From NCBI GenBank assembly GCA_028282925.1, contig JANQGV010000027.1, positions 1 to 40,380 of the forward strand: 40,380 nt of DNA, in the 5' to 3' direction. The notes under the pieces were generated by a model. The model made no database searches and had not been told where the DNA came from. It saw nothing but the letters and a program-made list of their open reading frames with translations. Of this stretch, positions 1 through 40,380 are shown piece by piece. The DNA is from Thermodesulfobacteriota bacterium (GTDB lineage Bacteria > Desulfobacterota > WTBG01 > CAIYCZ01 > CAIRTM01). The stretch's first letter is position 1. The number at the start of each line of letters is the position of its first letter. A program made the position numbers and the translations under genes.

Positions 1-252
1 TTGAACTCTCGTGTGAAATATTCTCTTTTTCCCATTGGACACTCCTTTCGCTTCTATTGTATACTTTTTGAAGTGTCCGTCAAACTGGGGGAACTTCAGG
101 TCTTTTTATGTGCATTCATTTGGTTGGAATGATAGCGGTGTAGCTTCCCACACCACAGACTGGTTTTTGGGCCATTTTTTGACAAGCCACCGGTTATGTA
201 GTAGTACATCAACAGAGCACGTCACAAACCACCTAAGAGGGGGACATGTCGT

Positions 253-1626
253 ATGGCCAACAGGATAGAGCATGATGAACTCGGCTCAATCGAGGTGCCC
301 GAAGAGGTCTATTATGGGCCCCAGACCCAGCGTGCCCGGGCAAACTTCCCCATAAGCGGTCTGCACTTACCCCACCGGTTTATTCGCAGCCTGGCCCTTG
401 TTAAAAAAGCCTCCGCAGGAGTCAACCATGAACTGGAACGGCTTGCTTCCAAACTGACCGATCCTATTATGAAAGCCGCCCAGGAAATTATCGACGGCAG
501 CCTGATGGATCAGTTCGTGGTGGATGTTTTTCAAAGCGGCTCAGGAACATCAACCAACATGAACATGAACGAAGTTATTGCCGGCCGCGCCAATGAACTG
601 TTGAACGGATTGCGCGGCGGCAAAAGTCCGGTGCATCCCAACGACCACGTAAATCTGGGGCAGTCGAGCAACGATGTTATACCATCGGCTCTGCACATTG
701 CCGCGCTGACCGGCATTACCGACGGGCTTGTCCCGGCATTTGAAAAGCTCGCCCGGGCGCTACATGAAAAAGCCGCGGAGTTTGCAGCAATCAGAAAGGT
801 AGGCCGCACCCATTTACAGGACGCCGTACCCATGACCCTAGGGCAGGAGTTCGGGGGCTATGCCGCCCAGGTAGACGCGTGTATCATGCGCCTGAACGCG
901 CTGGGCGGTTCCCTTGCCGGCCTGACGCTGGGAGGCACTGCCGTGGGAACCGGGGTTAATACACACCCCCATTTCGCTTCTGCGGTTATAAAACTGATTG
1001 CCCGGGAAACCGGTTTGCCGTTTCGCAAAGCAGCAGATCATTTTGCGGCCCAGGGCGCCCAGGATACCGCGGTTGAAACAAGCGGCACTTTAAAAACCTG
1101 CGCCGTTGCACTTGCAAAAATAGCCAACGATATCCGCTGGCTCGGTTCGGGTCCTCGTTGCGGATTGGGAGAAATCAGCCTGCCGACGCTCCAGCCCGGA
1201 TCATCAATTATGCCGGGCAAGGTTAATCCGGTTATTCCCGAAGCCGTCATGCAGGTTGCCGCACAGGTTATCGGAAACGATACGGCAATAACACTGGGAG
1301 GGCAGGGCGGTACCTTTGAGTTGAATACCATGTTGCCCCTGATTATCCATAATCTTCTCCAGTCTATTGATCTTCTCTCCACCGCTGCCTCTGTTTTGGC
1401 AGGCAAATGTGTGACGGGTATTTCAGCGAACCCGGACCGCTGTGAAGCGCTTGTTGATAAAAGTCTTTCACTTGCTGCCTTCCTTGTTCCATACATCGGG
1501 CATGACCGTGCGGCCGCCGTTGCCCGCCGAGCCCATGAAACCGGAAAAAACATCCGCGACATCGTGCTGGAGGAGGACATCCTGCCGGCAGAAACATTTG
1601 ATGAGCTCGTTAAGGGTGATCCATAA
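253..1626 (+). CDS. fumC: Class II fumarate hydratase
   Basis: Catalyses the reversible hydration of fumarate to malate in the TCA cycle, as a cytoplasmic iron-independent homotetramer. The 457-residue length is normal for the family. The superfamily signature GSSIMPGKVNP is at residues 316-326. The GRTH motif (His187) marks a fumarase; aspartate ammonia-lyases, the nearest alternative, usually have GRTQ here. The SSND and TSTNMNMNE substrate-loop motifs are also present. The start is ATG at 253, preceded by the purine-rich stretch AGAGGGGGA. The gene appears to stand alone: about 290 bp with no gene separate it from the next one, and no clear hairpin terminator follows. Identification is secure. 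Confidence 0.95.
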   Translation: MANRIEHDELGSIEVPEEVYYGPQTQRARANFPISGLHLPHRFIRSLALVKKASAGVNHELERLASKLTDPIMKAAQEIIDGSLMDQFVVDVFQSGSGTSTNMNMNEVIAGRANELLNGLRGGKSPVHPNDHVNLGQSSNDVIPSALHIAALTGITDGLVPAFEKLARALHEKAAEFAAIRKVGRTHLQDAVPMTLGQEFGGYAAQVDACIMRLNALGGSLAGLTLGGTAVGTGVNTHPHFASAVIKLIARETGLPFRKAADHFAAQGAQDTAVETSGTLKTCAVALAKIANDIRWLGSGPRCGLGEISLPTLQPGSSIMPGKVNPVIPEAVMQVAAQVIGNDTAITLGGQGGTFELNTMLPLIIHNLLQSIDLLSTAASVLAGKCVTGISANPDRCEALVDKSLSLAAFLVPYIGHDRAAAVARRAHETGKNIRDIVLEEDILPAETFDELVKGDP

Positions 1627-1919
1627 AAACGAGGAACCGCTAAAAAAAATGTATGATCTTCCGATATACCTATAATAACACCGAATTACATACGTAAGAC
1701 AAGAATGGTTTGGCGGCGGGGCGTTTCAGGTTAAAGAACTGTGAACTAAAAAGCGCCGAATCATCGTTCCGGGTCTTGAAAAAACACCAATCCGGCTGGG
1801 TGTGATACGTTTAGTCAATTATAATACATTAGATTTTCTATTATTTTTTAAACTCTGTTCGTACGGCTTGAATACACGTCCTGTATGTATATTAGTACTC
1901 AGACACACTGGAGTTCGAA

Positions 1920-3287
1920 ATGAAAGTGTTATGTACCGGTTTACTGGTTTTATGTGTTACCACCTTTTTTATCATTTCCTGTATTTCCGATCCCGGCGAT
2001 CCTCCCGAAACACGGGAAATCAACCTGGACAAGGCCCTGCTCGATCTACCTTCTGCCGTCAATGCGCCTCAGTCGGGTTCTGATCCCGGCCAGGGTTCCA
2101 GATCGATTATCGTTCATACCGCCGAGGATACGGCCCTAGCCGTTATCGGCACCATTTATAACCCTGTTCGCGATGTGTACAATCCGCTGGCCTCTGAAAT
2201 AATCCGGTTCACCAATCAACTGATAGCGGAAATGGACACCAGCCTTTTTAGTAACGACCAGGTGATCGACACGTTGAAAAGCGACGGTGTAGTTGAGCTC
2301 ACGTTTGACGACCAGTCGCAAAAAGCACGCATGACTCTGGACAACGCTACCTATACGGTTGAGTCCTGGAAAAAGATTCAGAACGCATGGCTGAAAATTC
2401 TCGACATCCGTTTTTCAAAAAACAGCGGCCGCTATGTCGGAACCATCCACGCCCGCGATGAACAGCTCGACGCGGTGCACCGGCCTGAGTTCCGTATAGA
2501 TTTTGATACATCTGATCCGGAAGTCGGGCAGGTTATGGAGTTGCGCGTCATTAACCTCGACTATGACGACCCGGCCGTTACCGAAGAGTGGGAAAGCTTT
2601 AACATCCCTCACAAACTGTGGCTGAAAGCGACCCAGGACGACAACTCTTTTTACATTGCCGCCAATGTTTTCTACCGCAATATCTACCTTAACGGCGACC
2701 AGTTTACGCCATATCTTATGTCGGTCCTGAACGACAATGAGCCCTATATACCGGGGGTTACCCGGGTTGATGCAAACTATATTTACCGAGGGGCGGTGAA
2801 TGTCGGCCTGAACGTGGGTGCGGTTGATCTTGCCCTGGTGCCCGAGGACACAGAGGATACCGGCACGATTTTTTCGTTGTACAGTATGGCGACCATCTAT
2901 AAAGAGGCTGTTGCCGCATGGGTCAAGGACAATGCCACCATTATCGAAGGTCTTAATTTCATCCTCGATGAAGTCGGAGCCGGCTTTCAAATCTCGGCTG
3001 ATTCCGGTGTGGATGAAATCTTTTCGGCCCTGACCTTAGCCGGGCAGTACTTCGAAGAGCAGGGATACAGCGATGAAACCATCGACGCTGTTCTGTTTGT
3101 AGTACAGCTGACCAATCCCGGTTATTTTGATTCTGTGAGCGGCTTTGTGGGCAACGATAGTATACGACGCCCCCTGTGGGCCGATGCCGTTCCGGCATAT
3201 GAATTCTTAAAGGTCAGGTCGGCCGCTGAAATTTCTTCAGACACGTTTACCGTTGTTATGCCGGATGATGTGGGGCCTGATTTTTAA
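1920..3287 (+). CDS. Predicted lipoprotein of unknown function
   Basis: A 455-residue protein I do not recognise. It begins with a short basic stretch and a hydrophobic segment ending in FIISC, a plausible lipobox with Cys21 as the lipidated residue, so it is probably anchored in the inner or outer membrane facing the periplasm. The mature part is acidic, rich in Asp, Asn and Thr, with alternating polar and aromatic residues typical of secreted beta-rich proteins, and has no recognised catalytic motif. It ends 52 bp before the REC-GAF-HD-GYP gene on the same strand, so co-transcription is possible and it could be an extracytoplasmic partner of that regulator; this is inference from position only. 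A TATAAT at 1820-1825 lies upstream without a good -35 box. Confidence 0.75.
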   Translation: MKVLCTGLLVLCVTTFFIISCISDPGDPPETREINLDKALLDLPSAVNAPQSGSDPGQGSRSIIVHTAEDTALAVIGTIYNPVRDVYNPLASEIIRFTNQLIAEMDTSLFSNDQVIDTLKSDGVVELTFDDQSQKARMTLDNATYTVESWKKIQNAWLKILDIRFSKNSGRYVGTIHARDEQLDAVHRPEFRIDFDTSDPEVGQVMELRVINLDYDDPAVTEEWESFNIPHKLWLKATQDDNSFYIAANVFYRNIYLNGDQFTPYLMSVLNDNEPYIPGVTRVDANYIYRGAVNVGLNVGAVDLALVPEDTEDTGTIFSLYSMATIYKEAVAAWVKDNATIIEGLNFILDEVGAGFQISADSGVDEIFSALTLAGQYFEEQGYSDETIDAVLFVVQLTNPGYFDSVSGFVGNDSIRRPLWADAVPAYEFLKVRSAAEISSDTFTVVMPDDVGPDF

Positions 3288-3339
3288 CTTGTTTTTTTTA
3301 CTATACAGCATACTATACACGACTTAAAGGGTGGAGGAC

Positions 3340-4926
3340 ATGTCTCGGGAACAGATTCTTATTGTTGACGACGACCCGGCGGTCCGGGAAATGCTTACCG
3401 GCATGGTCGGTTCCATGGGTTTTTCCGGCAAAGCGGTCTCTTCCAGCCGCGACGTTCTCAGTCTTATCCAGACCAACCATTTCGACATCATCATTTCCGA
3501 TATCCGCATGCCCGGCGGTGACGGCCTGCAATTGATAAAAGAGGTTCATTCCACCCATTCCGATGTGCCGTTTATCATCATCACCGGCTACAGTTCCGAC
3601 TATGATTATGACACCGTCATTAATGCCGGTGCCGATGAGTTTATTAAAAAACCGTTCACCCTGGCCGAACTGGAGAAGAAACTGAAGCGTGTTTTACATG
3701 AGCGGCATCTTTCAGTTGAAAACAAACGCTTAATGGCCGAACAGGCCGCCGACCGGCGTAAGCTTAAAAACCTGCTGGAAATTGCACTTGATTTGACGGC
3801 CGAGCTTGATTTCGATCGTTTGTTCCGGCTTATTATCAGCCACGTCACAGGGGCAATGGAAACCGAGCGAACAAGTCTGTATATCATCGACTGGGATCGT
3901 CATGAAATCTGGACCCGCGTCGCCGAGCAAATCAAACAAATCAGGCTTCCCATCGGCCAGGGTATCAGCGGGCGGGTTGCCGAAACCGGGGAAACCATCC
4001 TTTCTAATGATGTTTCGACTCTGGACTTTTTCTCCCGGGATTTTGACATAAAACACGGCTTCACGACCAAATCCGTACTGTGCATGCCCCTCTACAGCCG
4101 TATCGGCGAGCGCATTGCCGTAATACAGGTAATGAATAAAAGAAACGACCAGGGTTTTACCCAGGATGATATCGGCCTGCTGAAATCTCTGGGGTCTCAA
4201 ATTGAAATTGCCCTGGAAAACTCGCGGCTCATGGAAGAGATAAGTCTCTCATTTGAAAGCTCTATAAGAACCCTTTCAGCAACAGTTGATGCCCGGCACC
4301 CCCTTACAGCCGGTCACTCCCAGCGTGTTACCGAGTATGCCCTGCTGATAGCCGACGCGCTCAGCCTGCCTGAAAATGAGCAGCAAGTTCTTAAATATGC
4401 CGGCCTGCTTCATGATATCGGCAAAATCGGCATTAAGGATAATGTGCTCATGAAATACGGGAAGTTCACCCCTGAGGAGCGCGAAGAAATGAACCGGCAC
4501 CCTGAAAAAACCAGGGCTATTCTTGAAAAGTTTCGTTTTCCGAAAGCACTGGCCGATGTTCCTTTTATCGCCGCTCATCATCACGAAAAAATCGACGGCA
4601 CCGGCTATCCCGCCGGATTTTCCGGGGACGAAATTCCCTTTGCCTCCCGGATCCTGGCTGTGGCCGATGTGTTTGACGCCCTGACTTCCCTGCGCGACTA
4701 TCCCAAGTATACCCGCGAGGAAACCCTGACCACCAAGCCCATGTCTCTTGAAAAAGCCCTGAAGATTCTTGAAGAGGACAGCGGCACCCACTTCGACCCG
4801 GACGTGGTTGCAGCCTTTATTCAGTGCCTGCCGCAGGCATTGATTGCGTACCGGGGCAGCCACTTTCCTCCTGAGTATGTCGATGATATGCTGCGCAGCA
4901 TTGCGCCGGAACTGTTGGAACCGTGA
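3340..4926 (+). CDS. Response regulator with REC, GAF and HD-GYP domains (c-di-GMP phosphodiesterase)
   Basis: A 528-residue cytoplasmic signalling protein. An N-terminal receiver domain (about residues 3-120) carries the acidic pocket and phosphoacceptor Asp54 in the motif SDIRMPG. A GAF domain follows (about 145-300). The C-terminal HD-GYP domain (about 310-515) has HDIGK beginning at His358 and an intact HHH...DGTGYP motif with GYP at about 422-424. All expected metal ligands are visible, so hydrolysis of cyclic di-GMP is likely. I chose ATG 3340 because GGAGG lies directly upstream; an in-frame GTG at 3331 would overlap that ribosome binding site. No histidine kinase is adjacent, so the phosphodonor is unknown. 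Confidence 0.93.
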   Translation: MSREQILIVDDDPAVREMLTGMVGSMGFSGKAVSSSRDVLSLIQTNHFDIIISDIRMPGGDGLQLIKEVHSTHSDVPFIIITGYSSDYDYDTVINAGADEFIKKPFTLAELEKKLKRVLHERHLSVENKRLMAEQAADRRKLKNLLEIALDLTAELDFDRLFRLIISHVTGAMETERTSLYIIDWDRHEIWTRVAEQIKQIRLPIGQGISGRVAETGETILSNDVSTLDFFSRDFDIKHGFTTKSVLCMPLYSRIGERIAVIQVMNKRNDQGFTQDDIGLLKSLGSQIEIALENSRLMEEISLSFESSIRTLSATVDARHPLTAGHSQRVTEYALLIADALSLPENEQQVLKYAGLLHDIGKIGIKDNVLMKYGKFTPEEREEMNRHPEKTRAILEKFRFPKALADVPFIAAHHHEKIDGTGYPAGFSGDEIPFASRILAVADVFDALTSLRDYPKYTREETLTTKPMSLEKALKILEEDSGTHFDPDVVAAFIQCLPQALIAYRGSHFPPEYVDDMLRSIAPELLEP

Positions 4927-4951
4927 TGTGATGTAACCCCTGCGATCTACA

Positions 4952-5077
4952 AAGACTTTCGACTGTCACCGTTTTGTTATGATTGCACCGGCCCTGACCA
5001 GCCGTGGTATCCGGATAGAGCATGAACTTCTCGGTCACCGCCCTGCGGGCGATTCTGAAAACAGTTACCCTGCCTGA
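4952..5077 (+). pseudogene. DUF488 gene fragment, partial duplicate of the gene at 6997-7614
   Basis: Read in the frame of positions 4958-5023, this stretch encodes FDCHRFVMIAPALTSRGIRI followed by EHE, almost the same as FDCHRFVLIAPALTSRGVRI in the intact DUF488 gene on the other strand. About 60 of 64 bases match. The similarity starts abruptly near 4952 and is lost by about 5023; a stop codon in the same frame is at 5075-5077. No start, N-terminal two-thirds or C-terminus of the family is present, so it is a remnant and not a gene. Together with the intact copy it forms an inverted repeat spanning about 2.2 kb. Confidence 0.75.
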
Positions 5078-5226
5078 AATCAGGTCCCCGTCTCTTAAGC
5101 AGAACCATCTTAAGAACCTCGTCAAACTCTACAGCCTGCTGCCAGCCGAAAGCGGCGAACAGCTCAAGGATTTTGTTATGGGGCTGACCCGGAAAAAATC
5201 GGCCAGCGGTCTTAATGGCAGTATGG

Positions 5227-5625
5227 TTATGCATCCTGCATCAGTTCCCTGGGCACCCGCTTGATGCGTCCCTCCCGGTCAATGCAGGCCAGCACTGTTT
5301 CCGCGGTACACAACAACTCTCCGTTGCGGTGAACTTCATAGCCATGCTCAATCTTGGCCCCGCCTGAACGTTTGAGCCGGGCAATGATTTCTATTTCCTC
5401 ATCATAGCAGGCCGGTTTTTTAAAGTGAATATTCAGATGTACCACAACAACATAGGTGCCCGCCTTTTCCATGTCGGCATATGAAAGGCCCTGCTGCCGC
5501 AACAGTTCCGTGCGGGCCATTTCAAACCAGACTGCGTAGCGGCTGTGATGAACAAACCCCATGGGATCGCACTCTATATAGCGCACCCGCAGCGGCATCT
5601 TGATTTTTGTCGGTCCCTTGCCCAT
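5227..5625 (-). CDS. Acyl-CoA thioesterase, 4HBT/YbgC hotdog family
   Basis: A 132-residue single hotdog-fold protein, the usual size for the 4-hydroxybenzoyl-CoA thioesterase/YbgC group, which hydrolyses acyl-CoA thioesters in the cytoplasm. The family motif near the N-terminus is clear: YIECDPMGFVHHSRY, where the Asp is the expected catalytic residue, followed by WFEMARTELLR. The start ATG at 5625 is preceded by GAGAGGAT. It is transcribed towards the preceding plus-strand genes and stands alone. The natural substrate cannot be told from sequence. YbgC proteins often act near the Tol-Pal envelope system, but no tol genes are in this window. Confidence 0.9.
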   Translation of the reverse strand: MGKGPTKIKMPLRVRYIECDPMGFVHHSRYAVWFEMARTELLRQQGLSYADMEKAGTYVVVVHLNIHFKKPACYDEEIEIIARLKRSGGAKIEHGYEVHRNGELLCTAETVLACIDREGRIKRVPRELMQDA

Positions 5626-5845
5626 TCCAATATCCTCTCAACGGTTGACGTTTCAAATGCAGACACTATAGCAAAATTCTTCCCCGTAGCAAACTCGGCG
5701 TTTAAGCCGGTTCCGACTGGACTTCAGGTTTTTTTACTTGGATATATTCGGATACACATTTTTGGAAGGAGTGCGTTATCTGATTAGTTTCTTATGGAAG
5801 GCTGCCGGAACATGAAAGCTTTCAGGCAGCCGTCCGTTGAATAGA

Positions 5846-6076
5846 TTATTTTTTTGGCGGCACTTTAATATAGGAGTGAACCCTTCCCGCCGCAACTATC
5901 CTCTCCTTTGTTGAATCATGCTGGATTACTCCAAGAGGATTACCGCGGTAGGGATCAAAATAGGTATGCGAATCCAGGAATTTTTTTCTGTCACGCCGAT
6001 ATTGTTCATATGACAAAGCATTGCGATGAAAAATCTCGGCCATTTTCTGGTGTCTGAACATACCCTGCTTATACAT
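5846..6076 (-). CDS. Small hypothetical protein
   Basis: A 76-residue basic protein rich in Tyr, Arg, Lys and His, without hydrophobic segment or recognised motif. I support it as a gene because AAAGGGGG lies just upstream of the ATG at 6076 and the protein is not antisense to another gene. It stands between two longer non-coding stretches. Downstream, at about 5803-5833, is a hairpin with a 7-bp stem (GGCTGCC/GGCAGCC) and an inner palindrome TGAAAGCTTTCA; it lacks a U-run on this strand, so its role as terminator is doubtful. Function unknown. Confidence 0.5.
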   Translation of the reverse strand: MYKQGMFRHQKMAEIFHRNALSYEQYRRDRKKFLDSHTYFDPYRGNPLGVIQHDSTKERIVAAGRVHSYIKVPPKK

Positions 6077-6432
6077 ACATCCCCCTTTCTGAAAAAGTGC
6101 TTCGGTTTTGATTACTACTCCATAATACTATATAGCCTAAATCCATTTCGATTTCACCGGCAATTCAAGGCAGATTGTTTAGGGGGCCTGAAAGAGGAAA
6201 AATTTGCTTTTACAGATAGTTAAGAACAATTGAATGGGGTCGGGTCTTGCAAGATGATTCTTTTTGTACTTGCTGCCGCTCATTTTCAACACGGTCCGCA
6301 GGACACACAGGCCTCAGCGATCAGGACACCGAATGGGCTTTTGTAGCATAATCATTAAACCTGTTTTCTGCACAACCGTTATCTGGTATAGTGCTGGAAA
6401 AAAGACCATTATGTAAAAAAAAGGATATCGCC
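6077..6432. other. Intergenic stretch without a recognised gene
   Basis: This stretch separates the divergent small protein (minus) and FMN-binding protein (plus), so promoters for both should lie here, but I see no convincing pair of -35/-10 boxes. At 6236-6252 there is the string GGGGTCGGGTCTTGCAA. From memory, similar strings occur at the ends of REP-associated transposon remnants in other proteobacteria; a single copy here does not allow a claim. Confidence 0.4.
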
Positions 6433-6981
6433 ATGCCCACATTACATCAGCAGCCGGTACCGGCCATGCTTGTTCCGTTTTTTAAAAAAGAGGGTATAAA
6501 AATCAAGAAGTATTCTTCACCGGCTTCTTTTGAGCGCGACCTGAAACGGTTTCTCAAGCGTAATCATGTGCTGCACCTGGGAACGTCCAGAGGCAGCCAG
6601 CCCCGGGTAACGCCCCTTGAGTACCGGCTGGTCGGGCTTTCCTTTTATATACTTTCCGAAGGCGGTGGGAAGTTCAGCAATTTGAAAGACAACAAAAAAG
6701 TCGGCTTTTCCATTGCCGAGCCGTATGACTCCGAGGAGGATTTTTTCGGCAACAAAGGGGTCCAGGCCTGGGGCACGGCTAAAATGTACAGCCGCAGGGA
6801 AAATCCCAAAAAATTCAATGCAGTCTTGAAAAAACTCAACATCATGAAACTGCTGAAGCGGTTCGGCATGAAAGAGGTACCTCCAGAGTTCAGCTATCGC
6901 ATTATTGAAATAACACCTCACAAAATAAAGTACGGCAATCCCCGCGAGGGCGTCTATCACGTGACCTGGAAAAAAACGTAA
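6433..6981 (+). CDS. Pyridoxamine 5'-phosphate oxidase-like FMN-binding protein
   Basis: A 182-residue protein whose middle (about residues 35-140) looks like the split beta-barrel of the pyridoxamine-phosphate-oxidase superfamily: VLHLGTSRGSQPRVTPLEY, then a GLSFYILSEGGGKFSNLKDN strand-turn-strand, and a GVQAWGTAKM strand. Such proteins bind FMN, F420 or heme; which one cannot be said. It is not PdxH itself, which is longer and carries other motifs. The start at 6433 is chosen because AAGGATATCGCC precedes it; an in-frame GTG at 6391 has no ribosome binding site. It converges on the DUF488 gene with only 15 bp between them. Confidence 0.75.
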   Translation: MPTLHQQPVPAMLVPFFKKEGIKIKKYSSPASFERDLKRFLKRNHVLHLGTSRGSQPRVTPLEYRLVGLSFYILSEGGGKFSNLKDNKKVGFSIAEPYDSEEDFFGNKGVQAWGTAKMYSRRENPKKFNAVLKKLNIMKLLKRFGMKEVPPEFSYRIIEITPHKIKYGNPREGVYHVTWKKT

Positions 6982-6996
6982 TGCTCCGGCAATCCA

Positions 6997-7614
6997 TTAG
7001 GACTTTTTCTCTTCCTTGGAATACCCGATATCCCGGTTTCGTAAAACATAGGCCTCTTGCAGGCGCGCATCACGGGACTTGGGCGGATTGAACAATGAAG
7101 CCTGGAGGTTGTCCAGGTTGTATTTTTTTATAAGCCGGTCTTCAAGCGATTGCTGCGTCACGGTTTCCTCAACCGATAGAATATGCTCTATCCGGACGCC
7201 ACGGCTGGTCAGGGCCGGTGCAATCAGAACAAAACGGTGGCAGTCGAATGGTTCTTTTTCGGCGCACATCAGCGCAACCTTGTGGCTGCTCCTGATCATA
7301 TCCACTACCTGGTCTATCCCTTCCTTAAAAACGGTAAGCTCCCGCACTTTTTCAAAGTTCACGATTCCATCGGGAAAGTAGACCTCCGGCTCCTCGCGCC
7401 GGGCGCCCAAGCGATCGCCCAGAAACAGGTAGGTAATGTCTTCCAGCTCAAGGTCGGTTTTCAGTGTTTCACGGTTGAACTGGGGGTTGAAACGGCTGTA
7501 AGGAGTGCTGCGCACATCGATAATGCTGTCAATCATATACGCCGTTAAAAGCGCTGTATAAGTTGCAATCGTATTGGTCGAGTGGCCGATGGTCACGCAG
7601 CGCAGGATTTCCAT
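6997..7614 (-). CDS. DUF488 domain-containing protein
   Basis: A 205-residue member of the DUF488 family, whose biochemical role is not established. The family hallmarks are all visible: TIGHSTNT at the N-terminus, DVRSTPYSRFNPQFN, LGDRLGAR, and the Cys-rich ALMCAEKEPFDCHR region, which suggests a redox, nucleic-acid or metal-related site. The start ATG at 7614 lies two bases past the stop of the upstream deaminase gene and has GGGGAG upstream, pointing to translational coupling; an in-frame ATG at 7635 inside the deaminase gene is an alternative. A piece of this gene is duplicated in inverted orientation at 4952-5023. Confidence 0.88.
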   Translation of the reverse strand: MEILRCVTIGHSTNTIATYTALLTAYMIDSIIDVRSTPYSRFNPQFNRETLKTDLELEDITYLFLGDRLGARREEPEVYFPDGIVNFEKVRELTVFKEGIDQVVDMIRSSHKVALMCAEKEPFDCHRFVLIAPALTSRGVRIEHILSVEETVTQQSLEDRLIKKYNLDNLQASLFNPPKSRDARLQEAYVLRNRDIGYSKEEKKS

Positions 7615-7615
7615 C

Positions 7616-8200
7616 TCAGGCTCCCCGGCGGGCATTGTAAATCACCCCCCCTTCCTGAACATAGTGTTTGAGAAGCGCGGCGGCATCCGGACGGCACACA
7701 TCTCGCTGCACCCTGATGCCCCTGCTTTGCAACTGCTCCTGCCAGTCGGCGGCTTTCGGTCCTTCATCAAAGCCTATTTTCCGGGCGTCTGCTTCCCGCG
7801 CACCGCACACCAAGCTGCGCACCCCCGACCAGCAAATCGCTCCCAGGCACATGGCGCACGGCTCGGTACTGGTTACCAGTTCACAAGAAGGTAGTCCTTC
7901 AGCACCGAGATCGTAGGATCCCAGCGCCTTCTGGGCAATCATGATAGCCACTACTTCGGCATGGGCGATACAGCACTGCAGCGACAGTACCCGGTTTACC
8001 CCCGGGGCAATGAGAGCACCCGTTTCCCCGTTGAATATCGCGGCGGCAAAGGGTCCGCCGGTTTCCTGTTCAACGTTCTTACGTGCCAGTTCGAGGACAA
8101 ACCGCATCCGGTCTTCCCCGGAGGAAAAGGTCTTTGTCCCTCCCCCGACAAACGAATCTATCCAGTCCGGCACATGTATTGTACATGCAGTATATGCCAC
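7616..8200 (-). CDS. Nucleoside/guanine deaminase-like protein (cytidine deaminase fold)
   Basis: Zinc-dependent deaminase of the CMP/dCMP/guanine deaminase superfamily, 194 residues. The zinc and catalytic residues are complete: H80-A-E82 and PCAMC (Cys115 and Cys118). The following CGAREADARKIGFDEGPK segment resembles guanine deaminases (GuaD type), so a purine base or nucleoside is the likely substrate. The N-terminal PDWIDSF extension matches what I recall for a widespread group of such deaminases, so I keep the longer start, a GTG at 8200 directly after an in-frame stop; no good ribosome binding site precedes it. An ATG at 8107 with GGGGAAG upstream is the main alternative. Probably co-transcribed with the aldehyde dehydrogenase (40 bp upstream) and DUF488. 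Confidence 0.88.
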   Translation of the reverse strand: MAYTACTIHVPDWIDSFVGGGTKTFSSGEDRMRFVLELARKNVEQETGGPFAAAIFNGETGALIAPGVNRVLSLQCCIAHAEVVAIMIAQKALGSYDLGAEGLPSCELVTSTEPCAMCLGAICWSGVRSLVCGAREADARKIGFDEGPKAADWQEQLQSRGIRVQRDVCRPDAAALLKHYVQEGGVIYNARRGA

Positions 8201-8240
8201 GTGTTATACCCGGTATGAAAAATATATACAGTGTCGTGTC

Positions 8241-9668
8241 CTAAATGGAAAACCCGGCCAGTTTTGTTTCCAGGTACTCGGCAATGCCCTCCCGGCCGCC
8301 CTCGCGACCCAGCCCGCTCTCCTTCATGCCGCCGAAGGGTGCTGCGGCCGCTGTAGGGTTGATATCATTAATACCCACGATCCCGAAACGCAGGCCTTCA
8401 AGCACCCGCATGGCCCGGGAAATATCCTGGGTATAAATATAGGCCGCCAGGCCGTAGTGGGTATCATTGGCCATGGTGAGCACTTCCTCTTCCGAATCAT
8501 AGGGGACAACCGGGGCAACCGGCCCGAACGTTTCTTCACGGTAGATGGTCATCCGGGGGGTCACTTCCTTAATCAGTGTCGGGGCATAAAAGTATCCTCT
8601 GTCGAGGCCGTTTTCCGTAAGCCGCCTGCCGCCGCTCACCAGTTCCGCACCCTTGTCAATGGCGTCCCGTACCTGCCGGTCGACCTTTTCGATTGCAGCA
8701 GTATCCACCAGAGGCCCGATGCTCACCCCCTCTTCAAAACCGCTGCCGGCTTTCATTTTGGAAATGCGCTTGGTCATTACCTCAACAAACGGGTCAACCA
8801 TGCTGCGATGGACAAACAGGCGGTTAGGGCTGATACAGGCCTGGCCGGTATTGAGAAACTTTACCAGCATGGCCCCCTTGGCGGCCCGCTCCGGGTCCGC
8901 ATCCGGCAGCACGATAAACGGTGCATGCCCGCCCAATTCCATGGATACCCGTTTAATCTGATCGGCAGCGCCCCGCGCCAGCAGCTTGCCGACCTCGGTG
9001 GACCCGGTGAACGTAATTTTGCGCACCTTGGGGTTTGTTACGAACTCTTCGCCGATTGCTTCTGGATTAAAAGCGGTTACCAAGTTGACGACCCCCTTGG
9101 GCACCCCGGCTTCCTCCAGTATCTTGAAAATTTCAATGGCGCACAGGGGGGTCGCTTCGGCCGGCTTAAGCACCACCGTACACCCGGCGGCCAGGGCCGG
9201 GGCCACTTTGCGGGTAATCATTGAAACAGGATAGTTCCAGGGTGTAATAGCCGCAACCACCCCCACCGGCTGGTGCAGCACCATGAAGCGCTGATCGGGG
9301 CGGGGGGCCGGAATGGTCTCGCCGTATACACGCTTGGCCTCTTCGGCAAACCAGAGCAGGAAGTCCGCGCCGTACTGCACCTCATTGCGGGCCGCCTTCA
9401 GGGGCTTGCCCTGCTCCTCGGTCATAACCCGGGCCAGATGCTCCTTGCGTTCCGTCATAATCCGGTACGCTTCATAGAGAATTGCCGAGCGCTTGTAGGC
9501 GGTCTGGACCGACCACTCTTTAAAGGCCCTGTCGGCGGCATCTATGGCCTGCACCGCCTTTTCCCGGCTGCCGTCGGGAACAGCCCCGATTTTTTCACCG
9601 GTTGCCGGATTAAAAACATCAAATTCCGCTCCGCCTGCAGCCTGCAGCCACTGGCCGTCGATATACAT
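8241..9668 (-). CDS. NAD(P)-dependent aldehyde dehydrogenase, succinate-semialdehyde dehydrogenase-like
   Basis: A 475-residue enzyme of the aldehyde dehydrogenase superfamily that oxidises an aldehyde to its acid. The catalytic set is complete: Asn145 in PWN, the FTGST cofactor motif at 220-224, general base Glu244 in MELGG, and nucleophile Cys278 in GQACISP. The closest overall resemblance is to the GabD group (succinate or glutarate semialdehyde), including the C-terminal PFGGMKESGLGREGG; other short-chain aldehydes cannot be excluded. The ATG at 9668 has a strong GGAGGAAA upstream. It heads a likely operon with the deaminase and DUF488 genes and is divergent from the FHA/sigma-54 regulator, which could control it. 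Confidence 0.9.
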   Translation of the reverse strand: MYIDGQWLQAAGGAEFDVFNPATGEKIGAVPDGSREKAVQAIDAADRAFKEWSVQTAYKRSAILYEAYRIMTERKEHLARVMTEEQGKPLKAARNEVQYGADFLLWFAEEAKRVYGETIPAPRPDQRFMVLHQPVGVVAAITPWNYPVSMITRKVAPALAAGCTVVLKPAEATPLCAIEIFKILEEAGVPKGVVNLVTAFNPEAIGEEFVTNPKVRKITFTGSTEVGKLLARGAADQIKRVSMELGGHAPFIVLPDADPERAAKGAMLVKFLNTGQACISPNRLFVHRSMVDPFVEVMTKRISKMKAGSGFEEGVSIGPLVDTAAIEKVDRQVRDAIDKGAELVSGGRRLTENGLDRGYFYAPTLIKEVTPRMTIYREETFGPVAPVVPYDSEEEVLTMANDTHYGLAAYIYTQDISRAMRVLEGLRFGIVGINDINPTAAAAPFGGMKESGLGREGGREGIAEYLETKLAGFSI

Positions 9669-9909
9669 CCTGCTTTCCTCCCTTGCCGGTTCGTTAACAG
9701 TATTAAAGGATATAAAACCTTGCTCACATGGGTTTCTTATTTTATTTCTATAGGTCTAAAAAGGCAACGCTATTTTTCCCGAAACCTCCAGGCAGGCACA
9801 AAAGTGCTCTTTTCCTGCATTTTTTCCTATTCACCGGGAAAATTCGGCCGATATGAACATAACAGTATTTGAACAGGTATATGGACATACAGTGTATATG
9901 AGGCGGTAA

Positions 9910-11238
9910 ATGGCGGAAAAAGACAAACATGCAACTGAATATCTCAATAAAGACGTAAAACCGCAATCTTTCGTCGTTCATGGCGGCAAACTGGTTGTGG
10001 TTTCCGGCCCCGACCAGGGCAAAGAGGTCGTGGTGAACAAGCCCGAAATTACCCTTGGCACCACGAAAACCAACGACATGGTGCTGTCCGACACCACGGT
10101 ATCCCGGAAGCATGCCGTGCTGAAGGAGGTCAGCGGCAGGTTTATGCTCAACGATATGAACAGCACCAATGGTACTTTTTTAAACAACCTCCGCATCCGG
10201 GAAGCTTTTCTTGATTTCGGAGCCCTTATCGGCCTGGGCAACACCCGAATCAGCTTCGTACCGTTTGAGGACCGGGTTGAAGTCTTTCCTTCAGAGCAAA
10301 ACCATTTCGGCACAATTTACGGTCAGTCCGTTAAAATGCGCACCATCTTCGCCATGCTGGAGCGGGTGGTCAAAACCGATGCCACCATCATTATCGAAGG
10401 CGAAACCGGCACCGGGAAGGAGCTGCTTGCCAAAGCCATACACGAAACCAGTTCCCGGGCCGACAAGCCCTTTGTTGTTTTTGACTGCAGTGCTGTTGCG
10501 CAAAACCTGATCGAAAGTGAACTCTTCGGTCATGAAAAGGGTGCCTTTACCGGTGCGGCAGCCGCGCGGCAGGGTGTCTTTGAGCAGGCCGACACCGGCA
10601 CCGTTTTCCTGGACGAAATCGGTGAACTTGGCATTGATCTGCAGCCGCGTCTGTTGCGGGTGCTGGAAAACCGTGAAGTCAAACGGGTAGGGGGCAACAA
10701 AACCAGTAAAGTTAATGTGCGGGTCATAGCGGCGACCAACCGCGATCTGGCAGAGGAGGTCAAAAAAGGCTCATTCCGTGAAGACCTGTTCTATCGGCTG
10801 TCGGTACTGCGGCTCAACATCCCATCCCTCAGGGAGCGCAAGGAAGACATTCCTCTCATAACCCGACACCTGGTAGCAAACCTTGCCGCAGAATACGGCA
10901 TTGAGACACCCCCGGAAGTAAAGCCGGAAACGTTCGACATTCTCAAATCACACGACTGGCCCGGCAACGTGCGCGAACTGCGCAACGTGCTCAGCCGGGC
11001 ACTTGCCATGGGCAATCGCTCCGAAATCGAGCCCCGGGACCTGCTGCTCTCATCTGCAAAGCAGGCCGGCTCCGACTCCTTCGACTCACTGGCCGGTATG
11101 TCTCTTGATGAAATTGAGAAAACAGCAATCGTGCAGACCCTGGAAAAACACGGCGGCAACAAAACCAAAACCGCCAAGGCCCTGGGCATCGCCTACTCCA
11201 CTCTGTATGAAAAAATGAAGAAACACCAAATAAAATAG
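9910..11238 (+). CDS. Sigma-54-dependent transcriptional activator with N-terminal FHA domain
   Basis: A 442-residue bacterial enhancer-binding protein. The N-terminal regulatory part is a forkhead-associated domain (about residues 28-118) with the phosphothreonine-binding motifs SRKH (65-68) and NSTNGT (84-89). The AAA+ domain follows, with Walker A GETGTGKE (164-171), the sigma-54-contacting loop GAFTGA (211-216) and Walker B VFLDEIG (232-238). A Fis-type helix-turn-helix closes the protein (about 400-440, with [17 protein letters not shown]). It should activate RNA polymerase-sigma-54 in response to a Ser/Thr kinase signal; no such kinase is in the window. It is divergent from the aldehyde dehydrogenase operon, a natural candidate target. 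GAGGCGG precedes the ATG. Confidence 0.95.
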
Positions 11239-11292
11239 AGTTTCTTCATAAAACAGAGGCACGAGCGGCTGCAAATGGCATTAAGCCGCCCC

Positions 11293-11580
11293 TCAAGCTT
11301 TGCAGCGCACCCGCCACCTCTGATAGGTATCGAATTCAGGGTATTTTACCTTTTTTACTTTCACCTGTTTAACGCGTCGCATTTCCTCCAACGTGCTCTC
11401 AATCACCTTCCAACGCTGGTATGCCGCATTAACGCTTTTAAAAACCTCTTCACGCATCTTGTCGCCGGGATACAGGTCAGGATGGCTGGCTTTGGCAAAC
11501 TCCCTGAACGCCCGTCGAACTGCTTCGGGCGAACTGCTTTTGCTTATGCCGAGAACCTTGTGAAGATCCGGACAATTCAT
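11293..11580 (-). CDS. Small J-domain protein
   Basis: A 95-residue protein made almost wholly of one J domain (about residues 3-65), with HPD at 33-35 in the expected helix II-III loop and a basic C-terminal tail rich in Arg and Lys. J domains stimulate the ATPase of DnaK-type chaperones, so this is probably a minimal co-chaperone whose client would be chosen by the short tail or a partner. The ATG at 11580 has AGGAA upstream. It converges with the sigma-54 activator gene; the intervening 54 bp hold a weak hairpin (GCGGC/GCCGC) without a U-run. Confidence 0.83.
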   Translation of the reverse strand: MNCPDLHKVLGISKSSSPEAVRRAFREFAKASHPDLYPGDKMREEVFKSVNAAYQRWKVIESTLEEMRRVKQVKVKKVKYPEFDTYQRWRVRCKA

Positions 11581-12058
11581 TTTTGGTATTCCTGTTTGTA
11601 AGGTTGATTATTTTTGACAGTCTCCTCTTTACCTCTCTCTTTGTATCCGCATACCGGAAATCCTTACCCGGCTGCTGTTTATGGTGTAGGTGCAAGCAGA
11701 GTGCCACCGACCGGACGTCGGATGACGCCTAAAAAAAACCGTAACAATTGCACGCAGATACAATATCCCTTGTGAAGTATTTACATTATGCCGTCTTCCA
11801 CGCTTGGTGCCGCCGTTCGAAAACCGAATGAACAGCCGACTGTCTGTATTCGAAACCCGAACAGTGCTTTGGGTATACCGACACCGGTTGGGGTTCGGCT
11901 GCTGGAATGTTGTGCAACAGGTCTTCTTTTACCTGCCGTAATTTCAGGTGTGACTGCAAACACTAAATTACACGTTGTATTCACGATCTATTTATTTATA
12001 CTTATGGTAATAGAGGGCCACGTATCACCTCTAAACGTTAACGTGAGGGAGCGATACC
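11581..12058. other. Intergenic stretch upstream of the spondin lipoprotein gene
   Basis: No gene is supported here. An open frame runs through the right half into the next gene in a different frame, but it has no ribosome binding site and no protein-like composition. The left part should hold the promoter of the minus-strand J-domain gene. A candidate promoter for the plus-strand gene is listed separately. Confidence 0.4.
11975..12002 (+). promoter_or_regulatory. Candidate sigma-70 promoter for the spondin lipoprotein gene
   Basis: TTGTAT at 11975-11980 and TATACT at 11997-12002 are separated by 16 bp in an AT-rich stretch, about 57 bp ahead of the start codon. The -10 box is close to consensus; the -35 box is only half matched. 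Confidence 0.35.
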
Positions 12059-12760
12059 ATGAAAACAAACCTTCAGAAGATGTTTCGAATTTTTTCTGTT
12101 CTCTTCTGTATGTTGCTCATAGCCGGTTCCTGCGATATGCCCCCAATGGAGGAATCGGTTCAGTACCTTTTAACCTTCGAGTCTACCTGGAGTTCAGATA
12201 CCCACCCGACAGACTTTCCGGCCAACCCACATTTTTCAGGGTTGATCGGGGCGGCGCACAGTACCGATATACAATTATGGGAAGTCGGGCAAAAAGCAAC
12301 GCCGGGAATCAAGAACATGGCCGAAACCGGCGGTAAAAGCCCTTTGGATGATGAGATCAACAGCCTGATCAGTGCCGGGAGCGCCTGCTTTTTGATCTCG
12401 GGAGGCGGCATCAGTTCATCCCCGGGCAGCGTAACCGTAACGGTAACGGCAAGCGTGGATTGTTCGGCGGTCTCCGCAGTCAGCATGATTGCACCGAGCC
12501 CGGACTGGTTTGTTGGTGTGTCTGCCGTAAACCTGTATGATAACGGCGACTGGGTCGACCAAAAGGTTATTGAACTGTTTCCCTACGATGCCGGTACAGA
12601 CAGCGGCAGCACCTATACCTCGGCCGACGAGCCCACAACACAGCCGGAAGACATTTACAGGATTGAGGCCGAACCATTTCTGGTTGCTGGGACGGTTCCT
12701 TCGCTCGGCACGTTTACCTTTACCCGCATAAACCCGGACGAGGATTCATCTCTTTTTTAA
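12059..12760 (+). CDS. Spondin-domain lipoprotein
   Basis: A 233-residue exported protein. The N-terminus is a signal peptide ending in the lipobox-like AGSC (Cys25), and nearly all the rest (about residues 34-225) matches a Spondin_N domain: the TWSSDTHPTDFP segment, HFSGLIGAAH, SPDWFVGV (147-154) and DAGTDSG (177-183), the last being the calcium-site-like motif of animal F-spondin. In animals the domain mediates extracellular matrix contact; bacterial members are surface or periplasmic proteins without known function. A good GAGGGAG precedes the ATG. It is followed 32 bp later by a damaged small secreted protein gene on the same strand. Confidence 0.85.
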   Translation: MKTNLQKMFRIFSVLFCMLLIAGSCDMPPMEESVQYLLTFESTWSSDTHPTDFPANPHFSGLIGAAHSTDIQLWEVGQKATPGIKNMAETGGKSPLDDEINSLISAGSACFLISGGGISSSPGSVTVTVTASVDCSAVSAVSMIAPSPDWFVGVSAVNLYDNGDWVDQKVIELFPYDAGTDSGSTYTSADEPTTQPEDIYRIEAEPFLVAGTVPSLGTFTFTRINPDEDSSLF

Positions 12761-12792
12761 AAAGTAACGCTGCATAAAAGAGGAAGTACCGA

Positions 12793-13043
12793 ATGAAAAA
12801 GAGAGTATGCCTATTCATACTGCTGGTTCTTGGATTTCCTGCTCTATCTTTTTCAAAAGACGTTCACCGTTCGGGGAAGCGAAGTGGGAAATAGATACGG
12901 TCGACTATCACTTCAGGGCCACCGCCGATGCAATTGAATTTATTCACATAATAACACTCAAGACCGAAGAGTATAAAACAATTGACGTGATCATTTTACC
13001 GAATTATGAATTGCTTCCTCCCGACATAATCCCACAACTGTAA
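12793..13043 (+). pseudogene. Frameshifted gene for a small secreted protein
   Basis: An ATG at 12793 with AGAGGAAG upstream opens a typical signal peptide (MKKRVCLFILLVLGFPALSF) that then hits a stop at residue 35. A shift of one base, near the TCAAAAG at about 12853, moves the reading into a frame that continues with KWEIDTVDYHF to a stop at 13041-13043, giving about 83 residues with a protein-like, beta-rich composition. Neither half makes sense alone. It is a single-base deletion, a sequencing error or a programmed shift; the site is not a standard slippery heptamer. Function unknown. Confidence 0.5.
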
Positions 13044-13052
13044 TGTACTGCT

Positions 13053-13667
13053 ATGAATGTTGATCGTATCCGCACAAAATTCGGGGATGCCTACAGGGCC
13101 GACGAGCGTACCTTTACTATGGGTATCGACCGACGTTTCACAACCCATTTCGCTGAACGCTTCAGGGGCCTGTACGTCCTGGAAACCTGCACCGGTGCCG
13201 GATTCACGACGATTTCGCTTGCAAAAACCGCCCGACAGGTATGTACCATAGAAATTGATCCTTCTCACCAGGAACAGGCAATCAGCAATGCGGCAAAGGC
13301 AGGGTGCTCAAGCCGAGTGTCCTTCATACAGGGAGACATCTTAAACCAAAACCTGCTGGACAGACTGCCCCCCGTTGATGCAGCCTTCCTTGACCCCGAC
13401 TGGAACGTAACCGGCCCCGATCATGTGTACTGTTTTTTGCATTCCAATACCATGCCGCCCGCGGATATCCTGCTCAATAAAATCTTCCAGATAACCAATT
13501 CCATTGCACTGGTTCTACCGCCGTTCATCAATACCCGGGAGTTTGTCCATCTTCCACAACATGAGCGTCAAAAATGCTTCCTGGGCGACAGCCATGAGCT
13601 CTATTGTCTCTATTTTGGCGATCTGATTGCCTCACCGGGAGAAACTGAATTTCACGTCCCCGAATAA
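13053..13667 (+). CDS. Class I SAM-dependent methyltransferase, Tgs1-like
   Basis: A 204-residue Rossmann-fold methyltransferase. The SAM-binding glycine loop LETCTGAGF is at 43-51, the acidic end of strand 2 is EIDP (67-70), QGDIL follows, and the catalytic-type motif DPDW is at 114-117. DPPW/DPDW and the layout resemble the RNA cap guanine-N2 (Tgs1) group and related bacterial nucleic-acid methyltransferases, so RNA or DNA is the likely substrate; this is family inference. There is no strong ribosome binding site. The start lies 9 bp past the stop of the damaged upstream gene, so coupling may matter. Confidence 0.8.
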   Translation: MNVDRIRTKFGDAYRADERTFTMGIDRRFTTHFAERFRGLYVLETCTGAGFTTISLAKTARQVCTIEIDPSHQEQAISNAAKAGCSSRVSFIQGDILNQNLLDRLPPVDAAFLDPDWNVTGPDHVYCFLHSNTMPPADILLNKIFQITNSIALVLPPFINTREFVHLPQHERQKCFLGDSHELYCLYFGDLIASPGETEFHVPE

Positions 13668-13772
13668 TCGACTTCAGCAAACGCCCTTTTCGTCCAAAAG
13701 AATATCTATAGTGAATCGTCCATAGCCTGCACGGGCTTCAAAAGTCGTTACGGCATGTAAAAAATTGCAAAA

Positions 13773-14423
13773 ATGTTGAGAATAAACGTCGGATGCGGTC
13801 AGACGCCCACACCGGGCTGGCGCAACTTTGATAATTCCTGGAGCCTTCGCCTGGCACAGATACCCGTTTTACCGGATGTTCTGCATGCCTTGCGGCTTCT
13901 TGAAGGCTCTCAGTATCAGTTCATTCAGTTTGCCCGTAAAAACGACATCGAATATGGGGATGCCGCCAGAGGACTGCCTGTTTCAGATGAATCCCGTGAT
14001 GTACTGTACAGTTCTCATATGATGGAACATCTTGACAGAAGCGCGGCCGACACCTTTCTTAAGGAAGCCTTTCAGGTACTGCGCCCCAAAGGTATTATCA
14101 GAATAGCCGTTCCGGATAGTAAAAAGCACGTTGCCCAATATCTTGATTCCGGCGATGCGGACGCCTTCATTGAAGGGACACACGTGTGTATACCGGGCCC
14201 GAGATCGCTTGCACACCGGCTGCGGCTGTTGTTGACGGGGACACGGCACCATCAGTGGATGTACGACGGCACCTCATTGTCCGGCCTCCTGCAAAAACAT
14301 GGTTTTATCGGGATAGAAATAATGCCCGCCGGCCGGACAAAGATCCCCGAACATGACCAGTTGGATCTTCAGGAACGCATCTCCGAAAGCGTGTATGTTG
14401 AAGCGGAAAAACCGGCCGTCTGA
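13773..14423 (+). CDS. SAM-dependent methyltransferase (Methyltransf_11 type)
   Basis: A 216-residue protein with the SAM motif NVGCGQ at residues 5-10, the DVLYSSHMMEHL motif (about 76-87) and the following FQVLRPKGIIRIAVPD strand. This pattern is common among small methyltransferases found with surface-polysaccharide genes, but none are adjacent here, so the substrate is unknown. It is on the same strand as the preceding methyltransferase, 105 bp downstream, and converges with the DUF1846 gene. The ribosome binding site is weak. Confidence 0.83.
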   Translation: MLRINVGCGQTPTPGWRNFDNSWSLRLAQIPVLPDVLHALRLLEGSQYQFIQFARKNDIEYGDAARGLPVSDESRDVLYSSHMMEHLDRSAADTFLKEAFQVLRPKGIIRIAVPDSKKHVAQYLDSGDADAFIEGTHVCIPGPRSLAHRLRLLLTGTRHHQWMYDGTSLSGLLQKHGFIGIEIMPAGRTKIPEHDQLDLQERISESVYVEAEKPAV

Positions 14424-14477
14424 CACGCTTTTAGGCTCGCTGACCCGGAAACCCCTTTTTAATCCGGTACCGGCCCG

Positions 14478-16031
14478 CTATACAATAAACAAATTTTTGC
14501 TGGAAAAATTCGTATCGCTGGTTACATTGATACCCAGTTTTCGCAGACCCTCCTCATCTCCCCGTGTCGGGATATGCGTAATATGCATTTCACAACCTTT
14601 AAGCTCCGTAAGCTTCTCAATGGCAAGTTCCGCAGCAGAGTTCGTCATGGCGCTGATGCTCAACGCGATAAGAGCCTCGTCGAGATTCAGGCTGGTATTT
14701 TTGCTCTCGAGGGTGCTTCTTTTGAATTTAGAAATGGATTCAATGATGTTCTGCGGCAGCAAATGGATTTTTTGCGGTATGCCGGCCAGGTGCTTCACGG
14801 CATTTATCACCAGGCCCGATGCGGCATGCATAAGGGGTGAATTATGACCGGTAATAATGGCGCCGTCCTGAAGCTCGATAGCGGCCCCGCAAAAAATGTC
14901 TTCATGCCCGGCCTGGTTTTTTTCGGCATCAAGGGCAGCCCTGTGTGCCCCGGCAATTACAGTGCGGTCATCAAGGTCGATAGCAAGTTCTTTCATGAGG
15001 AGCTCAACCCGCTGAACCGTCTCTTTATCGACAAATCCCATTACATATTCACAACTGTATCGTAAAAACCTGCGAACTATCTCCTGTCTGGCCGCCTCCT
15101 GCACCGCCGAGTCATCACTAACGGCAAATCCGGCTTTATTGACCCCCATATCCGTTGGGGAGTTATACATAGACGTTTCACCCGAAATTTTTTCCAGAAT
15201 TCTCTTGAGCACGGGAAAGACCTCAATGTCGCGGTTATAATTAATGGCCGTTTCCTTATAGGTTTCAAGGTGAAACGGATCTATCTGGTTGTAGTCCTGA
15301 ATGTCGGCGGTGGCGGCTTCATAGGCAATGTTTACCGGGTGCTTGAGCGGGATATTCCAGATGGGAAAAGTTTCGAATTTGGCGTACCCCGCATTAATAT
15401 TTCGCTTATGCTCGTGGTACAACTGCGAGAGGCATGTTGCAAGCTTGCCGCTACCCGGTCCGGGACCCGTCACCACCACCAGCTGATTAGTAGTTTCTAT
15501 ATATTCATTGGCGCCATAGCCCTCATCGCTTACAATCAGATCTACATCGGTGGGGTAGCCTTTTGTATACCGGTGAACATAGACCTTGATACCGCGGTGC
15601 TGCAGCTTGTTTTTAAAAACTTTTGCGGCTGGCTGGTCTTCGAAACGGGTTATAACAACCGCTGTTATGTCTATGCCCCATTCTTTTAAATCATCGATAA
15701 GTTTAAGGGCATCGGTATCATAGGTGATACCGAAATCGGCCCGCACTTTTTTCCTTTCAATATCCCCCGCAAAAATACAGAGAATAATATCCGCCTTGTC
15801 TTTCAGCTTTTTCAAAAGCCGCATCTTGACGTTTGGATCAAAACCGGGTAAAACACGGGCCGCGTGATGGTCAAACAGAAGTTTGCCGCCGAATTCAAGG
15901 TACAGCTTGTTGTCGAACATACCTATGCGGTTGATAATTGCCTCTGACTGCTCTTTTAAATACAGCTCATTGTCAAAACCGATGGTATTTGGCATGAATA
16001 TTCCTTCTCCTGTCTGGTTGTTTTTGGACAT
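14478..16031 (-). CDS. DUF1846 domain-containing protein
   Basis: A 517-residue protein matching the DUF1846 family along its length, from GFDNELYLKEQSEAI and NKLYLEFGGKL to the C-terminal GINVTSD. A phosphate-binding-like loop GPGPGSGK lies at 189-196, suggesting a nucleotide-binding enzyme, but no activity is established for the family as far as I know. Two starts are possible: ATG 16031 with GGAGG nine bases upstream, used here, and ATG 15995 with AGGAGAAGGAA upstream; the conserved region begins just after the second. It has no obvious operon partners. Confidence 0.88.
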   Translation of the reverse strand: MSKNNQTGEGIFMPNTIGFDNELYLKEQSEAIINRIGMFDNKLYLEFGGKLLFDHHAARVLPGFDPNVKMRLLKKLKDKADIILCIFAGDIERKKVRADFGITYDTDALKLIDDLKEWGIDITAVVITRFEDQPAAKVFKNKLQHRGIKVYVHRYTKGYPTDVDLIVSDEGYGANEYIETTNQLVVVTGPGPGSGKLATCLSQLYHEHKRNINAGYAKFETFPIWNIPLKHPVNIAYEAATADIQDYNQIDPFHLETYKETAINYNRDIEVFPVLKRILEKISGETSMYNSPTDMGVNKAGFAVSDDSAVQEAARQEIVRRFLRYSCEYVMGFVDKETVQRVELLMKELAIDLDDRTVIAGAHRAALDAEKNQAGHEDIFCGAAIELQDGAIITGHNSPLMHAASGLVINAVKHLAGIPQKIHLLPQNIIESISKFKRSTLESKNTSLNLDEALIALSISAMTNSAAELAIEKLTELKGCEMHITHIPTRGDEEGLRKLGINVTSDTNFSSKNLFIV

Positions 16032-16484
16032 CCCGGCATACCTCCGTCATTGAGCAAGAAGCCTCCTGAACAGGGCTGTCGCCGGAAGATAAGGGGTAGT
16101 GAGTTTTGCCGGGGCGGGCCGAGTTTACTGAACACAGGTGATATACACTCTATTTTCTCTGTGGGTTTGTCATCGCCGGGCCCCCCCGGCGGTGTTTACC
16201 TGCCCGCAGTGAAAACGTTCCTGCTCTCGATGAAAACCTTCAGCAATGTCCGGCAAAACACAATAAACACAACTAATATAAAAAGGCTTGAAACTCAAGA
16301 GGTATTCTTCTCTGAACAGAAAAAAATCCGGATTTCATCTGATGATGTATTCATTTATTGGAACCGGGGTGGAATTCTACAGGCGCGGTAATGGAGCGGG
16401 TTGTTTCATTTTCAAAAAAACACATACGCCGCAGGCATTTTCTTGATGGCCGCCGAACGCCCAATTTCTTCGGCTCTGCACACC
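16032..16484. other. Intergenic stretch with a strong GC hairpin
   Basis: No supported gene. At about 16174-16192 a perfect hairpin with arms CGCCGGG/CCCGGCG stands in otherwise mixed sequence; it is not followed by a long T-run on either strand, so it is not a typical terminator and may be part of a leader for the minus-strand DUF1846 gene. An open frame across the region has no ribosome binding site and unnatural composition. Confidence 0.4.
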
Positions 16485-17303
16485 TTATAGCGGCCCCCCT
16501 TTTTTGGCCTGAAATGCGTTTTTCCGCATGCGGATAGCCGAGTCTCTGTTTTCCAGAGCTTCTTTGTATCCGGGATCTATTTCCAGAGCTTTATTATAAT
16601 CGATGATTGCATCATTGTAGCGTTCAAGGCAGGTCAGTACATTGGCCCGGTTATTATAGGCTTCGGTATAGTCCGGCTTGAGGTTGATGGCCCGGGAATA
16701 ATCATCCAGGGCGTTTTCATAATGTTGTAAGGTACCGTAGGTCAGTGCCCGGTTGAAGTAGTATTCATGTCGCTCTTCCAGGTGTATCGCCACCGAATAA
16801 TCGGCCAGTGCTTTATCATACTGAAGCAGTTCATCATAGGCCGCTCCCCGGTTATAGTAGGCATGAGCAAATTCAGGATTAATCTCAAGGGCCTTATTAT
16901 AACTCTCAATTGCCATGCCCGGCTTGCCGAGCAAGTACCAGGCGTTTCCCCGGTTGTTGTAGGCCTCAACATAGCGGGGATTGATGATGAGTGCCTGTTC
17001 ATAATTCTTCAGCGCTTCTTCAAAGTTCTGCTGTCTTCGGTATGCCAGCCCCCGGTTATAATAGGCCTCGGCATCTCCCGGGTCCAGCTCTATAACCCGG
17101 GAAAAATCGGCGACGGCTTTTTCAAAGTCTCCCAGCTCATCATAATCCAGTCCACGGTTATAAAAGGCCGACACATACTCCGGGTCGATTTCTATCGCCC
17201 TGGTATAGCAGGCAACAGCTTGTTTCAGTTTTCCCTTGCTGGCTTCCTTATGGGCTTTGTCAAACCATTTCTTTGCTTCAGGATTTTTTTGAGCTTTTCC
17301 CAT
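16485..17303 (-). CDS. Tetratricopeptide repeat protein
   Basis: A 272-residue protein built of about seven consecutive 34-residue TPR units (from about residue 10 to 255), each with the A-Y/F-x-NRG-x-x-Y and ALEINP-type consensus. It has no signal peptide or enzyme domain, so it is a cytoplasmic protein-protein interaction scaffold. The tail is short and basic. It is the last gene of a minus-strand run, five bases after the Smr gene, so the two are almost certainly co-transcribed. Confidence 0.9.
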   Translation of the reverse strand: MGKAQKNPEAKKWFDKAHKEASKGKLKQAVACYTRAIEIDPEYVSAFYNRGLDYDELGDFEKAVADFSRVIELDPGDAEAYYNRGLAYRRQQNFEEALKNYEQALIINPRYVEAYNNRGNAWYLLGKPGMAIESYNKALEINPEFAHAYYNRGAAYDELLQYDKALADYSVAIHLEERHEYYFNRALTYGTLQHYENALDDYSRAINLKPDYTEAYNNRANVLTCLERYNDAIIDYNKALEIDPGYKEALENRDSAIRMRKNAFQAKKGGPL

Positions 17304-17308
17304 ACCGT

Positions 17309-17827
17309 TTATCGTTTCCCTGCCAGATACACAATAAGTGCTCCGCTTTTTCGCTTCGCCGCTTTTTCCCAGGTAAAGGTCAAAACTTTTCCGGCCCGTT
17401 TCAGTTCCACCATTTCCCCTTCAATAACTCCGGGCAACACTGCTTCCCCCCGGGAATGAAGCCCTTTTCCCACGATAATACGTATGGTCCGCATTCCCCG
17501 CAATGCTACCGCCTGAATAAAGCTCATTGTTTTCGAAACAGCCTCTTCCGCAGTACATCCGTGCAAATCAAGCTCGGCCTGGGGCTCCGGATATTCCTTT
17601 ATCAATTCGTGAACCGGAACGGAATCCTTTTTCAGCAGGCTGCCTTTTTCTTCAAGCAATGTTTTGCCGCTTTTATCGGCCAGGGACTGCTCAAGCAATT
17701 CTGAAAAATTCTCTCTGGTGACTTCTTCCTCCATTTCCGCTTCCGCTTCATCATTGCCGAAAATCTGGTACAGGTCATCATCGGAGGTTAAGGTTCGGAC
17801 ACCTTTTTGTGCTTTTTTCCTGGACAT
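17309..17827 (-). CDS. Smr domain protein
   Basis: A 172-residue protein with an acidic, probably flexible N-terminal half and a C-terminal Smr domain: LDLHGCT at about 86-92, then the long helix ALRGMRTIRIIVGKGLHSRG (109-127) and LPGVIEGEM. Smr domains are found at the end of MutS2 and as stand-alone proteins and act as nucleases on DNA or RNA; LDLHG and GKG/HSRG carry the residues linked to nicking. The target here is unknown. It sits 5 bp before the TPR gene and 48 bp after the zinc-ribbon gene in a same-strand cluster. Confidence 0.88.
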   Translation of the reverse strand: MSRKKAQKGVRTLTSDDDLYQIFGNDEAEAEMEEEVTRENFSELLEQSLADKSGKTLLEEKGSLLKKDSVPVHELIKEYPEPQAELDLHGCTAEEAVSKTMSFIQAVALRGMRTIRIIVGKGLHSRGEAVLPGVIEGEMVELKRAGKVLTFTWEKAAKRKSGALIVYLAGKR

Positions 17828-17875
17828 CTCCGTGTTCCAAAAGAAGACTGTTTTGTGCAGGGCTTTCTGGTCCCG

Positions 17876-18226
17876 TCAATCCCAGCAGCCCACATGTTCA
17901 AAGCGTAATCCCGCCTTTCCACAGGCCGGACAAAGACAGGGGCTTGTCGGCAAAATGAAGGGCCGCTTTTCCTCTGAGGCGGCCTCCGTCTCCCCGGACT
18001 GTTTTGTGCACGGCGCCTGTATTGCCGGATCATTATAGAAGGTTACATCCGCGTTACAGACCTCGCACCGGGAAAACGGCTCGAGATAGTTTTTTACTAC
18101 AAACGTATTACAGTTCCGGCAAAGGGCGGGGGCGTAACAGACAGCGTCATAGTTGTGCTTACCGCTGCCGCCGGTGAAATCGGTCTCAAATCCACATGTG
18201 CAGGATGCTTTTATCAGGGCGCCCAT
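17876..18226 (-). CDS. Cysteine-rich zinc-ribbon-like protein
   Basis: A 116-residue protein with Cys at residues 9, 11, 30, 36, 39, 54, 57, 73, 97, 99, 102 and 114. The CRNC (36-39) and CEVC (54-57) pairs look like one zinc ribbon and CLCPAC near the C-terminus like half of another. I do not recognise the family. No hydrophobic segment is present, so it is cytoplasmic. It lies between djlA-like and Smr genes on the same strand with gaps of 66 and 48 bp. The initiation site is uncertain because no strong ribosome binding site is visible. Confidence 0.65.
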   Translation of the reverse strand: MGALIKASCTCGFETDFTGGSGKHNYDAVCYAPALCRNCNTFVVKNYLEPFSRCEVCNADVTFYNDPAIQAPCTKQSGETEAASEEKRPFILPTSPCLCPACGKAGLRFEHVGCWD

Positions 18227-18292
18227 TGGTCCGTATCTGCCGATTGGTTCAAGGAGGTCCTTGCCTCCTGCCTGTACCCTCTTGCTCTTTTA

Positions 18293-19042
18293 CTAAAAGC
18301 CTCTTTCCCTTCGAATTTTCTCATAGGCTTCCTGAATTTCACGGAAGCGAGTCGTTGCAAATTGGGTGAATTCCTCGGGCAGTCCCTTGGACACGATCGT
18401 GTCGGGATGAAAGTCTTTGACAAGCTTTTTATAACTGTTTTTTATTTCATCGACCGTGCTCTGGGGGGTACAATTCAGACTTTTATAATATTTGTCGGTG
18501 TCGTCAAAATAAACCGCTTTTATGTTGTTGTATTGCTGATCACTGATATTGAAAATCTCTTGTATCTGAGTCAGAGCCGCCTCTTCGGAAGCATGCAATG
18601 AACCGTCGGCCGCCGCCACCCGAAACAAAACATCCATAAAGGATATCAGCACAGCCGGTTGGCCGCGGTTGATTTGATAAAACTGTGCAGCAAAATCATC
18701 GATAGAATAGGGCGAGTTTTTGGCTTCATTGAAAACCTGTTTGGCAAAGCCCTTTTCCGTTTCCGATATGTTCATGGAACCGATAAAGGTATCCACTACG
18801 GCCAGTTCGTTCTGGGTAACTGCGCCGTCGATTTTCGCAATCTTGCCCAGAATTGAAAAAATACAGACGAAATATGCCGCCTGGGCCTGTTCGGACTGCT
18901 GCAGCGGTCTTTGCTGTCCCGGCAGTTCCCCTTCTCTTTTATCCAGCAGATGGTGGCCCACTGCCGCTCCGACAACAGCGCCCAGCGGACCACCCAAAAA
19001 CAGCCCTAAAGAGCCGAATGTGAGCTTTCCAAACCAACTCAT
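18293..19042 (-). CDS. DjlA-like co-chaperone with TerB and J domains
   Basis: A 249-residue protein with the DjlA layout: a short N-terminal glycine-rich hydrophobic segment (about residues 8-30, a membrane-inserting glycine zipper), a TerB-like helical domain (about 55-175, with the repeated acidic KIDGAVTQNE and AADGSLHASEE motifs), and a C-terminal J domain (about 183-248) with HPD at 212-214. DjlA proteins sit at the inner membrane facing the cytoplasm and stimulate DnaK. A perfect AAGGAGG lies upstream of the ATG at 19042. It probably leads the zinc-ribbon, Smr and TPR genes downstream. Confidence 0.9.
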   Translation of the reverse strand: MSWFGKLTFGSLGLFLGGPLGAVVGAAVGHHLLDKREGELPGQQRPLQQSEQAQAAYFVCIFSILGKIAKIDGAVTQNELAVVDTFIGSMNISETEKGFAKQVFNEAKNSPYSIDDFAAQFYQINRGQPAVLISFMDVLFRVAAADGSLHASEEAALTQIQEIFNISDQQYNNIKAVYFDDTDKYYKSLNCTPQSTVDEIKNSYKKLVKDFHPDTIVSKGLPEEFTQFATTRFREIQEAYEKIRRERGF

Positions 19043-19129
19043 TGCAACCTCCTTGTATCAAAAAGTGATAATCTTGGTAGTATACCAGAGACTCGATAGT
19101 AAAGAAAGGCCGGGGATATCTCCGAGACA

Positions 19130-19660
19130 TCAAAGCCCGTCCTGAGCAAACAGAACCGCTACGATACACACAAGGCAGCAGGCTTCGATAAACAGCAGAT
19201 TTTTATTGGGATAAGGGCAAACATATTCCCCGTCCGGTTGTTCCTGTTCAAACCAGTGTACTTTTCTATGAAACAGATGCAGTGCTTCGGCCAGGGGCAC
19301 TCTTGAAACCATGCTTTTGTTCCAGCCGTAAAGCGTAGTAACAATATCCGGCAGTATACCAAAAAGAGCAGCGGTTAAAAAAAGCAGCGGCGACCCGAAC
19401 TGCTGAATAGAAAAAGCGAGAATCAGCGGGCCCGGCACAACCTCAAGCATCGTCGGCAGTACTTTTCTGAAAATGGTCTGTGGGGTTGCAATACATCCGT
19501 GGGGCACAAGATCAAAGGCAAAATGGGCCGCAAGACAACCTGCCGTTGCAACGGCAATCTGCACATTCGGGCCTGCACCGGCTTGCAGCGTAAAGGCGGT
19601 TACAAGGCAGGAAACGGTAATATGGGTTGTCGGTGTCATACCCTTCATTTTATCATACAT
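19130..19660 (-). CDS. Predicted inner-membrane protein
   Basis: A 176-residue protein with about three to four hydrophobic segments (roughly residues 14-50, 72-105 and 155-172) and the polar sequence HFAFDLVPHG at about 46-55, which recalls the membrane-bound YdjM/DUF457-type metal-dependent hydrolases, where His and Asp in such segments are the candidate metal ligands. This assignment is tentative. The start is uncertain: ATG at 19660 has AGAGGA nearly touching it, and in-frame ATGs follow at residues 5 and 8. It precedes the djlA-like gene by 87 bp on the same strand. Confidence 0.6.
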   Translation of the reverse strand: MYDKMKGMTPTTHITVSCLVTAFTLQAGAGPNVQIAVATAGCLAAHFAFDLVPHGCIATPQTIFRKVLPTMLEVVPGPLILAFSIQQFGSPLLFLTAALFGILPDIVTTLYGWNKSMVSRVPLAEALHLFHRKVHWFEQEQPDGEYVCPYPNKNLLFIEACCLVCIVAVLFAQDGL

Positions 19661-20136
19661 TTCCTCTATTAGAAACTACCGTCACCGGCCATTGTGACGT
19701 AAGGGCCTTATTTAATAATCGCATGATAAAAATTTCATATTAGTCCCCAAAAAAAACAAATATTGTGGGAAAACACAGCAAATAAAGGCAAAAAAAATCA
19801 AAAAGCGCAACTAAAGGTTTTTTGACGGCTAAAAGGCGTGAAAAAATCGATATCCCAAAAAAAACATATTTAATGAAAAATAGCTGTCAAGTTCCCAAAA
19901 AAACAACTATATGAATGCTTCTAAACGTGTTTTTTTAAAATAATCTGTTTCGTACTTACTCTATTGAATGCACCACACCCTTCCTTGTAAAACAAATTAT
20001 TAAAAGCTACTAAAAAAATATTAATAAAAACATCAAAACCTCCGTAAAGATACTATACTTGTGAAGCTTTTTATTTCGCCGGAGCTTTTCGGGAACGAAA
20101 CCGTCGGAAAGAGGTGCAATGATAAAGGGGTGCATA
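19661..20136. promoter_or_regulatory. AT-rich upstream region with repeated CCC-A-tract motif
   Basis: No gene is visible in this strongly AT-rich region between the membrane protein (minus) and the TonB receptor (plus). The motif CCC followed by seven or eight A and then CA occurs three times on the plus strand, starting at about 19746, 19854 and 19894, among many other A-tracts. Such phased A-tracts bend DNA and attract nucleoid proteins, and three copies may also be binding sites for a regulator of the receptor operon. TATACT at 20054-20059 is the best -10 box for that operon, without a good -35. Confidence 0.4.
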
Positions 20137-22206
20137 ATGAAAAATGTAAAAACCTTTCTTTATCCGTCTTTATTCATTGTAATGCTCATCCTGACTGCAG
20201 CCTCTCCATCCTGGGCCGACACCACCGGCAGTTCTGCAGAGGCCGTTGACTTTACCGCCTACTCACTGGAAGAGTTGATGCGTACCGAAGTCTTCTCGGT
20301 TACAAAAAAGGCCCAGAAATTGTCCCAGACTGCGGCAGCCGTGTTTGTTATAAGCAAAGAAGATATCCGTCGTAGCGGATTTACGACCCTGCCCGATATG
20401 CTGCGCATGGTGCCGGGCGTGCAGGTGGCCCGCACCGACCCCGGTGACTTTGCGGTGAGCGCCCGGGGATTTTTGGGCGAGTTTGCCAATAAGCTGCTGG
20501 TACTGATTGACGGCCGCAGCATTTACTCTCCGCTCTTTTCCGGGGTTTTCTGGGATTTTCGGGATATGCTCCTGGAAGATATCGAGCGGATAGAGGTCAT
20601 TCGTGGACCGGGTGCAACCATGTGGGGGTCCAACGCCGTTAACGGGGTTATAAACATCATAACAAAACACGCCCGGGACACCATGGGCGGTATGGTGACC
20701 GCCACAGTCGGCAATACCGACGAGTGGTATGAAGCGGTCCGCTACGGCGGGAAGCTGGGAGAGGCTCTCCATTACCGCCTGTATGCCAAGCATATACAGT
20801 TCGGCGCCGTGGAAAACCGGCGCATGGAAGAACCCGAATACATACGTACCGGCTTTCGAATCGACTGGGAGCCGTCTTCAAAACACTCCTTTGTTTTCAC
20901 CGGCGACTATTACAACGGCCGCGAAAAATCATGGACAAGCCGTCCGCTGATCAATCATGAGCCCGGCCGGGCCCTGGTAAAGGGGCATGGATACCCCTCG
21001 GGACTGCACCTGCTTGGCCGTTGGACCTATACACCCGGGCCCACGTCTGAGATGAAGCTCCAAATATATTACGACCGCACCCGCCACAGGGCAAACCGCT
21101 ATACAAACGCCGAACAATACAAAGACTCATCCGATCTCGAGAAAGATGAATCGGCTCTGGACACCTTCGATGTGGACCTGCAACACCGGTTTGTTCCCTT
21201 TGCACGCCATGAAATCATCTGGGGCCTGGGGTTCCGCATGCATAAAGACCATAAGAGAGAGCGCAACGTGTTTTACGTTCTTGATCCCCGCAGTCGCTAT
21301 GTTCATATATACAGCGGATTTATCCAGGATGAAATAACTCTGCTCAAAGACCGGTTGAAGTTGATTCTGGGCTCAAAGTTCGAGTATAACAGCTATACCG
21401 ACTTTGAGGTGCAGCCCACCCTCCGGATACTCTGGACGCCCGATGCCCGGCAAACCGTTTGGGCCGCGGTGTCCCGTGCCGTTAGGCTTCCCTCGCACTT
21501 TGAACACGACGGCCGTGTCCGGCTGGGCGTGCTCCCCCGGATCGCGACCGGATCTTTTCGCAAAGGCCTTATTGAATGGCAGGGCACCGACAGCTTTGAT
21601 TCAGAAACCATGATGGCCTACGAACTCGGTTATCGCATACAGGCCACCAGCACCTTTTCCTGGGACATGACCGCTTTCTATAATTATTATAAAGAGCTCC
21701 GCACTGTTGAGCCGACATCTCCCATGCGTAGTTCTACCTATATACTTTACCCTCTAAAAAGTGATAATAAAATGAAGGGCCGCACCTACGGCCTTGAGAT
21801 AGCCGCAACCTGGCAGGTACGAGCGTGGTGGAGGCTGCAGGCAAGCTTTACCTGGCTGCAGATGAATCTGAATCCGAAAACAGACAGCCGGGCAAACAAT
21901 GCCTCCGCCGATGAAAATCTGAGCCCGAGCACCCAATGGACACTGAGGTCGTTAATCGAGATTTCTCCCCGGGTTGAACTTGATACAGGCCTGTACTTTA
22001 CAGACGATATTCCCGGCTTTGGAATAAAGCGATATCTTAATCTCTGCATTCGACTGGGCTGGAGACCGGTTAAAAATCTCGAGCTTTCCCTTATCGGACA
22101 GAACCTGCTTGACAACAAGCATAATGAATTTTCCGATGAGGTATTCAGGCGGGCCGAAAGCGAGGTTCGCCGAACAATCTACGGTAGAATTTGCTGGAAT
22201 TTTTAG
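20137..22206 (+). CDS. TonB-dependent outer-membrane receptor
   Basis: A 689-residue outer-membrane transporter. A classic signal peptide ends at SWA (about residue 27). The plug domain follows (about 45-165), including AVFVISKEDIRRSG, LPDMLRMVPGVQV, VLIDGRSIY and IERIEVIRGPGATMWGSNAV, and then a beta-barrel to the C-terminal CWNF, which ends in the aromatic residue typical of barrels. A TonB-box-like segment may lie in EELMRTEVFSV. The substrate is unknown. The start at 20137 gives a clean signal peptide and has AAAGGGG upstream; ATG 20119 is in frame and also has a good site. It leads a three-gene set with a YfiR-like protein and a hybrid kinase, so uptake or binding of the ligand may be coupled to signalling. 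Confidence 0.93.
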   Translation: MKNVKTFLYPSLFIVMLILTAASPSWADTTGSSAEAVDFTAYSLEELMRTEVFSVTKKAQKLSQTAAAVFVISKEDIRRSGFTTLPDMLRMVPGVQVARTDPGDFAVSARGFLGEFANKLLVLIDGRSIYSPLFSGVFWDFRDMLLEDIERIEVIRGPGATMWGSNAVNGVINIITKHARDTMGGMVTATVGNTDEWYEAVRYGGKLGEALHYRLYAKHIQFGAVENRRMEEPEYIRTGFRIDWEPSSKHSFVFTGDYYNGREKSWTSRPLINHEPGRALVKGHGYPSGLHLLGRWTYTPGPTSEMKLQIYYDRTRHRANRYTNAEQYKDSSDLEKDESALDTFDVDLQHRFVPFARHEIIWGLGFRMHKDHKRERNVFYVLDPRSRYVHIYSGFIQDEITLLKDRLKLILGSKFEYNSYTDFEVQPTLRILWTPDARQTVWAAVSRAVRLPSHFEHDGRVRLGVLPRIATGSFRKGLIEWQGTDSFDSETMMAYELGYRIQATSTFSWDMTAFYNYYKELRTVEPTSPMRSSTYILYPLKSDNKMKGRTYGLEIAATWQVRAWWRLQASFTWLQMNLNPKTDSRANNASADENLSPSTQWTLRSLIEISPRVELDTGLYFTDDIPGFGIKRYLNLCIRLGWRPVKNLELSLIGQNLLDNKHNEFSDEVFRRAESEVRRTIYGRICWNF

Positions 22207-22276
22207 TTTTTTCCGGAAACATCGAATATAAAAAAAGAGGGTTCATTCATATGAGAGAGGGCAATCCGCGGGTACA

Positions 22277-22882
22277 ATGTCTACGCACGTGAAACGAAAA
22301 AAAGTCCGCACACTCGCTTTATGCTACCTTATTCTGCAGGCCCTGATGACGGTATGCACACCGCCGGTGTGCGCGGAAACGGCATCCATAACCGAATGCA
22401 GGGTCAAGGCCGGTTTTCTCTACCGGTTTGCCATCTTTATCGACTGGCCTGAAAAAACATTCCTTAAGGATAATGCCCCGCTGCGCGTATGCATTTTCAA
22501 TGGAAAGCCCTGCGAAAACGCCTTTGATATTTTAGACAATAAATATGTAAACGAGCATCCTGTTGAGGTGCTTTACTACGAAGAACTGCAGCAGGAAGAC
22601 AAGCAGCCGTTTCACGTGCTGTATATTAATTCCACAGACCCGACACTTATTAAAAGCGTGCTTCAGCAGCATCGTTTACAAAACGTGCTGACTGTTGGGC
22701 ACTTACCGGATTTTGCCCGCATGGGCGGTATCATCAATTTTTATAAACAGGATAATAAATTCCGCTTTGAAATAAATCCGGCGGCGGCCCGGCTGGCCGG
22801 TTTGAGAATCAGTTCGCAGTTGTTGAAGCTTGCCCGCATAATCAAGGAATCAGAAGCTTCACCGAAACCTATTCTGAAATGA
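22277..22882 (+). CDS. YfiR-family (DUF4154) periplasmic protein
   Basis: A 201-residue exported protein. The signal peptide ends near VCA (residue 33). The mature part matches the YfiR/DUF4154 domain: VKAGFLYRFAIFIDWPE at the start, the LRVCIFNGKP strand, VLYINSTDP, and the C-terminal GGIINFYKQDNKFRFEINP with the following LRISSQLLKLARI helix. In Pseudomonas, YfiR is a redox-sensitive periplasmic repressor of the cyclase YfiN, acting on its periplasmic sensor domain. Here the next gene, overlapping by four bases (ATGA), is a kinase with a similar sensor domain, so this protein probably controls that kinase. Confidence 0.9.
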   Translation: MSTHVKRKKVRTLALCYLILQALMTVCTPPVCAETASITECRVKAGFLYRFAIFIDWPEKTFLKDNAPLRVCIFNGKPCENAFDILDNKYVNEHPVEVLYYEELQQEDKQPFHVLYINSTDPTLIKSVLQQHRLQNVLTVGHLPDFARMGGIINFYKQDNKFRFEINPAAARLAGLRISSQLLKLARIIKESEASPKPILK

Positions 22883-25248
22883 AACAAGGAGGGGCGTTGT
22901 CGTTTTTAAGAGACCTTCCAATTAAATGGAAGCTGAACAGCATAATTATCGTTATCAGCAGCACGGTTATACTGCTTGCAATAACCGCGTTTATTCTTAA
23001 GTACCGCAGTGAAACCCGCTCGACCTTGACCAAGGATCTTACCAGCCTGGCCAGGGTTATCGGGACAAACTGTGCGTCTGCCCTGTTGTTCGACGACCGG
23101 AAGGCCGCCGAGCAGACCCTGGCGGCCCTTGGCGTTAAACCCCACATTGTGTCGGCCTGTATATATGACCAGGACAAGGCCATTTTCGCCCGGTATAAAC
23201 GTTACGACACCACCAGCGATTGCCCCTCTACTCTCCCCGATAAAAACATTCACTACTATGCCGATCAGCACCTTTTGCTGTTTCAGACGATTATTATCAA
23301 CAAGGAAAAAATCGGTACCATCTATATCAACTACGACCTGCAGGAGTTTCACCTGCGCCTGCAACAGTACATCGGCATATCAGTGTCTATTGCTCTTTTA
23401 GCGCTGACGTTGACGATTCTGCTTTCCAACATACTTCAGCGGTTTATTTCTCTACCCCTTGTCAACCTCACCAATACGGTTCGCAAAATATCTACCAACA
23501 AAGATTATTCCATCCGGGCCGAAAAGCACAGCAATGATGAAATCGGTGTGCTGATCGACGGCTTCAACATCATGGTTTCCGAAATACAGAAGCGTGACGA
23601 CTTCCTGGAAAAGCAGGTTGCCGGTCGCACCGCCGAACTGACCCAGGCCAACGAAGAGTTGCGGGAGGAAATAGCTGAACGCAAACGTTGGGAAGCCGAA
23701 CGGGCCCGGCTGGCCTCAGCCATAGATCAGGCAAAGGAAACCGTGGTGATCATGGATGCCGACGGCACAATCCTGTATATCAATCCCGCCATGGAAGAAG
23801 TGCTCGGTTACACCCGGGAAAACATAAAAGGCAAAAATGCCTTTCAGTCCGAGTCGGGAATTTATGATCAAAAGTTTTATGACGATATCTGGCAGACCAT
23901 CAGCGGCGGCAACGCCTGGTCCGGGCGCGTTTCTTTTAAGAAAACAAGCGGTTCTCTTCGGGACTTCGAAACAAGCATTACGCCTATCCGTTTCCAGTCC
24001 GAAACCATCAACGGCTATGTTGCCATCGGCCGCGACGTAACCCACGAGTTGCGCCTGGAGAAAGAGTTGCGCCAGGCCCAGAAAATGGAGGCCATCGGTA
24101 CCCTGGCCGGCGGTATCGCCCACGACTTCAACAACATCCTGGCAGCCATAATCGGCTATTCCGAAATGGTTATCAAGTCTCTTCCCGAAAAATCCAAGGA
24201 GCAGCGCAAGATGGAACACGTGCTGACCGCCAGCCATCGCGCGAAAGATCTGGTAAAGCAGATTTTGGCTTTCAGCCGCCAGGGAGAGCAGGAAAAAAAG
24301 CCTATTCAACTGCAAATAGTTATTAACGAAGCCTTGAAACTGCTCCGGGCGTCTCTGCCGACCACCATTGATATCCAGACGGAACTCAACAGCAAAGCCT
24401 CCCTCATTGCCGACCCGATCCAGATGCATCAGCTCTTAATGAACCTTTGCACAAATGCGTCCTATGCAATGCAGGAAAGAGGGGGCGTGCTGAAAATCTG
24501 CCTGCAGGAAGTTGAAGTTGACCGGGAGCAGGCCGAACAGTCGTATGACCTGCAACCGGACAGATATCTGCAGTTGACCGTAAGCGACTCCGGAACAGGA
24601 ATACCCCAAGAAATTATCGATCGAATATTCGACCCCTTTTTTACAACAAAGGGTGTCGGCAAGGGAACCGGGTTGGGATTGGCCGTGGTGCACGGCATTG
24701 TTAAAAGCCATGGCGGCAGTATCTCGGTTGAAAGTCAGCCGGGCAGCGGCACGTCATTCCATGTGTTTCTGCCCCGCCTGGAAGAGGCCATACAGGAAGA
24801 GGCCGCCATGCTTGAAAAGCTGCCCCTTGGGTCCGAAAGCATTCTGTTTGTGGACGACGAAGAACTGCTCACCGATGTTGCCCAGGATATGCTCGAATCG
24901 CTGGGCTATTCCGTTGAAACCATCAACAGCAGCAAAGACGCCCTTGTTTTGTTTCGCGAGGATCCGGACCGCTTCGACCTGGTAATAACAGACCAGACCA
25001 TGCCGCACATGACCGGGTTTGAACTTGCAAAAAACTTTTTTCAGATCCGGCCGGAGCTTCCGTTGATCCTCTGCTCCGGTTACAGTGAAACCGTATCGAC
25101 CCGGACGGCAAAGCAGATCGGCATACACCGGTTTATAATGAAACCCTTTAATGTTCGGGAAATAGCCGATGCTGTCCGGACCGTGCTTGATGAGCAGGCC
25201 GCCAAAGGGGTTGAGGAGAAAGCACAATTGTATCCAGTCGATCAGTAA
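22879..25248 (+). CDS. Hybrid sensor histidine kinase (CHASE8-HAMP-PAS-HisKA-HATPase-REC)
   Basis: A 789-residue inner-membrane kinase. Order of parts: transmembrane segment (about 20-41); a periplasmic CHASE8-like sensor (about 45-160) with ASALLFDDRKAAEQTLAAL; second transmembrane segment (about 165-187); HAMP (about 187-240); coiled coil; PAS (about 276-390); HisKA with phosphoacceptor His415 in GGIAHDFNN; HATPase with N, G1 and G2 boxes (GTGLGLAVV near 596); and a C-terminal receiver (about 653-770) with Asp705. This is the YfiN sensor layout with a phosphorelay in place of the GGDEF output. The start ATG overlaps the YfiR stop; a TTG at 22897 with AAGGAGG upstream is also possible. No histidine phosphotransfer protein or DNA-binding regulator is adjacent. 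Confidence 0.93.
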   Translation: MKQGGALSFLRDLPIKWKLNSIIIVISSTVILLAITAFILKYRSETRSTLTKDLTSLARVIGTNCASALLFDDRKAAEQTLAALGVKPHIVSACIYDQDKAIFARYKRYDTTSDCPSTLPDKNIHYYADQHLLLFQTIIINKEKIGTIYINYDLQEFHLRLQQYIGISVSIALLALTLTILLSNILQRFISLPLVNLTNTVRKISTNKDYSIRAEKHSNDEIGVLIDGFNIMVSEIQKRDDFLEKQVAGRTAELTQANEELREEIAERKRWEAERARLASAIDQAKETVVIMDADGTILYINPAMEEVLGYTRENIKGKNAFQSESGIYDQKFYDDIWQTISGGNAWSGRVSFKKTSGSLRDFETSITPIRFQSETINGYVAIGRDVTHELRLEKELRQAQKMEAIGTLAGGIAHDFNNILAAIIGYSEMVIKSLPEKSKEQRKMEHVLTASHRAKDLVKQILAFSRQGEQEKKPIQLQIVINEALKLLRASLPTTIDIQTELNSKASLIADPIQMHQLLMNLCTNASYAMQERGGVLKICLQEVEVDREQAEQSYDLQPDRYLQLTVSDSGTGIPQEIIDRIFDPFFTTKGVGKGTGLGLAVVHGIVKSHGGSISVESQPGSGTSFHVFLPRLEEAIQEEAAMLEKLPLGSESILFVDDEELLTDVAQDMLESLGYSVETINSSKDALVLFREDPDRFDLVITDQTMPHMTGFELAKNFFQIRPELPLILCSGYSETVSTRTAKQIGIHRFIMKPFNVREIADAVRTVLDEQAAKGVEEKAQLYPVDQ

Positions 25249-25320
25249 TCTTTATCTCAAAAATCTTTTATAGCATTTATTAAAATTTTAACAGATGTGG
25301 GGCGGCTTGGGGTTCGACCC

Positions 25321-25600
25321 TTTGCAACGCAGCCGAGTGCAGCGCTTTCAGGAGGAGATAAGGGTCGACATGTTTGAGCCCCGTTTTTCAGGAGCGAGTT
25401 TGTTGACCCGCCGACTGAAATCGTGCCGCGAGGGTATCCCGCCGACGGCGGGACACGTTGCAGGGCGCCCTTTCTTTTCCCCCTTTTCTTTGGGGCGAAC
25501 AAAGAAAAGGGGTAGAAGACGCGCAGCGTCTTATAAACGTGTTCTTCCCGAAACGCTAAAAGCTTTTCGGGTCGCACGGCCAAAGGCCGTGGGATTATAA
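25321..25600 (+). repeat. Structured intergenic repeat, family 1, copy A
   Basis: First of three related elements in the window (others at 30743 and 38493). The 5' half, to about 25470, is nearly identical to the other copies and folds as a nested set: GGGTC (25362)/GACCC (25405) around a GCCCC hairpin, and CCCGCC-gac-GGCGGG (25438-25452). The 3' half carries four hairpins: 25480-25492 with 25500-25512 (13 bp), 25516-25522 with 25526-25532, 25547-25553 with 25565-25571, and 25575-25581 with 25585-25591. It lacks the about 100-bp leader found in copies B and C and lies between the convergent kinase and TPR genes. Confidence 0.85.
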
Positions 25601-25638
25601 ATTTAATAACCAGTGGGAAACAAACTTACAAATGAAAT

Positions 25639-26478
25639 CTAAAAGTGGTAACTGAACCCCTTCTTAAACCTGGCCCGAGCTACCTGGTTTTTTAAAGACA
25701 GATCCTGCGCATCGTCAAAGCGTTTAATGACCTCATCATAAATCACTTTGGCTTCTTCAACGTCGGCCCGGCGCCCCAGGGCATCACCCTTGTTCATCAA
25801 GGCCCGGGCCACCTGCTCTTTAAGTATGGTTTCTTCAGGGTTGCCCAGGGCGTTGAGAATCTGATCATACATGGTGATTTCCTCGGCCGGGTTCCCCTGT
25901 TTTCCCAACGCAATGGCTTTGTTGAAGAGGGCTTTGGCGCACCATACTTTCAATTCAATCTCTGTTTCGGCAGCAAACCGGTCAACGATTTCATCATAGG
26001 CCGCTATGGCATCATCAAGTTTTCCCTTCCGGCTGAATGCCGCCCCCTTGTTCAAGAGGGCCATGGCCACCTGCACCTTAAGCCCGGACCGGTCTGCATC
26101 ACCGAATCTGCAGATCACGTCATCGTAGACGCTGCAGGCCTCGTTCAGGTTTGTCTGCAAACCAAGGACGATACCCTTGTTAACCAGGGTTTCAGCCGTC
26201 CTCTGTATAAGCTGCTCATGTTCACTGCCTTCCAGCCGCTTCAGGATTTCATCAAACAGATCAATGGCCCGTTGCAGCAGGCCCTGCTGCCCGAGGGTAA
26301 CACCTTTATTGAGCCGGGCCCTGGCCGCCAGGCTCAGCAGTTCCGCATCTTTCTCCTCTCCGATCAGTTCAACAATCTCATCATAGACCGATTTTTCTTC
26401 TTCGGGCTTGGCCATTTGTGAAAACATAACGGCTTTTTCAAAAAGCTCCTGTACCTGTTGTTTCTTGCTGCTGCTCAT
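25639..26478 (-). CDS. TPR-like repeat protein
   Basis: A 279-residue all-helical protein of five to six repeats of about 40-46 residues, each with a LNKG/MNKG-x-x-LG motif and a YDEI-x-RF motif, a tetratricopeptide-like pattern with longer loops than standard TPRs. No signal peptide or enzymatic domain is seen, so it is likely a cytoplasmic scaffold. GGAGAA precedes the ATG at 26478. It is the last gene of a minus-strand run with the J-like/HTH and MinD-like genes, 51 bp after the former. Confidence 0.82.
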   Translation of the reverse strand: MSSSKKQQVQELFEKAVMFSQMAKPEEEKSVYDEIVELIGEEKDAELLSLAARARLNKGVTLGQQGLLQRAIDLFDEILKRLEGSEHEQLIQRTAETLVNKGIVLGLQTNLNEACSVYDDVICRFGDADRSGLKVQVAMALLNKGAAFSRKGKLDDAIAAYDEIVDRFAAETEIELKVWCAKALFNKAIALGKQGNPAEEITMYDQILNALGNPEETILKEQVARALMNKGDALGRRADVEEAKVIYDEVIKRFDDAQDLSLKNQVARARFKKGFSYHF

Positions 26479-26529
26479 TTCTCCGTTAACTCCCTTCTGT
26501 CTGTTACTGCTCGGTCTGCACGTACCGAA

Positions 26530-27057
26530 TCACTGTTCACCTTCCCGCGTCCATGCGTCGTAACGGGCCATATACTCCGTAACCACCCTTTCAGAATCAA
26601 CATGCAGGTATTCGGCATAGGTTTTCAAATACCCTTTCAGATACACCTCGGGAGGCAATCCGGAAAAGTGTTCAGCCTCGATATATTTCAGAAATTCAAG
26701 TGAAATATGCGTTGCCAGAGACACTTCTCTCAGGTTTATTTTCTGGCTTTCGCGAATTTCGCGTAAAGCCTTGCCGTCGAATATTTCTACCTGTAAAAAT
26801 GTCGTCGAATCATCAGGAGCCTGTCCGCCGCCGCCGGGAACCAAATAGTTTACCAGAGCCTGGTATGCTTCTTCAATCTCTTTTACAATGCTGCCGCGCT
26901 TTTTATCCAGAAACTCTTCCTGCACCGGTACCGTATCGTAGGAATCCTGGGAATACAGGTCCTTTAAATAATAGTAGGCGTTTCTGACCGCCCGCAGGTC
27001 CGCCCCGGGCTCCAGCTCCAGGGTTTCATAATGTCTAGAAAGTTCTTTTTCGTCCAT
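26530..27057 (-). CDS. J-like domain fused to a RodZ-type helix-turn-helix
   Basis: A 175-residue two-part protein. The N-terminal part (about residues 5-70) resembles a J domain (YETLELEPGADLRAVRNAYYYLKDLYS) but has no HPD, so it should not stimulate DnaK. The C-terminal part (about 92-165) is a HTH_25/Xre-like domain as in RodZ: LREIRESQKINLREVSLATHISLEFLKYIEAE and the following YLKGYLKTYAEYL. There is no transmembrane segment. The gene overlaps the end of the MinD-like ATPase gene by 23 bp, so the two are translationally linked and probably act together, perhaps in cell-pole or envelope organisation (inference). Confidence 0.8.
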   Translation of the reverse strand: MDEKELSRHYETLELEPGADLRAVRNAYYYLKDLYSQDSYDTVPVQEEFLDKKRGSIVKEIEEAYQALVNYLVPGGGGQAPDDSTTFLQVEIFDGKALREIRESQKINLREVSLATHISLEFLKYIEAEHFSGLPPEVYLKGYLKTYAEYLHVDSERVVTEYMARYDAWTREGEQ

Positions 27058-27982
27058 TAATCGACGTTTTTAAGGAAATTTGCCTGTTTTCCATGAAATT
27101 TTCCGTAATCTGTTTGACCTCTTCGGCACTGTGCAGGGTGGGAAAATCATGGATAAAAATTTTACCGCGGTTAATGCTGTCGCAAATATGATCGTCATAT
27201 CCGAGAAAGCCGATATACTGTGCATGAATCCCGAGATATTTTCGCAGGATACTACGGGAGGAAAATCCTACCATCATATCTTTATCTCGTCTGATTTTAT
27301 TGACGATAATATAGGGGCTGAAATGCCGAAACGCATCCGCCACCAGATCCTGCATACCGAACTGTTCTGCTGAATAGTCTATGAGCTCCCGCAGGTTTAC
27401 CAGGCTTAGCTGTTCCCGCGAACTGTATATGGCGAGAAAGTCCTCTTTTCTGCCCATATTGGTAAACAGCTTGACCACTTCCCGGATCAGGCAGGTCTTG
27501 ACAAAGTGATACATGTTCTCAATGGAGATGCGGTCGGGATTAATGACCAGAATTTTTTTATCGGCGGTCAGAAACGTGTCAACGGTATTGTGATGCGAAC
27601 CGGCACCCAGGTCCAGCAGGATGTAGTCGGCCTCAAGCTTCTGTACGTGTCGGAAAAATTTCAGCTTCAGGTTGTGGTTTAAAACACCTGCGGTGTAGGA
27701 ACGGAAATCACCGCTCAACACCCCGACACCCTTGCAGATCGTAGGGGTTATCAATTGATCAAGAGAAATTTTGTTTTCAAAAAAATCGGTAAGGCACCGG
27801 TCCGGCGTACGAATACCCAAAAAGGAGTGCAGATTGGCGCCGCCGAAATCCGCATCAACCAGCAAAACCTTTTTGCCCCGGCGAGCCAGGCATATTCCCA
27901 TGTTGCTGGTTAAAAAACTTTTGCCTGTGCCGCCCTTGCCGCCGCCGAAAGCAATAACCGTTTTTCCATTACCATTCGCCAT
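27035..27982 (-). CDS. MinD/ParA/FlhG-family P-loop ATPase
   Basis: A 315-residue ATPase of the SIMIBI class that positions cell structures. The deviant Walker A GGKGGTGKS is near residues 14-22, switch I/II are VDADFGGANLH and LLDLGAGSHH, and the usual C-terminal INRGKIFIHDFP segment is present. Orthologous groups include FlhG, MinD and ParA; no flagellar or minCDE genes lie nearby, so the cargo is unknown. I chose ATG 27982; an upstream in-frame TTG at 28003 lacks a ribosome binding site. It overlaps the J-like/HTH gene downstream by 23 bp. Confidence 0.9.
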   Translation of the reverse strand: MANGNGKTVIAFGGGKGGTGKSFLTSNMGICLARRGKKVLLVDADFGGANLHSFLGIRTPDRCLTDFFENKISLDQLITPTICKGVGVLSGDFRSYTAGVLNHNLKLKFFRHVQKLEADYILLDLGAGSHHNTVDTFLTADKKILVINPDRISIENMYHFVKTCLIREVVKLFTNMGRKEDFLAIYSSREQLSLVNLRELIDYSAEQFGMQDLVADAFRHFSPYIIVNKIRRDKDMMVGFSSRSILRKYLGIHAQYIGFLGYDDHICDSINRGKIFIHDFPTLHSAEEVKQITENFMENRQISLKTSINGRKRTF

Positions 27983-28030
27983 GGCACCCGCCGGTAAAAT
28001 CAAAAAATCATCGTGCTACACCCACAACAA

Positions 28031-28139
28031 AGGGCTGTCGGAGAATGTTCAGATACAAGGCGCGCAACGCCGTAGATGGGTCAGTCCTCCGTCCCGATGT
28101 GTCGGGACTACGGAGGGTGGACATTCTCCGGGCAGCCCT
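28031..28139. repeat. Palindromic repeat element, family 2, copy 1
   Basis: A 109-bp element with terminal inverted repeats: AGGGCTGTCGGAGAATGT on the left matches ACATTCTCCGGGCAGCCCT on the right with one mismatch and one extra base. The interior holds another long hairpin (CCTCCGT...CCCGA/TCGGG...ACGGAGG). A 26-bp block at 28040-28065 is identical to 35195-35220 in the second copy. It fills the gap between the response regulator and the MinD-like gene and reaches the stop codon of the former. Confidence 0.8.
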
Positions 28140-28817
28140 CTACTTTTTGTTGAATTCCCAGTCAATATCTGGATATAACCTCAGGGCGCACTCGGGACAA
28201 AGGCCATGGGTAAATTCAGTTTCCGAGCGCTCTTCAATATATTCTTCAAGCTTTTGCCAGTAGCCCGTATCGTCCTTGATTTTTTTACACTCGGCGCATA
28301 TCGGCAGCATACCCTGCAACTGTTTAACATGGTTCAGCGCTTCCTGTAATTCTTTCACCAGTTTTTTTTGTTTTGTTTCCGAGCGTTTTCTTTTGGCCAG
28401 CTCTTTCTTTAAATCGTCATGGGCCTTTTTCAACGTCAGCGCCGTTTTGACCCGGGCCAGAAATTCGGTGTTTTTTATGGGTTTGGTTATGAAATCGGTG
28501 GAGCCCGCGTCAAACGTTTTTTTAATGGCTTCGTCGGAATCCAGGGCGGCTCCGGTCATCATAATAACCGGTATGTCCAGTGCCTGCTTCTTTTTGCGCA
28601 ACTGTTTACAAAAACCATACCCGTCCATTTCCGGCATGACAATGTCAAGAATCACAAGATCCGGCGGGTCTTTCTGAACCAGGAGCAAACCTTCCTTGGC
28701 CGATGTTGTGGTTTGAATGTCGGTATAGCCGCTGCTTTCCAGTCGTCGCTGCAGCAAAGCCACGCTGCTCATATCATCGTCAATGATGAGAATCTTCATC
28801 CGGAACAGATCATCCAT
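28140..28817 (-). CDS. Response regulator with coiled coil and Cys-rich C-terminal domain
   Basis: A 225-residue protein: receiver domain (about 7-125) with phosphoacceptor Asp58 (ILDIVMPEMDG) and the conserved Lys in TKP, a charged coiled coil (about 128-168), and a small C-terminal module (about 170-216) with CAEC (174-177), His204 and CPEC (207-210). The last module recurs behind REC and PAS domains in Desulfobacterota and looks like a zinc site; its role is unknown to me. It lacks a DNA-binding domain. The ATG at 28817 has AGGAG eight bases upstream. Neighbours are hldD upstream and the MinD-like gene downstream beyond a palindromic element. Confidence 0.9.
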   Translation of the reverse strand: MDDLFRMKILIIDDDMSSVALLQRRLESSGYTDIQTTTSAKEGLLLVQKDPPDLVILDIVMPEMDGYGFCKQLRKKKQALDIPVIMMTGAALDSDEAIKKTFDAGSTDFITKPIKNTEFLARVKTALTLKKAHDDLKKELAKRKRSETKQKKLVKELQEALNHVKQLQGMLPICAECKKIKDDTGYWQKLEEYIEERSETEFTHGLCPECALRLYPDIDWEFNKK

Positions 28818-28870
28818 GGTAAAGGCTCCTGATACTGAAAAAAGGTTTTACCGGCCGTGTGTCGGCACCA

Positions 28871-29848
28871 TCAGTCTACTTCCGCCATATGCAGATATCC
28901 CGGCTTGATATAGTCGCGCACATACCGGGCAACATACTGTCGGAAGCGGTCTTCCTGCTGCGGATAGCCGGCCTGTTGCAGGCGTGTCATCTCGGCGCAG
29001 GTATAATACTGATAGCGTTCGCGCAAGTCTTCCGGCATGGGGAAGTACTCTATCACCGGCTCCATATCCAGGCCGTCAAAAACACCGTAAGCCAGCTCAT
29101 TAAAGCTGTGCGCTCTGCCGGTACCGGCGTTGAAGATACCGTTTGCCGAACGGTTGTTCAGCACAAACAGGGTTATATCGGTTATTTCATCGATATAGAT
29201 AAAGTCCCGCGACTGCTCCCCGTGCTTAACATCGGGACGGTGCGATTCAAAAAGCCTGACCTTGCCGTTTTCTCTGGCCTGTGGATAAGCATGGAAGACC
29301 ACACTTGCCATACGTTCTTTATGGTATTCATTGGGCCCGAAGACATTGAAGTAGCGCAGCCCGGCCACTTTGTCGACCAGTCCGTTTTCCAGCACCCACA
29401 TGTCGAACATCCACTTTGAAAAGCCGTACTTATTCAGGGGCCGCAGCTTAGGCGTCAATTCGTCCGCATCGGAAAACCCCAGCACCCCGTCACCATACAC
29501 CGCCGCCGATGACGCATAGACAAAACGCGCATCATTCTCCAGCGCCCACCGGCAAAGCTTCACGGAAAAGTCGGCGTTATTATCAAACAGGTAGTCCATG
29601 TCGGACTCAACCGTATCGGCACACGCCCCCAAGTGGACAATACCCTGGATATCCTGCGGCGTGTCCTTCAGAAAGTCAAAAAGATCATCACTGTGAACAA
29701 ACTGTTTAAATTTTATTCCCAGAAGGTTTTTCCATTTTTCGGTGTCCCTGAACCGGTCGCACAGCAGCAGATCAGTCTCTCCCTGCCGGTTTAAAGCGCA
29801 GGCAACCGCGCTTCCGATAAACCCTGCTGCTCCCGTAATAAGTATCAT
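28871..29848 (-). CDS. hldD: ADP-L-glycero-D-manno-heptose 6-epimerase
   Basis: A 325-residue extended short-chain dehydrogenase that converts ADP-D-glycero-D-manno-heptose to the L,D form for the inner core of lipopolysaccharide, using bound NADP. The nucleotide motif GAAGFIGS is at 6-13, the catalytic ASSAAVYG and YGFSK (YxxxK) motifs are present, and the C-terminus EYFPMPEDLRERYQYYT is diagnostic for HldD/RfaD. ATG 29848 is used because AAGGGG lies nine bases upstream; a TTG at 29857 would sit on it. The gene marks the host as a Gram-negative with heptose-containing LPS; other hld genes are not in the window. Confidence 0.95.
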   Translation of the reverse strand: MILITGAAGFIGSAVACALNRQGETDLLLCDRFRDTEKWKNLLGIKFKQFVHSDDLFDFLKDTPQDIQGIVHLGACADTVESDMDYLFDNNADFSVKLCRWALENDARFVYASSAAVYGDGVLGFSDADELTPKLRPLNKYGFSKWMFDMWVLENGLVDKVAGLRYFNVFGPNEYHKERMASVVFHAYPQARENGKVRLFESHRPDVKHGEQSRDFIYIDEITDITLFVLNNRSANGIFNAGTGRAHSFNELAYGVFDGLDMEPVIEYFPMPEDLRERYQYYTCAEMTRLQQAGYPQQEDRFRQYVARYVRDYIKPGYLHMAEVD

Positions 29849-29901
29849 GGTTTCCAACCCCTTTCTATATTGCCCTGTTCGGTACCTGCCGTGTAAAGCC
29901 T

Positions 29902-30675
29902 CTAGCGCCTGTTCCCGCGCAGCAACGCGGCAACATGTTCATTAAAAAGCTCCGCAGCCTCTATCATAACCATATGTCCTGTTTTCGGCACGATAACCAA
30001 ATCACTTGAAGGAACCAAGCCCGCCAGTTCTTCCGACAGACCGGCAGGCGTGATTATATCGTCACTGCCGCACATAACCAGGCAGGGCGTTGTAATGGCC
30101 CCGGCCATGTCCCTACCATTAAAATGAGAACAGGCCCTGATATCCCGTATCATGGTTTCGGAGCCGTTATTCATCAGCATAGCATACCCTTTTCGGCACA
30201 CGTCCTCCGGTACGGTTCCGGCATAGGCGTTTTCACACGATGCTTTGGCGGCTGCGGGAAAATCCCTTTCCACCAGTTGCAGGTATTCATCCGCAATGTC
30301 GAACTGTGTGCCGGTAGCCGCCAGTACGACCCCTTGAAGGCGTTCCCCGTGCGCACATGCATAGGCCTGAACGACGGCCCCGCCCAGAGAATGCCCTGCC
30401 ATAAAAAACGTATCGATTTCCAGTTCTTCGATAAATCCGTCCACCCGGGCCGCGCAGGTTTCGACGCTGCCGGGGGCCTCTCCTTCCGAGCGGCCATGGC
30501 CCGGCAGGTCCGGAACAATAACCCGGCAAACCTGCGCCAGGCCCGAGAGTTGATAGTCCCACACCGTGCCGTCTCCTCCGGAGCCGTGAATACAGACAAG
30601 GGTCGTGTTCTGCCGTTCACCTTCCGGAGACTCCCGGTAATATATTTTTTGACCATCAACCGTACAATAGGGCAT
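29902..30675 (-). CDS. Alpha/beta hydrolase
   Basis: A 257-residue hydrolase of the alpha/beta fold. The oxyanion-hole HGSGGDG is near residues 31-37, the nucleophile elbow GHSLGG follows in AGHSLGGAVVQAYA, an acid is in CGSDDIITP and the catalytic His in PKTGHMVMIE. It resembles small esterases and C-C hydrolases; the substrate is not predictable. ATG 30675 with GGAG just upstream is preferred over a GTG at 30696. It follows copy B of the structured repeat, lies 53 bp before hldD on the same strand, and may be co-transcribed with it. Confidence 0.88.
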   Translation of the reverse strand: MPYCTVDGQKIYYRESPEGERQNTTLVCIHGSGGDGTVWDYQLSGLAQVCRVIVPDLPGHGRSEGEAPGSVETCAARVDGFIEELEIDTFFMAGHSLGGAVVQAYACAHGERLQGVVLAATGTQFDIADEYLQLVERDFPAAAKASCENAYAGTVPEDVCRKGYAMLMNNGSETMIRDIRACSHFNGRDMAGAITTPCLVMCGSDDIITPAGLSEELAGLVPSSDLVIVPKTGHMVMIEAAELFNEHVAALLRGNRR

Positions 30676-30742
30676 CTGCTCCAACCATCTTTTCACATAT
30701 GCCGTTTATCTGACAATCCTCCCGCAAAGCGGTAGACATTAG

Positions 30743-31195
30743 GTAGCCCCTTAAAGAGGGGGGTGAAAATTACAACGTTTAAATGTATGCAGCATTGCTT
30801 ATTAAAAGTTTTTACCTTTGATTAATTACGGGCTTTCTTAATCCCATTGCAACGCAGCCGAGTGCAACGATTTCAGGAGGAAATAAGGGTCAACATGTTT
30901 GAGCCCCGTTCTTCAGGGGCGAGTTTGTTGACCCGCCGACTGAAATCGTGCCGCGAGGGCATCCCGCCGCTGGCGGGACAAGTTGCAGGGCGCCTTTTCT
31001 TTTGCCTACTTTGAGTCAATCCGCCGGATTGATCGCTTGCAGCTCTTTGTCGCAGGCAAAAAGCAAAGTGCGTAGCTCTTGTCACCGAAGGTGGCAAGAC
31101 AAAGTAGGCAGAGACGCTTGCGTCTTTTATAATCTCTTTCTACCCCGGATAGGTAAAACCTCTCCGGGGTCCACCGCCGGCGGTGGTGGATTTAT
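30743..31195 (+). repeat. Structured intergenic repeat, family 1, copy B
   Basis: Largest copy. A leader (30743-30844) with a CCCC/GGGG hairpin and CTTTGATTAATTACGGGCTT is shared with copy C. The core begins near 30845; its central stem ACGATTTCAG (30867-30876) pairs perfectly with 30940-30949. The arm that is a simple hairpin in A and C is here TGCCTACTTTG (31003-31013) paired with 31100-31110, with about 85 bases inserted that fold into further hairpins (such as CACC-gaa-GGTG at 31083-31093). Then come GACGC/GCGTC (31113/31120), CCCCGGA/TCCGGGG (31143/31163) and CCACCG/CGGTGG. It lies between polA and the hydrolase gene. Confidence 0.85.
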
Positions 31196-31226
31196 TTATT
31201 AACTAATAAACCCGTATGCCGCCTCC

Positions 31227-33896
31227 TTAGTGCGCTTCGCGCCAGGTAGTACCCCAGCTCATATCCACTTTCAGAGGCACATTCATGTTCAGGACCCCTT
31301 CCATTTCTTGCTTCACAAGGGCGCCCAACTTTTCAATCTCTTCCTCCGGTGCTTCAAACACCAGTTCATCGTGCACCTGCATGAGCATTCGGGCCTGCAG
31401 GTTGCACCGGGTAAGCTCTTCAGAGATACGGATCATGGCAATCTTGATCAGGTCGGCGGCCGACCCCTGGATTGGGGCATTAATCGCCGTACGTTCGGCG
31501 AATTTTCGCACCTGGGCGTTTTTGGCTTTAATATCCGGCAGGTAACGCCGCCGGTGCAGCAGCGTCTCGATATACCCCTGCTGCCGCGCCTGCTCCAGCA
31601 CGCCGTCGAGATAGGCCCTGACCCCTTTGTACCGGGCAAAATAATTGTCGATATATTCCTGGGCTACCCGCGGTTCAATCTCAAGCTCGGTGCTGAGCCC
31701 GAACGCACTCATGCCGTAGATAATCCCGAAGTTGATCACCTTGGCTTCCCGCCGCATGGTGTCGGTCACCTCGCCGGACTCCACCGCCCAGATTTCCGAT
31801 GCGGTGCGGGCATGGATATCTTCATCATTGGTAAAGGATTCAATCAGGGTTGCATCATCGGCCAGGTGGGCCAGAATCCGCAATTCTATCTGGGAATAAT
31901 CGGCCGAAAGGATCTTCCAGCCGGGCTCGGTAATAAAGGCCTCCCGGATCCGGCGGCCCTCTTCGGTGCGGATGGGAATATTCTGCAGGTTGGGGTCGCT
32001 GGAACTCAGGCGGCCCGTTGCCGTCACGGTCTGGTTGTATGAGGTATGGATCCGGCCGGTGGCCGGATTCACCAGGGCCGGCATATTATCGATATAGGTT
32101 GACGTCAGCTTGGCCAGGCTGCGATAGGCAAGGACCTCCTGCGGCAGCGGGTGCCGGTGCGACAGCTCGGTCAGGGAGGTCACATCGGTTGAATACCCGG
32201 TTTTGGTCTTTTTCACTACCGGCAGGCCGAGTTTCTCAAACAGGATAACGCCCAGCTGCTTGGGTGAATTTATTTTAAATTCTTCACCGGCCAGCTCATA
32301 AATCCGCGCCTCTATTTCGGTCAGTTCCTTGCCGAACTCCCGGGACAGTCCCTGCAAAAAACCCATATCAACCTTTACCCCGGTCATCTCCATCTCGGCC
32401 AGCACCGGAACCAGCGGCATTTCAACGGTGTAGTAAAGCTCTTCAAAGCCTTCTTCCCGGACTTTGGGCAGCAACAGGTCGGAAAGCATCTCGGTGATGT
32501 CCGAGTCCTCACAGGCATATTCACAGGCCCGGTCAATGGGCACCATATCAAAGGTAACCGCTTTCTTGCCCGTCCCTACAACATCTTTAAAGGCAATCAT
32601 GCGATGATCCAGGTGATCGAGGGCCACATCATCCAGGTTGTGTTTATACTTGGATGGGTTCAGCACATAGGAGGCCACCATGGTATCACAGCCGATTCCC
32701 TGCAGGGTAATACCGTTGCGTTTGAAAATGATATATTCATATTTAATATTATGACCGGTTTTTTTTATGTCCGGGTCTTCCAGCAGGGGCTTCAGCTCGG
32801 AAAGCACAAACTCACGGTCGGGTTGATTTTTAAGGCCCTGGTGCGCAACCGGAATGTAATAGGCTTCATGGTCCTGCCAGGCAAAAGAGATTCCCACAAT
32901 TTTTGCCAGCATGGGATGTTCAGAGGTTGTTTCCAGGTCAAGGGTAAAACCGCCCCGGCTGCGAAGCTCCGCAAAGAGATCTAAAATGTCTTTGCGTTCG
33001 GTTACCAGGTGATAGTTCTTATCCGCTCTTGTTTCCACCTCAAGTGTTTTAAGCAAGCGGGTAAACTCAAACTCTTTGAAAAGCCCCCTCAGGGCATCCA
33101 TGTCGGGTTCCGCTGCCTTCAGATCCTGCCAGGTACAGTCAAGATCTACTGCGGTATCAATGGTCACCAGTTTGCGGCTCAGGTAGGCAAGTTCCCGGTT
33201 GTCGGCAAGGGCGGCTTTCTGTTTTTTTCGGGTTATCTTTTCAAGGTTTTCATAGATACCGTCAATGCTTCCGTATTCGTTCAAGAGGGTCAGCGCCGTC
33301 TTGGGTCCGATTCCCGGCACGCCGGGTATATTGTCCGAAGTGTCCCCGATAAGCCCCAGCATATCAACCATCTTCTCCGGCCCCTGGCCGTATTTTTCCT
33401 TGACCGCTTCAGCGTCAAAAACCTTGTCTTTCATGGTATCCAGCATGGTTACCCTTGGGCCCACAAGCTGCAGCAGGTCTTTATCGCCGGAAATAATGAC
33501 AACCTCCACGCCCGCCTCCGAGGCCTGACGTGCCAGGGTGCCGATAATATCGTCGGCCTCATACCCCGGCTTTTCCACCGACATAATATTGAAGGCCCGG
33601 ATCACATCCTTGATACGCGGAATCTGGACCGACAAATTCTCTGGCATCTCGTCCCGGTTTGCTTTATAGTCGGAATATTCTTCATGCCGGAAGGTCGGTT
33701 CCGGCCGGTCCAGCACCGCTGCCAGATATGCCGGGTCATGTTCTTTTATCAGCTTCTGCAGCATGGTGGTAAACCCGTAGATGGCGTTGGTGGGAAAACC
33801 CGTGGCGGTCGACAGCTCCGGCAGGGCAAAATAGGCCCGGTAAAAGTAGGCGCTGGCATCGATCAGGAAAAGTTTTTCGGAACCTTCGTGCGTCAT
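31227..33896 (-). CDS. polA: DNA polymerase I
   Basis: An 889-residue polymerase for gap filling and Okazaki primer removal. Order: 5'-3' exonuclease with helix-hairpin-helix (about 1-290, GVPGIGPKTA), 3'-5' exonuclease (about 300-490) and polymerase (about 500-889) with motif A DYSQIELR, motif B INFGIIYG and motif C VHDELVFE. In the proofreading domain the DLETT (DxE) and YACED motifs are present, but the NxxxD motif reads NIKYE, with Glu387 where the catalytic Asp is expected, so proofreading may be altered. I start at ATG 33896 (THEGSEKLFLIDASAYFYR); the open frame upstream has no family similarity. Divergent from the gluzincin gene. Confidence 0.95.
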   Translation of the reverse strand: MTHEGSEKLFLIDASAYFYRAYFALPELSTATGFPTNAIYGFTTMLQKLIKEHDPAYLAAVLDRPEPTFRHEEYSDYKANRDEMPENLSVQIPRIKDVIRAFNIMSVEKPGYEADDIIGTLARQASEAGVEVVIISGDKDLLQLVGPRVTMLDTMKDKVFDAEAVKEKYGQGPEKMVDMLGLIGDTSDNIPGVPGIGPKTALTLLNEYGSIDGIYENLEKITRKKQKAALADNRELAYLSRKLVTIDTAVDLDCTWQDLKAAEPDMDALRGLFKEFEFTRLLKTLEVETRADKNYHLVTERKDILDLFAELRSRGGFTLDLETTSEHPMLAKIVGISFAWQDHEAYYIPVAHQGLKNQPDREFVLSELKPLLEDPDIKKTGHNIKYEYIIFKRNGITLQGIGCDTMVASYVLNPSKYKHNLDDVALDHLDHRMIAFKDVVGTGKKAVTFDMVPIDRACEYACEDSDITEMLSDLLLPKVREEGFEELYYTVEMPLVPVLAEMEMTGVKVDMGFLQGLSREFGKELTEIEARIYELAGEEFKINSPKQLGVILFEKLGLPVVKKTKTGYSTDVTSLTELSHRHPLPQEVLAYRSLAKLTSTYIDNMPALVNPATGRIHTSYNQTVTATGRLSSSDPNLQNIPIRTEEGRRIREAFITEPGWKILSADYSQIELRILAHLADDATLIESFTNDEDIHARTASEIWAVESGEVTDTMRREAKVINFGIIYGMSAFGLSTELEIEPRVAQEYIDNYFARYKGVRAYLDGVLEQARQQGYIETLLHRRRYLPDIKAKNAQVRKFAERTAINAPIQGSAADLIKIAMIRISEELTRCNLQARMLMQVHDELVFEAPEEEIEKLGALVKQEMEGVLNMNVPLKVDMSWGTTWREAH

Positions 33897-33959
33897 AGCG
33901 GTCTCATATTCCTCGTATACAGGGTGGCAAATATCACAACAAACCGTATACCAAAAACC

Positions 33960-34913
33960 ATGAACAGTCAAAGAAAATTGCCCGGGACGATTTTGCTGAA
34001 GGCTATAATTTATACAGTAATTCTGTATAGTTTTCTGGCCTCGCAACCCCTTTCTGCCTTTGAAAAGGCCGAATCCGGGCTCTTTACCTTCTACTATACA
34101 CCGGCCGACCGCAAAACCGCCGATTTTTTGATACGCAACGGTACTGCCATTGCCCGGGATGTATCGGGCCTGCTGGGCTTTTCCTTTACCGCGGGCATTA
34201 CGGTCTATATTGCCCCGGACAAAAAATCTTTCCTGGCCATGCAGCCTGCCGGGGCCCGGGTTCCCCGCTGGGCCATCGGGGTGGCATACCCTTTAAAAAA
34301 CCGTATTTATTTACTCAAAGGGCCCCGCATAGACATAGAGCGCACCTTTCGGCACGAGTTGAGCCACATCCTGCTGGGCCAGGCCTTCGGCGGCAAGCAC
34401 CGGGTGCCGCGCTGGCTGGATGAAGGGCTGGCAATCATCCAGGCCGGCGAGTGGAGCCTCGACCGGCTTTCAAAAATGACGTTTGCAGTGCTGACCGACC
34501 GGCTTTTACCCATGGAAAGCCTGGCCGAGAGATTTCCGGTCGACCTGCGCAAGGCCGAGATCGCCTATTGCCAGAGTTTCTATTTTATCTCCTTCCTGAA
34601 GGGCGAATTCGGTGAAGCGGCCTTTCAGCGGTTTCTGAAAGAATACAGCAAATACAAGGACTTCGAGCGTGCCATCTGGGAAACCTATCGTATCGGCTGG
34701 TACACGATGGAATCCCGCTGGCTCAAGTATCTCAGCCTGCGCTTCAGTTGGATACCAATCCTGACCAGTTCCGGCTTTCTGTGGTTTATCGCCGGACTGG
34801 TGTTCATTTGGGGCTATCTCCGGAAAAAACAAAAAAGCAGGCAAAAGCTTCAGCAGTGGGCGCTTGAAGAGCGGGCCCTCTACGGTGATGACGACCCCGA
34901 CCTGCGGCACTAA
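33960..34913 (+). CDS. Membrane-anchored gluzincin-type metalloprotease
   Basis: A 317-residue protein with an N-terminal signal or anchor (about residues 10-32), a periplasmic catalytic part with the zinc motif HELSH (132-136) and third ligand Glu155 in WLDEGLA, the gluzincin/peptidase MA pattern, and a C-terminal transmembrane segment (about 266-288) with a short charged cytoplasmic tail. It should cleave periplasmic or membrane proteins; the target is unknown. Only 63 bp separate it from the divergent polA, so the promoters share that gap. A hairpin terminator follows. The open frame extends far upstream, antisense to polA, but the signal peptide defines the true start. Confidence 0.87.
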   Translation: MNSQRKLPGTILLKAIIYTVILYSFLASQPLSAFEKAESGLFTFYYTPADRKTADFLIRNGTAIARDVSGLLGFSFTAGITVYIAPDKKSFLAMQPAGARVPRWAIGVAYPLKNRIYLLKGPRIDIERTFRHELSHILLGQAFGGKHRVPRWLDEGLAIIQAGEWSLDRLSKMTFAVLTDRLLPMESLAERFPVDLRKAEIAYCQSFYFISFLKGEFGEAAFQRFLKEYSKYKDFERAIWETYRIGWYTMESRWLKYLSLRFSWIPILTSSGFLWFIAGLVFIWGYLRKKQKSRQKLQQWALEERALYGDDDPDLRH

Positions 34914-34962
34914 TCCCGAAGCAATCCCTAACTGCCTAAAATAGTGTTATTTTTGCCGGAAG

Positions 34963-35001
34963 AACCCGCTGCCGGAACCGAGCCTTTCAGCGGGGTTTTT
35001 C
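34963..35001 (+). terminator. Intrinsic terminator after the gluzincin gene
   Basis: Arms CCCGCTG (34965-34971) and CAGCGGG (34988-34994) enclose a 16-base loop and are followed by GTTTTT, a usual Rho-independent layout, 50 bp past the stop codon. Confidence 0.7.
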
Positions 35002-35186
35002 TTGACTAAACCGGGGAATAATTATAATATGCATAACTTATACTTTGTAAAATACATTCTTAGGCTGTAAAGAAAGCTCTCTTTTTCGCAGGCTAAAAAT
35101 ATTTCGGATGCTCGTGGGAACCCCCCATTTTGTCGTAGACCCGCTCATGGGTTAAACAAGGCCTGTCGTAATACCATAGTTAAGGG

Positions 35187-35309
35187 AGACAGTTGGAGAA
35201 TGTTCAGATACAAGGCGCGCGAAACCCTGAGAAATGAGGTGTACTTGTTTGTACGTTGCAGTGACGAAGGGTGAGCGCAACACAGTATATGGACTTTGTC
35301 CGACTGTCT
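35187..35309. repeat. Palindromic repeat element, family 2, copy 2
   Basis: A 123-bp element with 11-bp ends AGACAGTTGGA (35187-35197) and TCCGACTGTCT (35299-35309) that pair with one G-T. The block 35195-35220 is identical to copy 1, but the interior is different: ACCCT/AGGGT around GTAC-ttgttt-GTAC. The rest of the gap 34914-35360 has no gene. Confidence 0.75.
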
Positions 35310-35360
35310 ACCAGAGTTTTTTGGTCAGCCTTCCAGTAATTCTATGAAAGGAGAAAATGA

Positions 35361-36914
35361 ATGGGAAAGAATAGTGAGAAAATAGAGGACCTGAAAGCCA
35401 GAAAAGCGAAAATAGCTCAGATGGGAGGAGAAAAGGCGATTGGGAGCCAGAAATCCAAGGGAAAGATGACGGCTCGTGATCGTATCAACTATTTTTTCGA
35501 TCCGGGAACCTTCCAGGAAATCGATATGTTTGTAAAGCACCGCTGCAGTTACTTCAACATGCAGAAAACCGATATTCCGGCCGATGGTGTTATCACCGGC
35601 TATGGTAAAGTAAACGGCCGCACCGTTTATATCTTTGCCCAGGATTTTACCGCCCGTGGCGGCTCCCTCGGCGAAATGCACGCCCGCAAAATCACCAAAA
35701 TCCAGGATCTGGCCATGAAAGCCGGCTGCCCCTGCATCGGCCTGAACGACTCCGGCGGTGCCCGCATCCAGGAAGGTATCGACTCCCTGTTCGGGTTCGG
35801 CGAAATCTTTTTCCGCAATTCCTCCGCTTCGGGCGTCATCCCCCAGATCAGTTGTATCATGGGCCCCACCGCCGGCGGCGCCGTGTATTCCCCGGCCATG
35901 ACCGACTTTATCTTCATGGTAAAAAATTCCAGCTACATGTACATAACCGGCCCCGAGGTCGTCAAGGCCGTTATGGGCGAAGTGGTCAGCCACGAGGAAC
36001 TTGGCGGCGCCATGGCCCACAGTACCAAAAGCGGTGTCTGCCAGTTTGCCGCTGAAAACGACGAGCATGCCCTTGATACGATCAAAGAACTGCTGTCCTA
36101 CATTCCGTCAAACAACATGGAAGATCCTCCCATAGTTGATACCGGCGACGGCCCGGAACGTCTCAGTCCGGAACTCGATTCCCTGATACCGGATGAACCC
36201 AACCAGGCCTACGACATTAAAGACGTTATCCGTGGTCTTGTGGACAACGGTGAATTTTTTGAAACCCATGAACATTTTGCAAAAAACATCGTGGTCTGCT
36301 TTGCCCGTCTGAACGGCGAGACCATCGGCATCATCGCCAACCAGCCCAACGTGCTGGGTGGTGCCCTTGATGTTGACGCCTCCGATAAAGCAACCCGCCA
36401 CATCCGCTTCTGCGACGCGTTCAACATTCCGCTGCTGACCATCGTTGACGTGCCCGGCTACATGCCCGGTTGCGACCAGGAATGGAACGGCATTATCCGC
36501 CATGGTGCCAAGCTGCTGTGGTGCTATTCAGAGGCAACCGTGCCCAAGATGACCCTGATCACACGCAAAGCTTACGGCGGTGCCTACATCGCCATGTGCA
36601 GTAAGCACCTTGGTTCCGACTTTGTCTATGCCTGGCCGTCATCCGAAATCGCCGTTATGGGTGCCGCCGGTGCCGCCAATATCATCCACCGCAAAGAAAT
36701 CAAAGGTGCGGAAGATCCCAAGGCCAAACGGACCGAGAAGATCCAGGAATACGAAGAGCTGTTCTCCAACCCGTTTATCGCCGGTAACCGCGGCTTCGTT
36801 GACGACATTCTGCTGCCGTCCGAGACCCGCAAGGTTCTCATCCGCTCCCTGGAAGCCATGCGCAACAAACGCGAAGTACGGCCCGCTAAAAAACACGGCA
36901 ACATCCCCATGTAA
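35361..36914 (+). CDS. Biotin-dependent acyl-CoA carboxyltransferase subunit (propionyl-CoA carboxylase beta / methylmalonyl-CoA decarboxylase alpha type)
   Basis: A 517-residue crotonase-fold carboxyltransferase that moves the carboxyl group between carboxybiotin and an acyl-CoA. The N-terminal KMTARDRINYFFD, acyl-CoA oxyanion segment GGARIQEG, GPTAGGAVYSPAMTDF, and C-terminal VDVPGYMPG and RKAYGGAYIAM are typical. At the position where propionyl-CoA carboxylases usually have Asp (AYGGAYD), Ile410 is found, as in methylmalonyl-CoA decarboxylases, so decarboxylation or another acyl-CoA is possible. No biotin carboxylase or biotin carrier gene is next to it. GAAAGGAG precedes the ATG, and a strong terminator follows directly, so it is a single-gene unit on this side. 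Confidence 0.92.
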   Translation: MGKNSEKIEDLKARKAKIAQMGGEKAIGSQKSKGKMTARDRINYFFDPGTFQEIDMFVKHRCSYFNMQKTDIPADGVITGYGKVNGRTVYIFAQDFTARGGSLGEMHARKITKIQDLAMKAGCPCIGLNDSGGARIQEGIDSLFGFGEIFFRNSSASGVIPQISCIMGPTAGGAVYSPAMTDFIFMVKNSSYMYITGPEVVKAVMGEVVSHEELGGAMAHSTKSGVCQFAAENDEHALDTIKELLSYIPSNNMEDPPIVDTGDGPERLSPELDSLIPDEPNQAYDIKDVIRGLVDNGEFFETHEHFAKNIVVCFARLNGETIGIIANQPNVLGGALDVDASDKATRHIRFCDAFNIPLLTIVDVPGYMPGCDQEWNGIIRHGAKLLWCYSEATVPKMTLITRKAYGGAYIAMCSKHLGSDFVYAWPSSEIAVMGAAGAANIIHRKEIKGAEDPKAKRTEKIQEYEELFSNPFIAGNRGFVDDILLPSETRKVLIRSLEAMRNKREVRPAKKHGNIPM

Positions 36915-36936
36915 CCGTATTGATAATGAAAACCTT

Positions 36937-36979
36937 AAAAGCCCTGTGGACACCTCTTCATGTCCACAGGGCTTTTTTT
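36937..36979 (+). terminator. Strong intrinsic terminator after the carboxyltransferase gene
   Basis: A 14-bp perfect stem (AAGCCCTGTGGACA at 36939-36952 with 36961-36974), 8-base loop and seven T residues. It ends the carboxyltransferase transcript and separates it from the penicillin-binding gene. Confidence 0.92.
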
Positions 36980-37083
36980 ATCCGTCGCCGGGTAATTTTT
37001 CACAAAACCCCTTAAATCCCTTGACTTTTCTTTATAAGTACAGTACTGATAGTAGCCAGCCACGGACTTTCAAAAATTTTCGC

Positions 37084-38451
37084 ATGAAAAACGACTATCT
37101 GACACTATATCGGGCCCGTATCGGCAATTTCGTTACGGCGTGGAAACAGTACCAGTTGCACAAAATCGGTTTTGCTGTTGTTTTTGTCGTTGCCCTTGTG
37201 GGGCTGGCCGCCATTGCCTGCATAGCCGGACCGGCCGTCGGCAAACGCCTGGATTCCGTAGCTGCCGCCCCCGTGGAGCCCCAACCCCCGGCTCTCGATC
37301 TTGCCGGTCTTGTCGAAGATGATTATTTCTACCGCCCGGAGCAGGCAAACGGTTTTACCCGTGAACTGAACGGCGAAACCGTTTCGGTGCAAACAACCCT
37401 CGACCCGGACATGCAGCAGTATCTGCTTAAACTGTTCCGGAGGCACCGGCCCTATGTAGCCGCTGCCGTAGTGCTTGACGCCCGAAACGGCGCGGTGCTG
37501 GCCATGGCCAACTACCGTGGTGACGATGCCGAGGACGGGCTGTTGCCCGACCCGCAGAAAAATCTGTGTATTTCAGCCGGATTTCCGGCGGCTTCCCTCA
37601 TAAAGATTGTCACCGCCGCCGCGGTTGTTGAAAAGAAACAGTTCTCGGCCGACAACACCCTGCCGGTCTCCGGCCGTAACTATACCCTGTACAAACACCA
37701 GTTGGGCCTGAAGCGCGCGCGCTTTCGCTCACGGCCCGTATCACTGAAGAATGCGTTTTCCAAAAGCATCAACCCCTTTTTCGGAACCCTCGGCATTCAA
37801 TACCTGAAAGCCGAAGAGTTTGCCGAAGTTGCAGAGGCCCTGCTCTTTAATGTGCCGCTGGATTTTGATCTGCCCCTGCGCCCCAGCACAACCTTCACCC
37901 CTGCCGACGATTTTGAAAGCGCCGAGCTTGCCAGCGGCTTCAACACCCGGGCCACCATCTCGCCCCTGCACGCCGCCCTGTTGTCCGCGGCCCCGGCAAA
38001 CAACGGTAAGATCATGCGGCCGTTTCTCATCGACCGGGTGGTTTCGGCAACCGGCAGCGAGTTGTACCGCAGTTCGCGGAGCGTACTGGCCGAACCTCTC
38101 AGTCCCCGCAGCATAGATGAGTTGCGGGAACTTATGCAGGCAACGGTCCGCTCCGGCACCGCCCGCAAACAGTTCCGTTCTTTTCGCCGCCTGCACGCCG
38201 CCCGCAACTGGACCGTGGGAGGCAAAACCGGTGCCATCAATCTGCCCCGTACCTCCCGGCGCTGCGAGTGGTTTTCCGGGTTTGCCGAAAACGGACAGGA
38301 AGGTCTTGCTCTGGCCTGCGTTATCGTCCACCGGGAACTACGCACCAAGCGCCCGTCTTTTTTTGCCGCCCAGTTACTGAAGAAACACATCCGCACGAAA
38401 GCCAAAGCCACCCGCATGGCCAAAGCCGACAAAAAGGGCGGCACATCATAA
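37084..38451 (+). CDS. Penicillin-binding transpeptidase-domain protein
   Basis: A 455-residue membrane-anchored D,D-transpeptidase-like protein. A transmembrane segment lies at about residues 27-50, followed by a short Pro/Ala-rich linker and the penicillin-binding domain. The three active-site motifs are intact: SLIK (Ser171, Lys174), SIN (228-230) and KTG (381-383). There is no glycosyltransferase domain and no long pedestal domain as in FtsI or PBP2, so it is an unusually compact class B-like protein. It would cross-link peptidoglycan in the periplasm. No clear ribosome binding site; TTGACT at 37021 is a possible -35 box. The open frame upstream, out of phase with the carboxyltransferase, is not coding. 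Confidence 0.88.
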   Translation: MKNDYLTLYRARIGNFVTAWKQYQLHKIGFAVVFVVALVGLAAIACIAGPAVGKRLDSVAAAPVEPQPPALDLAGLVEDDYFYRPEQANGFTRELNGETVSVQTTLDPDMQQYLLKLFRRHRPYVAAAVVLDARNGAVLAMANYRGDDAEDGLLPDPQKNLCISAGFPAASLIKIVTAAAVVEKKQFSADNTLPVSGRNYTLYKHQLGLKRARFRSRPVSLKNAFSKSINPFFGTLGIQYLKAEEFAEVAEALLFNVPLDFDLPLRPSTTFTPADDFESAELASGFNTRATISPLHAALLSAAPANNGKIMRPFLIDRVVSATGSELYRSSRSVLAEPLSPRSIDELRELMQATVRSGTARKQFRSFRRLHAARNWTVGGKTGAINLPRTSRRCEWFSGFAENGQEGLALACVIVHRELRTKRPSFFAAQLLKKHIRTKAKATRMAKADKKGGTS

Positions 38452-38492
38452 TATCTAAAGTAATAATCTTCACTCAGAGCGGCAGGCCTTAA

Positions 38493-38850
38493 ATAGCTCC
38501 CCAGAGGGGGCTAAAATTAAAACGCTATTGCATGCTTTTTCCTTTGATTAATTACGGGCTTCCTTAATTCCCATTGCAACGCAGCCGAGTGCAACGATTT
38601 AAGGAGGAAACAAGGGTCGACATGTTTGAGCCCCGTTTTTCAGGGGCGAGTTTGTTGACCCGCCGACTGAAATCGTGCCGCGAGGGAATCCCGCCTGACA
38701 AGGCGGGACAAGTTGCAGGGTGGCCTTTCTTTTGCATCCTTTTCTTTGGCCAGCAAAGAAAAGGATGAGAAGACGCGAAGCGTCTTATTAAAAGGGTCCC
38801 CCGGACCGAGAAAACCTCTCCGGGTCACTGCCAAAGGCGGTGGGTTTTAT
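38493..38850 (+). repeat. Structured intergenic repeat, family 1, copy C
   Basis: Third copy, in the same orientation as A and B, downstream of the penicillin-binding gene. The leader has an AGC-CCCC/GGGG-GCT hairpin (38493-38512). The core starts at 38574. Hairpins: CCCGCC/GGCGGG (38690-38706 region), ATCCTTTTCTTTG (38736-38748) with 38754-38766 (13 bp), AAGACGC/GCGTCTT (38770-38786 region), CCCGGA/TCCGGG (38800/38819), CACTGCC/GGCGGTG (38826/38836). Confidence 0.85.
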
Positions 38851-38899
38851 TATAAACGAATAATTGAATTTGACCGGCCTTACCGTTATCGGCACAGGC

Positions 38900-39070
38900 T
38901 CAGTACACTTCATAGAGAAACGGCGGGTAGGCGTAGTTCGGCAAATCGTAGCGCTGTGCCGACTGATACATCCGGGAAGTGACAACCCCGTTATGCAGCA
39001 GTGACGACACAGGCAGAACAGTCAGGGCCAAAAGCAGAATCACCAGTATTTGTTCAATACATTTATTCAT
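38900..39070 (-). CDS. Small membrane or secreted protein
   Basis: A 56-residue protein with a hydrophobic segment at about residues 6-24 and a short Tyr-rich tail (SAQRYDLPNYAYPP). The start ATG at 39070 has the strong ribosome binding site GAGGAGG with good spacing, the best evidence that it is real. The topology suggests a single-pass inner-membrane protein or a signal-anchored peptide; I do not recognise the family. It stands alone between copy C of the structured repeat and the divergent asparagine synthase gene. Confidence 0.65.
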   Translation of the reverse strand: MNKCIEQILVILLLALTVLPVSSLLHNGVVTSRMYQSAQRYDLPNYAYPPFLYEVY

Positions 39071-39248
39071 GTCTAAACCTCCTCTATTAATATACTGTTT
39101 GTTTTTAATTGTCTTGCATAGGTAACATTCTATGTCTTTCAATATAGCCGGGGAAAATTAATGTACATTAAAAGCGGTTTTAAATATGTGTTAAAACCCC
39201 TTGTAATTTGTTAAGTATTTACATTTTTCCGGTTAAAAAGCCTTTTGC

Positions 39249-39276
39249 TTGACACCCTAAACCCGTTTGCTATAAC
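39249..39276 (+). promoter_or_regulatory. Likely sigma-70 promoter of asnB
   Basis: TTGACA (39249-39254) is identical to the -35 consensus and TATAAC (39271-39276) is one base from the -10 consensus, with a 16-bp spacer, about 62 bp ahead of the asnB start. Further upstream an 8-bp palindrome GGTTTTAA/TTAAAACC (39176-39198) could be a regulatory site. Confidence 0.65.
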
Positions 39277-39338
39277 TAGCTTCAGGCTCCGGCCGTCACA
39301 AAGAAGAAAAAACAGATACCCTTTGGAATTGTCTCGAC

Positions 39339-40380
39339 ATGTGCGGAATTGCGGGAATATATAATAAAAACGGAGTTGCGACCGGGCGCGAGGTTATTGA
39401 AAGCATGTCGGAGGCCATTGCCCACCGCGGCCCCGATGCAGCCGGGTTTCATATCGATGCCTGCGTGCAGCTTGCCTCTCGCCGCTTGAGTATTATCGAT
39501 CTGGATGCCGGGGCTCAGCCGATTTACAGTCCCGACAAAAACCTCTGCATTGTCTACAACGGCGAAATCTATAACTATAAATCCCTGCGCAAAGAGCTTG
39601 CCGGTTCCGGCTACCCCTTTCAGACCCACACCGATACGGAAGTGGTGCTGGCGGCCTACAGCACGTGGGGCCCGCAGTGTCTGAACCGCTTCAAAGGTAT
39701 GTTTGCCATTGCCGTATATAATAAGAAGAAAAAAGAGCTTTTCCTGGCCCGCGACCGGTTCGGCATTAAGCCGCTCTATTTTTCGGAACTTCCGGACGGA
39801 AGCTTCCTGTTTGCCTCGGAAATCAAGGCCCTGCTGCGCTGTCCCGGTCTTACCCGGCAATTGCACCCCCGGGCAATCGACAACATGTTGACCTATGGAT
39901 TCAACATTGCACCGCATACTTTTTTTGAGAACATACACCAGGTGTTGCCCGGCCGCTACATAACCCTCTCGCCCGGCAGCCGGACCGAAAAAGAGTACTG
40001 GGATATAGACCTGGAATCACCCCTGATCCTTTCCGAACCGGACGACCTGGCCGCCATGCTACGGGAGCGCTTTGCGCAATCGGTTGAGGAAAGTTTGGTT
40101 GCCGACGTGCCGGTGGCAGCTTATCTGAGCGGCGGCATAGACTCAAGCGCTGTAACCGGAGCCTATTCCCGGGCCGGCAGCGAAACGGTTAAAACAATCA
40201 CCATTACCTTCGACGATGCCGGGTATGATGAATCCATGTATTCCCGCACGGTTTCCGAAGCGTTCCGGACCGAGAACATCGAATTTCGGTGTGAAATCAG
40301 CCCGGATGACATCCGCAGCCTGGTCTATTACCTTGAAAACCCCCTGGTCAGCCTGCTCAACCTGCCCCTGTTCCTGCTTT
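39339..40380 (+). CDS. asnB: Asparagine synthase (glutamine-hydrolysing), 5' part
   Basis: The first 347 codons of an open gene that runs past the window edge. Met-Cys2-Gly-Ile at the N-terminus gives the Cys nucleophile of the class II glutaminase domain (about 2-190, with HRGPDA, VYNGEIYNY and ARDRFGIKPLYF). The ATP-pyrophosphatase domain follows, with its PP-loop SGGIDSSAV. It would make asparagine from aspartate and glutamine, or amidate a polysaccharide precursor, a role some family members have; the lost C-terminus would help decide. A strong promoter is upstream. Confidence 0.9.
   Translation, partial: MCGIAGIYNKNGVATGREVIESMSEAIAHRGPDAAGFHIDACVQLASRRLSIIDLDAGAQPIYSPDKNLCIVYNGEIYNYKSLRKELAGSGYPFQTHTDTEVVLAAYSTWGPQCLNRFKGMFAIAVYNKKKKELFLARDRFGIKPLYFSELPDGSFLFASEIKALLRCPGLTRQLHPRAIDNMLTYGFNIAPHTFFENIHQVLPGRYITLSPGSRTEKEYWDIDLESPLILSEPDDLAAMLRERFAQSVEESLVADVPVAAYLSGGIDSSAVTGAYSRAGSETVKTITITFDDAGYDESMYSRTVSEAFRTENIEFRCEISPDDIRSLVYYLENPLVSLLNLPLFLL

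Follow-up and report, generated by a model that had tools for sequence, protein, structure and literature searches.

A high-copy intergenic element with a putative strand-specific fold, pseudoknot and predicted triple helix in a Thermodesulfobacteriota genome

Copies of the element in the window and in the host genome

The window, a 40,380-nucleotide stretch of a Thermodesulfobacteriota assembly (GCA_028282925.1, contig JANQGV010000027.1), carries on its plus strand copies A, B and C of one interspersed family, whose element consists of a 148-nt core (P1–P4) and a pseudoknot module of ~65 nt, the whole unit spanning ~240–450 nt. In copy A, the conserved core (25318–25465) is a closed multi-helix domain, delineated by a 63-copy host alignment, a consensus fold and family covariation, in which the alignment and consensus fold also place a k-turn-like internal loop (TGTTTGAG/GAGTT). 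It is followed by the pseudoknot strand CGCCC (25466–25470), whose partner GGGCG lies in the P5 loop (25493–25497) as judged from the sequence and from loop/partner covariation across taxa, and by a pyrimidine tract (TTTCTTTTC, 25471–25479) predicted from register covariation to form a third strand along the purine strand of P5 (AAAGAAAAG, 25501–25509). The P5 hairpin itself (25480–25512) has 13 bp, arms CCCCTTTTCTTTG/CAAAGAAAAGGGG and the loop GGGCGAA; downstream of it come P6 (GACGC/GCGTC, 25518–25530), whose pairing is kept across copies with 5–7 G-U and 0 A-C combinations, and P7 (CCCGAAA/TTTCGGG, 25547–25571) and P8 (CACGGCC/GGCCGTG, 25575–25591), both intact in copy A and decayed in most other copies.

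Copy B (core and 3' module at 30843–31190) is preceded by a 5' extension from about 30700; its P5 arms TGCCTACTTTG/CAAAGTAGGCA (31003–31013 with 31100–31110) are separated by an 86-nt insert, and its P7 reads CCCCGGA/TCCGGGG (31143–31169). Copy C (38570–38850, with a 5' extension from about 38450) combines P5 arms GCATCCTTTTCTTTG/CAAAGAAAAGGATG (38734–38767) with the pseudoknot strands TGGC (38721–38724) and GCCA (38749–38752), a pyrimidine tract at 38726–38733, P6 at 38772–38784 and a P8, CACTGCC/GGCGGTG, that contains one G.T pair. A preliminary description of the interval 25480–25591 had taken P5, P7 and P8 for the first, later and last arms of a 3' hairpin array with compensatory base changes between the copies. 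All of the arms that it quoted lie at the positions given for them in A, B and C, and the compensatory changes are real; the interval is the 3' part of copy A, with the core situated 5' of it.

According to the covariance model R1, the family numbers at least 150 members in the host genome, an assembly of 5.6 Mb in 324 contigs, in which individual DNA searches gave at least 40 matches each and the 1.73 Mb cut as loci contain about 99 element matches; the host copies are singlets. Many host contigs start or stop within an element copy, which points to the element as a main cause of the assembly breaks and to an underestimated copy number. B, C and over half of the remaining copies form class I, distinguished by a ~150-nt 5' extension with two hairpins and an AT-rich leader, by subterminal palindromes and by ends that share a weak terminal repeat (TTAGTAA..). 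Inserts interrupt some copies, either in the P4 loop (~180 nt) or, as in B, in the P5 loop (~86 nt).

A second interspersed repeat, GCTGTCGGAGAATGTTC...GCGCAACGCCGTAGATGG...ACATTCTCCGGGCAGCC, is found at 28034–28142; its motif AACGCCGTAGATG (at 28066) occurs 22 times in 1.73 Mb of host genome, in some cases directly downstream of the element. The window also contains a 66-nt inverted repeat (4958–5023 and 7183–7248; 94% complementarity, 2159 nt between the arms) that resembles two related coding stretches on opposite strands.

Core fold and the uneven upkeep of the 3' hairpins

The core of the host copies is too conserved for covariation (0 of 46 pairs significant within host copies alone), so that relatives were needed for a signal. 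In 27 distinct sequences from same-family genomes, 94.7% of core cells are paired, compared to 34–48% with slid partners, 36 of the 46 pairs carry double changes, and covariation scores 0.625, compared to 0.197 upon shuffling, with 0 of 500 shuffles as high. Fitting the alignment to the model favors pairing, yet both the slid and the shuffled controls fall far below these values. A phylogeny-aware test, based on our own Python implementation of an R-scape-style null rather than on R-scape itself (FastTree tree, Fitch reconstruction, branch-wise reshuffled substitutions and a G-test with APC), finds 20 of the 46 core pairs significant in these relatives, and 8/8 hits of an all-pairs scan fall inside the proposed structure. 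The core pairs are also asymmetric between strands, with 204 G-U versus 10 A-C combinations in the 63 host copies and 83 versus 4 in the same-family relatives, and include near-invariant G-U pairs at columns 50/87 and 21/111; highly conserved unpaired positions accompany them in the 63-copy host alignment.

Upkeep of the 3' hairpins was assessed in the 32 host copies that carry a long 3' tail. In these, Watson-Crick pairing stands at 96% for P5 (5 G-U, 0 A-C and two significant pairs) and likewise at 96% for P6 (7 G-U, 0 A-C); P7 and P8 reach 64% (23 G-U, 29 A-C) and 62% (15 G-U, 28 A-C), respectively, with zero significant pairs in either, figures that may be somewhat low as the tail alignments are noisier than those of the core. 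The class I set (31 copies, 29 tails) gives the same picture, with P5, P6, P7 and P8 paired at 100%, 96%, 62% and 63% and the two upstream hairpins at 62% and 61%. None of the four flanking hairpins (P7, P8 and the upstream two) has a consistent G-U excess in this set, and P7 and P8 together show 20 G-U against 42 A-C in copies whose core is intact. The G-U/A-C difference between the core and the flanking hairpins has a p of 6e-30, or 5e-9 without three mostly G-U pairs.

These figures show the core, P5 and P6 to be maintained on the plus strand while the flanking palindromes decay without strand preference. Such asymmetric upkeep tells selection from template-switch hairpin repair, a process blind to strand. 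The cores could also be held alike, and their retention mimicked, by gene conversion among the copies. The preliminary description had read the paired substitutions as the signature of selection on a folded molecule, to be confirmed by covariation over many copies. That reading holds for P5, with its two significant pairs, for P6 and for the core 5' of the interval; it does not extend to P7 and P8, whose pairing in A, B and C is not representative of a family in which they are 62–64% Watson-Crick. As selected RNA stems, P7 and P8 are rejected on account of pairing of ~62%, no G-U excess and no covariation, and they look like unselected, decaying palindromes.

Pseudoknot, predicted triple helix and spread across taxa

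The segment that precedes the U-tract is complementary to the P5 loop in many guises (TCGC/GCGA, TGGC/GCCA, TGTC/GACA, TGCC/GGCA), and the copies in the window fit this pattern (TGGC/GCCA in C, CGCC/GGCG in A). Over 91 distinct non-family combinations, the longest complementary run averages 3.98, compared to 2.72 when shuffled and to a maximum of 3.02 in 1000 shuffles; within the host genome alone, which offers 19 combinations, the pseudoknot covariation is not significant. The cross-taxon covariation shows that segment and loop would pair as an H-type pseudoknot with the U-tract as its first loop.

The tract, of the form T(a)CT(b), mirrors the 5' arm of P5, its direction being parallel to that of the purine strand, CA(c)GA(d). 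Where this strand reads A4GA3, b is at most 3 in 30/30 cases; with A3GA4, b is at least 4 in 139/153; and with A3GA3, b is again at most 3 in 12/12. The A4GA3 versus A3GA4 contrast, for which the register-variant class was enlarged by a pattern search that left the tract unconstrained, is significant overall (Fisher 5e-24) and within Methylococcaceae (4e-11), Burkholderiales (6e-5) and other taxa (9e-7), and the host genome yields 6e-6 for A3GA3 versus A3GA4. This register is the reverse of what a direct duplication would leave, so that the specific prediction is a pyrimidine-motif triplex, in which the U-tract and the P5 purine strand would form a U.A-U / C+.G-C triple helix. Covariation has thereby detected both the loop-stem pairing and the parallel pyrimidine-purine register expected of an H-type pseudoknot with a triple helix. 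On this comparative evidence, selection has almost certainly acted on the core and P5 as a fold of one strand, inclusive of the pseudoknot and the triplex register.

In the H-type pseudoknot of telomerase RNA, a U-rich first loop runs along the purine strand of the second stem and forms U.A-U triples. The element has the same topology, as predicted from covariation, but differs from telomerase RNA by a C+.G-C triple in the middle and has no sequence relation to it. Among DNA repeats, TM_ECO/BoxC is a repeated intergenic triplex-forming sequence of many bacterial genomes (PMC4666352), a 37-nt G-rich purine motif of the pattern CCCTCNCCC-N-GGGNGAGGG-N-GGGNGAGGG. Identity with it is rejected, as the element has a large core and a pseudoknot that contains a pyrimidine motif, and the patterns differ by inspection; the general A/T-rich counts of that study may include P5 motifs, and it describes no core, pseudoknot or RNA role (PMC4666352).

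The core is present at E<=0.001 in five of eight other same-family genomes, with 3–30 copies each, and was not found with R1 in the more distant relatives sampled. The P5 hairpin pattern is more widespread, with at least 120 stretches in GTDB species genomes belonging to Burkholderiales, Xanthomonadales, Methylococcales, Aeromonas, Desulfobacterota, Selenomonadales and some Bacteroidota, many of which share the upstream order of parts with the window element. A model built solely from the window's family (R2) places the core where it is expected, next to P5, in Rhodoferax (E 9e-11), Polaromonas, Hylemonella, Silvimonas and Acidovorax as well as in a Desulfobacterales and an ectothiorhodospiraceal MAG, so that what is common across phyla is an architecture beyond the P5 hairpin alone; in Selenomonadales and Bacteroidota, the match is limited to the P5/U-tract module. 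No viral match was obtained by an IMG/VR scan with an extended P5 pattern or by phage BLAST, and plasmid searches returned few records, all non-mobilizable and with no annotation under the matches.

Several features are specific to these relatives. Beta- and Gammaproteobacterial copies have an apparent second H-type pseudoknot just 3' of P5 (e.g. CTCGGCTGTCGGGCCGAGACCCGAC), both stems of which vary in paired fashion. Methylomonas, Dyella, Aeromonas and Selenomonad copies bear AnGGA-loop hairpins (e.g. GTACATGGATGTAC) reminiscent of CsrA/RsmA binding sites. In Burkholderiales and relatives, tandem repeats rich in T and G, for example (CTGTTTGG)n or (GTTGCTTTTGAA)n, lie 5' of the element, and the spacers of doublets sometimes have a central palindrome (ACAAGGACACGCC..GGCGTGTCCTTGT).

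Mobility, placement and the nature of the selected molecule

An orthologous Methylomonas gene pair encloses the element in three genomes and lacks it in two, where the intergenic region is 53–62 nt; exact element boundaries are unreadable at this empty site. Core pairs less than ~200 nt apart are oriented head-to-head (9 loci, in relatives and Burkholderiales). In one subfamily of Methylomonas RAYT genes, a same-strand element lies downstream in 5/5 genomes and an inverted element upstream in 4/5; the former arrangement is seen at 7/28 Methylomonas RAYT loci, about three of them independent. A RAYT gene flanked by inverted elements is the organization of REPIN/RAYT systems (PMC3116915). In the host genome, no element copy lies within 1.5 kb of the RAYT loci examined and, with host copies being singlets, RAYT mobilization there is an extrapolation; that the element is mobilized by RAYT is plausible, if rather less than probable.

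The same observations bear on what molecule was selected. If the element were a very large REP/REPIN without host function, its fold could have been kept by transposition competence, as the one-strand ssDNA substrate of a Y1 HUH (RAYT) transposase. The inverted doublets of the relatives and the Methylomonas RAYT genes with a same-strand element downstream (5/5 in the one subfamily, plus two other loci) agree with such a scenario; moreover, one-strand G.T tolerance would yield an identical G-U/A-C asymmetry, and T.A-T triplexes are also compatible with folded ssDNA. However, RNA is the more typical setting for near-invariant G-U pairs and a k-turn-like loop, decayed flanks beside an intact core would need a recent spread of the core alone, and the host has singlets with no RAYT nearby. 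Overall, we regard ssDNA as rather unlikely to be the selected molecule, and RNA as probable.

Placement was derived from rough ORF calls around 63 host copies: 22 are flanked by convergent genes, 20 run in tandem with both neighbors, 17 are antisense to both and 4 are flanked by divergent genes, compared to control gaps of 88 convergent, 216 tandem and 91 divergent. Copies are depleted between divergent genes (4/63, p 0.0013), and 42/63 have an upstream gene in the same orientation (p 0.011). REPs are similarly sited at gene ends, and such placement speaks against a leader or riboswitch; on gene orientation, the riboswitch-like leader was rejected. More broadly, a cis-regulatory leader or protein-binding RNA that multiplied, whether riboswitch-like or a CsrA sponge, could draw on the conserved unpaired positions of the core and on the AnGGA-loop hairpins of the Methylomonas, Dyella, Aeromonas and Selenomonad copies. 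Yet the downstream gene is not co-oriented in 39/63 cases and 22/63 copies sit between convergent genes; AnGGA hairpin loops are not seen in the window copies, and at least 150 copies per genome are far above known riboswitches, so that this alternative appears improbable.

Very improbable is a mutational origin, whereby template switching would repair imperfect hairpins and gene conversion spread the corrected versions: P7, P8 and the two upstream hairpins, palindromes with paired differences and no sign of strand-specific selection, would suit it, but strand-symmetric repair would not yield the excess of G-U over A-C in the core, P5 and P6, and the pseudoknot and mirror-register triplex covary though they are not palindromes, so that for the core and P5 it is already disfavored.

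The reading that we favor, at roughly even chances, is that of a non-autonomous element, similar to a REPIN, with a core that folds as RNA and a probable action at gene ends. The interval at 25480–25591 would then form the 3' portion of this intergenic, high-copy element, the core and pseudoknot module of which would be kept by selection as a one-strand fold, most likely RNA. The element would spread in DNA form, and in relatives a RAYT (Y1 HUH) transposase would handle it in trans as an inverted doublet, in a manner resembling the spread of a very large REPIN, and surviving copies would be useful in cis at gene ends. Gene-end placement makes a transcript-end element the most likely role, although it is a doubtful proposal in itself that the pseudoknot and triplex, located at a transcript end, would stop 3' exonucleases or mark that end. 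Only tentatively can the element be considered an undescribed cross-phylum class of large RNAs that spread in REPIN-like fashion and whose copies were retained as transcript-end RNAs at 100 or more loci per genome.

Rfam 15, searched at gathering score and at E<=10 with families that include HEARO/IscB omega RNA, group II introns and riboswitches, gives no match for the window or the element-bearing stretch; one unrelated TwoAYGGAY match lies elsewhere in an Aeromonas locus. Raw-sequence and concept searches of open-access PMC found no description of the element. It resembles REP/REPIN-RAYT systems (PMC3116915, PMC2817692) in being high-copy, intergenic and sited at gene ends, with inverted doublets in its relatives and a Methylomonas RAYT gene flanked by inverted elements. 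Unlike REPs, which are single imperfect palindromes of 20–40 nt, it has a size of ~240–450 nt, with a 148-nt multi-helix core and a ~65-nt module containing the pseudoknot and predicted triplex; it also differs from REP/REPIN in covarying across phyla and in the host copies being singlets without a linked RAYT.

The element is similar to MITEs in being non-autonomous and high-copy, with subterminal palindromes and a weak terminal repeat in class I, and dissimilar in that no target-site duplication or partner transposase came to light for it; to our knowledge, MITE interiors are normally not kept as a fold across phyla. BRE, which is likewise intergenic and occurs in abundance in Polaromonas JS666 and further Burkholderiales, was judged, from its published description as a ~90 bp tandem VNTR, to be different (PMC3110155). 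Whereas bacterial interspersed repeats are usually seen as simple palindromes whose folds are due to symmetry, the present element, a repeat without an Rfam entry, has a complex, apparently strand-specific fold, and its pseudoknot and predicted triple helix rest on independent covariation. It makes the choice between selfish DNA substrate, functional RNA or both directly testable, and offers RNA biology a candidate natural triple-helix module with very many sequence variants.

RT-driven (SINE-like) retroposition was rejected, the only RVT_1 match of the host being a 311-aa retron-like RT, a type judged by eye. Encoded on host contig C308 (15581–16171), this RT is preceded by an unknown 319-aa gene, with which it may constitute a defense locus.
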